DNA of 64,000 nt, taken from NCBI GenBank assembly GCA_913055805.1, contig CAJXLF010000002.1:248001-312000 (forward strand), given 5' to 3'. Shown here one piece after another: positions 1 through 64,000 of this stretch. The first letter of the stretch is position 1. Every line of letters begins with the position of its first letter. The notes beneath the pieces are model-generated. The model had not been told where the DNA came from and made no database searches. It saw only the letters and a list, made by a program, of their open reading frames with translations. The translations under genes were made by a program, and so were the position numbers. This stretch comes from an uncultured Salinisphaerales bacterium (GTDB lineage: Bacteria > Pseudomonadota > Gammaproteobacteria > Nevskiales > CAJXLF01).

Positions 1-607
1 TGCGCACGGTATGCAGATCACGTCCGGCAAATTTGTGATTGAGGAAATTGGCGGCTCTCTCAAGCTCATCGCGACCATAGTCACGGTGCACGTGCAGTAC
101 CCGGTTCTCTACCTGCCGGTCATTAACCACCAGAATGGCCAGCACGCGCTTTTCCGACAATGGCAGGAACTCGATCTGCCGCAACAGCGCGATGCCGTAT
201 TTGGGCAACATGACCACGCCGGCCATGTTGCTCAGCCCGGACAGCAAGCGCGAAGCCGACTGCACCAGATCCTGACCCTGCTGCCTCATGGCCAGAAGCT
301 GACGTTCTATATTCTCGAACTCGAAATCCGTCAGCGGCTGCGGGCTCAGCATGCTGTCCACAAACAGGCGATAACCCCTTGCCGTAGGCACCCGGCCGGC
401 GGAGGTATGCGGGGCATGCACATAACCCAGGTCTTCGAGGTCGGCCAGTACATTCCTAACCGTTGCCGAACTCAGCCCCATGCCACTGGCACGCGCCAGC
501 GTGCCCGACCCTACCGGCTCGCCAGCGTCAATGTATTGCTCGACCAGTGTCTTGAGCAGTCCCCGTGCCCGCTCATTCAGATCCGGACGCTGAGTCTCCT
601 TCGTCAT
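1..607 (-). CDS. hrcA: HrcA heat-inducible transcription repressor (partial, cut by window edge)
   Basis: The gene reads leftward and is open at base 1, so only about the first 202 of the usual ~345 residues are present. The N-terminus (MTKETQRPDLNERARGLLK) and the following winged-helix region, with GSGTLARASGMGLSSATVRN near residues 33-52, are typical of HrcA, the repressor of groE/dnaK-type chaperone genes. The next part (LADLEDLGYVHAPHTSAGRVPT) is the conserved end of the DNA-binding domain. An ATG at 607 is the only sensible start. HrcA normally binds CIRCE operators; I see no CIRCE in front of this gene, so self-regulation is not supported here. Its neighbour nadK is divergent. Confidence 0.93.
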   Translation of the reverse strand, partial: MTKETQRPDLNERARGLLKTLVEQYIDAGEPVGSGTLARASGMGLSSATVRNVLADLEDLGYVHAPHTSAGRVPTARGYRLFVDSMLSPQPLTDFEFENIERQLLAMRQQGQDLVQSASRLLSGLSNMAGVVMLPKYGIALLRQIEFLPLSEKRVLAILVVNDRQVENRVLHVHRDYGRDELERAANFLNHKFAGRDLHTVR

Positions 608-645
608 CTGTTTTCCATCGCTGCCTTTTGCGCACGCCTGAGAGC

Positions 646-675
646 AAACTAGCCATGCTGCCAAAAGACTGTCAA
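646..675 (-). promoter_or_regulatory. Candidate sigma-70 promoter of hrcA
   Basis: On the minus strand a perfect -35 TTGACA (670-675) is followed after 18 nt by TAGTTT (646-651), about 39 nt before the hrcA start. The -35 is strong and the -10 weak. No CIRCE inverted repeat overlaps it. Confidence 0.4.
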
Positions 676-753
676 GAAGCGGGCCGCGTTTCTCACCCAA
701 GGCAGCGCCGTGTTAACGTTGCGCACTGATTATCACCCCCGGAATCCCGTTTA

Positions 754-1647
754 ATGAGCACCCGGACTGCGTTCAACACCATCGGCATCGTGGGCAAGCG
801 CGCCCAGCCGGAAATTGAACCGACCCTGCGCCAGCTGGTTGAGTATTTCACCGCGCGCGGGATAAACGTGTTGCTCGACAAGGCAGCCAGCCGCCATCTC
901 AAGGACAGCGGGCTGCCCGCTCACAGCCGGCAGGAACTGCCCCAGCATTGCGATCTGATCGTGGTGCTGGGCGGAGACGGTACCCTGCTGGCGGCCGGCC
1001 GCGCCGCCGCTCCGCAGGATGTACCCCTGCTGGGCATCAATCTGGGGCGCCTGGGTTTTATGGTCGATGTCTCGCCGGAAGACATGGCCAATACCCTGGA
1101 CAAGGTGCTGAACGGCGATTACGTGCGGGAAGAACGCCTGATGCTGACCGCCACCCTGGTCATTGACGGACAGACTTCAGTAGCGCTTAACGAAGCCGTG
1201 GTGCGTAACAAGGATTTCGCCCGCGTACTGGAGTTCGATACCTTTCTGGACGGCGTCTTTATTTCGCACCATCGTGCGGACGGCATCATTATCAGCACGC
1301 CCACGGGCTCAACGGCCTACGCCCTGTCCGGCGGTGGCCCTGTACTGCACCCGGCCCTCAATGCCCTGGCGCTGGTGCCGATCTGCCCGCATACACTGAG
1401 CGACCGGCCGCTGGTGATCGAAGCCTCACAGACCGTGGAAGTCGTCGTAGCCGAGGGCAAGTCGAACCAGGCGCTGGTCACCTGTGACGGACAATGGAAC
1501 CAGACCCTGGAACCCGGCGAACGGGTTCAGATCGCCCGGGCCAGCCACAGCCTGCAGCTGATTCATCCGCCGGGCTATGACTATTTCGGCATTCTTCGTA
1601 ATAAACTGCGCTGGGGCCGCGACCAGCAACTGCAAAGCCGCGGCTAG
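754..1647 (+). CDS. nadK: NAD kinase
   Basis: ATP-dependent NAD kinase of 297 residues, which phosphorylates NAD to NADP in the cytoplasm. The diagnostic GGDGT motif is at residues 73-77, the NE dipeptide at about 146-147, and the conserved TPTGSTAY segment at 182-189, followed by the GGP loop and the SDRPLV strand of the C-terminal beta-sandwich domain. The length matches the E. coli enzyme (292). The start ATG at 754 gives the usual short N-terminus leading into the first Rossmann strand (IGIVGK). It sits between divergent hrcA and recN, the conserved gammaproteobacterial order. nadK and recN are 30 nt apart and probably co-transcribed. Confidence 0.97.
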   Translation: MSTRTAFNTIGIVGKRAQPEIEPTLRQLVEYFTARGINVLLDKAASRHLKDSGLPAHSRQELPQHCDLIVVLGGDGTLLAAGRAAAPQDVPLLGINLGRLGFMVDVSPEDMANTLDKVLNGDYVREERLMLTATLVIDGQTSVALNEAVVRNKDFARVLEFDTFLDGVFISHHRADGIIISTPTGSTAYALSGGGPVLHPALNALALVPICPHTLSDRPLVIEASQTVEVVVAEGKSNQALVTCDGQWNQTLEPGERVQIARASHSLQLIHPPGYDYFGILRNKLRWGRDQQLQSRG

Positions 1648-1677
1648 TCCTGTCATTCACCTATCGCTGAAACTTTC

Positions 1678-3360
1678 ATGCTGCGTTATCTGCATATCCG
1701 CAATTTCGCCATCATCGACAACCTGGAAATCGACTTCGAACCCGGCATGACCGTGCTTTCCGGAGAAACCGGCGCCGGCAAGTCCATCCTGATCGATGCG
1801 CTGGGCCTGCTGCTGGGCGACCGGGCAGACAGTGAAGCCGTGCGCCATGGCAGTGAGCGCGCGGAAGTGAGTGCCGAATTCCTGCTCGACGATACGTCAC
1901 AGGCCAGAGAATGGCTGCAGCAACGCGACATGCTCGATGCGGATCACGCAGAAAGTTGCCTGATCCGCCGCACTGTTTCCGCCGACGGACGTGGCCGCGC
2001 CACCATCAACGGCGGCCCCACGACCGTGCGCGAACTCAAGGAGCTGGGTGAATTCCTGCTGGACATACATGGCCAGCATGCGCACCAGTCCCTGCTCAAG
2101 GCGGATATTCAGCGCGATCTGGTCGATGACTTCGGCAAGCATCAGGAACTGCGTCAGCGTATTGCCGACCTCTATCGTGAATACCGGCACATCAGTGAAC
2201 GGCTGGCCAGCCTGGAAAACCGGGACGAGGACGGTGGACTGCGTGCCGACTATCTGAAGTATCAGATCGCCGAACTCGAAGCCCTGAAGCTGAGCGATGA
2301 CGAAGTCGCATCACTGGACAGCGAACACAAACGGCTGGCCAATGCCGGACGCCTGCTGCAAGACGGCCAGCAGGCCATGAACCTGCTCTATGAAGGCGAC
2401 GAAGGCTCGGCCTATGAGCAGCTGAACCAGGTGGTGCACCTGCTGCACGGGTTGCAGAAGCTGGACAGCAGCTTCAACGATATTGCGGAAACCGTGGAGA
2501 GCGCCCGCATCCTGATTCAGGAAGCCGGCTTTTCCCTGCGCGACCGTATTGAAAGCCTGGACCTGGACCCGGCCCGGCTCGACTGGGTGGAAAAACGCCT
2601 GGGCGCCATCCACGACATCGCACGCAAACACCAGGTGCGGCCTGAGGACCTGGGGCAGCATCTGCAGAATCTGAGCGAAGAACTGGGCGGCCTGGAAAGC
2701 GCCGGCGAAGAAATCGAAAAACTGCAGGGTGAACTGAAACGCCTGCAAACTGAATATGCCGATCTGGCCAGGGATCTGCATCAGGCTCGCTGCACGACCG
2801 CGACGCGGCTGGCCACAGAGGTACAGACCATTATTCGCGAGCTGGGCATGCCCCAGGGCTGCTTCGAAATTCAGGTAAATGCACTGGAAGAAACCCAGCC
2901 GCGCATGCACGGCGCGGATCTGATCGAGTTTCTGGTCAGCGCCAACCCCGGTCAGAGTCCGCGGCCATTGAACAAGGTGGCTTCCGGCGGCGAACTGTCT
3001 CGCATAAGCCTGGCCATACAGGTGGTGGCGGCCGAAAGCACCCACGTACCCTCGCTCATCTTCGACGAAGTGGATACGGGTATTGGCGGCGGCGTGGCGG
3101 AGATCGTCGGGCGTCAGCTGGCGGAGCTGGGGCGCACACGCCAGACACTCTGTGTCACCCATCTACCGCAGGTAGCCGCACAGGCAACGCATCACCTGTT
3201 CGTGGGCAAGGAAATCGTCGACGGAATGACGCGAACCAGAATTTCCACGCTGGCGCCCGAGGCGCGGGTTGAGGAAATTGCCCGCATGCTGGGCGGTGTG
3301 GACATTACCGAGCAGACCCGCGCACATGCCGCGGAAATGCTGGGCGTTGCGGCTGCCTAG
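1678..3360 (+). CDS. recN: DNA repair protein RecN
   Basis: SMC-like ATPase of 560 residues acting in recombinational double-strand-break repair. It begins with the RecN-typical MLRYLHIRNFAIIDNLEI and has a Walker A GETGAGKS at 29-36. A long coiled-coil middle is rich in Glu, Leu and Gln. The ABC-type signature (SGGELSR) is near residue 435 and the Walker B (LIFDEVDTG) near 460. The family is usually ~553 residues, so the gene is intact. In many bacteria recN is a LexA target, but no CTGT-N8-ACAG box is visible in the 30 nt before the gene; SOS control would have to come through the nadK promoter. Confidence 0.97.
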   Translation: MLRYLHIRNFAIIDNLEIDFEPGMTVLSGETGAGKSILIDALGLLLGDRADSEAVRHGSERAEVSAEFLLDDTSQAREWLQQRDMLDADHAESCLIRRTVSADGRGRATINGGPTTVRELKELGEFLLDIHGQHAHQSLLKADIQRDLVDDFGKHQELRQRIADLYREYRHISERLASLENRDEDGGLRADYLKYQIAELEALKLSDDEVASLDSEHKRLANAGRLLQDGQQAMNLLYEGDEGSAYEQLNQVVHLLHGLQKLDSSFNDIAETVESARILIQEAGFSLRDRIESLDLDPARLDWVEKRLGAIHDIARKHQVRPEDLGQHLQNLSEELGGLESAGEEIEKLQGELKRLQTEYADLARDLHQARCTTATRLATEVQTIIRELGMPQGCFEIQVNALEETQPRMHGADLIEFLVSANPGQSPRPLNKVASGGELSRISLAIQVVAAESTHVPSLIFDEVDTGIGGGVAEIVGRQLAELGRTRQTLCVTHLPQVAAQATHHLFVGKEIVDGMTRTRISTLAPEARVEEIARMLGGVDITEQTRAHAAEMLGVAAA

Positions 3361-3375
3361 CCGGCAGCCAGGTGT

Positions 3376-3831
3376 TTATTTCTTCTTCTGTGCAGCGGGG
3401 CTGATGCCGTAGATAATCAGGCTGTGGTCGGTCATCTGCCAACCATACTTCTCGGCAATTTCACGCTGACGCTGCTCAATCACTTCGTCAAAAAACTCGA
3501 TCACTTCGCCGGTTTTCACACATACCATGTGATCGTGATGCTCGCCCGCATCCAGTTCGAAAACCGCGCGGCCGTCCTCGAAATGATGGCGAACCACCAG
3601 GCCGGCCGACTCGAACTGGGTCAGTACACGATAGACCGTCGCCAGACCGATTTCTTCACCGGATTCCATCAGCATGCGATAGAGGTCTTCCGCACTCAGA
3701 TGACGGTTATCGCTGCCTTCCAGCATTTCGAGAATTTTTACACGCGGCAGGGTGACTTTCAGGCCAGCATTACGCAAATCCTGCGTTTCCGTGCCGTTGT
3801 TTGAAGATGAGGTGGAAGTTTTATCTGACAT
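3376..3831 (-). CDS. fur: Ferric uptake regulator Fur
   Basis: Iron-responsive repressor of 151 residues. The frame is open further upstream, but the ATG at 3831 is chosen because homology (LRNAGLKVTLPRVKILEML) begins about 17 residues later and longer starts would run into bamE. The N-terminal winged helix spans roughly 18-90. The metal-site histidines are visible: HH at 82-83 and HHDH at 98-101. The first Cys of the E. coli-type CxxC is present (C104), but the second position is Thr (CVKT), as in the Pseudomonas aeruginosa Fur branch, so the structural CxxC zinc site is not conserved. It is divergent from bamE, a widely conserved pairing. Confidence 0.95.
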   Translation of the reverse strand: MSDKTSTSSSNNGTETQDLRNAGLKVTLPRVKILEMLEGSDNRHLSAEDLYRMLMESGEEIGLATVYRVLTQFESAGLVVRHHFEDGRAVFELDAGEHHDHMVCVKTGEVIEFFDEVIEQRQREIAEKYGWQMTDHSLIIYGISPAAQKKK

Positions 3832-3858
3832 GCGATGCCTTAGTCGTTCAGTTTGGGT

Positions 3859-3888
3859 ATTATGGCACGCTTCATTCGGCACGACCAA
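3859..3888 (-). promoter_or_regulatory. Candidate fur promoter
   Basis: On the minus strand TTGGTC (3883-3888) and CATAAT (3859-3864) are separated by 18 nt, about 27 nt before the fur start. I see no clear Fur box over it, so autoregulation is not evident. Confidence 0.35.
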
Positions 3889-3925
3889 AGAGATGCCTGC
3901 ACACACACTGCGTCCAAGCTCCGGT

Positions 3926-4312
3926 ATGCGAACTAAATTATTGCTGATTCTTTTTCTTGTTATGGGCAGCGCCTCAGGCTGCTCGTACTTCCGCCTGCCG
4001 GTTTTGCAGGGCAATGTTGTCGAGCCCGAAAAAGCCGAACAGGTAAAGGTCGGCATGACCCCGAAACAGGTGCAATTCCTGCTGGGCACGCCTCTCATCA
4101 AGGAAAGTTTCGGCCGTCCCCGCTGGGATTATGTCGTCTACTACCGCAATCCCGGAGCCGATGTATATCACCAGCGCTTCAGTATCTTCTTCGATGACGC
4201 GGACAAGGTCTCTGAAATCGAGGGTATGGAAAATATCGTGGAAGCCCGTCGCAAGCAGCAGGAAGCCAAGGACAAGGCAGCCGAACAGATACGGCCACAG
4301 CACGACGAGTAA
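3926..4312 (+). CDS. bamE: Outer-membrane assembly lipoprotein BamE (SmpA/OmlA family)
   Basis: Small lipoprotein of 128 residues, a non-essential subunit of the BAM complex that inserts beta-barrel proteins into the outer membrane. The start at 3926 gives a clean type II signal peptide (MRTKLLLILFLVMGSASGC) with the lipidated Cys at 19. The mature part has the family pattern VKVGMTPKQVQFLLGTP and the PRWDYVVYYR strand, ending in a charged Glu/Lys/Gln tail. The open frame extends upstream to 3752, but that part overlaps fur and lacks a signal sequence. Fur is divergent on the left, and rnfH faces it from the right across a small repeat. Confidence 0.94.
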   Translation: MRTKLLLILFLVMGSASGCSYFRLPVLQGNVVEPEKAEQVKVGMTPKQVQFLLGTPLIKESFGRPRWDYVVYYRNPGADVYHQRFSIFFDDADKVSEIEGMENIVEARRKQQEAKDKAAEQIRPQHDE

Positions 4313-4320
4313 CTGGCGCC

Positions 4321-4388
4321 CTCATTCCGGAAAATCCGAAAAGGACTTATCCGGAATCTTCGTGGATTCCCGCCTGCGCGGGAATGAC
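4321..4388. repeat. MITE-like interspersed repeat, copy 1 (CTCATTCC...GGAATGAC)
   Basis: A 68-bp intergenic element begins CTCATTCCGG and ends GCGGGAATGAC, with an inner hairpin (ATTCCCGC / GCGGGAAT). Its ends are near-perfect 8-bp inverted repeats. The same design recurs at 6682-6768. It lies between the convergent bamE and rnfH genes and could act as a bidirectional stem-loop at their 3' ends. Confidence 0.7.
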
Positions 4389-4406
4389 CATGCAGTTTCG
4401 CAGCAA

Positions 4407-4697
4407 CTAGCTCTTTTCCGCTTCAGCCCTGCGCCTGCGTGATTCCTTGGGATCAGCAATCAGCGGCCGGTAAATTTCCACCCGGTCGCCGGCGCGCAGC
4501 ACGGTGTCCGGCTTTTGCGCCTTGCCGAATACGCCCAGCTTGAGGGCATCAAAATCAATTTCCGGAAAATGTTCCTGAATACCTGACTTGTTCACGGCAT
4601 CAACCGCCGTAGAACCTTCTTCCACATCCACTGGCAGGATCAATTGCTTGTCTGGCCGCGCATAGGCGACTTCCACACGAATCAGTTCTTTGGCCAT
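4407..4697 (-). CDS. rnfH: RnfH family ubiquitin-like protein (RatB/UPF0125)
   Basis: Protein of 96 residues with the RnfH/UPF0125 signature: an IRVEVAYARPDKQ first strand, then VEEGSTAVDAVNKSGI and a final RVEIYRPLIADPKE beta-strand with a basic tail (RRRRAEAEKS). The family has a beta-grasp fold; its biochemical role is unsettled. In most gammaproteobacteria it is translationally coupled to ratA (START-domain ribosome-association toxin/coenzyme Q factor) beside smpB. Here no ratA is present, and the upstream neighbour is a transporter read in the same direction with only a 31-nt gap. Confidence 0.92.
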   Translation of the reverse strand: MAKELIRVEVAYARPDKQLILPVDVEEGSTAVDAVNKSGIQEHFPEIDFDALKLGVFGKAQKPDTVLRAGDRVEIYRPLIADPKESRRRRAEAEKS

Positions 4698-4728
4698 TTT
4701 TCAGCGTTGCTATGCAAGGTGGGCGGCA

Positions 4729-6120
4729 TTATACGCCAGCCGGCGTCCAGAACCTGATCAGCATATCCAGTAAGCCGGTGGCATACAGCAACACCAGTAT
4801 CAGGCCGATACGGGCCGGATATACCAGGCACCAGAACCAGTACTGAAAGCTGCGTTCATCGCCATCCTCCCAGGCCTCGCGCAACAGCGAAATCGGCAGA
4901 ATCCGGGCCACGAACACGCACAGCCCCAGCCCCACCAGAGGGATCAGGATGCGGCCGCCGATCAGCGACAGCCAGTCGAAGACGGTGCGATCAAACAAAC
5001 GCAGATCCTGCAGGAAGCTGAAGGAACCGAGCGTCCCCAGGCCCAGGAACCACATGATCAGCCCCAGGTTACAGGCGGCGAAAATACGTCCCTGCTGGAA
5101 ACGTTCGGTCACTCGCTGCACCACCGCCTCCATCAGACTCACAGCCGTGGTCAATGCCAGCAAGACCAGAATCAGATAGAACATGGCCAGGACCAGACTG
5201 CCCGAGGTGGGTATCACCGCCATGGGCAGGGTATGAAAAACCAGACGCACGCCATTGGTCGGTGACAGGCCGGCAGCGAATACGAAGGCAAAAATCGCCA
5301 GTCCGCCCAGCACCGAAAACAGGGTGTGCAGGGTAATGACCTTGAGTCCGTTGCGAAACAGCCGTACATCACTGGGCAGCAAAGCGCCAAAAGCCGTCAT
5401 GACCCCCACACCCAGGCCAAGGCCAAAGAATGCCTGCAGCAGTGCCTCCAGAACGCCCCGCCAGCCCAACGCCGAGAAATCGAAGCCCAGCAGATAGACC
5501 AGAGACGAAGACATGTCAGCCGTAACCGTCGCCACGCACAACGTCAGCAGCAACAACACGAAGGCAGCCGGCAGAAAATAACGCGCAACCGGTTCCAGGC
5601 CATACCGCACGCCCTGGGCCACCACCACAGTACAGATAACAATGAAGATCGTATGCCAGGCCAGCGCACGTTCCGGGTCGGCCACCAGTTCCCTGAATAC
5701 TATCGAGACGGTTTCCTCATCGCCCTGGCCGAATACGCCGGAGGCCGCCCGTATCAGGTACGCCATGCTCCAGCCGGCGATCACGCTGTAATAGGACAGC
5801 ACAATGATCGCCGCAACCAGCGCCATCCATCCCAGGCTCACCCAGGCCGGATGCGCCCCGCCTTCCAGCGCCATGATGCGCACACTGCCGACAACATTGC
5901 GGCGCGCCCAGCGGCCGATCATCAGTTCGGCCACCATCAACGGCAACGCAACAACCGCCAGCATGAAAATGTAAACCAGCAGAAAAGCACCGCCGCCGTA
6001 TTCCCCCATCAGTGATGGCATACGCCAGAGGTTGCCGAGGCCGATAGCCGCAGCGGCGGTGGCGGTTACAAAGATCCGCGTAGATGACCAGTAACCGTGT
6101 GCACTCTCTCGTCGAGGCAT
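4729..6120 (-). CDS. Sodium:neurotransmitter symporter (SNF/NSS family)
   Basis: Inner-membrane secondary transporter of 463 residues, expected to couple amino-acid or related solute uptake to sodium. The N-terminus carries the family's unwound TM1 motif AAIGLGNLWRMP (about residues 20-31), preceded by SSTRIFV. Roughly 11-12 hydrophobic segments follow, and TM6-like and TM8-like segments are recognisable (FFGLGLGVGVMTAFGALLP; ALTTAVSLMEAVV). The substrate cannot be predicted. It occupies the place between smpB and rnfH where ratA is normally found. The first in-frame ATG is used. Its upstream region is shared with divergent smpB. Confidence 0.9.
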   Translation of the reverse strand: MPRRESAHGYWSSTRIFVTATAAAAIGLGNLWRMPSLMGEYGGGAFLLVYIFMLAVVALPLMVAELMIGRWARRNVVGSVRIMALEGGAHPAWVSLGWMALVAAIIVLSYYSVIAGWSMAYLIRAASGVFGQGDEETVSIVFRELVADPERALAWHTIFIVICTVVVAQGVRYGLEPVARYFLPAAFVLLLLTLCVATVTADMSSSLVYLLGFDFSALGWRGVLEALLQAFFGLGLGVGVMTAFGALLPSDVRLFRNGLKVITLHTLFSVLGGLAIFAFVFAAGLSPTNGVRLVFHTLPMAVIPTSGSLVLAMFYLILVLLALTTAVSLMEAVVQRVTERFQQGRIFAACNLGLIMWFLGLGTLGSFSFLQDLRLFDRTVFDWLSLIGGRILIPLVGLGLCVFVARILPISLLREAWEDGDERSFQYWFWCLVYPARIGLILVLLYATGLLDMLIRFWTPAGV

Positions 6121-6168
6121 TTTTATCCGGACCCCTTTGCTCTGGCCGCCGTTGAGATGTTCACTACG

Positions 6169-6176
6169 ATTATAAT
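6169..6176. promoter_or_regulatory. Palindromic ATTATAAT: shared -10 candidate for divergent symporter and smpB genes
   Basis: The octamer ATTATAAT reads as TATAAT on both strands (6171-6176 plus, 6169-6174 minus). On the plus strand it ends 6 nt before the smpB ATG, so a transcript starting at the usual distance would be leaderless. No convincing -35 is seen for smpB. Confidence 0.35.
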
Positions 6177-6182
6177 GGTGCC

Positions 6183-6668
6183 ATGAGCAAGAAGAAGTCC
6201 GCGCAAAAGAAATCCGACAGCCCGACCATCGCTCTCAACCGCAAAGCCCGTCATGACTACAGTCTCGAGGACAAGCTCGAGGCCGGCCTGGCACTGGAAG
6301 GTTGGGAAGTGAAGAGCCTGCGCGCAGGCCGCGGGCGCATCGCCGAAGCCTACGTCATCATCAAGGACGGCGAAGCCTGGCTGCTGGGTTCGCATATCGA
6401 TCCGCTGACCTCGGCCTCCACCCACGTGCAGGCCGACCCCACGCGCACCCGCAAACTGCTGCTGCACGGCCGCGAACTCAGCCGCCTGATTGGCGCCACC
6501 GAACGCCAGGGTTACACCATCGTCCCTACTGCCATGTACTGGAAGAAAGGACTGGCCAAACTGGAGATCGCGCTGGCCAAGGGCAAGCAGAAACACGACA
6601 AGCGGGCGACGCAGAAAAAACAGGATTGGGAGCGTCAGAAAGCCCGCGTCATGAGGCATTCGAGCTAA
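6183..6668 (+). CDS. smpB: SsrA-binding protein SmpB
   Basis: tmRNA-binding protein of 161 residues, essential partner of SsrA in trans-translation, which rescues stalled ribosomes. The conserved core is present: [19 protein letters not shown] (about 18-37), [10 protein letters not shown] and the [11 protein letters not shown] stretch. The C-terminal basic tail that folds in the decoding centre is also present ([20 protein letters not shown]). No Shine-Dalgarno is visible before ATG 6183, and a TATAAT lies just upstream. The tmRNA gene is ~3 kb further right in the same window. Confidence 0.97.
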
Positions 6669-6681
6669 TTTCCTCGAATCC

Positions 6682-6768
6682 GTCATTCCGGAAATCGCGT
6701 CAGCGATTATCCGGAATCCACTTGCGGACAACTTCGAAGGAAGGGATTCCCGCTTTCGCGGGAATGAC
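6682..6768. repeat. MITE-like interspersed repeat, copy 2 (GTCATTCC...GGAATGAC)
   Basis: An 87-bp element starts GTCATTCCGG and ends GCGGGAATGAC. Its 8-bp termini are perfect inverted repeats, and it shares the internal ATCCGGAATC and GATTCCCGC blocks with the copy at 4321-4388. The inner hairpin is GATTCCCGC / GCGGGAAT. It lies directly behind smpB. Confidence 0.7.
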
Positions 6769-6827
6769 AGTACTTTTTCCGCCTGGCGTGGGAATGACGA
6801 TCCTTTTTCCCGCCTGGCTCCCAACCT

Positions 6828-6863
6828 GTCATTTCGGCTGACCGAAGGGAATGGAGAAATGAC
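6828..6863. repeat. Short palindromic repeat related to the MITE-like elements
   Basis: A 36-bp sequence with perfect 8-bp ends GTCATTTC / GAAATGAC and an inner GGCTGACCGAAG. It sits 8 nt from the 3' end of the acyl-CoA dehydrogenase gene. A truncated GGGAATGAC half-copy lies between it and the larger element (about 6788-6798). Together these form a small repeat island at 6682-6863. Confidence 0.55.
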
Positions 6864-6871
6864 GTCTTCGA

Positions 6872-8569
6872 TTACACAGCCGGCGCTGCCCTCTTTACTA
6901 TTGCATCCAGATTCAGTCCGCGCGGCAAGGTACCAAACGCGAGCCGCTGATCCGCATCCAACCGCCCGGCGCAGAACGCCTCGGCCTCGTTTTCGTTGCC
7001 ACTGCGCACCATCAGTGCGGCCTGCCAGGTCAGCGCCATTTTCTCGACCACACGGCGGGCGCGCACTTCGATATCGCCCAGGTCGATGAACTCGCTTTCC
7101 AGATCGCGGATGGCCGCATCCAGCAGCCTGTGCTTGCCCTGTTCACTCTTGATCTCGTCCATGAAGGCATCCAGCGAGCCCTGGCTGCGGGCCATGGCGC
7201 GCAATACGTCCAGGCACTGAATATTGCCGCAACCCTCCCAGATGGAGTTGAGCGGCGCTTCGCGATACAGGCGCGGCAGAATGCCCTCTTCCACGTAGCC
7301 GGCGCCGCCCAGGCATTCCTGCGCCTCGTTGACCATGGCCGGGGTGCGCTTGCAGATCCAGTACTTGCCCACGGCCGTGCCGATACGCGCCAGCAGCGCG
7401 GACTGCTCGTCGTCAGCCGCCTCATCAATAGCCCTGGACACGCGCATGGACAGCATCATGGCCGCCTCGGATTCCAGCGCCAGATCCGCCAGCACGTTGA
7501 CCATCAGCGGCTGCTCGATCAGGCGCTTGCCAAAGGCCTCGCGATGCCGTGCATGATGAATGGCCTGCGCCAGTGCCTGGCGCATGGTCGAGGCCGAGCC
7601 GGTCATGCAATCCAGACGCGTCATCGAGACCATCTCCAGAATGGTCGCCACGCCGCGGCCTTCCTCGCCGACCATCAGCGCCCAGGCGCCGCGGAACTCC
7701 ACTTCGCTGGAGGCATTGGACCAGTTGCCCAGCTTGTCCTTGAGACGCTGGATGTGAATCGCATTGAGACTGCCGTCCGGCCGGAACCGCGGCAGCAGGA
7801 AGCAGGACAGCCCCCGCTCCGCTTGCGCCAGCACCAGGAAGGCATCGCACATCGGCGCCGAGAAGAACCATTTATGCCCCACCAGCAGATAAGGCTTGCC
7901 GGCGCCGCCCTCGGCCACCGGCACGGCGCTGGTGGTGTTGGCGCGTACATCCGAGCCGCCTTGCTTCTCGGTCATGCCCATGCCGATGGTCAGGCCTTTC
8001 TTGCGGTCTGCCGGCAGAAAGCGCGGATCGTATTCATTGCTCAGAATGCCCGGCAGCCATTGCTCGGCCACGTCGGCCTGGTGCTTGATGGCCGGCACAC
8101 AGGCAAAGGTCATGGTCAGCGGGCAGCCCGTACCGGCCTCCGCCTGGCTGTGCATGTAACTCAGCGCCGAGCGCACCACGTGGGCGCCGGGGCCGGCGTT
8201 GGTCCAGGGCAGCGACGGCAGTCCGTATTCAATGGCCGCTTCCATCAGGCGGTGATAGGCCGGGTGAAATTCAGCCATGTCCACACGATGGCCGTAACGG
8301 TCATGGGTCTTCAATACCGGCTTGTTCACATTGGCGGTGAAGCCCAGGTCATAGAGTTCACCGCCGGTCAGTGCGCCATAGGCTTTCAGGCGATCTTCAC
8401 CCCAGCCGCCCTGCTCGCGGTGCACCGCTTCCTGCAGCGCCAGGTCCGAGGTGTACCAGTTACAGGGGTTGGCCTCGCCACCCAGCGGCGGCGCCTGATT
8501 GAACACCTCGTGGGTGGACTCAAGAAAGCCCGGGACGGATTCGTTCTGCTCTGATTTCTGCGCCTTCAT
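6872..8569 (-). CDS. AidB-like acyl-CoA dehydrogenase family flavoprotein
   Basis: FAD enzyme of 565 residues from the AidB/isovaleryl-CoA dehydrogenase branch. The AidB-type N-terminus is visible (THEVFNQAPPL, then DLALQEAVHREQGGW and the FTANVNKPVLKTHD block). GMTEKQGGSDVRANTT, KWFFSAPMCDAFLVLAQ and the C-terminal LGGAGYVEEGILPRLYREA with IWEGCGNI follow. E. coli AidB (541 residues) is an alkylation-response flavoprotein; whether this one acts in DNA protection or acyl-CoA oxidation cannot be decided. The frame opens at 8671, but ATG 8569 is preferred because homology starts just after it and the extension lies inside the upstream tetR. It overlaps tetR by 50 nt, so the two form one operon. 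Confidence 0.88.
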   Translation of the reverse strand: MKAQKSEQNESVPGFLESTHEVFNQAPPLGGEANPCNWYTSDLALQEAVHREQGGWGEDRLKAYGALTGGELYDLGFTANVNKPVLKTHDRYGHRVDMAEFHPAYHRLMEAAIEYGLPSLPWTNAGPGAHVVRSALSYMHSQAEAGTGCPLTMTFACVPAIKHQADVAEQWLPGILSNEYDPRFLPADRKKGLTIGMGMTEKQGGSDVRANTTSAVPVAEGGAGKPYLLVGHKWFFSAPMCDAFLVLAQAERGLSCFLLPRFRPDGSLNAIHIQRLKDKLGNWSNASSEVEFRGAWALMVGEEGRGVATILEMVSMTRLDCMTGSASTMRQALAQAIHHARHREAFGKRLIEQPLMVNVLADLALESEAAMMLSMRVSRAIDEAADDEQSALLARIGTAVGKYWICKRTPAMVNEAQECLGGAGYVEEGILPRLYREAPLNSIWEGCGNIQCLDVLRAMARSQGSLDAFMDEIKSEQGKHRLLDAAIRDLESEFIDLGDIEVRARRVVEKMALTWQAALMVRSGNENEAEAFCAGRLDADQRLAFGTLPRGLNLDAIVKRAAPAV

Positions 8570-9209
8570 TGCTCTGCACTCCCGCGTGCACGTTGTGGTT
8601 GACTGCCCCCAGCGCACGCAAAATGAATTGAACCAGTGATTCGATGAATGTTTCGCTGTCTTCCTCGTCAATGCCCGAGGCCGGCGACAGCGGCCCCACC
8701 AGCGATTCGGCCAGCGCGCCGACCAGCCCGGCCGCCGTCAGGCTCACGTCCTGGGCGACGAACTCGCCGGCGGTGATGCCCTCTTCCACCAGGTCCGCCA
8801 CCACATCGGCATAGGCCCGCCGGTAAACCAGGCGCGCCTCGTCTACCTGGGGATCGATGGGCTCGGCAATCAGGGCATAGGCCATGCGCCGGCCCTTGAG
8901 GGCGCGCCGGGCGAAGGTGCGCACCGCATTGGACACCCGCTCGGCGCAGGTTTCTCCAACCGCGGCTGCCTCGGCAAAGGCATCCACCTCGCGCTGACTG
9001 TTGCTGCGGAATACCTCGGCAAACAGATCGGATTTATTGGGGAAATAGCGGTACAGCGTGCCCGTGGCCACGCCGGCCCGCACCGCCACGTCCGCCATCT
9101 GCGTGGTGCCGAAACCGCCGTCCAGCATGCACAGCCGGGCCGCATCCAGAATGCTCTGGCGCAGCTCGGCCTTGCGGGCCTTGATCTGGGCGGTTTCTCT
9201 ATACGCCAT
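8520..9209 (-). CDS. TetR/AcrR family transcriptional regulator
   Basis: Repressor-type regulator of 229 residues. The N-terminal TetR helix-turn-helix is clear (MADVAVRAGVATGTLYRYF at about 38-56, followed by the family NKSDLFAEVF). The C-terminal ligand domain is all-helical and not assignable by eye to a ligand class. It is first in an operon with the overlapping AidB-like acyl-CoA dehydrogenase gene, so an acyl-CoA or fatty-acid ligand is a reasonable inference. Two copies of TGAAT-N4-ATTCA lie just before its start, one beginning 5 nt upstream, which strongly suggests autoregulation. Confidence 0.92.
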   Translation of the reverse strand: MAYRETAQIKARKAELRQSILDAARLCMLDGGFGTTQMADVAVRAGVATGTLYRYFPNKSDLFAEVFRSNSQREVDAFAEAAAVGETCAERVSNAVRTFARRALKGRRMAYALIAEPIDPQVDEARLVYRRAYADVVADLVEEGITAGEFVAQDVSLTAAGLVGALAESLVGPLSPASGIDEEDSETFIESLVQFILRALGAVNHNVHAGVQSNEGAEIRAERIRPGLS

Positions 9210-9213
9210 ACTG

Positions 9214-9254
9214 TGAATACAGATTCATAATATAAAAGAGTGAATCATAATTCA
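9214..9254. promoter_or_regulatory. Twin TetR-type operators TGAAT-N4-ATTCA
   Basis: Two perfect inverted repeats of the same design lie 27 bp apart (start to start): TGAAT-acag-ATTCA at 9214-9227 and TGAAT-cata-ATTCA at 9241-9254. They stand directly before the tetR start (9209). The identical half-sites with unrelated spacers are what a dimeric TetR repressor would select for. TGAAT...ATTCA half-sites are known for several TetR regulators of fatty-acid metabolism. Confidence 0.7.
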
Positions 9255-9318
9255 TTTCTTTATGCAAGCGACAAACCCGTGAACCAATTAACGCTATCGG
9301 AGTCTTATCCCCTGCGCG

Positions 9319-9324
9319 TATAAT
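9319..9324 (+). promoter_or_regulatory. -10 box of the ssrA promoter
   Basis: A consensus TATAAT lies 23 nt before the mature tmRNA 5' end, leaving room for a short 5' leader to be trimmed by RNase P. No good -35 is visible at 17 nt spacing (ATCGGA). Confidence 0.55.
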
Positions 9325-9347
9325 GCGCCTGTAGATGATTTCCCTCT

Positions 9348-9702
9348 GGGGGTGACCTGGCTTCGACGCAGGTGTTGAAACCCGAGGTGCATGCCGAGCT
9401 GCTATCTGCTCGTTAAACGGTGGCAAACCAAGCTAGTTGCGAACGACGACAACTACGCCCTGGCTGCTTAAATAAGCCAGTGTCCGCCCGGCAAGTGCTT
9501 GTGCTTCCGGTCACGGGCATCGACTCTCACAAGATCGCGGTGAAGCAGGTCTCTGGCTGATCCGTTAAAACTAAGTGAGGATACGTGCTGGTCTTCCCTG
9601 CCCTTCGGGTAGCCAGCGCCGACAATCAAAGAACGGGATAAGCATGTAGAGCCGACGGTGGAAGGCCTACGGACGGCGGTTCGATTCCGCCCACCTCCAC
9701 CA
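9348..9702 (+). ncRNA. ssrA: Transfer-messenger RNA (tmRNA, SsrA)
   Basis: Trans-translation RNA of about 355 nt. The 5' GGGGGTG pairs with CACCTCC before the encoded ACCA 3' end (9699-9702), forming the alanyl acceptor stem. The conserved 5' region (CTGGCTTCGACG, then GGTGCATGCCGAG) and the T-arm GGTTCGATTCC are present. The tag reading frame at 9439-9468 encodes ANDDNYALAA followed by TAA, close to the E. coli tag ANDENYALAA. It works with SmpB, encoded at 6183. A rho-independent terminator follows immediately. Confidence 0.97.
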
Positions 9703-9708
9703 ATACTG

Positions 9709-9735
9709 AAAAGCCGCCCTTGGGCGGCTTTTTTA
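9709..9735 (+). terminator. Rho-independent terminator of ssrA
   Basis: A GC-rich hairpin (AAGCCGCC / GGCGGCTT with a CTTG loop) is followed by a run of six Ts, starting 7 nt after the tmRNA CCA. Confidence 0.9.
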
Positions 9736-9811
9736 TTTGTCGGAGCTAAAGACATGGCAGATAGCGGCAGATAGAGGACAGACCACGTTGTAGCTGAGTA
9801 CACACTCCCAT

Positions 9812-9836
9812 AAAAAAACCCGGGCATAGCCCGGGC
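9812..9836 (-). terminator. Rho-independent terminator of the HD-GYP regulator gene
   Basis: On the minus strand a CCCGGGC-TAT-GCCCGGG hairpin is followed by seven Ts, 42 nt beyond the stop of the gene at 9878. The stretch between the two terminators (9736-9811) holds no recognisable feature. Confidence 0.88.
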
Positions 9837-9877
9837 AAGTAATGGCCTCTCAGGAGACCCCGAGAGCCTTGGAGTGG

Positions 9878-10948
9878 TCAGTCGCTCAGTTCACGCATGA
9901 CGTGAAGGACCTTGTCCAGGTTGTCTTCGAATACCTGCACAAGGTGAGGGTCGAGGTGGCTGCCGGCGCTTTTGTGTATTTCTTCCAGGGTTTCTTCCAG
10001 GTTCCAGGCCGGCTTGTAGGGGCGTTTGGTGGTCAGGGCATCGAATACATCGCAGACGGCGGTGATACGGCCTTCGATGGGAATGGATTCGCCGGACAGG
10101 CCCTTGGGATAACCGGTACCGTCCCAGCGTTCGTGGTGGCTCAGGGCAATGCTGCCGGCCATACTCACAAGGGCGGATTCATGCTCTTCCAGCAGTTGTG
10201 CGCCAATCTCGGCATGGGTATCCATGACCTTGCGCTCTTCGGGGTCGAGCTTGCCTTTCTTGAGCAGAATGCTGTCGGGAATGCCGATTTTGCCCAGGTC
10301 GTGCAGCGGCGCGGCGCGTTCGATCATGAAGCAGATATCCTGCGGCAGGCCACAGGCTTCTGCCAGGATGCGGGCAAAGCGCCCTACTCTCACCACGTGG
10401 TTGCCGGTTTCGTTGTCGCGCAGTTCGCCGGCCATGGCCAGACGCTGCACCAGTACGTCGGTGGCCTTGGAAAGTTCGGCTGTGCGTTCCTGGACCATGC
10501 TTTCCAGGCGCCGCGCCAGATTGGCCTGCCCCTTGTAGGCGGCCCGCACGTTGAGCAGGTGTCGCACCCGCAGGATGACTTCCACCTGGTCGAAGGGTTT
10601 GTTCACGTAGTCGGCGGCGCCGGCTTCCAGGGCCTGGTGGCGGGTTTCCACGTCCTGACGGCCGGTGAGGATCAGCACGGGGAAGAATTCATCCACCAGG
10701 TTTTCCCTGCGTAGCTGCTGCAGCACTTCGATGCCGGTCATGTGCGGCATTTCGATATCCAGCAACAACAGGTCGTAATCGTCCTTGACGATTTCCTCGG
10801 CCACTTTCTTGGGATCGGTCAGCCACTTGGACTGGGCGAGACCTTCGTCTTCCAGCAGGGACGACAGCAGCATGACATTGGCGATGGAGTCATCGCATAT
10901 CAGCACGCGAAAATCGTCCTTGACGACCTTGATGTCAGGCTCTGGCAT
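9878..10948 (-). CDS. Response regulator with HD-GYP cyclic-di-GMP phosphodiesterase domain
   Basis: Two-domain protein of 356 residues from the ATG at 10948. The frame is open to 11044, but homology begins with DFRVLICDDS just after 10948. An N-terminal receiver domain has the acidic pair (CDDS), the phospho-acceptor region LLLLDIEMPHMTG and the conserved Lys in NKPF. A short coiled-coil linker (LARRLESMVQERTAEL) leads to an HD-GYP domain with the metal-binding HDLGKIG and the HHERWDGTGYPKGLSG signature. All motif residues needed for c-di-GMP hydrolysis appear present. No histidine kinase is adjacent. It is divergent from the TonB receptor gene. Confidence 0.93.
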   Translation of the reverse strand: MPEPDIKVVKDDFRVLICDDSIANVMLLSSLLEDEGLAQSKWLTDPKKVAEEIVKDDYDLLLLDIEMPHMTGIEVLQQLRRENLVDEFFPVLILTGRQDVETRHQALEAGAADYVNKPFDQVEVILRVRHLLNVRAAYKGQANLARRLESMVQERTAELSKATDVLVQRLAMAGELRDNETGNHVVRVGRFARILAEACGLPQDICFMIERAAPLHDLGKIGIPDSILLKKGKLDPEERKVMDTHAEIGAQLLEEHESALVSMAGSIALSHHERWDGTGYPKGLSGESIPIEGRITAVCDVFDALTTKRPYKPAWNLEETLEEIHKSAGSHLDPHLVQVFEDNLDKVLHVMRELSD

Positions 10949-11045
10949 GGCGGCCCGTCCGTAGTGTGTCTCTTCATACCCGTTATCGACATAAATACGG
11001 ATTTCTTGAGTCTCTGAGAGAACCTGCCTGCGACAATTCACCACA

Positions 11046-11074
11046 TTGCCAAGCGTGCTGTCCGGGCATACTCT
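11046..11074 (+). promoter_or_regulatory. Candidate sigma-70 promoter of the TonB-dependent receptor operon
   Basis: TTGCCA (11046-11051) and TACTCT (11069-11074) are spaced by 17 nt, about 73 nt before the receptor start. No Fur box is recognisable in this region. Confidence 0.3.
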
Positions 11075-11147
11075 GCGCGCCCGTCACTCTCCTTTCATAT
11101 TCCCGGGCAAGCCGTCCTGCCTGAGAGCAAAAACAAGCGGAAATCCT

Positions 11148-13280
11148 ATGCCTTTGCCATTCCGGTTTACGCTTTACCGTTGTTCCGCCCTGGCCCTGCT
11201 GGCTGTAGCCGGCCTTGCTCATACCGCACCTGATGCGGGCGTCAATGAGGAAACCGGTCCGGACGCGCTGACCATCGTGGTGGAAAAAGGCTCGGCTGAA
11301 GAAACCGAGAAAGCACTCACACCCGGTAACGTAAGCGTGATCGAGGTTGAGGACCTCAAGCAACGTGGCGTCAGCGGCCTGGCCGATGCCATGCGTTATG
11401 TGCCCGGCATTTACACGGAAAGCATTACCGGCACCGAAAACAGCTTTTTCACCAGCCGCGGCTCCAATCTGGATGCCGTTAATTACGACCGCAACGGTGT
11501 GAAGCAGTTTATCGACGGCCTGCCAGTCACCACTGCCGACGGCAACAACCACAACCGCCTGGTGGATCCGCTGAGTGCCCATACGGCCACCTTTGCCCGC
11601 GGCGCCAATGCGCAGACCTATGGCGCCAGCAACCTGGGCGGCGCGGTGAATTATGTTTCACCCACGGCCAGAAACATGGCCGGCAACGAAATCCAGCTGA
11701 ATGCCGGCAGTCACGGCCAGCTTGGCGGGCGCATTACCGCAGGCCATGTGTTCAATGACCAGTTCGACGGTCTGGTCAGTGTCGAATCCCTGCGCTGGGA
11801 CGGTTACCGCGATCACAACGAACAACGCCGCAAGAGCATCCAGGCCAATGCCGGCGTGAAATGGCTGGATAACGCCACCACCCGCCTGTTTGTGAGCCGC
11901 ATCGACAATGACCAGGAGCTGGCCGGCGCGCTGACCGAAGCCGAATACGAATCAGACCCGGACCAGGCCTCGGCCGCCGCTATCGGCGGCGATTACGGCA
12001 AGGACCTGCAGACCACGCGCCTGGCCAGCAAAACGGACATCCAGATCAACGAAAACAGCGAACTGAGCATGGGCCTGTCCTATGAAGACCAGTCACTGTT
12101 TCACCCCATCGTCGACAAGATCCTGGTCGACTTCGACGGCCCCGGCCCGAATCCGCCGGTGGAAGTGTTCAGCCTGCTGGTGGACACCGACCACGAGGAA
12201 TTCGGCGCCGTGATGCGCTACAACCTGCGCTGGGGCAACCATGACCTGCTGGCCGGCCTGAACTACGGCGACGGCGAGGAGAAAGGCGGCAATTTCCGCA
12301 ATGACGGCGGCCGCCGCAACGGCCTGACCACGCGCATCCACAACAAGGCCACCAGTAAAGAGGCGTTCGTGGTGGACCGCTGGCGCCTGGGCGATGCCTC
12401 CAACTGGACGCTGGTGTACGGCCTGCAGGCGGTGGATGCGGAACGCGATGTAACCAACATCGACGCAGCCAGCGGCCAGGAACGCAATCCGCGCGCCGAT
12501 TACTCCGACGTGAACCCGCGGCTGGGTGTCATTTACGACCTGGACATGAGTGCCCAGCTGTTTGCCAATGTCAGCCGCCTGTTTGAAGCGCCCACCAACT
12601 TCGAGCTGGAAGATGACGTGCGCGGCAACAACGAAACACTGGACCCGATGACCGGCAGCGTATTCGAGATCGGCAGCCGTGGCCGCCATGCGCTGGGCAT
12701 GGGCAATAGCTGGCACTGGGACCTGGCGTTGTATTACGCCAGCATCAGCGACGAAATTCTGTCGGTGGACGATCCCGCCGCACCGGGCACCAGCCTGACC
12801 ACCAATATCGACAAGACCGTGCATGCCGGGCTGGAAGCCGTGTTCGGCGCGGATTTGCGCCTGGGCAACAGCAACGTACACCGGCTGCAGCCCCTGGTCA
12901 GCGTCACGCTCAACGACTTTTCCTTTGAAAACGACGCCACCTACGGCAACAACGAACTGCCGGCCGCGCCCGACTACGTGCTGCGCGGCGAAGTGTTGTA
13001 TCGCCACGTTTCGGGTTTCTACGCCGGCCCTACCTTCGATCTGGTGGGCAAGCGCTACGCCGACTTCCAGAACAGCTACCAGGTGGACGACTATCACCTG
13101 CTCGGCCTGCGCAGCGGCCTGGCCCGCGCCAACTGGAAACTGTTTGTGGAACTGCGCAATCTGCTGGACGAGGACTACGTCACCTCGATCTCGGTGCGCA
13201 ACATTGCCGACCCCAATTCGGCCTTCCTGAACCCCGGCCTGCCGCGCTCGGTATTTGCCGGCCTGCAGTACAGCTTCTAA
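11148..13280 (+). CDS. TonB-dependent outer-membrane receptor
   Basis: Outer-membrane active transporter of 710 residues. The start at 11148 gives a basic then hydrophobic signal peptide ending near HTAPDA. A TonB-box-like DALTIVVEKG is at about residues 40-49. The plug domain follows (GNVSVIEVEDLKQRGVSGLA, VPGIYTESITG, FTSRGSNLDAVNYDRNG, YGASNLGGAVNYVSPTAR), then a 22-strand-type barrel ending in the classical aromatic terminus AGLQYSF. The ligand is probably a siderophore or other metal chelate. The PepSY membrane protein gene begins 9 nt after the stop, so the two are likely co-transcribed. Confidence 0.92.
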   Translation: MPLPFRFTLYRCSALALLAVAGLAHTAPDAGVNEETGPDALTIVVEKGSAEETEKALTPGNVSVIEVEDLKQRGVSGLADAMRYVPGIYTESITGTENSFFTSRGSNLDAVNYDRNGVKQFIDGLPVTTADGNNHNRLVDPLSAHTATFARGANAQTYGASNLGGAVNYVSPTARNMAGNEIQLNAGSHGQLGGRITAGHVFNDQFDGLVSVESLRWDGYRDHNEQRRKSIQANAGVKWLDNATTRLFVSRIDNDQELAGALTEAEYESDPDQASAAAIGGDYGKDLQTTRLASKTDIQINENSELSMGLSYEDQSLFHPIVDKILVDFDGPGPNPPVEVFSLLVDTDHEEFGAVMRYNLRWGNHDLLAGLNYGDGEEKGGNFRNDGGRRNGLTTRIHNKATSKEAFVVDRWRLGDASNWTLVYGLQAVDAERDVTNIDAASGQERNPRADYSDVNPRLGVIYDLDMSAQLFANVSRLFEAPTNFELEDDVRGNNETLDPMTGSVFEIGSRGRHALGMGNSWHWDLALYYASISDEILSVDDPAAPGTSLTTNIDKTVHAGLEAVFGADLRLGNSNVHRLQPLVSVTLNDFSFENDATYGNNELPAAPDYVLRGEVLYRHVSGFYAGPTFDLVGKRYADFQNSYQVDDYHLLGLRSGLARANWKLFVELRNLLDEDYVTSISVRNIADPNSAFLNPGLPRSVFAGLQYSF

Positions 13281-13289
13281 GCTCACGCC

Positions 13290-14696
13290 ATGTCCGCCTC
13301 CCCCGGAAATTCCGTGTATGCCGCCACCTGGCGCTGGCACTTCTATGCCGGCCTGTTCGTGCTGCCGTTTTTTCTGGTGCTGGCGCTCAGTGGCGCGCTG
13401 ATGCTGATCATGCCGTCGGTGGAGCCTTTGCTTTACCGGAGCCTGTATGAAGTGGCGCCTGCCGAAGAGCGTATTTCCACCCAGCAGCAGCTTGAAGCGG
13501 TGCAGGCCGCCTATCCGCATATGTCGGTGGTGACGTTCGTACCCGGCGCCACGGCCTGGCAAAGCAATCGTTTCGCCCTGATGCCGGCGCATCACGGTGG
13601 TGAGCATGGCGGACATACCGGCCAGGGCAGTTTCAATGTCTATGTGAACCCCTATTCCGGCGAGCTGCTGGGCAAGCTTGATCCGCAGAGCACGCTGTAT
13701 GCCTTTGCCCGCGGCCTGCATGGCACGCTGCTGCTGGGCCAGACGGGCGACTATCTCATCGAGATCGTCGCCGGCTTCGGCGTACTGCTGGTCATCACCG
13801 GCCTGTTTCTATGGTGGCCGCGCGGCCACCAGAGCTGGCGCGAACTGCTGTGGCCGCGCCGCAACGGCGGCAAACGCGCCGGCTGGCGCAGCCTGCATGC
13901 CGGGTTGGGTTTCTGGATGTCCGGCCTGCTGCTGTTTTTCCTGTTCTCGGGGCTGGCCTGGACCTCGGTGTGGGGCGGCAAGATGCTGCAAGGCTGGGGC
14001 AGCATGCCGCCGCAGAAACTACAGACACCGCTGTCCGAACGCCGGCATGCGGCCCTGAACTACGCCGGCGAGCAGCAGGTGCCCTGGACGCTGGAACAGA
14101 CCGCCATGCCGTTGAATCCGGCCGCCAGCGGCAACGATGCAGCACGCCCCGACCTGAATGACATCAGCCGGTTCGCAGCAAAGGCCGGCCTGCCGGGCTA
14201 CCGCATTTTCCTGCCGCAGAACCAAAGCGAAACCTGGACGCTGTCGTCCACCACTATCAATGGCGACATCCGCGACCCGCGCCGGGATACCACTCTGTAC
14301 ATTGATCAGCACAGCGGCGAGCTGTTGGCCGCCGCCCGCTTTGCGGACTATCCCCTGCTGGGCAAGGCCATGGCCGCCGGTGTCAGCCTGCACCAGGGCG
14401 GACTGGGCTTTTTCAACCTGTTGCTGAACCTGTTGTTCTGCCTGGTGGTGCTGACCATGGTCGTCGCCGCTTTCAGCATGTGGTGGATACGCAAACCCCG
14501 TAGCGGCTTGCGCCTGAGTCCGCCGCCGATGCCGGCCAGCCCGCGCATCTGGCGCCAGGCTACCCTGATCATGCTGATCCTGGCCCTGCTCTTTCCCCTC
14601 ACCGGCCTGACCATCCTGGCCGTGCTGCTCATCGATGCCCTGCTGACGACAGGCCTGAAGGCGCTGCGAACCCGGACGGCAAGCGATCAGGCATAA
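13290..14696 (+). CDS. PepSY-associated TM helix domain protein (PiuB-like)
   Basis: Inner-membrane protein of 468 residues in the PepSY_TM family, often found beside siderophore receptors and thought to act in reduction or release of iron at the cytoplasmic membrane. The family opening (WRWHFYAGLFVLPFFLVLAL) is at about 12-31. A periplasmic PepSY-like part follows, then SLHAGLGFWMSGLLLFFLF near 200-218. Two C-terminal membrane segments close the protein (LLLNLLFCLVVLTMVV; LIMLILALLFPLTGLTILAV). Conserved His residues in the TM helices (WHFYAG, HAGLGFW, HQGG) would suit haem or metal binding. The start ATG at 13290 lies 9 nt after the receptor stop. Confidence 0.88.
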   Translation: MSASPGNSVYAATWRWHFYAGLFVLPFFLVLALSGALMLIMPSVEPLLYRSLYEVAPAEERISTQQQLEAVQAAYPHMSVVTFVPGATAWQSNRFALMPAHHGGEHGGHTGQGSFNVYVNPYSGELLGKLDPQSTLYAFARGLHGTLLLGQTGDYLIEIVAGFGVLLVITGLFLWWPRGHQSWRELLWPRRNGGKRAGWRSLHAGLGFWMSGLLLFFLFSGLAWTSVWGGKMLQGWGSMPPQKLQTPLSERRHAALNYAGEQQVPWTLEQTAMPLNPAASGNDAARPDLNDISRFAAKAGLPGYRIFLPQNQSETWTLSSTTINGDIRDPRRDTTLYIDQHSGELLAAARFADYPLLGKAMAAGVSLHQGGLGFFNLLLNLLFCLVVLTMVVAAFSMWWIRKPRSGLRLSPPPMPASPRIWRQATLIMLILALLFPLTGLTILAVLLIDALLTTGLKALRTRTASDQA

Positions 14697-14720
14697 AAAA
14701 GCCCGGGCGGGGGCCCGGGC
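14695..14720 (-). terminator. Rho-independent terminator of the flgA-flgM-flgN unit
   Basis: Two GCCCGGGC blocks (14701-14708, 14713-14720) around a four-base loop form a strong stem. On the minus strand it is followed by six Ts (14695-14700), which overlap the stop of the PepSY gene. The plus strand has no T-run, so it serves flgN. Confidence 0.85.
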
Positions 14721-14774
14721 AGAGATCTCTTAGGGGAGCAGAGATCAGGGGGAGGAGTCGGTTACAGAGCGTCT

Positions 14775-15140
14775 TCAGGCCGCTCCGAAATACTGGGGAC
14801 GGGTCTGGATTGCCTGTCCAGACGGCGTGTAAGTGGTGCCGGTTTCCAGGCGGCCAAGTTGGCTCAGCGCCCAGCATGCATGCGCCTGGGCTACCTGCAT
14901 GAGGGCTGCATTGGCCAGATTGGCTTCGCGCAGTGCCGCCAGACGCAATGGATCGAGACCGGCGGTTTCCGCCTCGCTCAGATGTTCCAGCGCCTCGGCC
15001 GCCTGTTCCTTGCGGTTCACCGCATCCAGCAATTCGTCGGCATTGGCCGAGGCCATGGCTTCGGCCTCGTCGGTAATGGCTTCCGAGAGGAATTCAATCC
15101 ACTGTTCCGGCGTTTTGCTGTGTGCAGTTGTGCTATCCAT
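14775..15140 (-). CDS. flgN: FlgN flagellar type III export chaperone
   Basis: Helical cytoplasmic protein of 121 residues, chaperone of the hook-filament junction proteins FlgK and FlgL. FlgN traits are the LLDAVNRKEQAAEALEHL helix (family: ...NRKEQLL..L) in the first half and the TYTPSGQ motif near the C-terminus. It follows flgM with a 7-nt gap and is followed by a terminator, so it is the last gene of the flgA-flgM-flgN set. Confidence 0.88.
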   Translation of the reverse strand: MDSTTAHSKTPEQWIEFLSEAITDEAEAMASANADELLDAVNRKEQAAEALEHLSEAETAGLDPLRLAALREANLANAALMQVAQAHACWALSQLGRLETGTTYTPSGQAIQTRPQYFGAA

Positions 15141-15147
15141 GTCTTGC

Positions 15148-15459
15148 TCAGGCTTTCAGGGCCCGCTCCATGTTAATCAAGCCACTGGCTATGGCTTCGG
15201 GGTCAACCCGGAAACGGCCACTGGCAATGGCTGATTTCACGGCTTCGACTCGAGCCATATCCACTTCGGGCACATCCGCTACCTTTTCATGCAGGGTTTG
15301 CATCTGCCTGGCTTCGCTGGACAGCGACACCGGGTTGCTTTCAGCGATGGGGCTCACGGGTTTACCGTGGCCGGCACTGCCTGTGGCATTCGGTGCTTTG
15401 CTGGGTCCTACCGGGCCCTGCGGAGGCATTCCATCAATTTTGTGAGTCACTATGCTCAT
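15148..15459 (-). CDS. flgM: Anti-sigma-28 factor FlgM
   Basis: Anti-sigma factor of 103 residues that holds FliA inactive until it is exported through the finished hook. The N-terminus is disordered and Gly/Pro/Ser-rich (PPQGPVGPSKAPNATGS), and the conserved FliA-binding C-terminal half contains VDMARVEAVKSAIASGRFRV and DPEAIASGLI. There are two in-frame ATGs; the one at 15459 is chosen because AAGGA lies 7 nt before it, whereas the ATG at 15465 abuts that sequence. A sigma-28 promoter lies just upstream, giving the usual feedback loop. Confidence 0.93.
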   Translation of the reverse strand: MSIVTHKIDGMPPQGPVGPSKAPNATGSAGHGKPVSPIAESNPVSLSSEARQMQTLHEKVADVPEVDMARVEAVKSAIASGRFRVDPEAIASGLINMERALKA

Positions 15460-15484
15460 CCTCATTCCTTGGCGTTCACAAGCT

Positions 15485-15511
15485 ATATCGGCGCGGATGC
15501 GAATAACTTTA
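15485..15511 (-). promoter_or_regulatory. Sigma-28 (FliA) promoter of flgM-flgN
   Basis: On the minus strand TAAA and GCCGATAT are separated by 15 nt (TAAAG then GCCGATAT), a near-perfect match to the FliA consensus. It lies about 25 nt before the flgM start, in the flgA-flgM gap. It gives flgM a late promoter in addition to read-through from flgA. Confidence 0.85.
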
Positions 15512-15533
15512 GAAACTTCTTACAGCTGTAGGG

Positions 15534-16373
15534 TTATCGCCCCACAGCAACCAAACCTTCGGCCGTAACGCGGCCGTCCACTATGCGGCGGGTGCTCATA
15601 TTCTTGACCCGCACGGTCTCTTCAATGCCCGCGTCCGACAGGGCCTGGCCCTCGGCGCGAACTTCGACGCTACCCACGCGCGCCACCAGGGTGACCGTAT
15701 CGCCCCGGCGCACCACGTTTGGCGCTTCAATATCCTGATTCGACAGCGCCCAGCCTGCCTGTAGCGGGCGGCGCACATGATTGCCGATCACCTGCTTGGG
15801 ATCGACCAGATAACCGTAGGCCAGTTGCCCGATATCACGGGTTTGCAGGCTCAGGTGACTGGCATCCAGCACGGTACCGGCACTGACGTTCGATGAAAGC
15901 ACCAGCACATCAGCCTGGCGGGTCAGCCGCACGGGGACATACAGCACCCAGGGCTGCGGCGCATCGCAGGACACGGCAATACTCATCGCAGAAGCGGTTT
16001 GACTATGGACCTTGCTCTTTAAGGGCGTGTTGCAGGCCGGCATGGCCACGCGGGAATCTATACGGGCCTCTGCCGTGGTGCTGATGCCGGGCTGGCTGAC
16101 GGCATTCATGGCCGCCTGTTCAGCTACCACCGTCAATTCACCGGCGCCGATCTGATCCAGCTCGGCGGCATGAGAATAGGCCCAGGCGAAAAACAGGATC
16201 AGCGGCAGAAACAGGTAGATCACGAGCTTGTCGATGAAGCTGATGACGCGTTGTCTTTTCATGATCATTTCCCGGTTAATCCATTCCATGCCCCAGGTCG
16301 CGAGGATCATCAAGGGCCAAACACCAAACAGCATCATGCGGTACAGCTTCGATTTCCTGTTATGCCTTTTCAT
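15534..16373 (-). CDS. flgA: FlgA, periplasmic P-ring assembly chaperone
   Basis: P-ring assembly protein of the SAF/FlgA type. The C-terminal two-thirds carries the SAF-like domain (SSNVSAGTVLDASHLSLQTRD, VIGNHVRRPLQAGWALSNQD) and ends with the conserved VRVKNMSTRRIVDGRV. The full frame from ATG 16373 is 279 residues and has GGAGG 5 nt upstream. An internal ATG at 16262 (242 residues) has GGGAA 6 nt upstream and begins directly with a good signal peptide (MKRQRVISF...LPLILFFAWAYSHA). The extra 37 residues resemble a second signal-like segment, so the functional start is uncertain. It is transcribed divergently from cheV, from a sigma-54 site. Confidence 0.88.
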   Translation of the reverse strand: MKRHNRKSKLYRMMLFGVWPLMILATWGMEWINREMIMKRQRVISFIDKLVIYLFLPLILFFAWAYSHAAELDQIGAGELTVVAEQAAMNAVSQPGISTTAEARIDSRVAMPACNTPLKSKVHSQTASAMSIAVSCDAPQPWVLYVPVRLTRQADVLVLSSNVSAGTVLDASHLSLQTRDIGQLAYGYLVDPKQVIGNHVRRPLQAGWALSNQDIEAPNVVRRGDTVTLVARVGSVEVRAEGQALSDAGIEETVRVKNMSTRRIVDGRVTAEGLVAVGR

Positions 16374-16455
16374 GCCCGCCTCCTTTGGTCTGGCTGCGCC
16401 AGCGCGGTCCGTTGCTGTCTGTTAAACCTCTTTCCATTGACTGGTGCAGAGCTAA

Positions 16456-16471
16456 GGCAAGAGCTGTGCCT
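16456..16471 (-). promoter_or_regulatory. Sigma-54 promoter of flgA
   Basis: Minus-strand AGGCACAGCTCTTGCC matches the sigma-54 consensus with GG and GC exactly 10 nt apart. It lies about 83 nt before the flgA start at 16373. The divergent cheV sigma-28 site begins 23 nt away. Confidence 0.75.
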
Positions 16472-16494
16472 GATTCAGGCCCCCGTTGCGGAAT

Positions 16495-16522
16495 TCAAGA
16501 AAACACCGCCGGCTGCCGACAT
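16495..16522 (+). promoter_or_regulatory. Sigma-28 promoter of cheV
   Basis: TCAA (16495-16498) and GCCGACAT (16515-16522) are separated by 16 nt, the same spacing as at fliC in this window. It lies about 50 nt before cheV and points away from flgA. Confidence 0.65.
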
Positions 16523-16573
16523 ATACACAGAGAGAACCGGCCTTTCCGGAATAAACCGCACCAGTAAAGGAAA

Positions 16574-17515
16574 ATGATGAGCCGCGACCTGTTGCAAACC
16601 ATTGCCCAACGCACCCAACTGGCCGGGCATAACCGCCTGGCCCTGTTGCTGTTCCGTCTGGGCGAGCGTCAGCTTTTTGGCATCAACGTGTTCAAGGTGC
16701 AGGAAGTACTGCGCTGCCCGGAACTTTCCTGGGTGCCGCAGGCGCATCCGCTGATCATGGGACTGGCGGATATCCGCGGCCGCCACGTGCCGGTCATCGA
16801 CCTGCCCAAGGCGCTGAATCACGCACCGTTGGCGCCGGAAGAAAGCTATGTAGTCGTCACGGAATTCAACCGCACGGTCCAGGGTTTCCTGGTGAAGTCG
16901 GTAGACCGCATCGTGAATATTTCGGTCGAGGAAATTCATCCGCCGCCGCAGGTGACGGGCGACAAGTCGTACATGACGGCAATGACCCGTCTCAACAACG
17001 AGCTGATTGAAATTATCGATGTGGAACACGTGCTTGCCGATGTTGTCGGCCAGCCGCAACACGTTTCCGCCGCCCTGCTGCAATACGCACCCAAGCCCGG
17101 CGCCGACGGCAAACGCCCGCATGTACTGGTAGCGGACGACTCACGCACCGCACGCAATCAGATCAACGATGTACTCAAGCAGCTGGGCGTGGAAGCGACC
17201 CTGGTGGCGGACGGCCGCGCGGCCTTGAACGTGCTCAAGTCACTGGCCTCCACCGGCGAGCCAGTATCGAATCAGATCGCCATGGTGATCTCGGATATCG
17301 AGATGCCGGATATGGACGGCTACACCCTGACGACGGAAATCCGACGCGACCCCAAGCTGGCCGACCTCTACGTACTGCTGCACACTTCCCTGTCCGGCAT
17401 CTTCAACAACGCCATGGTGGCGCGTGTGGGCGCCAACGCCTTCGTGCCGAAGTACAGTCCGGATGAGCTGGCGAAGGTGGTGCTGGAGAGAATTCACGCT
17501 GCGGCTGCGGCCTGA
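16574..17515 (+). CDS. cheV: Chemotaxis coupling protein CheV (CheW domain plus receiver)
   Basis: Hybrid coupling protein of 313 residues linking chemoreceptors to CheA. Residues ~20-165 form a CheW-like domain (LFRLGERQLFGINVFKVQEV, LADIRGRHVPVIDLPKAL). Residues ~180-310 form a receiver domain with ADDSRTARNQI, the phospho-acceptor region ISDIEMPDMDGYTL and a late Lys in FVPKY. Phosphorylation of the receiver is thought to tune adaptation. In Pseudomonas cheV is followed by cheR before flgB; here no cheR follows, and the interval is filled by a palindromic element. Two adjacent ATGs exist; the first is used, with AAAGG just upstream. Confidence 0.95.
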   Translation: MMSRDLLQTIAQRTQLAGHNRLALLLFRLGERQLFGINVFKVQEVLRCPELSWVPQAHPLIMGLADIRGRHVPVIDLPKALNHAPLAPEESYVVVTEFNRTVQGFLVKSVDRIVNISVEEIHPPPQVTGDKSYMTAMTRLNNELIEIIDVEHVLADVVGQPQHVSAALLQYAPKPGADGKRPHVLVADDSRTARNQINDVLKQLGVEATLVADGRAALNVLKSLASTGEPVSNQIAMVISDIEMPDMDGYTLTTEIRRDPKLADLYVLLHTSLSGIFNNAMVARVGANAFVPKYSPDELAKVVLERIHAAAAA

Positions 17516-17543
17516 TTACCCCCTTAGCATCCTTTACGCCTGT

Positions 17544-17935
17544 ATAGCCGGGGCTGATGTCCGTCAGATCCGCTCGTGATGCATGGTACGGATCTATGCT
17601 GTACCTGTTCTCAAAGCGCCGTGAATACATCCCTGTACGTTGCTCACCCCATCCATGGGGCTCGCTCTTCGGGGCAGCCTACGGCTGACTCAATTTGTTC
17701 CAGACAAACTGTTCCGTCAGCGACGTCCATGTCGCTGACGGTTTGAGAACAGGCACAGCACAGCTCCTGGCTTCGACCTGAGTTCACCCACGACCCTGGG
17801 TGCCATCGTGCGTCGTAGACGGGGCGGTCTGGCTCTCTGTGAATGACCGTCGGCCGCATGGACGCGGCCGTCGAGCCCCCAGGGATGGGTTCACGGCGTG
17901 TCATGCACAGAGAGCCAGACATCAGCCCCGGCTAT
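17544..17935. repeat. 392-bp nested inverted-repeat element between cheV and flgB
   Basis: The ends are perfect 18-bp inverted repeats (17544-17561 and 17918-17935). Inside are further perfect pairs: 15 bp at 17827-17841/17906-17920, 12 bp at 17604-17615/17742-17753, 11 bp at 17714-17724/17731-17741 (6-nt loop), and hairpins AGATCCG/CGGATCT (17566-17572/17589-17595) and CCCCAT/ATGGGG (17647-17660). No convincing protein is encoded. It looks like a non-autonomous mobile or highly structured element. It fills most of the 528-nt gap between cheV and flgB; the only other feature there is the flgB sigma-54 promoter. Confidence 0.85.
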
Positions 17936-17994
17936 GCTTAAAGATATTCACGGCAGTTAGATAACAGGTTCAGGACGGCCTCAAAAAGGTCGTC

Positions 17995-18010
17995 TGGCAC
18001 AACCCTTGCC
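17995..18010 (+). promoter_or_regulatory. Sigma-54 promoter of the flgB operon
   Basis: TGGCACAACCCTTGCC is an excellent sigma-54 match (TGGCAC, N5, TTGC). The predicted start of transcription, near 18021, lies before the flgB ATG at 18044 and after an earlier in-frame ATG at 18014, which therefore cannot be the translation start. An imperfect dyad (GACGGCCT/AGGTCGTC) lies just upstream. Confidence 0.9.
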
Positions 18011-18043
18011 TCTATGGGCCACACTCCATTGGAGGCCCCGCAA

Positions 18044-18436
18044 ATGGCCGATCCAATCAGCAACAACTCGGGCGACAAACTTTTCGGCTTGCACGCCGAT
18101 GCCATGCGGCTGCATTCGCGCCGCCTGGAGCTTATCGCCAGCAATATCGCCAATGCCGATACGCCGGGTTTTCGTGCCAGGTCGCTGAACTTTGAGGCAG
18201 CACTGGCCGAGATCGCGAACGCTGACCAGAGTCAGAACATGCAACCTTCTACCCAGAATATCGGCGAAAGCCACGTGAACTTTAGAACCGCCCTGCAACC
18301 CAGCCTGGACGAAAACTCGGTAGATGTTTCCCAGGAACAGGCGGATTTCGCCGATGCCGCCCTGCGCTATCAGGCGAGCCTGCAGCTGGTTGAGGGCCGT
18401 ATGCGCTCGCTGCTGGCGGCGCTACGCGTGGAATAA
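18044..18436 (+). CDS. flgB: Flagellar basal-body rod protein FlgB
   Basis: Proximal rod protein of 130 residues. The rod-family N-terminal signature is present (HADAMRLHSRRLELIASNIA then NADTPGFRARSLNFEAAL), and the C-terminal helix ALRYQASLQLVEGRMRSLLA ends the protein. Start ATG 18044 is chosen because GGAGG lies 8 nt upstream and because the sigma-54 transcript would begin after the upstream ATG at 18014. It is the first gene of the flgBCDEF... operon. Confidence 0.96.
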   Translation: MADPISNNSGDKLFGLHADAMRLHSRRLELIASNIANADTPGFRARSLNFEAALAEIANADQSQNMQPSTQNIGESHVNFRTALQPSLDENSVDVSQEQADFADAALRYQASLQLVEGRMRSLLAALRVE

Positions 18437-18448
18437 CCGGAGGCCATC

Positions 18449-18859
18449 ATGAATTCCGCCATTTTCAAAATCGCCGCACAGGCCATGGCCGCCCAGTCGG
18501 TGCGGCTGAACACCGTCACCAGCAACCTGGCTAACGCCGACAGCGTGGCCGGAACACCCGAAAACGCTTACCACGCACGCCAGCCCGTGTTCATGACCAC
18601 CGAGGTGGATGCCGGACGCGGACTCAACGGCGTGGGTGTGCAACAGATAGCCGAAACCGGTCCGGAGCCGCAGAAACAATACATGCCAGGCCACCCGATG
18701 GCCGACCCGGACGGCTATGTCTATGCCTCGAACGTCAACACGGTCGAGGAGATGGTGAACATGGTCTCCACCGCCCGCTCCTACCAGAACATGGTGGAAG
18801 TGATGAATACCACCAAGGAACTGATGCTGCGCACCCTGAACATGGGCAGCAACAGCTAA
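18449..18859 (+). CDS. flgC: Flagellar basal-body rod protein FlgC
   Basis: Proximal rod protein of 136 residues. The N-terminal rod motif is intact (KIAAQAMAAQSVRLNTVTSN, LANADSVAGTPENAYHAR), and the C-terminal heptad helix is typical (NVNTVEEMVNMVSTARSYQ). GGAGG stands 6 nt before the ATG. It sits 12 nt behind flgB and 10 nt before flgD, in the standard operon order. Confidence 0.97.
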   Translation: MNSAIFKIAAQAMAAQSVRLNTVTSNLANADSVAGTPENAYHARQPVFMTTEVDAGRGLNGVGVQQIAETGPEPQKQYMPGHPMADPDGYVYASNVNTVEEMVNMVSTARSYQNMVEVMNTTKELMLRTLNMGSNS

Positions 18860-18869
18860 GGAATGACTG

Positions 18870-19541
18870 ATGATTAACTCAACGACCGCCACCGACCCCT
18901 ACGGCAGCCTCGGACTGGGTGTCCCGCAGGCCGATCAGGCCAAAAACGAACTGGGCCAGGAGGATTTCCTGACCCTGATGCTGGCCCAGATCAAGGCGCA
19001 GGATCCGCTCAAGCCGATGGAGAACGCCGAATTCATTACCCAGATGGCGCAGTTCTCCACCGTGTCGGGCGTACAGGACTTGAACACGGCCTTTAACGAC
19101 CTGGCCGGTGCGCTGCAGATCAACCAGGGCCTGCAGGCCGCCACGCTGGTGGGCCGCAACGCCATGGTCGAGGCCGATACCCTGAAACACGGTAACGGCG
19201 ACAGCCATACCGGCGCCGTGGGCCTGACCGCGGGCGCCAGTGATGTACGCATCCAGGTCACCGACAGCAGCGGCAGCCTGGTGCGGGAGATCAAGCTCGG
19301 CGACCAGCCCGGTGGCCTGGCCAATTTTGAATGGGACGGCCTCGATGACAAAGGTCAGGCCGTGGCCGATGGAAACTACCGATTTACTGCAACCGCATCG
19401 GGCCAGGATGGCCCGATTGCCCTACCCACCTACCTCGCCGGCGAAGTCAGCCGCGTCACCCTTAACAGCTCGGGCGGTGCCTATCTGGAACTGAACGGAC
19501 TGGGCACGGTGCCCTTCGGCGACATACGTCAGATCCTCTGA
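18870..19541 (+). CDS. flgD: Flagellar hook-capping protein FlgD
   Basis: Hook cap/scaffold of 223 residues, needed for hook polymerisation and not retained in the finished organelle. The N-terminal export and capping segment includes LGQEDFLTLMLAQIKAQDPL followed by PMENAEFITQMAQFSTVSG. The C-terminal FlgD Ig-like/Tudor domain carries the GxxxFxWDGxxxxG pattern (GGLANFEWDGLDDKGQAVADG). A Shine-Dalgarno AAGGA precedes the ATG. Length is in the family range. Confidence 0.97.
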   Translation: MINSTTATDPYGSLGLGVPQADQAKNELGQEDFLTLMLAQIKAQDPLKPMENAEFITQMAQFSTVSGVQDLNTAFNDLAGALQINQGLQAATLVGRNAMVEADTLKHGNGDSHTGAVGLTAGASDVRIQVTDSSGSLVREIKLGDQPGGLANFEWDGLDDKGQAVADGNYRFTATASGQDGPIALPTYLAGEVSRVTLNSSGGAYLELNGLGTVPFGDIRQIL

Positions 19542-19553
19542 AGGAGTTGAACC

Positions 19554-20768
19554 ATGTCATTTAGAGTAGCTCTCAGCGGCCTTAACGCGGCCTCCAACGA
19601 CCTCAACGTGGTGGCCAATAACGTGGCCAACGCCAATACCACCGGCTTCAAGAGCTCGCGCGCCGAGTTCGCCGATGTGTATGCCAATTTCGCCGGCGGC
19701 CTGGGTTCCGGGCAGATCGGCAGCGGCGTGCGCCTGGCCAACGTGTCGCAGCAATTCGGCCAGGGCAATATCGACTTCACCGATAACACCCTGGATATGG
19801 CCATTTCCGGCCAGGGCTTTTTCATCCTGTCCGACGGTGGCACCCGCGTGTACTCGCGCGCCGGCGCCTTCGGCGTGGACCGCGACGGCTACGTGGTGAA
19901 CAACACCAACCAGCGTCTGCAGGTTTACGGCGCCACCGGCGGCGGCAACTTCAACACCGGCGCCCTGACCGACCTGCGTCTGTCCAGCGCCGACTCGCCG
20001 CCTGCCGCCACCAGTGAAATTGAAGCGCTGGTGAATATTCCGGCCAACGCCAGCGCCCCGGCCGTGGCCTTTGACCCGGCCGATCCGGACAGCTTCAACC
20101 ACAGCACCTCGCTCACCGTCTATGACTCGCTGGGCGCCCCGCATGTGGCCAACCTGTATTTCGTGAAAACCGCCAACCCCAACGAATGGCAAGCGCATGC
20201 CTACATTGACGGCACCGCCGTGGGCGGCGCCAACACGCTGCAGTATTCCGATACCGGCCAGCTGACCAGCCCGGCCAATGGTCAGATCACCCTGCCCGCC
20301 TATACCCCGGGCACCGGTGCGGCCGACATGAACGTGACCCTGAATTTCTCCGAATCCACCCAGTATGGTGATCGCTTCGGCGTCAACGCCCTGCGCCAGG
20401 ACGGCTTTGCCACCGGCCGCCTGAGTGGCGTGGAAATCACCGAGGAAGGTGTGGTGCAGGCCCGCTTCACCAACGGCCAGGCCACCCCGCTGGGCATGAT
20501 CGCGCTGGCCAACTTCGCCAACGATCAGGGCCTGCAGCCGGTGGGTGACACGGCCTGGGCAGAAAGCTTCTCCTCCGGCCCGGCCATCCAGGGCCAGGCG
20601 GGCGCGTCCAGCTTTGGTGTGATTCAGTCGGGCGCGCTGGAAGCCTCCAACGTGGAACTGACCGAGGAACTGGTGAACATGATCATCGCGCAGCGCAACT
20701 TCCAGGCGAACTCGCAGGTGATCAGCACCAACGACGCGGTCACCCAGACCATTATCAACATCCGCTAA
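19554..20768 (+). CDS. flgE: Flagellar hook protein FlgE
   Basis: Hook subunit of 404 residues. The rod/hook N-terminus (LNAASNDLNVVANNVANANT) and the C-terminal rod/hook signature (ALEASNVELTEELVNMIIAQ then NFQANSQVI) flank a central D1/D2 region. ISGQGFFIL and AGAFGVDRDGYVVNN are recognisable. AAGGAG is 7 nt before the start. It lies in the flgBCDEF operon between the hook-cap gene and flgF. Confidence 0.97.
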   Translation: MSFRVALSGLNAASNDLNVVANNVANANTTGFKSSRAEFADVYANFAGGLGSGQIGSGVRLANVSQQFGQGNIDFTDNTLDMAISGQGFFILSDGGTRVYSRAGAFGVDRDGYVVNNTNQRLQVYGATGGGNFNTGALTDLRLSSADSPPAATSEIEALVNIPANASAPAVAFDPADPDSFNHSTSLTVYDSLGAPHVANLYFVKTANPNEWQAHAYIDGTAVGGANTLQYSDTGQLTSPANGQITLPAYTPGTGAADMNVTLNFSESTQYGDRFGVNALRQDGFATGRLSGVEITEEGVVQARFTNGQATPLGMIALANFANDQGLQPVGDTAWAESFSSGPAIQGQAGASSFGVIQSGALEASNVELTEELVNMIIAQRNFQANSQVISTNDAVTQTIINIR

Positions 20769-20803
20769 TCCCGGTGAATAGCGGATAAGGCCAGGAGACC
20801 GAC

Positions 20804-21547
20804 ATGGACAAATCACTGTACATCGCCCTCACCGGCGCCACGGAAACGCTCCGTGCGCAGGCAGTGAATGCCCATAACCTGGCCAACATCTCCACCCCGG
20901 GCTTCAAGGCGGCCATGACGGCCGCCGAAGCCCTGCCCATTGAAGGCCCGGGCTTCGAAAGCCGGGTCAACCAGCTTCTGACCGACCCCGGCTTCGATCC
21001 CAAGTCGGGCATGATCCAGGCCACCGGCCGGCCGCTGGACGTGGCGGTAACGCCCGAAAACGGCTGGCTGGCGGTACAGGCCCCCAACGGCGAAACCGCC
21101 TATACCCGGGCCGGCAACCTGCAGGTCACCTCGCTGGGACAGCTGGTCACCGGCCAGGGCCACGCGGTGCTGGGTGAAGGCTCGCCCATCACCCTGCCGC
21201 CCTTCACCCAGATGACCATTGCCCCCGACGGCACGGTCACCGTGCAGCCACAGGGCTCCGGACCGGAGTCGCCGGCCGTGGTCGGCCGTCTGCAGGTGGT
21301 GGGTATTGAACACGAACAACTGACGCGCGGCGCCGATGGCCTGATGCGTCTCAGACCCGAAGGTACTGCCGAACCCATGCCGGGTGCGGTACTGGCCATC
21401 GGCGCTCTGGAAACCTCGAATGTGAGTGCGGCCGACGCCATGGTGCGCATGATCGAACTGGCCCGCCAGTTCGAATTGCAGGTCAAGGCGATTGATACCG
21501 CCGATGAAAACGCACGCAGTTCAGCCAGCCTGATGCGGCTGCGTTAA
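20804..21547 (+). CDS. flgF: Flagellar basal-body rod protein FlgF
   Basis: Proximal rod protein of 247 residues. Features are the MDKSLYIALTGATETLRAQA N-terminus with NLANISTPGFKAAM, the mid-chain DVAVTPENGWLAVQAPNG, and the C-terminal LETSNVSAADAMVRMIELAR with FELQVKAI. It is distinguished from FlgG by its opening and by its position directly before flgG. AGGAG precedes the ATG. The flgE-flgF gap is only 35 nt and has no promoter motif. Confidence 0.96.
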   Translation: MDKSLYIALTGATETLRAQAVNAHNLANISTPGFKAAMTAAEALPIEGPGFESRVNQLLTDPGFDPKSGMIQATGRPLDVAVTPENGWLAVQAPNGETAYTRAGNLQVTSLGQLVTGQGHAVLGEGSPITLPPFTQMTIAPDGTVTVQPQGSGPESPAVVGRLQVVGIEHEQLTRGADGLMRLRPEGTAEPMPGAVLAIGALETSNVSAADAMVRMIELARQFELQVKAIDTADENARSSASLMRLR

Positions 21548-21552
21548 GAAAC

Positions 21553-21568
21553 AGGCACGACTCTTGTA
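21553..21568 (+). promoter_or_regulatory. Possible internal sigma-54 promoter before flgG
   Basis: AGGCACGACTCTTGTA matches TGGCACG-N4-TTGCA except at the first base and in the -12 element (GT instead of GC). GG and GT are 10 nt apart. It lies 32 nt before flgG, in the 52-nt flgF-flgG gap, the largest gap between flgB and flgJ. Confidence 0.5.
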
Positions 21569-21599
21569 GAGAAGCGCCAAGGAAACTTAGGAGTTCGTC

Positions 21600-22385
21600 A
21601 TGAACCAAGCATTATGGGTCGCCAAAACCGGACTGGATGCGCAACAGACGCGCATGACGGTGACGGCGCACAACCTTGCCAACGTGAATACCACGGGTTT
21701 CAAGCGCGAACGGGCCGAGTTCGAGGATCTGCTCTACCAGCAGGTCCGCCAGGCCGGCGCGCAAAGCTCGCAGCAGACCCAGCTGCCGACCGGTCTGGAA
21801 ACCGGTACCGGCGTGCGCGTGGTCGCTACCGAGAAACTGCATACCCAGGGCAACCTGCTGCAGACCGGAAATGCGCTGGACGTCGCCATCCAGGGCCGCG
21901 GTTTCTATGAAATCCTGCTCCCCGACGGCACCCCTTCCTACACCCGTGACGGCAGCTTCCAGGTGAACGCCCAGGGCGAATTGGTGACCGCCAGCGGTTA
22001 CTCGGTACAGCCGGGCATCACTATTCCGGATGGCGCGCAGTCCGTCACTATCGGTAACGACGGCACGGTCAGCATCCAGCAGGCCGGCGACGCCAACCCG
22101 GTGCAGGTGGGCAGCCTGACCATTGTGGATTTCATCAATCCCTCCGGCCTGCAGTCCCGCGGTGAAAACCTGTTCGTGGAAACCGGCGCCAGTGGCCCGC
22201 CCCAGGCCGGCACGCCTGGCCTGAACGGCCTCGGCAGCCTGGTGCAGGGCTCGCTGGAATCCTCCAACGTCAATGTGGTGGAGGAACTGGTCAACATGAT
22301 CGAAACCCAGCGCGCCTACGAAATGAACTCCAAGGCCATCTCGACCACCGACGAGATGCTGCAGTACCTCAACAACAACGTGTAA
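21600..22385 (+). CDS. flgG: Flagellar basal-body rod protein FlgG
   Basis: Distal rod protein of 261 residues. The FlgG-specific opening is [19 protein letters not shown] with [20 protein letters not shown]. The [20 protein letters not shown] block and the C-terminal [20 protein letters not shown] with [17 protein letters not shown] are almost canonical. The length equals the usual ~260. The start has TAGGAG 6 nt upstream. A weak sigma-54-like site lies ahead of it. Confidence 0.98.
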
Positions 22386-22400
22386 TGCCGAGGTAATGCC

Positions 22401-23150
22401 ATGTCACGCGCCACCCTGATCAGTCTGCTCGCCGTCTCAGCCCTGGGAACCAGCGGCTGTGCCACGGTCGACAAGTTCGGCGGCCCCACGCCGATGCCGG
22501 CTGCCATGCCGCCACTGGCTACTGAACAGATGGCTTACACCCCCGATCCCAACGCGGCCCAGCCCACTGCCCCGCAGATCATGCCGGGTCCGGCCTGGAA
22601 CGAAGGCTCCATTTACCAGGCGGCCAACAGCGTACCGCTGTTCGAGGACCGCCGCGCCCGGCGCGTGGGTGACATTCTCACCATCAACCTGGTGGAACGC
22701 ACCCTGGCGCAGAAGAGCGCCAAGACCAGCACCACCAAGGACAGTGATGTCAGCTTCGATACCCCGGCAACACTGCTGGGCAAGGATCTGACCAAGGGCG
22801 GCATCCCCCTCTTCAACGCCGAGCTGGAAGCCTCACGCGGCTTTTCCGGCAGTGGCGCTTCCAGCCAGAGCAATCAGCTGGAGGGCATCGTCAGCGTGAC
22901 GGTCGCCCAGGTATTCGCCAACGGCAGCATGCTGGTGCGCGGCGAGAAATCCCTGGTCATCAACCAGGGCGAAGAGCGCGTGCAGATCAGCGGTATCGTG
23001 CGCCCCGAAGATATCGACCCAGACAACAGCGTGCCGTCCAACCGCGTGGCGGACGTACGCATCGTATATGCAGGCAGCGGCGCCCTCGCCGACGCCAATG
23101 CCCAGGGCTGGTTGAGCCGCTTCTTCAACTCGCCGCTGTGGCCCTTCTAG
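22401..23150 (+). CDS. flgH: Flagellar L-ring protein FlgH (lipoprotein)
   Basis: Outer-membrane L-ring subunit of 249 residues. A lipoprotein signal peptide ends in LGTSGC, with the lipidated Cys at about 20. Typical FlgH blocks follow: [32 protein letters not shown] and the C-terminal [20 protein letters not shown] before [12 protein letters not shown]. It forms the outer bushing around the distal rod together with the FlgI P-ring. Confidence 0.97.
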
Positions 23151-23163
23151 GAGGCATCGAATC

Positions 23164-24285
23164 ATGAAAATGCTGCGCCCGTTTCTCTTCAGCACCTTGC
23201 TGCTGGCCATGTTTCTGGCCGAAAGCAATGCGCATGCGGAACGCATCAAGGATGTCGCTTCACTGGCAGGTGTACGCGGTAATGCCCTGGTGGGTTACGG
23301 CCTGGTCGTGGGTCTGGACGGCACCGGCGACCAGACCAGCCAGGCACCGTTTACCGTACAAAGCCTGAAAAACATGCTCGCCCAGCTGGGCGTGCAGGTG
23401 CCCGATAACGTGCGCCCGCAGCTCAAGAACGTGGCGGCGGTGGCGATTCATGCCGAACTGCCCCCCTTTGCCAAACCCGGCCAGCAAATCGATATCACCG
23501 TCTCTTCCATCGGCAACTCACAGAGTCTGCGCGGCGGCAGCCTGCTGATGGCGCCTCTGAAGGGCGCCGACGGCCAGGTCTACGCCATTGCCCAGGGTAA
23601 TGTGGTGGTCGGCGGCTTCGGCGCCGGCGGTTCCGACGGCTCGAGAATTTCCGTCAACATCCCCAGCGCCGGCCGTATTCCCAACGGCGCCACCGTGGAA
23701 CGTGTGGTGCCCAGCCGCTTCCAGCAACCTTCGGAAGTGGTGTTCAACCTGAATGATCCCGACTTCACCACAGCCACCCGTATGGTCGAGGTGATCAACC
23801 AGCATTTCGGCACACCGCGGGCTTACGCACACGATGCGGTTTCCGTCGCGGTGGCGGCGCCTGCTGACCCGAACCAGCGTATCGCCTTCATTTCGCAGGT
23901 GGAAAACCTGCGTTTTGCCCCCGGCGCAGCCGCCGCCAAGGTCATCGTGAACTCACGCACCGGCACCATCGTGATTGGTGGCGAGGTCAAGGTCATGCCG
24001 GCCGCTGTGGCCCACGGCACCATTGCCGTGACCATTACCGAACGGCCGCAGGTGAGCCAGCCGGCGCCCTTCTCCGAGGGTGAGACCGTCGTGGTACCGC
24101 GCTCCGATATCGAAATCGAAGGCACGCCCGACGGCGGACGCCTGTTCAAGCTGGATGCCGGCACCACCCTGGATGAGATTGTGCGCACCATTAACCAGGT
24201 GGGCGCGGCGCCGGGTGATCTGATCGCGATTCTTGAAGCCCTGAAGCAGGCAGGCGCCCTGCGCGCGGAGCTGGAGGTCATCTGA
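23164..24285 (+). CDS. flgI: Flagellar P-ring protein FlgI
   Basis: Periplasmic P-ring subunit of 373 residues. A cleavable signal peptide ([20 protein letters not shown], cleavage near NAHA-ER) is followed by the signature [20 protein letters not shown] and [12 protein letters not shown]. The C-terminus [20 protein letters not shown] is conserved. Assembly needs FlgA, encoded divergently from cheV. The TGA stop overlaps the flgJ start by one base. Confidence 0.97.
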
Positions 24286-25400
24286 TGATCCCGACCAACC
24301 TGCCCGTTTACACCGACTTCTCGCAACTGGCCGAGCTGAAGAACAGCAAGGCCACCGTCGGCGAGAACCTGGAGAACGTGGCACGGCAGTTCGAGTCGCT
24401 GTTCACCCACATGATGATCAAGAGCATGCGCCAGGCCACCCCCGGCGATTCGCTGTTCAGTAACAGCCAGATGGATACCTATCAGGGCATGTTCGACCAG
24501 CAGATTGCCATCGCCATGTCGCAGGGCAAGGGCCTGGGCATTGCCGAGGCCATGCTGCGTCAGATGGCTCCGTCGGGTAGCCAGGTCCAGACGCAGCCCA
24601 AACCACTGATCGAAGGCCTGCCCAGCGGTCTCAAATTGCCCGTATCCGTTGACGACAGCATGCCGCTTGCGCAACCGCAACTACGCCCCAAAGCCCAGGC
24701 CAACCCCAACGCCGTGAGCGCCACCCAGCGCGAGGCCGTCCTGAAGGCCTATGGCGTATTGCCGGCGCCCTCAACCGAATACGCCATGCGTAATCCGCTG
24801 CAGGCAGCCGGCTTGAATCCGGCTGAAGTACATACGCCACAGGCGCCCCGTGAAACCCTGAATCTGGCCGCTGTGGAACGACACAGCCGTCCGGGCACGC
24901 CCGAGGACTTCATCGCCCGGGTATGGCCCGCCGCCCAACGTGTGGCCGGTGAACTTGGTGTGTCGCCGCGCGTACTGATCGCCCAGGCGGCACTGGAAAC
25001 CGGCTGGGGCCGGCATATGCCCAAGGGTAGCGATGGTCAGTCCAGCCAGAATTATTTCGGCATCAAGACCCATAACCAGTGGGATGGCCGGCAGGTAGCC
25101 GCCAATACCACCGAAATCGTCAACGGCCAGGCGGTACGTGAAAAAGCCAGTTTCCGCGCCTACGACTCCATTGAAGCCAGTTTCCATGACTTTGCCGACT
25201 TCCTGAAGACCAATCCACGCTACGAAAATGCCCTTTCCGTATCGCATGATGCAGAAAAATTTGTCGAAGCCCTTCAGAAAGCCGGCTATGCGACCGATCC
25301 TAAGTATGCAGACAAACTGAAATCCATCATGAATGGACGGCGTATGAACCTGATGGTTGCGCAGGCAGACGCACAGAATGAAACGACCAAGGTGGGTTAG
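24285..25400 (+). CDS. flgJ: Peptidoglycan hydrolase FlgJ (rod cap plus glucosaminidase)
   Basis: Dual-domain rod-scaffolding protein of 371 residues. The N-terminal rod-cap domain is at about 25-95 (VARQFESLFTHMMIKSMRQA, MFDQQIAIAMSQGKGLGIAE). A Pro/Gln-rich linker follows. The C-terminal glucosaminidase-type domain at about 205-360 has ARVWPAAQRVAGELGVSPRV, IAQAALETGWGRHMPKG and NYFGIKTHNQWDG. The enzyme opens peptidoglycan for the growing rod. It is coupled to flgI (one-base overlap) and ends at the left edge of an inserted inverted-repeat element: its stop codon's last base is the first base of the 5' repeat. Confidence 0.96.
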   Translation: MIPTNLPVYTDFSQLAELKNSKATVGENLENVARQFESLFTHMMIKSMRQATPGDSLFSNSQMDTYQGMFDQQIAIAMSQGKGLGIAEAMLRQMAPSGSQVQTQPKPLIEGLPSGLKLPVSVDDSMPLAQPQLRPKAQANPNAVSATQREAVLKAYGVLPAPSTEYAMRNPLQAAGLNPAEVHTPQAPRETLNLAAVERHSRPGTPEDFIARVWPAAQRVAGELGVSPRVLIAQAALETGWGRHMPKGSDGQSSQNYFGIKTHNQWDGRQVAANTTEIVNGQAVREKASFRAYDSIEASFHDFADFLKTNPRYENALSVSHDAEKFVEALQKAGYATDPKYADKLKSIMNGRRMNLMVAQADAQNETTKVG

Positions 25401-25736
25401 GGCCTGTGTGTGCTTTTTCGACGGTGTCGCCGGAGGCTGTAAAGCCCCAGCGCACGAAACGAGGAGAGAAATTTGGTTATTCCAAATGAACGACAAGTGA
25501 CACAGCGCTGGGGCTTTACAGCCCCGTCCCGAAGGGTTGCTTGCCAAAGCCCGCCATACTCTGTTGCGCGGCCCTTCCCTGGGCCGCGTCCTGACGGACT
25601 CGCTGCGCTCGCGACAATACGTTCCCTACGCATTGTTGCTCGCCTGGCCCTTAGGTTGGCTAAGGGCGGCGGCGTGCGCCTTGCCTGGCAAACTTGGGCA
25701 AGCAACGTCATCCGCCGAATAAGCACACACAGGCCC
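25400..25736. repeat. 337-bp MITE-like inverted-repeat element between flgJ and flgK
   Basis: The ends 25400-25420 and 25716-25736 are 21-bp inverted repeats with one mismatch; the outer 16 bp are perfect (GGGCCTGTGTGTGCTT). Inside, a perfect 19-bp pair (25435-25453 and 25505-25523) forms a large stem with a ~51-nt loop. No credible protein is encoded. The element occupies the whole flgJ-flgK gap except 4 nt before the flgK ATG, so it supplies flgK's leader sequence. I see no clear sigma-54 or sigma-28 promoter within it. Confidence 0.85.
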
Positions 25737-25740
25737 TCAA

Positions 25741-27627
25741 ATGGCTGACCTATTAAGCACTGGTGTATCGGCCCTGCTTTCCTACAAGCGGGCGCTGGAT
25801 ACGACCGGGCACAACATCGCCAATGTGAATACCGACGGATACTCGCGTCAGCGGGTGGATCTGACCACGCGTATTGGCCAGAACACCGGCGGTTACTACA
25901 TTGGCAGCGGCGTACAGATCGGCAGCGTGGAACGCCTGCAGGAACGTTTTGTCTTCGACCAGATACTGGAAGCCGGCGCACGCCAGTCCAGCCTGGAAAG
26001 ACTGTCCACCCTGACTTCGCAGGTCGACAGTCTGTTTTCCGACAGCGCCACTTCGCTGGCCGAGCCGCTGCGCAGCTTCTTTGAAGCCGCCGATGGTGTA
26101 GCCGCCCAGCCGCTGTCCAATGCCGCCCGCCAGGTCATGCTGGAAGAAGCCAACAGTCTGGTGGCCCGCGGCAACCTGCTCTACCAGCAACTGGGTGCAC
26201 TGGATACCGAATCCAATCAACAAGTTACCCAACTCGCCCAGGATGCCAAAGATATCCTGCGTGAAATTGCTCAGCTCAACCGCGACATCGGCCTGGCGGA
26301 AGCCTCGGCCGCCGGCGCTCCCCCCAATGACCTGCTGGATGAACGCGACCGCCAACTGACGGCCCTGTCCGAACTGATGTCCATCAGTACGGTGGTACAG
26401 GACGACGGCGCCATCAACGTCTTCACCAGCAAGGGCCAACCTCTGGTCGTTGGCCAGCAGGCCAGCACCCTGACGGCGGTGGCCGACCCCTATGGCGGCG
26501 GCCGCATGAGTCTGGCTCTGCAAACACCCAGCGGCACCCAGACCCTGGGCGTGGAAGGTGGCGTGCTGGGCGGCATCATGGACTTCCGTGATGATGTACT
26601 GGACCCGGCCATCAGCCGCCTGGGCAAGGTCATGGCCGGCCTGGCCCTGGTGGCCAACGAACAACAGGCCCGGGGCATTGATCTGTATGGCAATGCCGGC
26701 TCGCCTCTGTTCAGCCTGCCCGGCTTCGAGGCGCAGGAATACAGTGGCAACACCGGCACAGCTGCACTCAACGCGACGTTCAGCGATGCCTCTGCCCTGG
26801 GCAGTGAAGCCTTTGAATTACGCTATGACGGCGCCAACTGGAGCGCCCGCGGCCTGAGCAGCGGCAGCACGCTGACGGTCACCGGCAGCGGCACAGCAGG
26901 TGATCCCCTGCTGGTGCAGGGCATGGCGGTTACCGTTTCTGGCGCCGCCAATGCAGGCGACCGTTTCCGGCTGAACCCGGGACGCCAGGCATTGAGCACA
27001 ATGTCTGTATCCCTGAGCGACCCCTCGGGTATCGCCGCGGCCTCGCCGATCCGCACGGCCGCAAGCGTCAGTAACAACGGCAACGCCAGTATCAACGGCG
27101 GCAGCGTACTGGATATCAATGACCCGAATCTGGCCACGCCCACCACCATCCAGTTTGTCGATGCCAACAACTACACCGTTGGCGGCAACGGACCGTTTGC
27201 CTATACCGCCGGCAATCCGATCGACGCCAATGGCTGGCGTGTAGTGATTTCCGGCACGCCCGCCGCAGGTGACGAATTCACCGTCAGCCCCACGCCGGCC
27301 GGCAGCAGTGATAACCGCAATGCATTGAGCTTCGCCGGGCTGGACGACAGCAATCTGCTTGACGGCGGCACGGCTTCGCTGAGTGGCAGTCACAGCGCCC
27401 TGGTGTCCCGCATAGGTACCCAGGCCCGCAGTGCCGACATCCAGCTGGGCGCGCAGACCGCCGTACGTAACGAATTACAGAGCCGCCTGGAAGCGGTATC
27501 CGGCGTCAACCTCGACGAAGAGGCCGCCAATCTGATCAAGTTCCAGCAAAGCTACCAGGCTGCCGCACAGGTGATTGCCACCGCCGACACCCTGTTCCAG
27601 ACCCTGCTGGCCGCGGTGCGGAGATAA
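25741..27627 (+). CDS. flgK: Hook-filament junction protein FlgK (HAP1)
   Basis: Junction protein of 628 residues. The N-terminus is canonical (LLSTGVSALLSYKRALDTTG, HNIANVNTDGYSRQRV), and the C-terminus has VNLDEEAANLIKFQQSYQAA then AQVIATADTLFQTLL. The large central region is Ala/Gly/Ser/Thr-rich and variable. No strong Shine-Dalgarno precedes the ATG; the only purines are in CACAGGCCCTCAA, which comes from the end of the inverted-repeat element immediately upstream. flgL follows after 3 nt. FlgN is its chaperone. Confidence 0.96.
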   Translation: MADLLSTGVSALLSYKRALDTTGHNIANVNTDGYSRQRVDLTTRIGQNTGGYYIGSGVQIGSVERLQERFVFDQILEAGARQSSLERLSTLTSQVDSLFSDSATSLAEPLRSFFEAADGVAAQPLSNAARQVMLEEANSLVARGNLLYQQLGALDTESNQQVTQLAQDAKDILREIAQLNRDIGLAEASAAGAPPNDLLDERDRQLTALSELMSISTVVQDDGAINVFTSKGQPLVVGQQASTLTAVADPYGGGRMSLALQTPSGTQTLGVEGGVLGGIMDFRDDVLDPAISRLGKVMAGLALVANEQQARGIDLYGNAGSPLFSLPGFEAQEYSGNTGTAALNATFSDASALGSEAFELRYDGANWSARGLSSGSTLTVTGSGTAGDPLLVQGMAVTVSGAANAGDRFRLNPGRQALSTMSVSLSDPSGIAAASPIRTAASVSNNGNASINGGSVLDINDPNLATPTTIQFVDANNYTVGGNGPFAYTAGNPIDANGWRVVISGTPAAGDEFTVSPTPAGSSDNRNALSFAGLDDSNLLDGGTASLSGSHSALVSRIGTQARSADIQLGAQTAVRNELQSRLEAVSGVNLDEEAANLIKFQQSYQAAAQVIATADTLFQTLLAAVRR

Positions 27628-27630
27628 GCC

Positions 27631-28818
27631 ATGCGCATATCCACCGCGGAACTTTACCGCCAGGCCGTCAGCCAGATGCAACAGCAGCAGCTGGCGTTGT
27701 CGAAAATCCAGCAACAGATTTCCACCGGCCTGCGCCTGCGTACCGCGGCCGATGACCCGGCCGCGCATTCCCGCATACTCAACCTGGAAGCCGGTCTCGG
27801 TGATATTGACCGCATGGGTGAGAATGCCGGTTTTGTAAATCAACGCCTGGCCCTGCTCGATGACACCCTGGGTGAACTGAACAGCTACCTGATGCGCCTG
27901 CGTGAGCTGGCGGTACAGTCCAACAGCGGCACCCTGGACGCGACCCAGTTGAAACACATCCAGACGGAAGTGATGCAAGTGCAGGATGCCATCCTGCAGC
28001 TTTCCAACCGCCAGGATGGCGACGGCACCTATCTGTTTTCCGGCAACGACCAGGCGGCCTCGCCGCCTTTCAGCCGTGTCGGCCAGAACGTGGCCTACAG
28101 CGGTGACCAGGGCTTGCGCCAGCTGGAAGTCGCGCCGGGGCAGTTCATTACCGAGAACATTCCCGGCTCAGAGCTGTTTCAGCGTATCACCAGCGGCAGC
28201 GGCGGCTTTCGCGTGCGCGAAGTCGCCGGCGCCAGCGGCAGCGCCGTACTTACCGGCGCCAGCCTGACCAATGCCGGCACCTGGAATGGCGGACCCTATA
28301 CCCTGTCATTTACCGACCCCGCCAACTACGAAATCCGTGATGCCGGCAATAATCTGGTGGCCGCGGGGGCTTACACCCCGGGCGAGAGTATTGATGTGCA
28401 GGGCATTCGCCTGACGCTTGAAGGCGCCCCTGCTGCCGGTGACAGTTTCGTGGTAGAGAGCGCCCACAAGCAGGATCTCTTCAGCACCGTTCAGCAGTTT
28501 TCCGATGCCCTGGTTGCCGGCGGCGACAGCGCCAGACTCTCCAACGCGATTTACGGCAGCCTGGAAGATCTCGACCAGGCCATCAATCATATTAATGATC
28601 AGCGCGCACTGGTTGGCAGCCGTCTGAATACCGCAGACGCAGCACAGTCCACACATGATGCCTTGAGCCTGCATTACAAAAACAGTCTTTCGCAGCTCAA
28701 GGATCTGGATTATGCCGAAGCCAGCGCCGAACTGGCCCAGCAGCTCACGGCGCTGCAGGCCGCCCAGGCCACCTTTACCCGCGTGCAGGGCCTGTCGCTG
28801 TTCAACTTCCTGAACTGA
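27631..28818 (+). CDS. flgL: Hook-filament junction protein FlgL (HAP3)
   Basis: Flagellin-related junction protein of 395 residues. The N-terminal flagellin-like helices (MRISTAELYRQAVSQMQQQQ, KIQQQISTGLRLRTAADDPA) and the C-terminal helix (DLDYAEASAELAQQLTALQA then TFTRVQGLSLFNFL) are clear, with YLFSGNDQAASPF-like FlgL text in the centre. It is the last gene of the hook and junction operon. Downstream, 28819-28871 has no obvious terminator, and the oppositely oriented hicB begins to be read. Confidence 0.95.
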   Translation: MRISTAELYRQAVSQMQQQQLALSKIQQQISTGLRLRTAADDPAAHSRILNLEAGLGDIDRMGENAGFVNQRLALLDDTLGELNSYLMRLRELAVQSNSGTLDATQLKHIQTEVMQVQDAILQLSNRQDGDGTYLFSGNDQAASPPFSRVGQNVAYSGDQGLRQLEVAPGQFITENIPGSELFQRITSGSGGFRVREVAGASGSAVLTGASLTNAGTWNGGPYTLSFTDPANYEIRDAGNNLVAAGAYTPGESIDVQGIRLTLEGAPAAGDSFVVESAHKQDLFSTVQQFSDALVAGGDSARLSNAIYGSLEDLDQAINHINDQRALVGSRLNTADAAQSTHDALSLHYKNSLSQLKDLDYAEASAELAQQLTALQAAQATFTRVQGLSLFNFLN

Positions 28819-28871
28819 TTTGCCCCCGTCAATCGCCGTCCGGCACGGCCTTAGAGATATAAGGGGCTGAC

Positions 28872-29207
28872 CTAGCTTGCGCTGGTCTGTTTTTGAATAG
28901 CCTCGGCCACGAACTGATTCAGACTCTGACCTTTTGAGCCTGCGGCAATAACCACTGCCTCATGCAACCTCGGGTCAATCCGCACATTGAATTTCCCCGA
29001 AAAATGCCGGTAAGGCTCGCGGCCACTCTTTTCGCAAGCTTCAAGGTATACCCGCAAGGATATTTCTCCTTCGCGGTGCAACCCTTCAATGTCAGTCGCA
29101 TAAAAATCGGCACCACCGGAAAGACCCAGAAATTCACCCCTGAACATATCGATTTCAGGGTCATAGGCAATGACTGCCTTTTGATCTGCAATAGTCATGA
29201 TATTCAT
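28872..29207 (-). CDS. hicB: HicB-type antitoxin
   Basis: Type II antitoxin of 111 residues. The N-terminal partially degraded RNase-H-like domain (AVIAYDPEIDMFRGEFLGLS) is followed by a ribbon-helix-helix domain at about 71-105 (GKFNVRIDPRLHEAVVIAAG, SLNQFVAEAIQ). The frame is open to 29234, but ATG 29207 is chosen because it overlaps the hicA stop as ATGA, giving translational coupling. The RHH domain would bind the palindrome before hicA. Its lower GC content and its orientation opposite to the surrounding flagellar genes suggest acquisition. Confidence 0.88.
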   Translation of the reverse strand: MNIMTIADQKAVIAYDPEIDMFRGEFLGLSGGADFYATDIEGLHREGEISLRVYLEACEKSGREPYRHFSGKFNVRIDPRLHEAVVIAAGSKGQSLNQFVAEAIQKQTSAS

Positions 29208-29458
29208 GGCTTCACTCCGTTCTGTTCGAGCCATTTTCGTAACGAAGCAACGGCACCCTTGTCGGTATTCGGGGAAGGATGCGGACGATGGAAAATCCGG
29301 TCCTGTCCGAATAAGTCCACATGAACACGAGAACCTTCACGCTCCTCAATACTTGCGCCCAGATCAAGCAACAGAGCTTCAATATCCGACCATCTGATAT
29401 TGGCGCTGACCGGACGGCAAAATATCCGTTCCAGTGTCTTTATATTTTTCCTTTTCAT
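29204..29458 (-). CDS. hicA: HicA-type mRNA interferase toxin
   Basis: Small toxin of 84 residues with the double-stranded RNA-binding-like HicA fold: IRWSDIEALLLDLGASIEER followed by EGSRVHVDL, holding the likely catalytic His46, and the FHRPHP segment. HicA toxins cleave mRNAs when HicB is degraded. It precedes hicB, the usual order, with a 4-nt ATGA overlap. No Shine-Dalgarno is seen, and the -10 box ends 6 nt before the ATG, predicting a leaderless mRNA. The His that is normally in a GSHxx setting is here in GSRVH, a variant. Confidence 0.86.
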   Translation of the reverse strand: MKRKNIKTLERIFCRPVSANIRWSDIEALLLDLGASIEEREGSRVHVDLFGQDRIFHRPHPSPNTDKGAVASLRKWLEQNGVKP

Positions 29459-29464
29459 ATTCGA

Positions 29465-29493
29465 ATAGTACTAATAGTTAGTACTACTATCAA
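29465..29493 (-). promoter_or_regulatory. hicAB promoter with overlapping palindromic operator
   Basis: On the minus strand TTGATA (29488-29493) and TACTAT (29465-29470) are 17 nt apart. A perfect 9-bp-arm palindrome, TAGTACTAA-TAG-TTAGTACTA (29466-29486), covers the -10 and spacer, as expected for autorepression by the HicB ribbon-helix-helix. The predicted transcription start coincides with the A of the hicA ATG. Confidence 0.75.
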
Positions 29494-29566
29494 CTATCTG
29501 TATAGAGAGGAAAAGCAGTGCCCGCCCCCCATTAGGAAGCGCTTCAGAAATATGCCGAAATAGCCC

Positions 29567-29594
29567 TAAAGGTTTCCTGACAAGCCGCCGATAT
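29567..29594 (+). promoter_or_regulatory. Sigma-28 promoter of fliC
   Basis: TAAA (29567-29570) and GCCGATAT (29587-29594) are separated by 16 nt, 65 nt before the flagellin start. The rest of the 200-nt hicA-fliC gap holds only the hicAB promoter. Confidence 0.75.
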
Positions 29595-29659
29595 TAAGTT
29601 CAGCAGGACGCAATGTTTAGCGACACTGCAACGGACTTGAACCCAAAGGAGACCCGACA

Positions 29660-30808
29660 ATGCCTCAGATTATCAACACCAACGTGATGTCGCTGAACGC
29701 GCAACGCAACCTGAACATGAGTCAGAACAGCTTGAGCGTATCCCTGCAGCGGCTTTCTTCCGGTCTGCGTATCAACAGCGCCAAAGACGACGCTGCGGGT
29801 ATGGCCATTTCGGAACGTATGACCACCCAGATCCGCGGCCTGAACCAGGCGGCCCGTAATGCCAACGACGGCATTTCACTGGCCCAGACGGCCGAAGGCG
29901 CTCTGGTGGAAGTATCCAACAACCTGCAGCGTATTCGTGAACTGGCTGTGCAGTCCCGCAACGCTACCAATAGCGCCTCGGACCGTGTGGCCCTGAACGA
30001 AGAAGCGACGCAGCTGATTGCCGAAATCAACCGTGTGGCTTCCCAGACCTCGTTCAACGGCGTGAAGCTGCTGGACGGTTCCTTCAGCAACCAGGCCTTC
30101 CAGGTCGGCGCCAACCAGGGTGAAGTGATCTCGATCAGCTCGATCGCGAACGCCAACTCCACCGCTCTGGGCACCTACAGCCGCGCCAGTGTGACCACCA
30201 TTGCCGCCACCACCTTCACGGCGGTAACGGCCGGTGACATCACCATCGAAGACGCGGATGGCGTGGCCGTCAATGTAGGCGGTATCGCCGCTGACTCCAG
30301 CGCCACCGAGCGCGCCGGCTCCCTGCGTGACGCGATCAACGCGATCGCTGACCAGACCGGTGTGTACGCGGTGAATGACACTGCCACCACGGTGACCCTG
30401 GTGTCCTCGCATGACGTGGTTGTCACCCTGGCGGGCACTGCCACCACGGCCACCACAGGCCTGACGGCTGGCACCACGGCTGCTGCCTCGCAGACCGGCT
30501 TCGACGCGCTGGACATCTCCAACGTGGCCGGTGCTGACACTGCGATGCAGTCCATGGACGCTGCTCTGGATGCGGTCAACTCAGCCCGCGCTGAACTGGG
30601 CGCCATCCAGAACCGCTTCAGCTCGGTAGTGGCCAGTCTGACCACGCAGAGCGAGAACCTGGAAGCTGCCCGCAGCCGCATCCGCGACGCGGACTTCGCC
30701 GCCGAAACCGCCAACCTGACTCGGGCACAGATCCTGCAGCAGGCTGGTACGGCGATGCTCGCCCAGGCGAATGCACTGCCTCAGAACGTACTGAGCCTCC
30801 TCCAGTAA
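29660..30808 (+). CDS. fliC: Flagellin FliC
   Basis: Filament subunit of 382 residues. The N-terminal D0/D1 (MPQIINTNVMSLNAQRNLNM, LQRLSSGLRINSAKDDAAGM, AISERMTTQIRGLNQAARNA) and the C-terminal D1/D0 (ENLEAARSRIRDADFAAETA, NLTRAQILQQAGTAMLAQAN) are canonical. Between them is a modest Ala/Thr-rich variable region (about 175-285). It is monocistronic: sigma-28 promoter and AAAGGAG Shine-Dalgarno upstream, strong terminator directly downstream. It is the only flagellin gene in the window. Confidence 0.97.
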   Translation: MPQIINTNVMSLNAQRNLNMSQNSLSVSLQRLSSGLRINSAKDDAAGMAISERMTTQIRGLNQAARNANDGISLAQTAEGALVEVSNNLQRIRELAVQSRNATNSASDRVALNEEATQLIAEINRVASQTSFNGVKLLDGSFSNQAFQVGANQGEVISISSIANANSTALGTYSRASVTTIAATTFTAVTAGDITIEDADGVAVNVGGIAADSSATERAGSLRDAINAIADQTGVYAVNDTATTVTLVSSHDVVVTLAGTATTATTGLTAGTTAAASQTGFDALDISNVAGADTAMQSMDAALDAVNSARAELGAIQNRFSSVVASLTTQSENLEAARSRIRDADFAAETANLTRAQILQQAGTAMLAQANALPQNVLSLLQ

Positions 30809-30816
30809 TGAGGAAT

Positions 30817-30849
30817 CCCCGGGGTGGCAACACCCCGGGGTCTTTCTCT
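30817..30849 (+). terminator. Rho-independent terminator of fliC
   Basis: A 10-bp GC-rich stem (CCCCGGGGTG / CACCCCGGGG) with a stable GCAA tetraloop is followed by TCTTTCTCT, 8 nt after the fliC stop. Confidence 0.88.
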
Positions 30850-30869
30850 GGCAACACTGGAGACTGACG

Positions 30870-31184
30870 ATGAAAATCTGGAATGCAATATCAAAACTCG
30901 GAAAGCACAAGACACCCGTACGGCCCAGGCCGCGGGTTTCCTGCGTTTCAGGATCTGGCAAACCCGAAAAGTCGTCTAAAAAAGCGCAGTTACGCGAACT
31001 GGCCAGGGACATCCTGACCATGAACAAACAAATGCGTGCGCAGAAACTGCCCTATCACCTGCAACTGGCTGACCGCGGGTACGGACCGGAAGTCATCCTG
31101 GTGGATGCCAAGACCGGCCGCCCCCTGCCCAACCCCGGTTACCAGCAGTTACATGATCTGGCCGATCTGCCGCGCGACGGTTAA
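30870..31184 (+). CDS. FlaG-like small flagellar protein (tentative)
   Basis: Basic protein of 104 residues between fliC and fliD, the standard place of flaG. The second half, LPYHLQLADRGYGPEVILVD followed by AKTGRPLPNPG, resembles the FlaG pattern of a beta strand, an acidic turn and VxVxDxxTGxxI, but the match is weak. The usual IPPEE ending is replaced by YQQLHDLADL, and the Lys/Arg-rich N-terminus is not FlaG-like. Position is the main argument; FlaG proteins influence filament length. An independent small protein of unknown function is an alternative. Confidence 0.55.
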   Translation: MKIWNAISKLGKHKTPVRPRPRVSCVSGSGKPEKSSKKAQLRELARDILTMNKQMRAQKLPYHLQLADRGYGPEVILVDAKTGRPLPNPGYQQLHDLADLPRDG

Positions 31185-31226
31185 TTGACAGGATCGCTGT
31201 ACTGACAGCGCTGTCGAGGAGGTCGC

Positions 31227-32615
31227 ATGCCAACAATCAGTGCACTCGGCATCGGATCAGGACTGGATATCGCCAGTCTTGTGGAACAACTCGTTCAGGC
31301 CGAAACCTCCGCCAAACGCAGCAGCCTGATCCGGCGTGAAGCCAATACCCAGGCCAGGATTTCCGCCTTCGGCACCCTGCAGGGGGCCTTGTCTGCCCTG
31401 CAGTCCAAGGTCAACAGCCTAACGACCGGCGGCGCGCTGGAAACCCTCTCGGCCACCAGCAGCGACGAAGACATTTTCACCGCCATTGCCACCAGCAGCG
31501 CTAACGCTGGCAGCCATAGCGTTGAAGTCATTACCCTGGCCAAGGCGCATCGCCTGGCATCCGGCAGTTACGCTTCCGGCGATACGGTCATCGGCACCGG
31601 CGACCTGACGATCGAAGTCGGCAGCGAGTCCTTCAGCGTCAACATCGACAGCGAAGAAAACACCCTGGCCGGCATCATGAACGCCATCAACGATGCCGAG
31701 GACAACCCCGGCGTACAGGCCAGCCTGATCAATGCCGGTGGTGTCACCCGCCTGGTGCTGACCTCTACGGAAACCGGGACTGAACACAGTCTGCGTGTCA
31801 CCCAGAGCGGCGGCGACGGTGGTCTGGCGGCGCTGGTCTACGACCCGGGCGTGGATGAACAACTCAGCGAAGTCACACCTGCTACTGACAGCCAGATACG
31901 GGTGGACGGCTTTCTGCATACCGCATCATCCAACAGCATCGACGATGTACTCGATGGTGTAACGCTGCAACTGAAGGCGGGTGACGAAGGCAATGTTCAC
32001 CAACTGGCGATTGCCATCAATACCAGCACGCAGCGGGCCGCCATCGAAGGCTTCGTCCAGTCCTACAACGCCGCCATCGCCAGTATTGGCAGTGTGTCGC
32101 GTTATAACAGCGACACGCAGCAGGCCTCCGCGCTGACGGGGGATTCCACCGTTCGCCAGCTCGGCAACAGCCTGCGCTCGGCACTGAGCGCCATTTCCCC
32201 GGGCCTGGCCGCACAGATTGGCTCGTTGTCGGAAATCGGCATTGATATCCAGGTGGATGGCACGCTGAAAATAGACCAATCCAAGCTGGATGACGCGCTC
32301 GCCAATAACCCCGAGCGCGTGCGTGCGCTTTTAACCGGCGCATCGGGCATTGCCGTGCAGCTTTCCACCGTACTGAGCCAGTACCTGGGCAGCGGCGGAC
32401 GCATCAGTACCGCCCTGGAACGGCTGGAAGGCCAGCTTGACGGCATCGAGGACGATAACCTGCGCCTGGACGATCGCGCCATTGCGCTTGAAGAGCGTTA
32501 CCGCAGGCAGTTCACCGCCCTCGACGGCCTGATCGCACAGATGAACAGCACCAGCGAGTTCCTGACCAACCAGTTGGCCAATCTCAGCAGCTTTACCACC
32601 CGTCGCAATAACTGA
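31227..32615 (+). CDS. fliD: Flagellar filament cap protein FliD (HAP2)
   Basis: Cap protein of 462 residues that folds flagellin subunits at the filament tip. The N-terminus is typical (MPTISALGIGSGLDIASLVE, QLVQAETSAKRSSLIRREAN), as is the C-terminal coiled coil (LERLEGQLDGIEDDNLRLDD, RAIALEERYRRQFTALDGLI, TSEFLTNQLANL). GAGGAGG precedes the ATG. A 12-bp perfect palindrome (GACAGCGCTGTC, 31204-31215) lies in the 42-nt gap before it, but no flagellar promoter motif does. Confidence 0.96.
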   Translation: MPTISALGIGSGLDIASLVEQLVQAETSAKRSSLIRREANTQARISAFGTLQGALSALQSKVNSLTTGGALETLSATSSDEDIFTAIATSSANAGSHSVEVITLAKAHRLASGSYASGDTVIGTGDLTIEVGSESFSVNIDSEENTLAGIMNAINDAEDNPGVQASLINAGGVTRLVLTSTETGTEHSLRVTQSGGDGGLAALVYDPGVDEQLSEVTPATDSQIRVDGFLHTASSNSIDDVLDGVTLQLKAGDEGNVHQLAIAINTSTQRAAIEGFVQSYNAAIASIGSVSRYNSDTQQASALTGDSTVRQLGNSLRSALSAISPGLAAQIGSLSEIGIDIQVDGTLKIDQSKLDDALANNPERVRALLTGASGIAVQLSTVLSQYLGSGGRISTALERLEGQLDGIEDDNLRLDDRAIALEERYRRQFTALDGLIAQMNSTSEFLTNQLANLSSFTTRRNN

Positions 32616-32641
32616 TAACAGACATCCACAAGGAGTGTGAC

Positions 32642-33052
32642 ATGCAGACGACACAGCGAATGAGTCGCTTCTACCAGCAAATGGGTCACTCGGCCCATGT
32701 CGCCAGTGCTGATCCGCATGAGCTGATCAGCCTGTTACTGAAACAGGCGCGCAGCAAGCTGGCCCTGGCTGTCAGCGCCACGCTTAACCATGATCTGGCA
32801 ACCCGTGCGCAGAGCATTCACCGTGTCTGCGCCATCATCGATGCCCTGCGCCTGTCGCTGGATAGCGAAGCCGGTGGCGAGATCGCGCGTAACCTGGAAG
32901 ATTTATACGACTACCTCTATCGCCGGCTCATGCAGGCCAGCGCCATGAATGACGAACAGGCGCTGCATGAAGCCGACAGGCTGCTGGCCATCCTGCAGGA
33001 AGGCTGGAACGGTATTGCCCAACAGGAGGAACCTGCCCTGGACGCAGGATAA
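32642..33052 (+). CDS. fliS: Flagellin export chaperone FliS
   Basis: Helical chaperone of 136 residues that binds the C-terminal disordered part of FliC and blocks early polymerisation. Family features are the YQQMGHSAHVASADPHELIS opening (usual Y...V..A.P..L..MLYDG), the mid-chain ATRAQSIHRVCAIIDALRLS and LEDLYDYLYRRLMQASAMND. AAGGAG precedes the start. It stands directly between fliD and fliT. Confidence 0.95.
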   Translation: MQTTQRMSRFYQQMGHSAHVASADPHELISLLLKQARSKLALAVSATLNHDLATRAQSIHRVCAIIDALRLSLDSEAGGEIARNLEDLYDYLYRRLMQASAMNDEQALHEADRLLAILQEGWNGIAQQEEPALDAG

Positions 33053-33056
33053 GCCC

Positions 33057-33407
33057 GTGACTGAGCCACTTCCCCTCACAGATATGCTGCGGCAGATCAC
33101 GGATCTCAATATCGAGTTCCGCGAGGCCGTAGGCGTAGGTGACTGGGAAGCCGCCACCGAACTGGAAACCCGCCGGCGCGCAGCCCTGCAACGGCTGTTC
33201 GAGCGGCCGCTGGAAGATGGCGCGCGCCAGAAAGTGCTCAACGCCCTGACCGAGCTGCTGCAATCCGATCAGGCCCTGGCCCGTAGCCTGGAAACCGCGC
33301 GTGACCACTGCAGCGAGCAAATAACCCGTATGCAACTGGGCCGCCACGCCACCAACAGCTATCGGGAAACCGGCATGATGGTCCCCGGACCCAAAATGAT
33401 GCAGTAG
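33057..33407 (+). CDS. fliT: FliT-like flagellar protein (FliD chaperone)
   Basis: Helical protein of 116 residues following fliS, in the FliT position. The start is taken as GTG 33057, 4 nt after the fliS stop, with AGGA 7 nt upstream; the frame is open to an ATG inside fliS (32949), but that part has no FliT character. Family-like segments are TDMLRQITDLNIEFREAVGV, then WEAATELETRRRAALQRLF. In the enteric paradigm FliT is the FliD chaperone and can also inhibit the master regulator; only the chaperone role can be assumed here. Sequence conservation in this family is low. Confidence 0.75.
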   Translation: MTEPLPLTDMLRQITDLNIEFREAVGVGDWEAATELETRRRAALQRLFERPLEDGARQKVLNALTELLQSDQALARSLETARDHCSEQITRMQLGRHATNSYRETGMMVPGPKMMQ

Positions 33408-33409
33408 CC

Positions 33410-33973
33410 ATGAGTGACGACAATCACACACAAACCTCCCAGGTCAGTTGCGAACTGCTGATTCCCATGGCCTGGAACACCGACTACGGCGCTGCGCGTC
33501 CGGGTGAAGCCCTGCATATGCAGAATATCCAGCGCCTGCAGGCGATCGAGGCGCTGGAGTCCAGTGGCCACAAGAAAACCGAGCAACCGACCGGACCGGA
33601 AGCCGAAATCCAGCGCCTGGAAAGCAAACTGAATCTGGCCCTGGATCTGCTTGCCACTCTGGTAGAACAGGCGCATCCCCGGCCCCTGCCGCATACCGTG
33701 CAACTGGCGGGCAGCTGGGCTCGCTGGACCAGCCTGGATGCCGTCGAACACGACAGTCATGGACGGCTCGCACTGTACCTGCATCCCCTGCTGGCGCAAC
33801 CCGTCATACTGCCGGCCCGCATGCAATGCGAACCGCAACCCCATGCGCCGGATGAATATCGGTTGCACTGCCATTTCGACCCCATGCCCGACGACGTGGC
33901 TGACGCCTTGCTGGCCTATGTCTTCCGGGGTCATCGCCGCGCAGTTGCCGAAAAACGACTACATTCAGAATAA
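33410..33973 (+). CDS. PilZ-like domain protein in the flagellar cluster (tentative)
   Basis: Protein of 187 residues directly behind fliT. Residues ~60-90 form a helix (IQRLESKLNLALDLLATLVE). They precede a beta-rich domain (~95-175) with the layout of atypical PilZ domains: TVQLAGSWARWTSLDAVEHD, GRLALYLHPLL, YRLHCHFDPMPDDVADALLA, YVFRGHRR. The canonical c-di-GMP motifs RxxxR and (D/N)xSxxG are not clearly present, so ligand binding is doubtful. Its position before the LuxR-type regulator, sigma-54 and FleQ genes suggests a motility-control role, but that is inference. Confidence 0.55.
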   Translation: MSDDNHTQTSQVSCELLIPMAWNTDYGAARPGEALHMQNIQRLQAIEALESSGHKKTEQPTGPEAEIQRLESKLNLALDLLATLVEQAHPRPLPHTVQLAGSWARWTSLDAVEHDSHGRLALYLHPLLAQPVILPARMQCEPQPHAPDEYRLHCHFDPMPDDVADALLAYVFRGHRRAVAEKRLHSE

Positions 33974-34062
33974 GAATTTTCCTACAGCCTCCCCACGGCG
34001 GCTTCTGTAATCTAAACTCCTGAGATATAACGAGATGACGCTGGCAGGTGGAGAGACACTCA

Positions 34063-34710
34063 ATGCGGATCCTGATCGCTGATGACCACATACTGATTCG
34101 GGCAGGGCTTAAACAGCTCATCGAATCCTTGGGGGATTATGAAGTGGTCGGCGAAGCATCCACCGGCAGCAGCACCGTTCGGCATATCGAAGACGACCTG
34201 CCCGACGTTCTGCTACTGGATATCTCCATGCCTGACGGCAACGGACTGGATATTCTCAAGGAAATCCGCCGCCGCTGGCCCGAACTCAAGATACTCATGC
34301 TTTCCATGCATTCGGACATGGCGCACGTCAAAACCGCCCTGGCCAACGGCGCCAACGGCTTCCTGGTAAAGGACTCGGCGCCGGCCGAGCTGGGACTGGC
34401 GCTGGACACCGTCATGCGGGACCAGACCTTCCTCTCGCCACGTGTGTCCGAATCGGTCGTGGGCGCCCTGGTCGGTCAAAACGGCCAGGACAGCGAATAC
34501 GACAAACTTTCGCCACGCCAGCAGCAGATTCTGGACCTCATGGCCGAAGGCTATGCCACCAAGGAAATCGCCAACCACCTGGACCTGAGCGTCAAAACCG
34601 TGGAAACCCATCGCTCCCGCATGATGGAAACCCTCGGCCTGAATCGTGGACAGGAACTGCTGCGTTTTGCCCTCAAGCATCATCGCTCCACTGTCAGTTC
34701 CGGCCTCTGA
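34063..34710 (+). CDS. NarL/FixJ (LuxR-type) response regulator, orphan
   Basis: Response regulator of 215 residues. The receiver domain has ADDH at 6-9, the acceptor region LLLDISMPDGNG and the conserved Lys in LVKDS. The C-terminal LuxR-type helix-turn-helix is complete (LSPRQQQILDLMAEGYATKE, IANHLDLSVKTVETHRSRMM). ATG 34063 is used, with GGAGA upstream; the earlier in-frame ATG at 34048 (MERHS) overlaps that ribosome-binding site. No histidine kinase gene is adjacent. It lies just before the sigma-54 gene, with a perfect palindrome in between that may be its binding site. Confidence 0.92.
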   Translation: MRILIADDHILIRAGLKQLIESLGDYEVVGEASTGSSTVRHIEDDLPDVLLLDISMPDGNGLDILKEIRRRWPELKILMLSMHSDMAHVKTALANGANGFLVKDSAPAELGLALDTVMRDQTFLSPRVSESVVGALVGQNGQDSEYDKLSPRQQQILDLMAEGYATKEIANHLDLSVKTVETHRSRMMETLGLNRGQELLRFALKHHRSTVSSGL

Positions 34711-34769
34711 TCCCTTTCTGATCTCCTTGTCGATTCCGGCAAGACGGAATCCCGTCACATTCTGACCTT

Positions 34770-34788
34770 TGTGGGGATATACCCCACA
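34770..34788. promoter_or_regulatory. Perfect palindrome TGTGGGG-ATATA-CCCCACA before the sigma-54 gene
   Basis: Seven-bp perfect arms flank a 5-nt AT spacer in the 180-nt gap between the LuxR-type regulator gene and rpoN. No T-run follows, so a terminator is unlikely; a dimeric regulator's operator fits better. The rest of the gap (34711-34769, 34789-34873) shows no clear promoter. Confidence 0.55.
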
Positions 34789-34890
34789 GCCAGGCGTATT
34801 CCTCCTGACTGTTTTTCCGACACCTGATCGCCTTGAATATACCCAAGGCCGAAAAGAAAAGATCGGCCGGAAAATCAGCCGGAGGAAGAC

Positions 34891-36324
34891 ATGAAAACTG
34901 CACAGATACTTCAACAGAATCAGCAACTGGCAATGACGCCACAGCTGTTGCAACAGATACGTCTGCTGCAGCTTTCACGCCTGGAACTCGAACAGACCCT
35001 GCAACAGGCGCTGGAAACCAATGTCCTGCTGGAAGTCGAGGACGACTTGCAGGAGCTGGACAACGACGAAGTCGACACCAGCAACGAAGAACAGACTGAC
35101 GAAATCCTCGAAGCCTACGAGGCTTGCTGGGACACACCCGCTGCCGCGGCCTCCAGCGATTACGACCCCATGGCCAACATGGCCGAGAGCGAAGGCGACA
35201 TTTACAGCCGCCTGCAGGTCCAGATCATGGAAGAGTTCAGCGATGCCAACGATCAGGCCATCGCTATCTCGCTGGTCGATGCCTGTGACGAAAGCGGCTA
35301 CCTGACTGAAGACTTCCCGGCCCTGGCCCGTCGCCTGAGTCAGGAATATGACAGCAGTCCGCGCCATGTTGAGTCAGTGTTGCTGCAGGTGCAGCAGCTC
35401 GACCCGGCCGGCTTTGCCTCCCGCTCCCTGTGCGAATGCCTGACCGCCCAGTTGAATGAATATCCGGATGGCACCCCCGGCAAGGCGCTGGCCCTGCGCA
35501 TTGTGCAGGAAGACCTCAGCCGTCTGGCCCTGCACGATACTGCCGACCTGGCCGCACACTTTGAAGTTTCCGAAGAAGAAGCCCGTTACGCCGAGCAACT
35601 GATCCTGAGCCTGGACCCCAAACCCGGTGAAAGCATCAGCCCGGCTGCCCAGGCCATCTTTCCGGACGTTGTAGTACGCCGCGTCGGCGATCAATGGCGG
35701 GTGGATCTGGCCCGCGAACGTCTGCCCAGACTGCGGGTGAACAGCACCTATGAAAGAATGCTGTCCACCCACCAGCAAGCCGGCGGGCATCAGGCGCTGC
35801 GCGACCAGCTGACCGAAGCCCGCTGGATTGTACGCGGCCTGGAAATCCGCAATGACACGCTCAGCCGTGCGGCTGCCGTTATCTTCGAACGTCAGAAAAA
35901 CTTCCTGGAACAGGGCATCGAAGGCCTGGCCCCGCTGACCTTGCGGGAAGTTGCCGATGCCATCGGCATGCATGAATCCACCGTGTGCCGCATCACCACC
36001 AACAAGTACGTACAGACGCCACGTGGTGTATTCGAACTCAAGACCTTCTTCTCGAGCCAGTTGAACCGCAAGGACGGCAGTGAGATTGCCGGCACCGCAG
36101 TCCGCGCCATGGTGCGCAAGATCATCGAGAGGGAAGACTTCGCCAAGCCACTGTCAGACGGCGTAATCGCCAAAATGCTGGCCCGCAAGGGCATCTGCAT
36201 TGCGCGCCGCACCGTCGCCAAGTATCGCGAAGCCATGAATATCGCACCGGCCCGCCAACGCGGCCAGCAGTCAGCGGGCCGTATGGCCGAGGAGAGAACA
36301 TCATGTCACGCATTAGCGTCCTGA
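34891..36324 (+). CDS. rpoN: RNA polymerase sigma-54 factor (flagellar-cluster copy)
   Basis: Sigma-54 protein of 477 residues. Region I is Gln/Leu-rich (QQNQQLAMTPQLLQQIRLLQ, LSRLELEQTLQQALETNVLL). The core-binding region has LDPAGFASRSLCECL, and the C-terminal DNA-binding part includes LTLREVADAIGMHESTVCRI and NKYVQTPRGVFELKTFF. The RpoN box ARRTVAKYRE is at about 438-447. The canonical gammaproteobacterial rpoN sits beside lptB and hpf; this one lies between flagellar regulators, so it is probably a second, motility-dedicated copy. GGAGGAAG precedes the ATG. Its 3' end overlaps the next gene by 22 nt. Confidence 0.93.
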   Translation: MKTAQILQQNQQLAMTPQLLQQIRLLQLSRLELEQTLQQALETNVLLEVEDDLQELDNDEVDTSNEEQTDEILEAYEACWDTPAAAASSDYDPMANMAESEGDIYSRLQVQIMEEFSDANDQAIAISLVDACDESGYLTEDFPALARRLSQEYDSSPRHVESVLLQVQQLDPAGFASRSLCECLTAQLNEYPDGTPGKALALRIVQEDLSRLALHDTADLAAHFEVSEEEARYAEQLILSLDPKPGESISPAAQAIFPDVVVRRVGDQWRVDLARERLPRLRVNSTYERMLSTHQQAGGHQALRDQLTEARWIVRGLEIRNDTLSRAAAVIFERQKNFLEQGIEGLAPLTLREVADAIGMHESTVCRITTNKYVQTPRGVFELKTFFSSQLNRKDGSEIAGTAVRAMVRKIIEREDFAKPLSDGVIAKMLARKGICIARRTVAKYREAMNIAPARQRGQQSAGRMAEERTSCHALAS

Positions 36325-36686
36325 TTGTCGACGACCACGAAGGGTTCCTGGAATCCGCCGAGCGGTTCCTGAAAACCCTGCCCAATATCAAGGTGGCGGG
36401 CCGCGCCCGCAACGGCCGCGAAGCGGTGGAAATGGCGGAAAGCCTGGCCCCGGACGTGGTGCTGATGGACCTGGCCATGCCGGAGATGGGCGGCCTGCAG
36501 GCGACCCGCCTGATCAAGGCGCAAAGCTCCCCGCCCTGGGTGGTGGTGGTCAGCCACTACGACGATGCCCAACACCGCGAACACGCGGCCAAGGCCGGCG
36601 CTGACGCCTTTGTCAGCAAGCTCTGGTACGTCCATGAAATCCGCGAAGTTCTGCAAATTTTCGAAAAGAGGTGCGCTCATGTCTGA
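36303..36686 (+). CDS. Single-domain response regulator (receiver only)
   Basis: Receiver-only protein of 127 residues. It has the acidic pair in IVDDHEGF, the acceptor region [12 protein letters not shown] and the Lys in FVSKLW; a Ser in VVVVSHYDD replaces the usual Thr-x-x pattern loosely. It is NarL-like rather than CheY-like in sequence and ends where the HTH would begin ([15 protein letters not shown]). It overlaps rpoN by 22 nt and fleQ by 8 nt, so the three are translationally coupled. No kinase is encoded nearby. Confidence 0.88.
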
Positions 36687-38115
36687 ATCACGTGTACTCA
36701 TACTGGAAGCCGACGCCGAGCGCGCCGACATGCTGGGCACGCTGGTGGATTTCCTGGATCTGCGCCCGCGGCTCTGCACTTCGGTCAAGGAGACCGTCAG
36801 CCAGGCGCCCTCCGATTACATCGCCGTCATGATTGGCAAGGCCGAGGCGGACGAGATCCGCCAGGTCACCCGGTGGCTGGCGCAGGATCCCCTGCACCCG
36901 CCGGTGCTGGTGCTGCCGCCCAACACCGCAGAATTTGCCGAGCGGCAGGGCCTGGAGCCGGAGACCTGCTGGAACCTGGAATATCCCCTGCGCTGCCCGC
37001 AACTGTCGGAAATCCTGCAGTCGGCCAGCGTCATGCGCATTGAACAGGAAGAGGCCATGAGCCGCATGGTGGGCCCCACCGGCCACTCGCCCAAGGCTGA
37101 AGCCCTGCGCAACATGATCAAGCAGGTGGCGGCCTATGACACCACCGTGCTGATCCTGGGTGAATCCGGCACCGGCAAGGAAGTCGTGGCGCGCGCCGTG
37201 CACGATGCCTCGCCACGCGCCAACAAGCCCTTCGTGGCCATCAACTGCGGCGCCATTCCCTCCGAATTGCTGGAAAGCGAACTGTTCGGCCATGAAAAAG
37301 GCGCCTTCACCGGCGCCATCAACTCGCGCGCCGGCCGCTTCGAACTGGCCGAGGGCGGCACCATATTCCTGGACGAAATCGGCGACATGAGCCTGCACAT
37401 GCAGGTCAAACTGTTGCGCGTCATTCAGGAACGCGTATTCGAGCGTGTGGGCGGCAATCGCTCCATCGAATGCGATGTACGCATCATTGCCGCTACCCAC
37501 CGTGACCTGGAGAGCCGCATTGCCGAAGGTGAGTTCCGCGAGGATCTGTTCTACCGACTGAATGTTTTCCCCATCGACATGCCCCCCCTGCGCGAGCGCC
37601 GCGAGGATATTCCGCAGCTGATCGAAGAGCTGTCTGCCAATCTGGCCCACTCCCCCGCGGGACGACGCCGCACCGGGCTGCAGTTCAGTGAGAAGGCACT
37701 ACAGGCGCTGCGCCAGTACACATGGCCCGGCAATGTGCGCGAACTGGCCAACCTGATCGAACGCCTGTCGGTCATGAATCCCAAGGGCCGCATCGACTAC
37801 AAGGATCTGCCCGAGCGTTATCGCGGCCCGGAGACCGATATCCAGGTCAGCGCAGAAGCGGAGGAACAAAACACCGGCGCACAAATCAGCGGGGAATCCG
37901 TCGAATCCCCGACCAGCAGTGACGATTTTCTGCCGGACGCCGGTATCAACCTGCGTCACCACATCGCGGATATCGAGAAAACCCTGATTACGCAGGCGCT
38001 GGACCGCACTGAAGGTGTGGTCGCACATGCCGCGCAATTACTGGGTTTGCGGCGCACCACCCTGGTGGAAAAGCTGCGCAAGTACGACATGCAGGCCGAC
38101 CGGTCGGCAGCCTGA
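36679..38115 (+). CDS. fleQ: Sigma-54-dependent flagellar master regulator FleQ/FlrA
   Basis: Enhancer-binding protein of 478 residues. An N-terminal FleQ domain (1-~130, no classical phospho-acceptor pocket) precedes the AAA+ domain with Walker A GESGTGKE at 161-168 and the sigma-54-contacting loop GAFTGA at 208-213. [20 protein letters not shown] and [20 protein letters not shown] follow. The C-terminal Fis-type HTH is [23 protein letters not shown] 36679 is chosen because it is preceded by GAGG and begins the FleQ domain; the longer frame lies inside the receiver gene. FleQ proteins bind c-di-GMP and FlhG (FleN). The FleSR pair that follows it in Pseudomonas is absent. Confidence 0.94.
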
Positions 38116-38134
38116 GCGAAATCTTTAGGCTGAC

Positions 38135-38150
38135 GGGCACAGGACTTGCA
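38135..38150 (+). promoter_or_regulatory. Sigma-54 promoter of the fliE operon
   Basis: GGGCACAGGACTTGCA has GG and GC exactly 10 nt apart and the TTGCA -12 block. It lies 28 nt before fliE, in the short fleQ-fliE gap. Confidence 0.82.
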
Positions 38151-38177
38151 GCGGGGCTGTGACTTACGGAGACAACC

Positions 38178-38501
38178 ATGAGTTCAGTTGAAATCAATTC
38201 GGTTCTGAGTCAGCTGCGTGCTTTACAGGCGCGTTCGGCCGGCATGGAAACACCGGCCCAGGCGCCGGCGACCGAACGTACTGATTTTGGCGATCTCATG
38301 GGTAAAGCCGTTAACCGCGTCAGCGAAACCCAGACCCAGGCAGCCGACACCGCCCGCGCCTTCGAACTGGGACAGCCGGACGTGAGCCTGGCCGATGTCA
38401 TGCTCGCATCCAATCGTTCCCAGGTGGAGTTCACCGCCCTGACCCAGGTACGCAACCGCATGGTGCGCGCCTATCAGGACATTATGAACATGCCGATCTG
38501 A
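38178..38501 (+). CDS. fliE: Flagellar hook-basal body complex protein FliE
   Basis: Rod/MS-ring adaptor of 107 residues. The mid-chain FGDLMGKAVNRVSETQTQA and the C-terminal LADVMLASNRSQVEFTALTQ with VRNRMVRAYQDIMNMPI are the family signature. It is the first gene of the sigma-54-driven fliEFGHIJK unit; ACGGAG precedes the ATG. Confidence 0.97.
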   Translation: MSSVEINSVLSQLRALQARSAGMETPAQAPATERTDFGDLMGKAVNRVSETQTQAADTARAFELGQPDVSLADVMLASNRSQVEFTALTQVRNRMVRAYQDIMNMPI

Positions 38502-38514
38502 GGGGCTCTGAATT

Positions 38515-40110
38515 ATGGCTGACCTGGACGTAACACGCTGGCTGGACAAGATCGGGGTTCGTCCCCTGATGATGCTGGCCAGCATCATTGCCGGTATCGC
38601 TCTGGGCGTACAGATCTGGTTGTGGGTGAACAACTCCGACTACCAGCCGCTGTATACCGGCCTGAGCGACCGTGACGCCGCCCAGGTGGCAGATGCCCTG
38701 GACGCTTCCGGCATCCCCATGAAGCTGTCCGCCAGCGGCGCCATTGAAGTGCCGGCCGGCAAGGTGCGCGAAGCGCGTCTGGCCATGGCCGGGCAGGCTC
38801 TGCCCATGGGCAGCTCCGTAGGCATGGAAATGCTGCAACAGGAGCAGGGTTTTGGCACCAGTCAGTTCATTGAAACCGCCCGTTACCAGACTGCCCTGGA
38901 AACCGAACTGGCGCGCACCATTACTTCCATGCAGTCGGTCAAGGTCGCCCGTGTACATCTGGCCATGGCCAAGGAAAGCGCCTTTGCCCGCGACCACCGC
39001 GAAGCCAGTGCCTCGGTGCTGGTAGAACTCTACCCGGGCCGCCGTCTGGAAATGGCCCAGGTGGACGCCATTGTGCATCTGGTATCCGGCAGCGTGCCGA
39101 ATCTGCCCTCCGGACGTGTCACCGTGGTGGACCAGAGCGGACGCCTGCTCAGCGACAACAACCGCGACCCGGCCCTGGCGGCCAGCGCCGCGCAGTTTGA
39201 CCAGCGTCGCCAGCTGGAAACCGGCTATGTACAACGCATTGAACAACTGCTGACACCGATGATGGGTATCGGGCGTGTCAGCGCACAGGTGGCTGCCGAC
39301 ATGGACTTCTCGGTCACCGAAGAGGCCCGCGAGGTCTACAACCCCGACACGCGCGTGGTACGCAGCGAACAGGTCAGCGAAAACAGCAGCCGCGGCTCCA
39401 GCATTGGAACCGGCGGCATTCCCGGCGCCACCGCCAATCAGCCCATCAGTGCGGCTGCAGCCCGTGGCGAAGGCGGCAGCGCCGCTGACGTGAAAAACAT
39501 GAGCCGTAACGAATCACGGCGCTATGAAGTGGACCGCACGGTCAGCCACACCCGCACCCCGTCCGGCACCATCAACCGGCTTTCCGTAGCCGTACTGGTC
39601 GACAACATCCCTACCCGCAAGGACGGTGGCGAAATCGAATACGTGCCACTGAGTGAAGCCCAGCTCAAGCAGGTGGAATCACTGGTCAAGGAAGCGGTCG
39701 GTTTCAATGCCGAACGCGGCGATACCGTGGCGGTGACCAATCAACCCTTCCTGCGTCCTGAAATCGAAGCCCTGCCCTCGGCGCCGCTGTGGGAGAAACC
39801 CTGGCTGCAGAACGCCCTGAAACAGATGCTGGGTGTACTGGTGCTGCTGGCCATCGGCTTCGGTGTCCTGCGCCCGGCCATGAAGAACATCATCCAGACC
39901 CAGGGCAACATCATCCGCAACCGGGCTGCCGGTGCGCTCAGCGGCGAAGTCGCGGGCACTGCACAACCTGCCCTGGCCGGCGCTGGCATGGCGCCCGCCC
40001 GCCCTGGTCTGGGCTATGACGACAAGCTGGCCGTGGCGCGCAGCGCCGTGGCCCAGGATCCGAAACAAGTGGCCCAGGTGGTCAAAGCATGGGTATCGAA
40101 AGATGGCTGA
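38515..40110 (+). CDS. fliF: Flagellar MS-ring protein FliF
   Basis: MS-ring protein of 531 residues in the inner membrane. TM1 is at about 20-42 (PLMMLASIIAGIALGVQIWL), followed by the YQPLYTGLSDRDAAQVADAL secretin-like domain, RYQTALETELARTITSMQSV, and a Ser/Gly-rich periplasmic loop. TM2 is near 440-458 (MLGVLVLLAIGFGVLRP). The cytoplasmic C-terminus that binds FliG (DDKLAVARSAVAQDPKQVAQ VVKAW) is intact. The stop overlaps the fliG start by 8 nt. Confidence 0.97.
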   Translation: MADLDVTRWLDKIGVRPLMMLASIIAGIALGVQIWLWVNNSDYQPLYTGLSDRDAAQVADALDASGIPMKLSASGAIEVPAGKVREARLAMAGQALPMGSSVGMEMLQQEQGFGTSQFIETARYQTALETELARTITSMQSVKVARVHLAMAKESAFARDHREASASVLVELYPGRRLEMAQVDAIVHLVSGSVPNLPSGRVTVVDQSGRLLSDNNRDPALAASAAQFDQRRQLETGYVQRIEQLLTPMMGIGRVSAQVAADMDFSVTEEAREVYNPDTRVVRSEQVSENSSRGSSIGTGGIPGATANQPISAAAARGEGGSAADVKNMSRNESRRYEVDRTVSHTRTPSGTINRLSVAVLVDNIPTRKDGGEIEYVPLSEAQLKQVESLVKEAVGFNAERGDTVAVTNQPFLRPEIEALPSAPLWEKPWLQNALKQMLGVLVLLAIGFGVLRPAMKNIIQTQGNIIRNRAAGALSGEVAGTAQPALAGAGMAPARPGLGYDDKLAVARSAVAQDPKQVAQVVKAWVSKDG

Positions 40111-41113
40111 AGCAACACCAAGCATAACCGGCACCCAGAAAGCAGCCATTCTGCTGATGTCATTGGGTGAAAGTGAGGCGGCCCAGGTTCTGCAGCACAT
40201 GGGCGCCAAGGATGTCCAGCGTGTGGGTCAGGCCATGGCTTCGGTCAGCGAAGTCACCAAGCAGCAGGCCGAAATCGTCATGGACGCCTTCGTGTCCGAC
40301 ATGGAAAACCAGACCTCGCTGGGCGTGGGCGCAGATGACTACGTACGCAAGGTGCTGGTGGAAGCCCTCGGTGAAGACAAGGCCGGCAGCATGATCGACC
40401 GCATCCTGCTGGGCCGTAACACCAAGGGTCTGGAGGCGCTCAAATGGATGGAGCCCCGCTCCATTGCCGAACTTATTCGCAACGAACACCCGCAGATTAT
40501 CGCCATTGTGCTGTCCTACCTGGAAAGCGATCTGGCCGCCGATGTACTGGGCCAGCTGCCGGAGCGGGTACGGCCGGATGTGCTGATGCGTATCGCCACG
40601 CTGGACGGCATCCCGCCTTCTGCCCTGCATGAACTGGACGACATTATGGAACGCCAGTTTGCCGGCCAGAACAACCTCAAATCCTCCAATGTCGGCGGTA
40701 TAAAAGTCGCCGCCAACATCATGAATTTCCTGGATTCTTCACAGGAACAGGAAATCATGGGCCAGATCGGCGAGAACGATGAAGGCCTGGCTACCCAGAT
40801 CCAGGACCTGATGTTCGTATTCGACAACCTGGCCGAGGTCGAGGACCGCGACATGCAGACCCTGCTGCGCGACGTACCCAACGACAAGCTGGCCGTGGCC
40901 CTGAAGGGCGCCGACCCGAAAGTGGCCGAGAAGATCACCAGCAACATTTCCCAGCGCGCCGGGGAAATCCTCAAGGAAGACATCGAGGCGCTGGGCCCGG
41001 TGCGCCTGTCGGATGTCGAGGCAGCCCAGAAGGAAATTCTGGGCATAGCCCGCCGCCTGGCCGAGGAAGGCACCATCAGCCTCGGCGCCTCAAAGGGCGA
41101 AGAATATGTCTAG
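40103..41113 (+). CDS. fliG: Flagellar motor switch protein FliG
   Basis: Switch protein of 336 residues transmitting torque between stator and rotor. ATG 40103 is chosen, overlapping the fliF stop; the longer frame (from 39932) lies inside fliF. Signature segments are TGTQKAAILLMSLGESEAAQ (FliF-binding), NEHPQIIAIVLSYLESDLAA, the IGENDEGLATQIQDLMFVFD middle-to-C domain, and the charged torque helix with DRDMQTLLRDVPNDKLAVAL. It overlaps fliH by 8 nt. Confidence 0.97.
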   Translation: MAEATPSITGTQKAAILLMSLGESEAAQVLQHMGAKDVQRVGQAMASVSEVTKQQAEIVMDAFVSDMENQTSLGVGADDYVRKVLVEALGEDKAGSMIDRILLGRNTKGLEALKWMEPRSIAELIRNEHPQIIAIVLSYLESDLAADVLGQLPERVRPDVLMRIATLDGIPPSALHELDDIMERQFAGQNNLKSSNVGGIKVAANIMNFLDSSQEQEIMGQIGENDEGLATQIQDLMFVFDNLAEVEDRDMQTLLRDVPNDKLAVALKGADPKVAEKITSNISQRAGEILKEDIEALGPVRLSDVEAAQKEILGIARRLAEEGTISLGASKGEEYV

Positions 41114-41708
41114 ACCCGGCGAGAATATCGACAAGGAATCCGCCATCCGCTGGCAGATGCCCAACCTCAATGGCGTGGCGGGCAATCAGGGTGCCGGTTC
41201 CCTGCATACCGCACAGGAACTGGACAGTATTTCCGCGACTGCCCGCGAGGAAGGTTTCAACCAGGGATACCAGGAAGGCAAGGCCGCTGGCCTGGCCCAT
41301 GCCGATGTACTTATTACCCGTATGCAGGGCGTGCTTGAAAACATGGGCCGCCCGCTGCATGCACTGGATGAGGAAATCCAGCACGAATTGCTGCAACTGT
41401 GCCTGCAGCTGTGCGAGCGCATTCTGCGCAAGGCCCTGCCGCAGGAACCCGAAGCCCTGGCAGGCTTTATTCGCGAGGGCATAGAACTGCTGCAACCCAC
41501 CGACCGCGTGGTCAGCATTTATCTCTGCCCGGACGATGCCACGGCCCTGACTGAAATGCTGGGCAATAACGGCGAAGGCTGGCGCGTGCTGCACGACCGT
41601 GTGCTGCGCCCCGGCGATGTCCGTATCCAGACCGACAGCGGCGCCCTGGACGGCACCCTGCAGGCGCGTCTGGAAGCCATGCTCAACGACCTGATGGAAG
41701 GCAACTGA
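41106..41708 (+). CDS. fliH: Flagellar export apparatus stator protein FliH
   Basis: Regulator of the FliI ATPase, 200 residues. The N-terminus carries IRWQMPNL; the middle holds the GFNQGYQEGKAAGLAHADVL stretch with GxxxG-like spacing, and the C-terminal V-ATPase-E-like domain contains EEIQHELLQLCLQLCERILR and LRPGDVRIQTDSGALDGTLQ. It overlaps fliG by 8 nt and ends 1 nt before fliI. Confidence 0.93.
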   Translation: MSRPGENIDKESAIRWQMPNLNGVAGNQGAGSLHTAQELDSISATAREEGFNQGYQEGKAAGLAHADVLITRMQGVLENMGRPLHALDEEIQHELLQLCLQLCERILRKALPQEPEALAGFIREGIELLQPTDRVVSIYLCPDDATALTEMLGNNGEGWRVLHDRVLRPGDVRIQTDSGALDGTLQARLEAMLNDLMEGN

Positions 41709-41709
41709 T

Positions 41710-43140
41710 ATGCCTCAGGCCGCCGCCGCACGCCCCGCCTGGCAACAAGCCCGTGATCAACGGCTGCTGCAACGCCTGCACGGCATGAGCGAGCGCCTGC
41801 CCCGTACCCGTGACTACCAGGTCGAAGGCCTGCTCAAGCGTGTAGTGGGCCTCACACTGGAAGCCAGCGGCTGCCATATACCCATTGGCGGCCGCTGCGC
41901 GGTGGAAACCGCCCATGGCGGTGAACTGGAAGCAGAGGTGGTCGGTTTTGCCGGCGACCGCAGCTATCTGATGGCCACCGGCGACATGCGCGGCCTGCTG
42001 CCGAATCTGCGGGTACGCCCGCTGTCGGAAGGCCTGCAGGTGCCCGTCGGCGACGCCCTGCTGGGCCGCGTGATTGACGATGAGGGCCGCCCGCTGGACA
42101 GCAAGCAGCCCCTGCGACTGACTGATCGCGTACCCCTGATTGCCGCCCCCCTGAATCCCATGGAACGCGCCGCCATCACCGAACCCCTGGACGTGGGTGT
42201 GCGCGCCATCAATTCCCTGCTTACCGTGGGCCGCGGCCAGCGCATCGGTCTGTTTGCCGGTTCCGGTGTAGGCAAAAGCACCCTGCTGGGCATGATGACC
42301 CGCTATACCTCGGCGGAAGTCATCGTGGTCGGCCTGATCGGTGAACGCGGCCGTGAAGTGCGTGACTTCATTGAACGTACGCTCGGCGCCGAAGGCATGC
42401 GCCGCGCCGTGGTGGTCGCCGCCCCGGCCGACCGTCCGCCGCTGGCGCGCATTCATGCCGCCTGGCGCGCCACCGCAATCGCCGAATATTTCCGCGATCG
42501 CGGCCGCCAGGTATTGCTGCTGATGGATTCACTGACCCGTTTTGCCCATGCGCAGCGTGAAATCGGCCTGGCCGTGGGCGAACCGCCGGCCACCCGCGGC
42601 TACACCCCATCCGTATTCGCCCGTCTGCCACAGCTGATTGAACGCGCCGGCAATGGCAAGGACAACGGCGGTTCGATCACCGGTTTCTACACCGTACTGG
42701 TGGAAGGCGATGACAACCAGGAACCCATAGCCGATGCCTCACGCGCGATTCTGGATGGCCATATTGTGCTGTCCCGCGATATTGCCGAGTCCGGCATGTA
42801 TCCGGCCATTGACGTAGAAGCCTCTGTCAGCCGCGTGGCCAAGGACATTATTTCGACCGAACACCATCAATGGAGCCAGGTCATGCGCAGTCTGCTGGGT
42901 GCGCATCGCAGCCATCGCGACCTGATCAGCATCGGCGCCTACCAGTCGGGCAGCAATCCAACCGTCGATACTGCCATTGCCCTTTGGCCACGTATCGAAG
43001 CCCTGCTGAAACAGGACATCCATGAGGCTGCCGACTATGCCGGCAGCATCAACAAACTGGGCCAACTGATTCGCGCCGCCAAAAAACCCGATGCCCAGGC
43101 ACAGACCGTACCGGGCATGGCTGAGGAGAGCAGATCATGA
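41710..43140 (+). CDS. fliI: Flagellum-specific ATP synthase FliI
   Basis: Export ATPase of 476 residues related to F1-beta. Walker A AGSGVGKS is at about 183-190. Further conserved parts are RGREVRDFIERTLG, VLLLMDSLTRFAHAQREIGL (Walker B) and EPPATRGYTPSVFARLPQL. With FliH and FliJ it delivers substrates to the FlhA/FlhB gate. The stop overlaps the fliJ ATG. Confidence 0.98.
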   Translation: MPQAAAARPAWQQARDQRLLQRLHGMSERLPRTRDYQVEGLLKRVVGLTLEASGCHIPIGGRCAVETAHGGELEAEVVGFAGDRSYLMATGDMRGLLPNLRVRPLSEGLQVPVGDALLGRVIDDEGRPLDSKQPLRLTDRVPLIAAPLNPMERAAITEPLDVGVRAINSLLTVGRGQRIGLFAGSGVGKSTLLGMMTRYTSAEVIVVGLIGERGREVRDFIERTLGAEGMRRAVVVAAPADRPPLARIHAAWRATAIAEYFRDRGRQVLLLMDSLTRFAHAQREIGLAVGEPPATRGYTPSVFARLPQLIERAGNGKDNGGSITGFYTVLVEGDDNQEPIADASRAILDGHIVLSRDIAESGMYPAIDVEASVSRVAKDIISTEHHQWSQVMRSLLGAHRSHRDLISIGAYQSGSNPTVDTAIALWPRIEALLKQDIHEAADYAGSINKLGQLIRAAKKPDAQAQTVPGMAEESRS

Positions 43141-43607
43141 AATTCAACAGTTACCAGGAACCCGGCGCGCGCTACAGCACGCTGCTGATGCGAGCCAAAC
43201 TGGTCGAACAGAAGGCCCTGCAGCAACTGTCCGACGCCCGTGACCGTGTTGACCTGGAGAGTGAAAAACTTCATCAACTTCAAAGTTATACACACACAAA
43301 CCAGACGCCGGCCGCGAACCATATCAACGGCGCCCGCGCCAGCACGCTGGCCAACCGCCATGCCTTCATGTGCCGCCTGCAGCAGGCCATTCACATGCAG
43401 CAGCAGCAAATCAACAAGCTGCGACAACGGGCTGAGCAGGCGCGTCAGTCCTGGATCATGGCCAACAGCGAAACGCGGCGCTACGAACAACTGATTGAAA
43501 ATGAAAGGCAGCGGGCACGCCGTCAGGCGGCTCATCGCGAACAGAAAGAACTGGACGAAATCGCCCAGCAGGCACACCGCATTCTGCATCACGGCAACGG
43601 AGGCTGA
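43137..43607 (+). CDS. fliJ: Flagellar export chaperone FliJ
   Basis: Coiled-coil protein of 156 residues that docks on the FliI ring and escorts chaperones. The whole chain is predicted helical (AKLVEQKALQQLSDARDRVD, LESEKLHQLQSY, QAIHMQQQQINKLRQRAEQA, RRQAAHREQKELDEIAQQAH). Primary sequence in the family is variable; position between fliI and fliK and the coiled-coil pattern are the main evidence. It overlaps fliI by 4 nt (ATGA). Confidence 0.9.
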   Translation: MKFNSYQEPGARYSTLLMRAKLVEQKALQQLSDARDRVDLESEKLHQLQSYTHTNQTPAANHINGARASTLANRHAFMCRLQQAIHMQQQQINKLRQRAEQARQSWIMANSETRRYEQLIENERQRARRQAAHREQKELDEIAQQAHRILHHGNGG

Positions 43608-43610
43608 TCC

Positions 43611-44747
43611 ATGCCCAGCGCCACTCCCCCGGTACAGGCAACCAACCCGGCCAGTTCAGCAACAGGCGCCCAGCGATCGGCAAACCCCGAAGTCGCGGGT
43701 ATCCCCGGCCTGTTTGCCCGTATCGCCGGACAAATGCAGGAAGAAGCCGGCGCCGAGTTGCCGGCCGAGAGTGAGGCGCTTGCCACCGAAGTCAGCGAAG
43801 AACTCGCCCAGAGCCTGGGGCAGAAGGACAGCGCAGCCGGCGCAGATACCCTGACCGGGCAGCCGCTAACAGAAAACACCGACCTTGCGGAAGAGACAGA
43901 AACAGCACAAGGCATCCACCACGCATTACATGTGTTAAGCCAATTACGGGAGGCCCGCACACAGATGGCGAACAGCCAGGGTAATGCCGATCCGCTGGCC
44001 ACCGCCCTGCAGGCAGTCGGCCGGGCGGCGGAAGCCAGGCCCGCAACCGGCGGCAATACCCAGCCCCTGAACACAACGGCACAGACGCAACAGGCCCAGA
44101 CCCAGGGCAACCTGCCCACTTTGAATCCCCAGCTTGAAGCATTGAAATCCGCTCAGACCGGCCAGGGCGGGAATATCACTCTTGCGGCCCGTTTTGAGGG
44201 GCTCAAGCCCCTGGAGTCGCTACAGCCTTCCACGGTCGCCAGTGGCCAGCATGCTGCATTGCTGCATCAACCCAGCGCGCCCCGTGGCGAGGCTGTACAG
44301 AACATTCCCCGCTTTGACGTGCCCGGCAATATCCAGCAGCCGGCCTGGCAACAGGCTCTGAGCGAGCGTGTCGTCATGCTCGGCCGCCAGGATATCAAGC
44401 AGGCCGAACTGCATCTTCACCCGGCTGAACTGGGCCCGGTCAATATACGCATTGAAACGGCCCGTGATCAGGCCGCCATACAGTTTGCCGCGGTCAATGC
44501 GGATACGCGCGAGGCCCTGGAAGCCGCGTTGCCCCGCCTGCGGGAATACTTCAATCAGCAGGGCATGAATCTGGTGCGCGCGGACATACAGCATCATTTC
44601 GGTGGACAGGGTCAGGATCCGAATCAATCCGGCGGCTCACTGTTTGCCCCGCAAACCTCCGTATCCACGGCAGAAGTTCAGGAATCCCTGCCGCAGACGA
44701 CTGCCCGCGCCCCGAGCAGCGACAGCCTGCTGGATCTCTATGCCTGA
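43611..44747 (+). CDS. fliK: Flagellar hook-length control protein FliK
   Basis: Molecular ruler of 378 residues, secreted during hook growth and triggering the FlhB specificity switch. The N-terminal ~240 residues are Ala/Gln/Thr-rich and low in complexity, as usual. The C-terminal Flg_hook domain has RVVMLGRQDIKQAELHLHPA, ELGPVNIRIE and LPRLREYFNQQGMNLVRADI. A dyad CGTCAAAG/CTTTGACG (44754-44761/44773-44780) without a T-run follows the stop. Confidence 0.93.
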   Translation: MPSATPPVQATNPASSATGAQRSANPEVAGIPGLFARIAGQMQEEAGAELPAESEALATEVSEELAQSLGQKDSAAGADTLTGQPLTENTDLAEETETAQGIHHALHVLSQLREARTQMANSQGNADPLATALQAVGRAAEARPATGGNTQPLNTTAQTQQAQTQGNLPTLNPQLEALKSAQTGQGGNITLAARFEGLKPLESLQPSTVASGQHAALLHQPSAPRGEAVQNIPRFDVPGNIQQPAWQQALSERVVMLGRQDIKQAELHLHPAELGPVNIRIETARDQAAIQFAAVNADTREALEAALPRLREYFNQQGMNLVRADIQHHFGGQGQDPNQSGGSLFAPQTSVSTAEVQESLPQTTARAPSSDSLLDLYA

Positions 44748-44884
44748 AACGGGCGTCAAAGTCCTGACAGCGCTTTGACGGCAGGCTCGCCAATCTTCCG
44801 TCAATACTCTGTCGGGCTGTTTCCCGATCAGTCGCAATCTTAATATTTATCTTTAATTACAGTTAGTTAAAAGCACTGACTCTG

Positions 44885-44900
44885 TGGCACGGGCCTTGCA
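44885..44900 (+). promoter_or_regulatory. Sigma-54 promoter of the fliL operon
   Basis: TGGCACGGGCCTTGCA matches the consensus TGGCACG-N4-TTGCA at every defined base. It lies 37 nt before the fliL GTG and is preceded by an AT-rich stretch (about 44837-44875) that could bend or bind IHF, though no clean IHF site is seen. Confidence 0.93.
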
Positions 44901-44936
44901 CCCCGGAGGGAGCATTAACCCGAGCGGAGACAATCA

Positions 44937-45470
44937 GTGGCTGAATCGACAACTGCCAATGCCGAAGACCTCGATGTCGAGGCACAGGCCGAAGGCAACG
45001 AGGTACAGGAAACCGGAAAAGGCAGCCGTAAATGGCTGTGGATATTCCTGCTGTTGATCGTATTTGCCGGAGGCGGTGCCGCCGGCTGGTTCTTCTTCCT
45101 CAAGCCCGCGCCTGCCGTGGAAGGCGAAATCGCCGAACCGGTGGTCAGCAGCAAACCGCATTACCTGGAGCTGGACCCGGGCTTTGTCGTCAATCTCGAT
45201 GACCCGGATCTGATGCGCTATCTGCAGCTCAACGTCCAGATCATGGCGCATGACAGCCAGGCGCTGGCCGAAGTTGAAACCTACATGCCGGAAATCCGCA
45301 ACCGGCTGCTGTTGCTGTTTGCCCAGCAAAAATTCGCCCAGTTGATTCCCCGCAGCGGCAAGGAAAACCTGCAAGCGGCTGCACGCGACGAAATCAACGC
45401 CGTGCTGAAGGCGCACAGTGTCCAGACATCCATCGAAGCCGTGCTTTTCACCAGCTTCGTGATGCAGTGA
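44937..45470 (+). CDS. fliL: Flagellar basal-body-associated protein FliL
   Basis: Inner-membrane stator-associated protein of 177 residues starting with GTG. An acidic N-terminus precedes one TM helix at about 36-57 (WLWIFLLLIVFAGGGAAGWF). The periplasmic domain shows YLELDPGFVVNLDDPDLMRY, LQLNVQIMAHD and the C-terminal ARDEINAVLKAH with VLFTSFVMQ. It is first in the fliLMNOPQR-flhB unit, directly behind a perfect sigma-54 site. Confidence 0.95.
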   Translation: MAESTTANAEDLDVEAQAEGNEVQETGKGSRKWLWIFLLLIVFAGGGAAGWFFFLKPAPAVEGEIAEPVVSSKPHYLELDPGFVVNLDDPDLMRYLQLNVQIMAHDSQALAEVETYMPEIRNRLLLLFAQQKFAQLIPRSGKENLQAAARDEINAVLKAHSVQTSIEAVLFTSFVMQ

Positions 45471-45477
45471 GTCAGTC

Positions 45478-46479
45478 ATGAGTAACGCTGATCTGCTTTC
45501 CCAGGACGAAATCGACGCACTGCTCGATGGTGTCGATAGCGGCGCCGTTGAGACAGAGGAACACGAGGCTGATCCGGGCGAGGTCAAATCCTTCGACTTT
45601 GCCTCCCAGGACCGCATTGTGCGCGGCCGCCTGCCGACTCTGGAGATGATCAACGAGCGTTTTGCCCGCCTCTACCGCATCAGCCTGTTCAACATGCTGC
45701 GCCGTTCGGCCGACCTCACGGTGAAGGGTGTGGAGATGCTCAAGTTTTCGGACTACATGCACACCATGTACGTCCCTACAAGCTTGAATCTTTATAAAAT
45801 CAAGCCATTAAGAGGAACTGCTCTAGTTATTTTTGAACCCCGCCTGGTATTCACCGTGGTGGATAACTTCTTTGGTGGCGACGGCCGTTTCCCGGCCAAG
45901 ATCGAGGGCCGCGAATTCACCCCGACCGAACTGCGTGTGATCCAGATGATGCTGCAGCAGTGCTTCAAGGATATGCAGGAAGCCTGGCAGGCCGTCATGC
46001 CACTGGAATTCGAGTTCATCAACCACGAGGTCAATCCTCATTTTGCCAACATCGTGTCGCCCTCCGAGCACGTGGTGGTCTCGCGTTTCGGCATTGAGCT
46101 GGAAGGTGGTAGTGGCGATCTGCATATCACCATGCCCTATTCCATGATCGAGCCGATCCGGGACCAGCTGGATGCCGGGGTGCAGTCCGACCGCATGGAT
46201 CGCGACGAGCACTGGACCATGGCCCTGCGTGAGCAGATTCAGGACGCCCAGGTGGAACTCAGTTCCCAGTTGTCCACAGCGGAGATCCCGCTGCGCAATC
46301 TTTCCAAGCTTAAGGCCGGCGACATCATCCCCATCGATATCCCCAAGGCGGTTGATCTCTGCGTGGAGCAGATACCGGTTTTCCGTGGTCGTGTAGGCGT
46401 TTTCGAAGGCCACAACGCGATCAAGATCACTGAAGTCATCCGTCGTAACAACCCTGGCAAACGCCAGAGCAAGCCATGA
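45478..46479 (+). CDS. fliM: Flagellar motor switch protein FliM
   Basis: Switch protein of 333 residues that binds phospho-CheY. The N-terminal CheY-binding peptide LLSQDEIDALLDGVD is at 5-19. The middle domain begins YDFASQD-like (FDFASQDRIVRGRLPTLEMI), and the C-terminal SpoA domain has VELSSQLSTAEIPLRNLSKL and GHNAIKITEVI. Codons ~101-121 (45778-45840) switch to AT-rich, rarely used codons while the protein stays conserved (SLNLYKIKPLRGTALVIFEP); see findings. It is 7 nt behind fliL. Confidence 0.97.
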   Translation: MSNADLLSQDEIDALLDGVDSGAVETEEHEADPGEVKSFDFASQDRIVRGRLPTLEMINERFARLYRISLFNMLRRSADLTVKGVEMLKFSDYMHTMYVPTSLNLYKIKPLRGTALVIFEPRLVFTVVDNFFGGDGRFPAKIEGREFTPTELRVIQMMLQQCFKDMQEAWQAVMPLEFEFINHEVNPHFANIVSPSEHVVVSRFGIELEGGSGDLHITMPYSMIEPIRDQLDAGVQSDRMDRDEHWTMALREQIQDAQVELSSQLSTAEIPLRNLSKLKAGDIIPIDIPKAVDLCVEQIPVFRGRVGVFEGHNAIKITEVIRRNNPGKRQSKP

Positions 46480-46487
46480 GGTAAGCC

Positions 46488-46904
46488 ATGAATACTGCCG
46501 AAGAAAACCCTCAGCAGGAAACCCCGACCAAGGGCGCCGAAGCCAAGGCAGCCGCAGCGGAACCTGCCACTTTCGAATCATTGAAGGAAGACCAGGGCAA
46601 TGCCGCTGCACCGGCGACCACGCCGGCCGACAACGCCCCGAACGATGTCAATCTCGATGTGATTCTGGACGTCTCGGTCACCCTGTCGATGGAACTGGGG
46701 CGGGCCCGCGTGCCCATCCGCAATCTGCTGCAGCTCAACCAGGGCTCGGTGGTGGAACTGGAGCGCATGGCCGGCGAGCCCCTGGATGTCTATGTCAATA
46801 ACACGCTGATCGCCCATGGCGAAGTCGTGGTGGTCAACGACCGCTTCGGTGTGCGCCTGACCGACGTGGTCAGCCCGGCTGAACGTATCCGGCGCCTGAA
46901 ATAA
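46488..46904 (+). CDS. fliN: Flagellar motor switch protein FliN
   Basis: C-ring protein of 138 residues. The N-terminal ~55 residues are Ala/Glu/Pro-rich. The SpoA domain (~58-138) is canonical: NLDVILDVSVTLSMELGRAR, IRNLLQLNQGSVVELERMAG, PLDVYVNNTLIAHGEVVVVN and GVRLTDVVSPAERIRRL. With FliM it forms the lower C-ring and docks FliH. Confidence 0.97.
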   Translation: MNTAEENPQQETPTKGAEAKAAAAEPATFESLKEDQGNAAAPATTPADNAPNDVNLDVILDVSVTLSMELGRARVPIRNLLQLNQGSVVELERMAGEPLDVYVNNTLIAHGEVVVVNDRFGVRLTDVVSPAERIRRLK

Positions 46905-46925
46905 GGCCCGTCACAGGAGATTGTC

Positions 46926-47228
46926 ATGAGTTCTGCCGTTGCCTTCTCAATGCTCAAGACCCTGGTAGCGCTGGCCGTTGTGCTGGGACTGTTCCTGCTG
47001 TTGGCGCGCTTTCTGCAGCGCATGCAGCACGGTCCCCGCGGCAATCAGGGCCAGATGCAGATGCTGGGCGCCATGCCGGTAGGCAACCGCGAACGCGTCA
47101 TGCTGATCCAGGCCCGTGGCAAGGTCGTCATGATCGGCGTCAGTCCGGGCCGGGTGTACCCCCTGCACGTATTCGACGCCGCCAACGACAGCTTCTCCAA
47201 CGCCCTCGAACAGGCTGACAAGTCATGA
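46926..47228 (+). CDS. fliO: Flagellar biosynthetic protein FliO
   Basis: Small membrane protein of 100 residues assisting FliP assembly. One TM helix at about 8-28 (LKTLVALAVVLGLFLLLARF) is followed by a cytoplasmic domain with MQMLGAMPVGNRERVMLIQA and GKVVMIGVSPGRVYPLHVF, the FliO core. It is at the short end of the family. It overlaps fliP by 4 nt. Confidence 0.93.
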   Translation: MSSAVAFSMLKTLVALAVVLGLFLLLARFLQRMQHGPRGNQGQMQMLGAMPVGNRERVMLIQARGKVVMIGVSPGRVYPLHVFDAANDSFSNALEQADKS

Positions 47229-47983
47229 AGCGCTGGACCTCACTGGCCGTTACGGCCACGGCATTGCTCTGCCTGCTGGCAGGCGGCGCCGCCTGGGCCG
47301 AACCGGGCGTACCCGCCCTGACCGTGGAACCCAATACCGGCGGCGGCGAAACCTGGAGCCTTTCGCTGCAGGCCCTGCTGCTGATGACCCTGCTGAGCAT
47401 GCTGCCGGCGCTGTTGCTGACCACCACCGCTTTCACCCGCATCATCATCGTGCTCGGCCTGCTGCGCCAGGCACTGGGCACCGGCCAGACCCCCACCAAC
47501 CAGGTACTGGTAGGCCTGGCGCTGTTTTTGACCATGTTCGTCATGATGCCGGTGTTCCAGAAGAGTTATGAAGCCGGCATTGAGCCTTATCTGAATGAGG
47601 AAATGGAGTTTCAGCAGGCCTGGACGGCGGCTTCCCTGCCACTGAAGGAATTCATGCTGTCGCAGACTCGCGACGCCGACCTGCTGATGTTCAGCCAGCT
47701 GTCCGAGTCCGGTCCTTTCGAAAGTACCGCCGATGTGCCTTTCCCGGTACTGGCGGCCGCGTTCCTGACCAGTGAACTGAAAACCGCCTTCCAGATCGGT
47801 TTCCTGCTGTTTGTGCCCTTCGTGGTCATCGACCTGGTGGTTTCCAGCGTGTTGATGTCGATGGGCATGATGATGTTGTCACCCATGCTCATTTCCCTGC
47901 CCTTCAAGATCATGCTGTTTGTGCTGGTCGATGGCTGGGTGCTGGTGATCGGCTCCCTGGCCGGCAGCTTCAGGGGACTGTGA
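47225..47983 (+). CDS. fliP: Flagellar type III export gate protein FliP
   Basis: Export-gate protein of 252 residues. A cleavable signal peptide (~1-26, ending AAWA) precedes SLQALLLMTLLSMLPALLLT, TAFTRIIIVLGLLRQALGTG and QTPTNQVLVGLALFLTMFVM, all near-invariant. The C-terminus FVVIDLVVSSVLMSMGMMML and LPFKIMLFVLVDGW is intact. It forms the central pore with FliQ and FliR. Stop and fliQ start are directly adjacent. Confidence 0.98.
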   Translation: MKRWTSLAVTATALLCLLAGGAAWAEPGVPALTVEPNTGGGETWSLSLQALLLMTLLSMLPALLLTTTAFTRIIIVLGLLRQALGTGQTPTNQVLVGLALFLTMFVMMPVFQKSYEAGIEPYLNEEMEFQQAWTAASLPLKEFMLSQTRDADLLMFSQLSESGPFESTADVPFPVLAAAFLTSELKTAFQIGFLLFVPFVVIDLVVSSVLMSMGMMMLSPMLISLPFKIMLFVLVDGWVLVIGSLAGSFRGL

Positions 47984-48252
47984 TGACGCCGGAAAGCATC
48001 CTCGATCTGGGCCGCGAAGCCCTGTGGGTCGCCGCCCTGATTTCCGCCCCGCTGCTGCTCACGGTACTGCTGGTCGGCGCCATCATCGGCATGCTGCAGG
48101 CCGCCACCCAGATCAACGAAATGACCCTGTCATTCATCCCCAAGCTCATTGCCCTGGCGGGCGTGCTGGTGGCCGCCGGCCCCTGGATGCTGCATTTGCT
48201 GATGGATTTCACCACCCGCCTGTTCGGCAGCATCACCGGCGTTCTCGGGTAA
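47983..48252 (+). CDS. fliQ: Flagellar export gate protein FliQ
   Basis: Export-gate protein of 89 residues with two TM helices. Signature text is LGREALWVAALISAPLLLTV, GAIIGMLQAATQINEMTLSF and IPKLIALAGVLVAAGPWML. The ATG at 47983 shares its A with the fliP stop (TGATG). A GTG at 47980 is in frame but adds only one residue. Confidence 0.97.
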   Translation: MTPESILDLGREALWVAALISAPLLLTVLLVGAIIGMLQAATQINEMTLSFIPKLIALAGVLVAAGPWMLHLLMDFTTRLFGSITGVLG

Positions 48253-48262
48253 GGGCACCATC

Positions 48263-49048
48263 ATGCCCGGCCTGGAATCCGCCGCCGCCGAATGGATCAG
48301 GTTCGCCGAGGGCTTTCTGTGGCCTTTTTTACGTATCGGCGGCCTGTTCATGGCCGCACCGGTGATCAGTTCCCAGTCCACCCCGACCCGGGTGCGGGTA
48401 TTCATGGCTGCCCTGTTTGCCGTGGTGCTGCTGCCCCTGTTACCCGAGGCGCCACAGCTGGAAATACTTTCACCCGCCTGGTTTTTGGGCATCGTTCACG
48501 AAATCCTCATCGGCGTCATGCTCGGCTTCGCCCTGCAGGTGGTATTCGACGCCCTGCTCTACGCCGGCGAACTCTGCGCCCTGAGCATCGGCCTGGGCTT
48601 TGCCCAGCTCACCGATCCCATCCGTGGCGGCAGCACCCAGGTGGTCTCGCAGCTCTTCCTGATCATGGCCACGGTGCTGTTTGTCACCACCAATGCCCAT
48701 CTGGCCCTGATCGAACTGCTGCACAGCAGTTTTCAGACCCTGCCGGTGGCTGGCCAGCACGTCACGGCCACGCGTGCCCATGACCTGGTGATGTTCAGCG
48801 CCGGTTTGCTGGAAAACGGCATCCGCCTGGCGCTGCCGGTGGTCATCGCCCTGCTGCTGGTCAATATGGCCTTCGGCGTGATCAGCCGCGCCTCACCTGC
48901 CCTCAACCTGTTTGCCCTGGGTTTCCCCATCACCCTGCTGTCCGGAATCCTGCTGCTGTGGCTGGTACTGCCGGCGCTGGGCGAACAATTCAGCACTGAC
49001 ACGCTGACCGCGCTGAAATTCCTGCGCGGGCTGATCGGCGCGGAATGA
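48263..49048 (+). CDS. fliR: Flagellar export gate protein FliR
   Basis: Membrane protein of 261 residues with about six TM segments. Conserved stretches are FLRIGGLFMAAPVISSQSTP, RVRVFMAALFAVVLLPLLP, EILIGVMLGFALQVVFDALL, YAGELCALSIGLGFAQLTDP and LLLVNMAFGVISRASPALNL. It completes the FliPQR pore and contacts FlhB, the next gene. Confidence 0.97.
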   Translation: MPGLESAAAEWIRFAEGFLWPFLRIGGLFMAAPVISSQSTPTRVRVFMAALFAVVLLPLLPEAPQLEILSPAWFLGIVHEILIGVMLGFALQVVFDALLYAGELCALSIGLGFAQLTDPIRGGSTQVVSQLFLIMATVLFVTTNAHLALIELLHSSFQTLPVAGQHVTATRAHDLVMFSAGLLENGIRLALPVVIALLLVNMAFGVISRASPALNLFALGFPITLLSGILLLWLVLPALGEQFSTDTLTALKFLRGLIGAE

Positions 49049-49072
49049 TCGGCAAACAATCAGGAGGGCGCC

Positions 49073-50236
49073 ATGTCAGAAGAACAAGACCAGCAAGACC
49101 GCACTGAACAACCCACGCCCAAACGGGTCCGTGAGGCCCGCGAGAAAGGTCAGGTTCCGCGTTCCCGCGACCTGCAGGGCGCTATCGTGGTCGGCGCGGC
49201 GGCGCTGGCTTTCAGCATGTTTGGCAGTTCTCTGGCCGAGGAAACCCTGCAATGGCTGCATGGCAGCCTGAACGAAGCGGTCAGCATGGGGGCACAGCTG
49301 GATGCCCAGAAACTGCCTGGTTTTTTCACCCGTGGACTGATTACCGCACTGCTGGTGATCTCCCCGGTACTGCTGGCCACCGTAGTGGGCGCCATCCTCG
49401 GCCCCATGCTCGTCGGCGGCTGGAACATCAGCCTCAAGGCCATGGCCCCGGATTTCAAGCGCATGGATCCGGTCAAGGGTATCGGCCGCATATTCTCGCT
49501 CAACAGCCTGGCCGAACTGGGCCGCTCACTGCTCAAGTTCTTCCTGATTGCCGGCATTGCCCTGATTGCCCTGTGGCAGATGGCGCCCGACCTGCTGGCC
49601 CTGGCCCGCACTATCGAAGGCACCGGCCTGCCCAGGGCGTTCTTCTCGGTGAGCTGGATTTTCATCGTGCTGACCCTGGCATTGCTGCTGGTAGGCGCCA
49701 TTGATGCCCCCTACCAGATCTGGCAGAACCTGCGGAAGCTGCGCATGACGCGCCAGGAAGTACAGGACGAACTCAAGGAAACCGAAGGCCGGCCGGAAGT
49801 GAAATCCAAGCTGCGCAGCCTGCAGCAGAGCATTGCCCGCGGCCGCATGATGGAAGCGGTACCCGATGCCGATGTTGTCGTCGTGAACCCGACCCATTTC
49901 GCCGTGGCCATTTCCTACAAGCCCGGCCGCATGAACGCGCCGGTGGTGGTGGCCAAGGGTATGGACGAAGTGGCCGCCAAAATCCGCGAAATTGCTGCAG
50001 AGCACAAAGTCCCCATCCTCAGCGCGCCGCCGCTGGCCCGAGTCTTGTATAGGAGCGTTGACCTCGAACAGGAGGTGCCCGCGGGCCTGTATACCGCCGT
50101 GGCCCAGGTGCTGACCTGGGTCTACCAGCTCAAACGCTGGCGTCCCGGCACTGGCAGGCCTCCGGTACCGCCCACAGTGGATTTACCGGCGGATTGGCAA
50201 CGCAAAGATGCCGAATGGCAGAAGCGCTGGCAATAA
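49073..50236 (+). CDS. flhB: Flagellar export specificity switch protein FlhB
   Basis: Export-gate protein of 387 residues. The N-terminus DQQDRTEQPTPKRVREAREK GQVPRSRDL is typical. Four TM segments follow, then the cytoplasmic domain with the autocleavage site NPTH at 272-275 (NPTHFAVAISYKPG). VPILSAPPLARVLYRSVDLE and VPAGLYTAVAQVLTWVYQL complete the family pattern. Cleavage between N and P, triggered with FliK, switches export from hook to filament substrates. Confidence 0.98.
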   Translation: MSEEQDQQDRTEQPTPKRVREAREKGQVPRSRDLQGAIVVGAAALAFSMFGSSLAEETLQWLHGSLNEAVSMGAQLDAQKLPGFFTRGLITALLVISPVLLATVVGAILGPMLVGGWNISLKAMAPDFKRMDPVKGIGRIFSLNSLAELGRSLLKFFLIAGIALIALWQMAPDLLALARTIEGTGLPRAFFSVSWIFIVLTLALLLVGAIDAPYQIWQNLRKLRMTRQEVQDELKETEGRPEVKSKLRSLQQSIARGRMMEAVPDADVVVVNPTHFAVAISYKPGRMNAPVVVAKGMDEVAAKIREIAAEHKVPILSAPPLARVLYRSVDLEQEVPAGLYTAVAQVLTWVYQLKRWRPGTGRPPVPPTVDLPADWQRKDAEWQKRWQ

Positions 50237-50264
50237 ACCAGTAAAAACAACGGAGTAGGAGTGG

Positions 50265-52355
50265 ATGAACACAGCGGCCGTTAACAACATGAGCTTCGGC
50301 GAGCGCCTGAAAATGGTCTGCACCTCGCACCTGGGCGCGCCCCTGCTGTTGTTGGCGATTCTGGCCATGGTGGTCATTCCGCTGCCACCGATGCTGCTGG
50401 ATCTGTTGTTCAGCTTCAATATCGCCCTGTCCATCGTCATTTTATTGGCGGTGGTATACGTGGCCCGGCCGCTGGATTTCAGTGTTTTCCCCACCGTGCT
50501 GCTGCTCACCACCCTGCTGCGGCTGTCGCTGAACATTGCCTCCACCCGCGTGGTACTGCTCAACGGCCACAGCGGACCGGACGCAGCCGGCAAGGTTATC
50601 GAAGCATTTGGCGAATTCGTCATTGGCGGCAATTACTTCGTCGGTTTTGTCGTCTTCCTGATTCTGACCGTCATCAACTTCGTAGTGGTGACCAAGGGCG
50701 CCGGCCGTATTTCCGAAGTTTCCGCCCGCTTCATCCTGGATGCCATGCCCGGCCGCCAGATGGCTATCGACGCCGATCTGAACGGCGGTGTCATCAACCG
50801 CGAGGAAGCCAAGGCCAAACGCGAGGAAGTGCGTCACGAAGCCGACTTCTACGGTTCCATGGACGGCGCCAGCAAATTCGTACGTGGCGACGCCATTGCC
50901 GGCCTGCTGATCCTGTTCGTGAACGTCATCGGCGGTCTGGCCGTGGGTACCGTGCAGCACGATATGGCCATCGGTGATGCCGCCCGCGCCTATGTATTAC
51001 TGACCATCGGCGACGGCCTGGTGGCCCAGCTGCCTGCCCTGCTGCTTTCCACCGGCGTGGCCATACTCGTCACCCGTATGTCGCAAGCCCAGGACATGGG
51101 CAAACAGGTGGCCGCCCAGATGTTTGGCCAGCCCAAGGCGCTGGCTGTGACGGCAGGCCTGCTCGGCGGGGTTGGCCTGATTCCGGGCATGCCCAACCTG
51201 GCCTTTCTGATTCTGGCCGGCATCTGTGGCTACGCTGCCTGGCGTCTTTACCAGCAAAAGGCCGCAGCGCCCCGGGAAGAGAAAAAACCCGAAGAAAGCA
51301 AACCGGTGGAATTGAGCTGGGATGATGTGACACCGGCCGATGCCCTGTCACTGGAAGTCGGCTATCGCATTGTGCCGCTGGTGGATGCGTCCCAGGGTGG
51401 CCAGCTGCTGGCCAAGGTCAAGGGCGTACGCAAGAAACTGACCCAGGAACTGGGTTTTCTGGTGCCTGCCGTGCATATCCGCGATAACCTGGAACTTCCC
51501 CCCACCGGCTACCGCATTCTGCTGCACGGCACACCGATTGCCGCCGGTGACGTCCAGCCGGAACGTGAACTGGCCATCAACCCGGGCCGCGTCTATGGCC
51601 ATGTCGAGGGCCTTCCCACCAAGGACCCGACTTTCGGCCTTGAAGCGCTGTGGATCGAACCTGCGCTGCACAACCAGGCGCAATCCCAGGGTTATACCGT
51701 GGTTGACCCCTCCTCGGTGATCGCCACCCATGTCGCCCATATGGTGAAGCATCATGCCCAGGATCTGCTGGGCCACGACGAAGTCCAGCAAATGCTCAAT
51801 GGTCTGGCGCGCACCTCGCCCAAGCTGGTCGAGGATTTGACGCCCAAGCTGCTGCCCCTGTCGGCCATCGTCCGCGTGCTGCAGAACCTGCTGACCGAGC
51901 AGGTACCCATCCGTAATCTCAAGCTGATCTGCGAAACCCTTGCAGAACATGGGGTTCACAGCCAGGAAAGCCACAATCTGACGGCCGCGGTACGCACTGC
52001 ACTGGGCCGCGAGATCGTTCAGGAAATTGTCGGCCTGGCCCCCGAATTACCCGTCATAACTCTGACGCAGCCACTGGAACAGATGTTGCAGGATTCGGTT
52101 GCCAACGGCAGTTCAGTCGTGGAACCGGAGTTAGCAGAGCGTATGCACCAGTCGATCACCAAAAGCGTCCACCGACGTGAAGCCGCAGGCGAACCGCCGG
52201 TGCTGCTGGTGCCCGGCATCATTCGTCCGCTGCTGTCGAAACTGACACGGGCCAGCATTCCAGGACTGCATGTACTGGCTTATCACGAACTGCCGGAGGG
52301 TAAGAACCTGCGGCTGGTGGAAACCATCGGAGACTCTGCCGGTCAGCCCGCCTGA
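50265..52355 (+). CDS. flhA: Flagellar export apparatus protein FlhA
   Basis: Largest export-gate component, 696 residues. The N-terminal half has about eight TM helices with PLPPMLLDLLFSFNIALSIV, FSVFPTVLLLTTLLRLSLNI, the FHIPEP loop (ERFRI-type, here RISEVSARFILDAMPGRQMA, IDADLNGG) and DFYGSMDGASKFVRGDAIAG. The C-terminal cytoplasmic platform (from ~ 350) binds chaperones (QELGFLVPAVHIRDNLELPP, HVAHMVKHHAQDLLGHDEVQ). It starts 28 nt after flhB. Confidence 0.98.
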   Translation: MNTAAVNNMSFGERLKMVCTSHLGAPLLLLAILAMVVIPLPPMLLDLLFSFNIALSIVILLAVVYVARPLDFSVFPTVLLLTTLLRLSLNIASTRVVLLNGHSGPDAAGKVIEAFGEFVIGGNYFVGFVVFLILTVINFVVVTKGAGRISEVSARFILDAMPGRQMAIDADLNGGVINREEAKAKREEVRHEADFYGSMDGASKFVRGDAIAGLLILFVNVIGGLAVGTVQHDMAIGDAARAYVLLTIGDGLVAQLPALLLSTGVAILVTRMSQAQDMGKQVAAQMFGQPKALAVTAGLLGGVGLIPGMPNLAFLILAGICGYAAWRLYQQKAAAPREEKKPEESKPVELSWDDVTPADALSLEVGYRIVPLVDASQGGQLLAKVKGVRKKLTQELGFLVPAVHIRDNLELPPTGYRILLHGTPIAAGDVQPERELAINPGRVYGHVEGLPTKDPTFGLEALWIEPALHNQAQSQGYTVVDPSSVIATHVAHMVKHHAQDLLGHDEVQQMLNGLARTSPKLVEDLTPKLLPLSAIVRVLQNLLTEQVPIRNLKLICETLAEHGVHSQESHNLTAAVRTALGREIVQEIVGLAPELPVITLTQPLEQMLQDSVANGSSVVEPELAERMHQSITKSVHRREAAGEPPVLLVPGIIRPLLSKLTRASIPGLHVLAYHELPEGKNLRLVETIGDSAGQPA

Positions 52356-52392
52356 CGGTCGCCGGCAGAACTGAGGACAAGGAGATGTCCGC

Positions 52393-53682
52393 ATGAAGAT
52401 CAAACGATTTACAGCACCGGATATGCGCGCCGCGATCCGCCTGGTCCGGGAGGAACAGGGCCCGGATGCCGTCATCCTCTCCAGCAACAAGGTTGCTGGC
52501 GGCGTGGAAATCATTGCGGCCACCGATTATGACGAGGCCCTGGTGCAACAGGCTGCGCGTGTAACGGGGACCGGTAACAACCAGGCCGAACGCCCACAGC
52601 GTCGTCAGGCGCCCGAACAACAGGCACAGGCGGCTCAACAGCCCCGTACCGCCATTGAGACCGCGGCGCCGGCACAGCCTCGTGAAAAACCGGCCAAGAA
52701 GATTGTCTGGGCCCAGGACCCCGCCATTGCCAAGCTGCAGCGTGATCTCAACAACCTGCGTTACAGCATCGAAGGCCAGCTGCGTAGCCTGAACTACGAC
52801 CTGCAGGCGGCTACCCCCGAACACACGGAAGCTCTGCGCACCCTCACCGGCCTCGGTCTGGATGTGCAGGTAGCACGCACTCTGGTGTCCAGCATCGAGC
52901 GCAGCACACCGGCCAAACAGGTTCGATCCCAGGCGCTGGTTCGCCTGGCCCAGACCCTGCCGGTTTCGCTCAACGACAGCATTCTCAAGGGCGGACACAT
53001 TGCCCTGATTGGTCCCACCGGCGTCGGCAAGACCACCACCATTGCCAAGCTGGCGGCCTACTACGCCATGAGCCGCAGCTCACGCGATATCGCCCTGGTG
53101 ACGACGGATCATTACCGTATCGGCGCCCAGGAACAGCTGTTCATCTACGGCCGCATGCTCGGTGTACCCGTGCATGCCCTGCAGCCGCGCCAGTCACTTT
53201 CGGAACTGCTGGAGAAACTGAGCGACTACCACCTGGTGCTGATCGACACCGCCGGCATGTCGCCGCGCGATCCCCGCCTGTCGGAACAGCTGGCGGCGCT
53301 GAATCTGGGCGACAACATCAAGAACTACCTGGTGATGCCGGCCTCCGGGCAGGCCCAGGATCTCGAAGAAATGGCGGCGCGTTTTTCGGATGTGCCCCTG
53401 TCAGGCTGCATCCTCACCAAGCTGGATGAAACCACCCGTCTGGGCGGCGCCATGTCGGTCGCCATCCGGCGCAAGCTGAATATCGATTACCTCTGCGACG
53501 GCCAGCGGGTTCCCGAGGATCTGCACCGCTGCAAACCGAACGAACTGGTGGTGCGCGCCATGCGCGCCGCCGGAGGCGACCTGCCGCCGCGCCCGAGCGA
53601 ACAGGCCCGGGGTCCGGACCAGGCGCAGTCTGCTCCACATCACAATCAAAACCCGTCGGAGACCCATCATGCTTATGTCTGA
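52393..53682 (+). CDS. flhF: Flagellar SRP-like GTPase FlhF
   Basis: Polar-placement GTPase of 429 residues. A basic N-terminal domain (MKIKRFTAPDMRAAIRLVRE EQGPDAVILSS) and a Gln/Ala/Pro-rich linker precede the SRP-type NG domain, with P-loop GPTGVGKTTT at about 207-216 and the DTAGM loop. TKLDETTRLGGAMSVAIRRK lies near the C-terminus. FlhF recruits FliF to the cell pole, consistent with polar flagellation. It overlaps flhG by 14 nt. Confidence 0.97.
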   Translation: MKIKRFTAPDMRAAIRLVREEQGPDAVILSSNKVAGGVEIIAATDYDEALVQQAARVTGTGNNQAERPQRRQAPEQQAQAAQQPRTAIETAAPAQPREKPAKKIVWAQDPAIAKLQRDLNNLRYSIEGQLRSLNYDLQAATPEHTEALRTLTGLGLDVQVARTLVSSIERSTPAKQVRSQALVRLAQTLPVSLNDSILKGGHIALIGPTGVGKTTTIAKLAAYYAMSRSSRDIALVTTDHYRIGAQEQLFIYGRMLGVPVHALQPRQSLSELLEKLSDYHLVLIDTAGMSPRDPRLSEQLAALNLGDNIKNYLVMPASGQAQDLEEMAARFSDVPLSGCILTKLDETTRLGGAMSVAIRRKLNIDYLCDGQRVPEDLHRCKPNELVVRAMRAAGGDLPPRPSEQARGPDQAQSAPHHNQNPSETHHAYV

Positions 53683-54580
53683 TACCCATGACCATCAGGC
53701 TGCCGGACTGTCCAACCTTGGCGCCCCGATGCCGCGTATTCCCCGCGTGGTTGCCGTAAGCAGCGGCAAGGGTGGTGTCGGCAAGACCACGGTTTCCGTC
53801 AATCTGGCTTCAGCCCTGGCCGCGGCCGGCCAGCGCACCCTGCTGCTTGATGCCGACTTCGGCCTGGCCAATGTGGACGTCATGCTCGGCCTGACGCCCC
53901 ACCGCAATCTGACGCATGTACTCAACGGCGAATGCAGCCTTGAGGACACCCTGCTGGAAGGCCCGCACGGACTCAAGATCGTACCTTCCGCTTCCGGCAA
54001 ACAGTACATGTCGGAACTGAGCGCCGGGCAGCATGCCGGCATCATCCAGTCATTTTCCAGCCTGACCATGCCGTTGGACATGCTGGTGGTGGACACCGCC
54101 GCCGGCATTGCCGGCAATGTCACCACCTTCGCCCAGGCGGCGCAGGAAATCCTTATCGTGGCCTGTTCGGAACCGGCCTCGATTACCGATGCCTATGCCC
54201 TGATCAAGGTGTTGTCACGCGACTGCCACGTCAAACGTATTCACGTCCTGGCCAACCAGGTACGCACCCCGGCTGAAGGCCGCGAGATTTTCGATAACCT
54301 GGCCCGGGTCGCCGCCCGCTTTCTGGATGTAAATCTGGTCTACTTCGGCGCCGTGCCTTATGACGACTGGTTGCGCCGCGCCATCCGCCGCCAGCAACCC
54401 GTCATTGATCTTTATCCCAAGAGCGATTCCAGCCGCGCCTTCCGTGAAATGGCCAAGGAAATCATTCAATGGCAACCGCCGCGAACCACCCGTGGCAATC
54501 TGGAATTCTTTGTCGAGCGTCTCGCCGACCCTACAGCCCATAACCCGGGCCTGCAGGCCTGCGCGGGAGCAGCCCTATGA
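53669..54580 (+). CDS. flhG: Flagellar number regulator FlhG/FleN (MinD-like ATPase)
   Basis: MinD/ParA-family ATPase of 303 residues with the deviant Walker A KGGVGKT at 34-40, LDADFGLANVDVMLGLTPHR and MPLDMLVVDTAAGIAGNVTT. It restrains FlhF and FleQ to limit flagellum number. GGAGA stands 6 nt before ATG 53669; a second ATG two codons later is possible. It overlaps flhF upstream and fliA downstream (ATGA). Confidence 0.96.
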   Translation: MLMSDTHDHQAAGLSNLGAPMPRIPRVVAVSSGKGGVGKTTVSVNLASALAAAGQRTLLLDADFGLANVDVMLGLTPHRNLTHVLNGECSLEDTLLEGPHGLKIVPSASGKQYMSELSAGQHAGIIQSFSSLTMPLDMLVVDTAAGIAGNVTTFAQAAQEILIVACSEPASITDAYALIKVLSRDCHVKRIHVLANQVRTPAEGREIFDNLARVAARFLDVNLVYFGAVPYDDWLRRAIRRQQPVIDLYPKSDSSRAFREMAKEIIQWQPPRTTRGNLEFFVERLADPTAHNPGLQACAGAAL

Positions 54581-55329
54581 ACGCCCAGGTGCGTGAGGCA
54601 TATGGCAGCGTTGCCCAGCAGGGTGCGTCTGACTATGTCAGCCAGCATTATGATCTGGTAAAGCGCATCGCCTACCACCTGGCCGCCCGTTTGCCGGCCA
54701 GCATTGAGGTCGACGATCTCATCCAGACCGGCATGATCGGCCTTATCGAGGCGGCACAAAACTACGATGCCAGCCACGACGCCGGCGCCAGTTTTGTGAC
54801 CTTTGCCACCCTGCGTATTCGCGGCGCCATGCTCGACGAGGTACGCCGCAACGGCTGGGCGCCACGATCGGTACAGAAGCACACACGGGATCTGTCCGAA
54901 GCCATCCGTAAAATCGAGCAACGCACCGGCCGCGCAGCCGATCCGGCAGAAATTGCTGAAGAAATGGGCGTTTCGATCGATAACTATTATGAGATGGCCG
55001 AACAAGCGGCCCGGTCACACGTGCTCGGCTTTGACGATATCGCCAATGACGAGGGTGAAATTGCGGGAGTTTGCGCTGACGGGATGGAACCTGAAGCGGA
55101 ACTGGAAGCCGCGGATTTCGAAAATGACCTGGCCAGCGCCATCGACCGGTTACCGGAACGCGAAAGGATGGTCATGGCCCTGTACTACCAGGAAGAACTG
55201 AATCTCAAGGAAATCGGCGCCGTACTCGGCGTCAGCGAATCACGCGTCTGCCAGCTGCATGGCCAGGCACTGACGCGTCTGCGCTCTCGCCTGGGCGAGT
55301 GGATCAATGACCCGCCGGAACACCATTAA
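54577..55329 (+). CDS. fliA: Flagellar sigma factor FliA (sigma-28)
   Basis: Sigma-28 of 250 residues. Region 2 has YDLVKRIAYHLAARLPASIE, VDDLIQTGMIGLIEAAQNYD and SFVTFATLRIRGAMLDEVRR. Region 4 has ALYYQEELNLKEIGAVLGVS and ESRVCQLHGQALTRLRSRL. It transcribes late genes; the flgM, cheV and fliC promoters in this window match its consensus. It is held by FlgM. It is coupled to flgG-type neighbour flhG by a 4-nt overlap. Confidence 0.98.
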   Translation: MNAQVREAYGSVAQQGASDYVSQHYDLVKRIAYHLAARLPASIEVDDLIQTGMIGLIEAAQNYDASHDAGASFVTFATLRIRGAMLDEVRRNGWAPRSVQKHTRDLSEAIRKIEQRTGRAADPAEIAEEMGVSIDNYYEMAEQAARSHVLGFDDIANDEGEIAGVCADGMEPEAELEAADFENDLASAIDRLPERERMVMALYYQEELNLKEIGAVLGVSESRVCQLHGQALTRLRSRLGEWINDPPEHH

Positions 55330-55347
55330 GGAATGATGGAGTAAATC

Positions 55348-55743
55348 ATGAACAAGGACATGAAAATCCTGATCGTCGACGACTTTTCCACCATGCGGAG
55401 AATCGTCAAGAACCTGTTGCAGGATCTTGGTTTCAACAACACCGTGGAAGCCGATGATGGCAATACGGCCGTACCGGTACTCAAGGCCGGCGGCATCGAC
55501 TTCGTCATCACCGACTGGAATATGCCGGGCATGACCGGCCTTGATCTGCTCAAGACCATTCGCGCCGATGCGGCACTCAAGGCCCTGCCAGTGCTGATGG
55601 TCACCGCCGAAGCCAAGAAGGAGCAGATTGTTGAAGCCGCCCAGAACGGGGTCAACGGCTACATCATCAAGCCATTCACCGCGGCCACGCTGAAAGAAAA
55701 GATGGATCGCATTTTCGAGCGTCTGCAGCAAAGTGCGGCCTGA
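55348..55743 (+). CDS. cheY: Chemotaxis response regulator CheY
   Basis: Receiver-only protein of 131 residues that binds FliM when phosphorylated. The catalytic set is complete: Asp11/Asp12 (IVDDF), acceptor Asp56 (ITDWNMPGM), Thr86 (MVTAEA) and Lys108 (IIKPF). It is followed 2 nt later by cheZ, its phosphatase, and then by cheA, the order seen behind fliA in Pseudomonas and Vibrio. AATGATGGAG lies before the ATG. Confidence 0.98.
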
Positions 55744-55745
55744 TC

Positions 55746-56294
55746 ATGAACCCGCAGAACACCACCCCTGCGACCGACCGGGAAGCAGTGCTGCTGGAGG
55801 GCGTTACCCGCATTCATGAGCGGCTGCAGCAGTCGCTGCGCAGCCTGCAACTGGATGAACGCCTGGCCCGCACCACCGGCACGGAACTGCCAGATGCCGC
55901 CGAGCGTCTGGATCATGTCATCCGGCTGACCGAAGAGGCCGCGCACAGGACCCTGGATCTGGTCGATGAGGCACGCGCCGTCACCGGCCAGCTGTTGCGT
56001 GCGCCACAACCGGCGCTGCAACGCGAACAGACCACCGAGATCAACCGCCTGCTCTCGGAAATGGCGCTGGCGCAAAGCTATCAGGACCTGACCGGCCAGA
56101 TTATTCGCCGGGTGGTCACCATGGTGCGTGGCACCGAAGACGCATTGCGCACCCTGCTCACCGCCGCCGGAGTCGAACCGCAGTCCCTGCCCGAGGAATG
56201 GGATGGCCGGGCCAATGGGCCGGCCATCACCAAACATGATGCCGGTGTCAGTCAGGACGACGCCGATGACCTGCTTTCCGGCCTGGGTCTCTAG
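55746..56294 (+). CDS. cheZ: CheY-P phosphatase CheZ
   Basis: Long four-helix protein of 182 residues. The catalytic DLTGQ is in ALAQSYQDLTGQIIRRVVTM (about 105-110), and the C-terminal CheY-binding peptide is DDADDLLSGLGL. It is shorter than E. coli CheZ (214) and Pseudomonas CheZ (~260), mainly through a compact N-terminus, but both functional parts are present. Confidence 0.94.
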   Translation: MNPQNTTPATDREAVLLEGVTRIHERLQQSLRSLQLDERLARTTGTELPDAAERLDHVIRLTEEAAHRTLDLVDEARAVTGQLLRAPQPALQREQTTEINRLLSEMALAQSYQDLTGQIIRRVVTMVRGTEDALRTLLTAAGVEPQSLPEEWDGRANGPAITKHDAGVSQDDADDLLSGLGL

Positions 56295-56302
56295 GAGCTG
56301 CC

Positions 56303-58081
56303 ATGCATGAGGAGATGCTGGGTGATTTCCTGGACGAAGCGGGCGAACTGCTGGAGAACCTGGGTCCCCAACTGGTGGAACTGGAACAGGAGCCGGATAA
56401 CCCGGATCTTCTGAATGCCGTGTTTCGCGCCTTTCATACCGTGAAGGGCGGCGCCGGTTTCCTCAACCAGCAGCGTATCGTCGACCTCTGCCATCGGGCC
56501 GAGGACGTATTCAACATGGTGCGCAACGGTGAGCTGGCCGCCGAACCCCACATCATGGACCTGGCCCAGCGCAGCCTGGACGTGTTACTGGAACAGATGG
56601 CCGCCCTGCGTGAAGGCGAGGAACCGGAGTCAGCTCCGGCCGACCTGTTGCAGGCCTTGCAGGATGCACTCAAAGGTCAATCCCGGCCGGCCCCCAAACC
56701 CGTTGAGGTGGAAACCGCTTCACCGGACACGATTACCGATGACGAGTTCGAAGCCCTGCTGGACCAGTTGCATGGTGATGCACCGCCCGCCAGCGTCGGC
56801 GCCGAGCCCGTCAACGACAGCGAACATCAGGCTCCGGCCGTAAAGGCTGCGCCACCCGAAGCCGCCGCGGATCCGGAAAAGAAAGCCAGACCCAAGCGCG
56901 AGCCGATGGAAACCAGCGTACGCGTGGACACCAAACGGCTGGACTCACTGATGAACCTGGTCGGCGAGCTGGTACTGGTGCGCAATCGTCTCAAGACCCT
57001 GCGCGAGGAATACCAAGATCCGCCTTTTGAGCGTGCAGTGGGCGAACTCGACACTATTACCTATTCCCTGCAGTCGGCCGTGATGCGCACCCGCATGCAG
57101 CCTATTGGCAAGCTGTTTTCACGCTTTCCCAAACTGACCCGGGATCTGGCGCGCAGCCTCAACAAGGAAATCGAACTGGAACTGGCAGGTCAGGATGAAG
57201 ACCTGGACAAGAACCTGGTGGAAGCACTGGCAGACCCCATGGTGCATCTGGTGCGTAACGCCATCGACCATGGCGTGGAAGCGCCGGATATCCGGGAAAA
57301 ACGCGGCAAGCCGCGTGCCGGCAAACTGCGCCTCGCGGCCCAGCAGGAAGGTGACAGCATCCTGATTCATATCGAGGATGACGGCGCCGGCATGGATGCC
57401 GAAGTGCTGCGTGAAAAAGCCATCGACAAGGGGCTGATCAGCAAGGAAGCCGCTATCCACATGTCCGATGAGGACGCCTACCAACTGATCTTCATGGCCG
57501 GCTTCAGCACCAAGACCGAGGTTTCCGAAGTTTCCGGACGTGGCGTCGGCATGGATGTGGTGAAGTCCCGCATCAATGAACTCAATGGCCAGATTCACAT
57601 CAGTTCGGAACTGGGCCACGGCTCGCGTTTCACCCTGCGCCTGCCACTGACGCTGGCCATCCTGCCCACCCTGATGACCCGCGTGCATGGCCGCGCTTTC
57701 GCCATGCCCCTGTCCACGGTTGAGGAAGTCTTCCTGCTGGACCCGGAAGACATACGCACCCTGGAAGGCCGCAAGGTAGTCTGGACACGCGGCAGCGCCC
57801 TGCCGCTTATTTCGCTGCGCCAGTGGGTTGACCCTGCAGCGGGCGACGCCTTTAACGGTCATGTGGTCGTGACCCAGATCGCCGGTAACCGTTTTGGTCT
57901 GGTGGTCGACAGCGTCACCGGCCGGGAAGAAGTCGTGATCAAGCCACTGGGCCGCCTGCTCAAGAAAGCCAGCGGCGTCGCCGGCGCCACAGTGACCGGC
58001 AAGGGTGGTATCGCCCTGATTCTGGACCTGGGCGCAATTGTCGCCAGCATGGCGCCGTCGCCGCTTGAGGGAGCCGCCTGA
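56303..58081 (+). CDS. cheA: Chemotaxis histidine kinase CheA (first copy)
   Basis: Kinase of 592 residues. The P1 domain has phospho-His45 (FRAFHTVKGGAG). A recognisable P2 is lacking; instead a Pro/Ala-rich linker carries one amphipathic segment, TDDEFEALLDQLHG. P3 dimerisation (ETSVRVDTKRLDSLMNLVGE), the P4 ATPase (HLVRNAIDHGVE, DDGAGMDAEVL, GRGVGMDVVKSRINEL) and the P5 CheW-like domain follow. With cheY, cheZ and motCD it forms the flagellar chemotaxis set. cheB, which follows cheA in Pseudomonas, is missing; motC starts at the stop codon. Confidence 0.95.
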   Translation: MHEEMLGDFLDEAGELLENLGPQLVELEQEPDNPDLLNAVFRAFHTVKGGAGFLNQQRIVDLCHRAEDVFNMVRNGELAAEPHIMDLAQRSLDVLLEQMAALREGEEPESAPADLLQALQDALKGQSRPAPKPVEVETASPDTITDDEFEALLDQLHGDAPPASVGAEPVNDSEHQAPAVKAAPPEAAADPEKKARPKREPMETSVRVDTKRLDSLMNLVGELVLVRNRLKTLREEYQDPPFERAVGELDTITYSLQSAVMRTRMQPIGKLFSRFPKLTRDLARSLNKEIELELAGQDEDLDKNLVEALADPMVHLVRNAIDHGVEAPDIREKRGKPRAGKLRLAAQQEGDSILIHIEDDGAGMDAEVLREKAIDKGLISKEAAIHMSDEDAYQLIFMAGFSTKTEVSEVSGRGVGMDVVKSRINELNGQIHISSELGHGSRFTLRLPLTLAILPTLMTRVHGRAFAMPLSTVEEVFLLDPEDIRTLEGRKVVWTRGSALPLISLRQWVDPAAGDAFNGHVVVTQIAGNRFGLVVDSVTGREEVVIKPLGRLLKKASGVAGATVTGKGGIALILDLGAIVASMAPSPLEGAA

Positions 58082-58830
58082 TGGACCGCCTCTCGGTTAT
58101 CGGTCTGGTGCTTGCCGTGGCGGCGCTCATTGGCGGCAGCATCCTGAAAGGCAGCGGCATTTCCTCGCTGTTGTCGCCAGCGGCTTTTGTCATTGTGCTG
58201 GTGGGCACGGTCGCCGCCATTTTCATCCAGACCCCGCCTGCCACTTTCAGCCGCGCCATGCGCATTGTGAAATGGGTCATCCGCCCGCCAGTCGCCGACC
58301 TGGAACAACTGATACAGCAGATACTGCAGTGGAGCCAGATTGCCCGTAAGGAAGGCCTGCTGGGCCTGGAGGCGCTGGTCGAACAGACCGAAGATACCTT
58401 CGCCCGCAAGGGGCTGCAGATGCTGGTAGACGGCACCGAGCCCGAAGCCATCCGCAGTGTGCTCGAAGTGGAACTGAGTACCAAGGAACATGGGGATATC
58501 GACGCCGCCAAGGTATTCGAGGGCATGGGTATTTATGCACCCACGCTCGGCATTATCGGTGCGGTACTGGGCCTCATGGCCGTCATGAAGAACCTGGCCG
58601 ACCCGTCCAAGCTGGGTGCGGGTATCGCCGCCGCTTTCGTGGCCACCATCTACGGCATTGCTTCCGCCAATCTGTTTTTCCTGCCCATGGGCAACAAGCT
58701 CAAAAGCGTGATCAAGAAACAGGTGCAGGCCCGCGAAATCCTCATCGAAGGTTTCGTCTCCATCGCCAACGGCGAGAACCCGCGCAACATCGAAGCCAAG
58801 TTGCAGGGCTATCTCGAGAAAAAGGAATAG
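58081..58830 (+). CDS. motC: Flagellar motor stator protein MotC (MotA family)
   Basis: Stator ion-channel subunit of 249 residues of the MotC/PomA type. TM helices are near 5-25, 30-50, 150-170 and 185-205. Characteristic stretches are LSPAAFVIVLVGTVAAIFIQ, FEGMGIYAPTLGIIGAVLGL, KNLADPSKLGAGIAAAFVAT and GIASANLFFLPMGNKLK. It overlaps cheA by one base (TGATG) and pairs with the next gene, motD. Confidence 0.95.
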   Translation: MDRLSVIGLVLAVAALIGGSILKGSGISSLLSPAAFVIVLVGTVAAIFIQTPPATFSRAMRIVKWVIRPPVADLEQLIQQILQWSQIARKEGLLGLEALVEQTEDTFARKGLQMLVDGTEPEAIRSVLEVELSTKEHGDIDAAKVFEGMGIYAPTLGIIGAVLGLMAVMKNLADPSKLGAGIAAAFVATIYGIASANLFFLPMGNKLKSVIKKQVQAREILIEGFVSIANGENPRNIEAKLQGYLEKKE

Positions 58831-58833
58831 GCC

Positions 58834-59763
58834 GTGGCACGCAAGCAACCGCACGAAGAACACGTCAACCACGAAGCCTGGGCCATCCCTTACGGTGACC
58901 TGATCACCCTGCTGCTGGCCTTCTTCGTGGTGATGTACGCCGTGTCCTCGGTGAATGAAGGCAAATACCGTGTCATGGCCGAGGCGCTGGCCGAGGCCTT
59001 TGGCGGTCCACCGCGCTCTATCCAGCCGATCCAGATCGGCAAGATCCAGAAGGACGGCGATGACCGGCCACGCCCCGTGGTTCAGGCCCAGAATCGCGTC
59101 ACGCCCGCCATGGGGGGTGGCATGCGCGCCCTGAATCGCGTTGATTTACCCGGCACCCCCGACAGCATGCGGCGCCAGCAGCAGGCAAACAACGAGGAAA
59201 GGCTGACCGGCCGCGCGGCCGCCCAGCTCAAGGCTATACGCGAAGAAATCGACAAAGCCCTGATTGAGTTGATTGAACAGGATCTGGTGGTGGTGCGCCG
59301 CACCGCCCTGACCCTGGAAATCGAAATCAAGGCCGATATTCTCTACCCCAGCGGTTCGGCGGCCCTGACATCCAATGCCAAGCCGGTTATCGAACAGCTC
59401 GCCACCATCCTGGCGCCGCATGACAACCCCATTCGAGTCGAAGGGCATACGGACAACGTGCCGATTTCCACCCTGGCATTCCCTTCCAACTGGGAGCTGT
59501 CCGCCGCTCGCGCGACCAGTGTCGTGCATCTGTTCATCGAACGGAATGTCGATCCCCGCCGTCTGTCCATTCAGGGCCATGGTGAGTTCAAGCCGGTAGC
59601 CCCTAATGACAGCGCCGAAAACCGCAACATGAATCGCCGGGTCGTGATTGTCATCATGCCCACGGCGGCTGCCGAGGATATCGCTGCCGAACTCGCCGAC
59701 ATTCAAGGCAACGGCGCAGCAGTCATTGAAGACAGCGAACCACCGGCGGAGAACGGGCCATGA
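58834..59763 (+). CDS. motD: Flagellar motor stator protein MotD (MotB family)
   Basis: Stator subunit of 309 residues starting with GTG. The single TM helix (~24-45) carries the plug-proximal ion-binding Asp in IPYGDLITLLLAFFVVMYAV. The C-terminal OmpA-like peptidoglycan-binding domain has VEGHTDNVPISTLAFPSNWE, LSAARATSVVHLFIE and NRNMNRRVVIVI-like ends. It is 3 nt behind motC and overlaps parA by 4 nt. Confidence 0.95.
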   Translation: MARKQPHEEHVNHEAWAIPYGDLITLLLAFFVVMYAVSSVNEGKYRVMAEALAEAFGGPPRSIQPIQIGKIQKDGDDRPRPVVQAQNRVTPAMGGGMRALNRVDLPGTPDSMRRQQQANNEERLTGRAAAQLKAIREEIDKALIELIEQDLVVVRRTALTLEIEIKADILYPSGSAALTSNAKPVIEQLATILAPHDNPIRVEGHTDNVPISTLAFPSNWELSAARATSVVHLFIERNVDPRRLSIQGHGEFKPVAPNDSAENRNMNRRVVIVIMPTAAAEDIAAELADIQGNGAAVIEDSEPPAENGP

Positions 59764-60554
59764 AAATCTGGGCGGTAGCGAACCAGAAAGGCGGCGTGGG
59801 CAAAACCACCACAACGGCTACCCTGGCCTCTGAACTGGCCGCAACCGGCAAGCGTGTGCTGTGCCTGGATATCGACCCGCATGGCTCGCTGGCGCATTAC
59901 CTGCGTATTGATCCGGATGATGAACAGGCGGCAAGCCTGGCCGACCTGTTCAGCGGTGAGGTCGATTCCCTGGCGCCATTGATTCACAACACACCCTGGC
60001 AAGGAGTATCACTGGCTACGGGCGGCGCCCGTCTGGCCACCCTGGACCGGCATGGCCGCCAGGGCCTGGGCCGCGTGCTCGGCCGGGTACTGGCCCGGCT
60101 GGCCGATGATTATGACTTCGTCCTCATCGATTGCCCGCCCACACTGGGCGTGCTGACCATTAATGCCCTGGCCGCCTGCGACCTGTTGCTGATTCCAACG
60201 CAGACCGAATTCCTTGCACTCAAGGGGCTGGAAGGCATGCTGCGCACCCGGGCCATGGTCGAACGTGCGCGTGGCCGGCCACTGGACTACCTGATCGTGC
60301 CCACCCTGTTCGATGGCCGCACCCGCGCCTGCCGGCAGGCCTTCGAAACACTGCAGCAGGCACATCCCGACCTGCTCTGGCCGCATCCCATTCCCACTGA
60401 CACCAAGGTACGGGAGGCCGCGGCCCTGGGTGAAACCCTGAGTCAGCACGCTGCGGATTCAAGAGCCGCCAGCGCCTACCGGGACCTGATCAATCACCTG
60501 CTGCAAAACGGGCCTGCCCCCGCAGAAATGCCCGGAGAGGAGGTAGCCGCATGA
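59760..60554 (+). CDS. ParA-family ATPase for chemotaxis array placement (ParC-like)
   Basis: ParA/MinD-type ATPase of 264 residues with the Walker A KGGVGKTT at 10-17, CLDIDPHGSLAHYL and FVLIDCPPTLGVLTINALAA. In polar flagellates this gene, between motD and a CheW-domain gene, is the ParC that recruits chemoreceptor arrays to the pole and segregates them. Plasmid or chromosome partition is unlikely because no parB or parS is nearby. It overlaps both neighbours by 4 nt. Confidence 0.9.
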   Translation: MKIWAVANQKGGVGKTTTTATLASELAATGKRVLCLDIDPHGSLAHYLRIDPDDEQAASLADLFSGEVDSLAPLIHNTPWQGVSLATGGARLATLDRHGRQGLGRVLGRVLARLADDYDFVLIDCPPTLGVLTINALAACDLLLIPTQTEFLALKGLEGMLRTRAMVERARGRPLDYLIVPTLFDGRTRACRQAFETLQQAHPDLLWPHPIPTDTKVREAAALGETLSQHAADSRAASAYRDLINHLLQNGPAPAEMPGEEVAA

Positions 60555-61378
60555 GCCAACAACATGCCCCCCGTATAGACGACTATGTGAACGAACTGCT
60601 GGGCGAAGAAACGGCTGCAGACCAGGAAGCGCCTACGCAAACGGCCGATATGGCCGAACCGGCGCCTGCCCCGGAGACTGCGGTCAATCCTGAACTCGCT
60701 GACGCCGCGGAACAAGCAGACGTCCTGCCGGAGGAGCACTCCCCGGCTCCGGATGTCTCAGTTTCAATTGCCGCATCGCCGCCGGAACCCGAAGAGTCGC
60801 CTGACGTCACTGCGGTTCAACAAGCTCCCTCGGCCACAGCCGGGCTTGCGCCGCCGAGTCAGGCGATAACGGCACAGCCGCAGGTGCCGGACAACTTCCC
60901 GCTGGATCTGGAAAAATGGCTGGAACCGGTCACACGGGATAGCGATGAAAGTCCCACAGCGCCAGCCTTGCGCTGCGTGAGCTTCCGGCTCCAGGGACAA
61001 TACTTTGCAGCTGAAGTCAAAAGTCTGCTCGAAGTACTCGCCCGCGCCGACATTGTGCCGGTTCCCAGCGCCCAGCCTCCGATACTGGGCATTCTCAATC
61101 TGCGTGGCAGCATCGTCACGGTACTCGACCCCGCCCAGCCCCTGGGCCTGAGCAGCGGGCATGAGGACGCCGGCCAGTTGATCATTGCCGACTTCGAGGG
61201 CGAGCCGGTTGCCCTGCGTGTAGACGCGGTTGGCGAGGTGGTGACCCTGGAAGAGGAAGAACTGCGCAATCCGCCCTCAGCCGCTGATCATGTCAGAGGA
61301 CTGGCTTCCCTGGACGACGACATGCTGACCCTGCTGGACCTTCAGAAACTGCTCAGGAAAACCTTTCCATCGGTCTAA
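60551..61378 (+). CDS. CheW-domain array protein (ParP-like)
   Basis: Protein of 275 residues. A short N-terminal segment (RIDDYVNELLGEE) is followed by ~110 residues rich in Ala/Pro/Glu, then a CheW-like domain (~135-275): LRCVSFRLQGQYFAAEVKSL, PPILGILNLRGSIVTVLDPA, PVALRVDAVGEVVTLEEEEL. Its position after the ParA gene and its architecture match ParP, which links ParC to CheA and receptors. A separate classical cheW, which normally follows, is not in this window. Confidence 0.85.
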   Translation: MSQQHAPRIDDYVNELLGEETAADQEAPTQTADMAEPAPAPETAVNPELADAAEQADVLPEEHSPAPDVSVSIAASPPEPEESPDVTAVQQAPSATAGLAPPSQAITAQPQVPDNFPLDLEKWLEPVTRDSDESPTAPALRCVSFRLQGQYFAAEVKSLLEVLARADIVPVPSAQPPILGILNLRGSIVTVLDPAQPLGLSSGHEDAGQLIIADFEGEPVALRVDAVGEVVTLEEEELRNPPSAADHVRGLASLDDDMLTLLDLQKLLRKTFPSV

Positions 61379-61449
61379 CAGGCTGATTCTTCAGTTTTTT
61401 TGACGCGGATCATTATCCCGGCCCCGCCAGAATCCCGTCACCAACGGCC

Positions 61450-61465
61450 GGGAACGCTTCTTGCA
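61450..61465 (+). promoter_or_regulatory. Candidate sigma-54 promoter before the STAS-cheY-cheA set
   Basis: GGGAACGCTTCTTGCA has GG and GC 10 nt apart and a perfect TTGCA -12 block, with a weaker -24 (GGGAACG). It is 34 nt before the STAS gene, in the 121-nt gap after the parP-like gene. Confidence 0.5.
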
Positions 61466-61499
61466 GCCCAGGCTTGAATTGATTTGCCTGGAGTTATTC

Positions 61500-61832
61500 A
61501 TGAGCGACAACGCCACATCAGCGGCTGCCAACACGCTGACCCTGCCCGAGGACCTTGGCATTGCCCAGGCAGCCTCGCTAAGGGCCGAACTGCTCAAGTA
61601 TCTGGACAGTGATGCCGATATGTCTATTGAAGGCGGTGAAAATCCGCGACTGCATGCTGCCGGCCTGCAACTGATTGCCGCGCTGTTGCGTGACAGGCAG
61701 GCCACCGGCCGCAGTTGGCACTGGGATCAGTTATCACCTGCCTTGCGCGAGGCCGCAGCCAGTCTGGGATTGAACGAACTGCTGCAGATACCACCGGCAC
61801 AGGAAGCCGGTGAAGAAGCGAAAACGGAATAG
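61500..61832 (+). CDS. STAS-domain protein
   Basis: Small protein of 110 residues with an STAS (anti-sigma antagonist/lipid-type) fold: LTLPEDLGIAQAASLRAELL, DADMSIEGGENPRLHAAGLQ, LIAALLRDRQA and a final helix with LGLNELLQIPP. ATG 61500 is chosen with GGAG upstream; an open frame from 61461 overlaps the promoter. The usual phosphorylatable Ser of SpoIIAA-like proteins (D-x-S near the helix start) is not obvious; NPRLHAAG stands there. It precedes cheY and cheA copies, as in several gammaproteobacterial chemotaxis operons. Confidence 0.82.
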   Translation: MSDNATSAAANTLTLPEDLGIAQAASLRAELLKYLDSDADMSIEGGENPRLHAAGLQLIAALLRDRQATGRSWHWDQLSPALREAAASLGLNELLQIPPAQEAGEEAKTE

Positions 61833-61852
61833 AGCAAAAGGAGTTGGTCGTA

Positions 61853-62215
61853 ATGGCACATATTCTCGCTGTAGATGATTCGGCCTCCATGCGTCAGATG
61901 GTGGCGTTCACGCTGCAGGGCGCTGGCTACGAAGTGACCGAAGCTGAAGACGGCCAGGCAGCCCTGGACATTGCCCAGTCGAAGAAATTCGACGCCGTCG
62001 TGGCAGACGTCAACATGCCGCGCATGGACGGCATCACGCTCATCAAATCCCTGCGTGGCCTTGCCGACTACAAGTTCACCCCCCTCCTCATGCTGACCAC
62101 GGAAGCGGGTATGGACAAAAAGCAGGAAGGCAAGGCTGCCGGTGCAACCGGCTGGATCGTCAAACCTTTCGAACCGGACCAGCTGGTGGCCACCCTGCAG
62201 CGCGTTCTGGGCTGA
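61853..62215 (+). CDS. CheY-like response regulator (second copy)
   Basis: Receiver-only protein of 120 residues with Asp8/Asp9 (AVDDSAS), acceptor Asp52 (VADVNMPRMDG), LMLTTEA and Lys104 (WIVKPF). It is closer to the PilG/TmoT-like or second-chemosystem CheYs than to the FliM-binding CheY at 55348. The ATG at 61853 has AAGGAG 9 nt upstream; a TTG at 61844 is also in frame. It is followed by a second CheA. Confidence 0.9.
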   Translation: MAHILAVDDSASMRQMVAFTLQGAGYEVTEAEDGQAALDIAQSKKFDAVVADVNMPRMDGITLIKSLRGLADYKFTPLLMLTTEAGMDKKQEGKAAGATGWIVKPFEPDQLVATLQRVLG

Positions 62216-62247
62216 TCGGCGCATGACGGGGGAAACAAGGAGCGCTC

Positions 62248-64000
62248 ATGGGAATTGATTTCGAACGCCTGCACGCCATTTTCTTCGAAGAAAGCTTCGA
62301 AGGCCTGGACGCGCTTGAAGCCGGCCTGCTGAAGCTGGATGCCGGCGATCGCGACCCCGAAACCCTGAATGCCATTTTCCGCGCCGCGCACTCCATCAAG
62401 GGCGGCGCCGGCACCTTCGGTTTTTCAGATGTGGCGAATGTCACACATGCCCTGGAAACCCTGCTGGACCAGCTGCGCGACGGTGAGCGTGCAGTTACTC
62501 CGGAACTGATTACATCCCTGCTGGAATCGGTCGACGGCCTGCGCGAACTGCTCTCCATCGCCCGCGACGGCAACCAGGCCGATCCGGCCTTTGTCAGCGG
62601 CCTGCGCCAGGTATTCGAACGCTTGCTCGGCGAGGAACCTGCAGCGGCCGCGGAACAAACGGCTGCAAACGCGCCAACTCCTGAAACACCAGCACCCACT
62701 GGAGGCTGGCAAATCCATTTCCAGCCGCATGAGCATATGTTCATGACCGGCAATGATCCGCTGCGCATACTGCAGGAACTGCAACGGCTCGGCGATGCAG
62801 ATATCACGGCCATTACCGGCAAACTGCCTCCCCTGTCCGAACTGGACCCGGAAAAAGCCTACCTGGGCTGGGATATCAAGTTGCAGGGTGAAATCTGCGA
62901 GGAGGCGGTACGCGACGTTTTCGCCTGGGTAGAGGATGACTGCGACCTGAGCATCCAGCCCCTGGAAAGCGCCGCCGAAACTGAAACCGCTGATGCAACA
63001 CCCGCCGAAACCGCCCCGGCTGAACAGGCCCGGGCTGCAGCCCCGGCGACTGCGCCCGCTGCCAAGAAAGCCAAGACCAGCAGCGACAGCTCCATCCGTG
63101 TATCCGTCGACAAGGTCGACTCGCTGATCAACCTGGTCGGCGAGCTGGTGATTACCCAGGCCATGCTCAAGCAGATGTCCACCGGGCTCGACCCGACCGA
63201 CCACGAGCAGATGATGGCCGGCCTGGAAACCCTGGAACGTAACACCCGGGAACTGCAGGAAGCGGTCATGTCCGTGCGCATGCTGCCCATGCAGTTTGTC
63301 TTCAGCCGCTTCCCGCGCGTGGTCCGCGACGCAGCCGGCAAGCTGAGCAAGAAGGTCAACCTGGTCACCGAAGGCGAAGGCACCGAACTGGACAAGGGCG
63401 TGATCGAAAAGATTACCGACCCGCTGACGCACATTGTGCGTAATGCAGTCGACCACGGCATCGAATCACCTGCCGAGCGCAAGGCGGCCGGCAAGTCCGA
63501 GACCGGCACCCTGACGCTGAAGGCCGCTCACCAGGGCGGACACATCGTGATCGAGGTTTCAGACGACGGCGGCGGCCTCAAGCGCGACAAGATCATTGCC
63601 TCGGCGCGAAAAAATGGCCTCGAAATCGATGACAACATCAGCGACGACGAAGCTTATCAGTTGATTTTCGCACCCGGCCTGTCAACCGCCGCAGAGGTCA
63701 CCGACCTGTCCGGCCGAGGTGTCGGCATGGACGTGGTGCGCAAGAACATCCATGAACTGGGCGGCCAGGTGCATGTCACATCCGAACCCGGCAAGGGCAC
63801 CAAGGTCTGTATCCGGCTGCCTCTGACGCTGGCCATCCTCGATGGCATGTCGGTGAAAGTGGGCGGAGAAATATTCATCGTACCGCTCAACTACATCATT
63901 GAATCGCTGCAACCGGTCGCGGAAAACATCAAGACCATTACCGGCAGCCAGCGCGTGATCCGCGTGCGCGGTGAGTATCTGCCGCTCATGTCCCTGCATG
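62248..64000 (+). CDS. Chemotaxis histidine kinase CheA (second copy, cut by window edge)
   Basis: The first ~584 residues of a CheA are present; the frame is open at the right edge, inside P5. P1 holds phospho-His48 (IFRAAHSIKGGAGTF). A real P2-like domain is present at ~155-235 (WQIHFQPHEHMFMTGNDPLR, LQELQRLGDADITAI). An Ala/Pro/Thr-rich linker precedes P3 (SIRVSVDKVDSLINLVGELV), then P4 (HIVRNAVDHGIE, VSDDGGGLKRDKI, GRGVGMDVVRKNIHELGG). It differs from the CheA at 56303, which lacks P2, so this is a second chemosensory pathway and not a duplicate. AAGGAG precedes the ATG. Confidence 0.93.
   Translation, partial: MGIDFERLHAIFFEESFEGLDALEAGLLKLDAGDRDPETLNAIFRAAHSIKGGAGTFGFSDVANVTHALETLLDQLRDGERAVTPELITSLLESVDGLRELLSIARDGNQADPAFVSGLRQVFERLLGEEPAAAAEQTAANAPTPETPAPTGGWQIHFQPHEHMFMTGNDPLRILQELQRLGDADITAITGKLPPLSELDPEKAYLGWDIKLQGEICEEAVRDVFAWVEDDCDLSIQPLESAAETETADATPAETAPAEQARAAAPATAPAAKKAKTSSDSSIRVSVDKVDSLINLVGELVITQAMLKQMSTGLDPTDHEQMMAGLETLERNTRELQEAVMSVRMLPMQFVFSRFPRVVRDAAGKLSKKVNLVTEGEGTELDKGVIEKITDPLTHIVRNAVDHGIESPAERKAAGKSETGTLTLKAAHQGGHIVIEVSDDGGGLKRDKIIASARKNGLEIDDNISDDEAYQLIFAPGLSTAAEVTDLSGRGVGMDVVRKNIHELGGQVHVTSEPGKGTKVCIRLPLTLAILDGMSVKVGGEIFIVPLNYIIESLQPVAENIKTITGSQRVIRVRGEYLPLMSLH

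Follow-up and report, generated by a model that had tools for sequence, protein, structure and literature searches.

Two nested members of a gammaproteobacterial family of small palindromic insertion elements in the cheV-flgB gap of an uncultured Salinisphaerales bacterium

What is the 392-bp palindrome that fills the gap between cheV and flgB in this uncultured Salinisphaerales bacterium, and how did it come to be there? Within the window, our term for the whole 64,000-nucleotide stretch of DNA analysed, it spans 17544-17935, exactly as in the original prediction, which described a dense nested palindrome with perfect 18-bp terminal inverted repeats sitting where cheR is expected and replacing that gene. 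An arm search and shuffle comparisons bear out the description. The longest perfect inverted repeat of the region, 17544-17561 with 17918-17935, is 18 bp long versus a maximum of 12 bp across 500 mononucleotide shuffles, and further arms are nested at 17827-17847/17900-17920 (21 nt, 95%), 17590-17618/17739-17767 (29 nt, 86%), 17617-17635/17880-17898 (19 nt, 89%) and 17714-17724/17731-17741 (11 nt, perfect). Folding, a check proposed with the prediction, placed the DNA and RNA folds 9-10 standard deviations below shuffled sequences (z-scores of -9.65 with DNA parameters and -9.00 with RNA parameters), and no shuffle reached the real fold. The expected lack of a plausible ORF also held: no convincing gene lies inside the palindrome, where Pfam recognises nothing in the sole frame of at least 80 aa (92 aa, minus strand).

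The replacement of cheR fell to comparison with relatives. In all 14 same-order genomes that have this cheV, the gene stands directly before flgB at short spacing, and the module described below is absent from the gap. The only cheR match in the bacterium's own genome lies at C2:316110, 51 kb from cheV, and this distant position is the same in several relatives. Because the 14 relatives lack the module and cheR is found 51 kb away, the elements are best regarded as insertions in this lineage, and the view that they replaced cheR is ruled out. In one relative (G014, locus L244) the same gap is occupied by a different palindromic repeat, TCATTCCCGCG...GGAATCCAG, in two inverted copies.

Element A nested in an arm of element B

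The palindrome is two nested elements, with A inside an arm of B. Element B is 124 bp long, and its 36-bp arms are 35/36 complementary after removal of a 268-bp insert. Its left arm is split, such that 17544-17561 pairs with the outer half and 17827-17847 with the inner half of a continuous right arm at 17900-17935; joining 17544-17561 to 17830-17847 yields a 36-nt arm with 35 matches to the right arm. GTC stands on both sides of the insert, and both copies pair with the same GAC. Since the joined halves match at 35 of 36 positions and GTC marks both sides of the split, the 268-bp element A appears to have inserted into the left arm of B. The GTC is a putative 3-bp target-site duplication around A, short enough that it could be chance. 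Features of the locus are listed here, with R1 denoting the covariance model introduced in the next section.

16574-17515, plus strand: cheV (CheW domain and receiver; Pfam PF01584, PF00072), upstream flank
17544-17561, plus strand: element B, outer half of left arm (ATAGCCGGGGCTGATGTC), perfect complement of 17918-17935
17559-17561, no strand: GTC, first copy of the putative target-site duplication, pairing with GAC 17918-17920
17562-17829, minus strand: element A, 268-bp insert including one GTC; removal restores the B arms to 35/36
17590-17618, no strand: element A, arm 1, 86% complementary to 17739-17767
17617-17642, minus strand: element A, module hairpin 1 (GUACAGGGAUGUAUUCACGGCG on the minus strand); R1 match 17669-17607 minus, 38.1 bits, E 3e-8
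17647-17661, minus strand: element A, extra hairpin CCCC-ATGGAT-GGGG with GGA loop
17691-17711, minus strand: element A, extra hairpin CAGTTTGT-CTGGA-ACAAATTG with GGA loop
17714-17741, minus strand: element A, module hairpin 2 (GTCAGCGAC-ATGGAC-GTCGCTGAC), 11-bp perfect arms; R1 match 17743-17697 minus, 22.5 bits
17739-17767, no strand: element A, arm 2, complement of arm 1
17827-17829, no strand: GTC, second copy of the putative target-site duplication, pairing with GAC 17918-17920
17830-17847, plus strand: element B, inner half of left arm, pairing with 17900-17917
17848-17872, plus strand: element B, module hairpin 2, loop C-ATGGAC-G with GGA at 17860-17862; R1 match 17845-17908 plus, 80.7 bits (a training-set copy)
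17873-17898, plus strand: element B, GAGC, hairpin 1 (loop C-AGGGAT-G, GGA at 17883-17885) and TTCACGGCG (R1)
17900-17935, plus strand: element B, intact 36-nt right arm, 35/36 to the joined left arm
18014-18436, plus strand: flgB (flagellar rod; Pfam PF00460; NCBIfam TIGR01396 above cut-off), downstream flank

Reading this anatomy together with distant relatives, we infer the insertion and the order of events. Element B would have entered the cheV-flgB gap together with its arms, and element A would have followed by inserting into the left arm of B, probably duplicating 3 bp there.

A module shared across the Gammaproteobacteria

Elements A and B share a conserved module of ~50 nt that reads, on the GGA strand, CCGT, hairpin 2, GAGC, hairpin 1 and TTCACRGCG. 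The loop of hairpin 2 is CANGGAYG (also written CATGGAYG), and that of hairpin 1 is CANGGANG (also written CANGGATG). Further partial copies in the same genome share the module, while their outer arms differ between loci. A pattern scan of GTDB genomes found the module in at least 119 stretches, almost all from Gammaproteobacteria, with hosts including Xanthomonas, Stenotrophomonas, Microbulbifer, Alteromonas, Halomonas and Marinobacter. Covariance model R1 was built from 44 sequences chosen for a paired hairpin 2, with no such choice for the arms or hairpin 1. It gave 11 matches at E≤1 in the bacterium's own genome, nine of them below 1e-4, corresponding to about ten module copies, and it matched 44 of 229 sampled gammaproteobacterial genomes with up to 23 or more copies each. 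The search for further copies suggested at the outset was thus answered both in this genome and across the class. Compensatory changes between copies, the second sign that the original prediction had named, are also present: the 44-sequence alignment holds 206 double-changed cells versus 57.6 in shuffles, an excess that collapses when partner columns are slid. A second alignment of 112 model-retrieved copies, which leans towards the model, gave 188 versus 42.7.

Module copies were sought in phages, where none was found, and in plasmids, where there are two, both adjoining a dehalogenase gene. On plasmid pDCA of Ancylobacter novellus (L012:3001-3060), and likewise in Xanthobacter flavus, the module with its own arms adjoins a haloalkane dehalogenase gene; its presence on conjugative plasmids of Alphaproteobacteria hints that this stretch of pDCA is of gammaproteobacterial origin. 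Three further observations concern variant copies. In one genome (G106, L172-L191) the elements are present in many nearly identical copies, which resemble each other in outer sequence as well and keep fixed arms of about 30 bp; they seem to have spread in a recent burst. At L009:1480-1600 (G021), GGA hairpins seem, by eye, to sit at the T-loop position of a partial tRNA-like duplicate. Six loci in three genomes (L327, L326, L406, L408, L415 and L416; G268, G279 and G280) have hairpin 1 interrupted just past its GGA loop by an insert of ~40 bp, which looks like a further nested insertion and, in one case, reads as having inverted repeats of its own.

The closest known relative is a repeat of Yersinia. 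The printed sequence of RU-2, which is the same as YPAL, contains the module (PMC2759123), and YPAL has been described as a mobile repeat that inserts at dyad symmetry and duplicates 3-26 bp of its target (PMC2229807). As in YPAL/RU-2 (De Gregorio 2006; Delihas 2007), a GGA-loop hairpin is followed by GAGC, a second GGA-loop hairpin, TTTAC or TTCAC, and GGCG; the core lies in long imperfect arms, copies are intergenic, and both empty and filled sites occur. YPAL has short target duplications of variable length, to which the putative GTC duplication around A would correspond. Insertion near dyad symmetry and close to gene ends is likewise common to both, as seen in the placement of A in the arm of B and in the excess of convergent over divergent neighbours (30 versus 10; gene-context orientation counts are from a codon-based gene caller). 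Whereas YPAL/RU-2 is a ~168-bp repeat of one genus with arms common to its copies, element B is 124 bp long with locus-specific arms, and the present family spans the class and has its core inverted between orthologues. YPAL occurs in only 5 of 5426 E. coli genomes. The Rfam model RF02770 (Ysr224), which covers the RU-2 core, finds homologous copies with E-values between 6e-6 and 9e-5, at scores under its gathering threshold, and has no match in the window itself. The nested pair appears to represent a broader and new form of YPAL-like element.

Other classes of repeat fit less closely. Unlike a classical MITE of an insertion sequence, the elements have arms that differ between copies in a genome, and a non-exhaustive search found no parent insertion sequence. 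They resemble REP/BIME repeats with RAYT in being extragenic, palindromic and multi-copy, but their arms are much longer and the conserved sequence is another one; alignment showed that the GTAG foot of REP is not part of the conserved module. A replication-strand bias in orientation, as a sign of single-strand transposition of the IS200/REP type, was not seen (GC skew, Wilcoxon p 0.47). The paired GGA-loop hairpins recall TwoAYGGAY (RF01731) and CsrB/RsmB-type RNAs (clan CL00106), whose binding of CsrA is either proposed or known and which, unlike this repeated insertion element, are encoded as single genes; an Rfam search of the window at E≤1 matched neither CsrB nor TwoAYGGAY. A literature search for the motif sequence returned nothing relevant, and the open-access literature searched held no description of module inversion or of a link to CsrA.

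Arms, empty sites and inversion of the module

The arms belong to the copy rather than to the family. Across 125 copies, arms measure about 28 nt with 90% complementarity; the two arms of one copy align with a median score of 42 versus 13 for arms crossed between loci, and the own-arm score exceeds the 99th percentile in 107 of the 125. Some genomes, such as G106, instead have near-identical high-copy forms with fixed arms.

Evolution in place was followed in one genus (17 genomes, ten with the module). A site filled in G243 and G268 is empty in several congeners, and the empty sites have no arms. These orthologous empty alleles, which the original prediction had named as the mark of mobility, join the ~10 copies in the genome, the matches in 44 of 229 gammaproteobacterial genomes and the insertion of one element into another in favour of its suggestion of a non-autonomous transposable element. 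Orthologous arms are 57-89% identical between species, yet 89-100% complementary within a copy. At four of nine orthologous filled loci the module is reversed between species, with identities of 0.78-0.97 when one module is inverted versus 0.49-0.59 when it is not. At locus 2, for example, G268 and G269 have one module direction while G243 and G279 have the opposite. One of the four cases, G280/G243, is weaker because the arms are only 57% identical, and this pair could represent independent insertions. Isolate pairs offered a single locus with both flanks at high identity, where module orientation is the same. The inversions were read from a single genus whose assemblies are drafts, largely of metagenome type; such assemblies can go wrong at short palindromes, and this source of error must be excluded.

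Replication that switches template at a hairpin is known to invert the loop and to leave compensatory changes in the stem (Monttinen and Loytynoja 2022, PMC8794818). The elements resemble such hairpin mutations in their multi-base compensatory stem changes and loop inversion, although the loop inversions of that study, found in RNA genes, usually span 4 nt and do not exceed about 8 nt, whereas here a core of ~55 nt turns within arms of ~30 bp. Template switching between the arms would restore their complementarity and turn the module round, and would thus explain both the kept complementarity and the inversion. Selection on RNA structure could alternatively keep the arms complementary, but covariation of arms and stems is by itself no proof of such selection, because template switching also gives compensatory changes. 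Mobility and the mode of change are well supported. Overall, we assign a probability of roughly 0.86 to the reading as two nested small palindromic insertion elements that belong to a single gammaproteobacterial family with the YPAL/RU-2 core, template switching being the proposed mode of change.

GGA loops and other readings of the palindrome

What template switching leaves unexplained is the loops. A CsrA/RsmA site consists of CANGGANG with a closing C-G pair, and, at the level of sequence, the module loop profile is that of a CsrA/RsmA site. In a search that left the loop unspecified, hairpin 2 carries GGA in 95 of 102 well-formed loops, and C-A-N-GGA-Y-G sits over 49 distinct stem tops. 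Among model-retrieved copies the GGA of both hairpins is nearly invariant: that of hairpin 1 varies in 0 of 111, while the N that follows it varies in 27 of 106, both positions being invariant in the training set. The two GGAs of element B are 20 nt apart, and extra hairpins of extended modules have GGA in seven and TCC in two of 13 cases, a small sample. Paired GGA-loop hairpins are a described CsrA-binding motif (PMC4333381), and CsrB and TwoAYGGAY belong to one Rfam clan. The module may tentatively be read as a functional RNA, whose pair of GGA-strand hairpins is predicted to bind a CsrA/RsmA dimer, in 3' untranslated regions or in transcripts of its own, and to tune mRNA stability or titrate CsrA, with selection keeping structure and loops.

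Several results make this docking doubtful. Between tandem genes, the GGA strand is sense in 26 cases and antisense in 28, and this lack of strand preference is unlike what would be expected if a sense transcript mattered at the majority of loci. The Yersinia Ysr224 model represents the TCC strand, and GAGC and TTCAC are conserved yet unneeded for CsrA. csrA is found in 40 of 44 module genomes versus 194 of 229 overall, a comparison without power because csrA is too widespread. One genome (G234), rated 98% complete, has nine modules and no csrA match, which makes it either an assembly gap or a counter-example. In favour of the structured RNA locus in the original prediction are the structure and the GGA loops, both strongly conserved; strand-neutral placement and the compensatory changes that template switching also gives weigh on the other side. 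A stronger version is unlikely, namely that mobile, invertible elements docking CsrA/RsmA form a family across the whole class, with module direction setting which neighbouring transcript carries the paired GGA hairpins.

It is improbable that the module inserts into the loops of pre-existing hairpins, the arms then being target sequence rather than element. Arms unrelated between loci, reported YPAL targets at or beside dyad symmetry (PMC2229807) and the insertion of A into the arm of B would suit such a process, but empty orthologous sites in several congeners have no arms, and a high-copy form in one genome has fixed ones. Lower still stands the idea that the palindrome, as an intrinsic terminator or an insulator, keeps transcription of cheV from running on into the flgB operon. 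The palindrome does lie between two co-directional genes, and the family's convergent excess is in keeping with termination, but relatives have no such element in the gap and antisense copies between tandem genes are as many as sense ones. A search for T-tract terminators (GC-rich hairpin and T run) found 0 sites in 17400-18100, which rules out an intrinsic terminator and leaves the regulatory insulator once suggested for this locus with no support. No promoter-like site was found in the cheV-flgB gap. A chance or relic palindrome of no further meaning is ruled out by the shuffle comparisons of folding and inverted-repeat length, the copies in this and other genomes, and the covariation.

As a nested pair of insertion elements, the palindrome may nonetheless affect its host. 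So stable a hairpin in the cheV-flgB transcript region would likely alter mRNA decay or read-through, and its GGA loops are a possible CsrA/RsmA docking site there. For the family, a repeat known from Yersinia is joined to relatives across the Gammaproteobacteria, and the elements show in what way a palindrome can change in sequence and still stay very long and near-perfect. They also warn against taking compensatory changes in elements of this kind as a sure sign of selection for an RNA. The inversion of the module between its arms is the most interesting result, and an invertible core with CsrA-like loops makes it possible to test directly if the Csr network is rewired by mobile repeats. If the stronger, class-wide version of the docking reading is true, the elements would constitute a slow, heritable post-transcriptional switch, spread by a transposition system.
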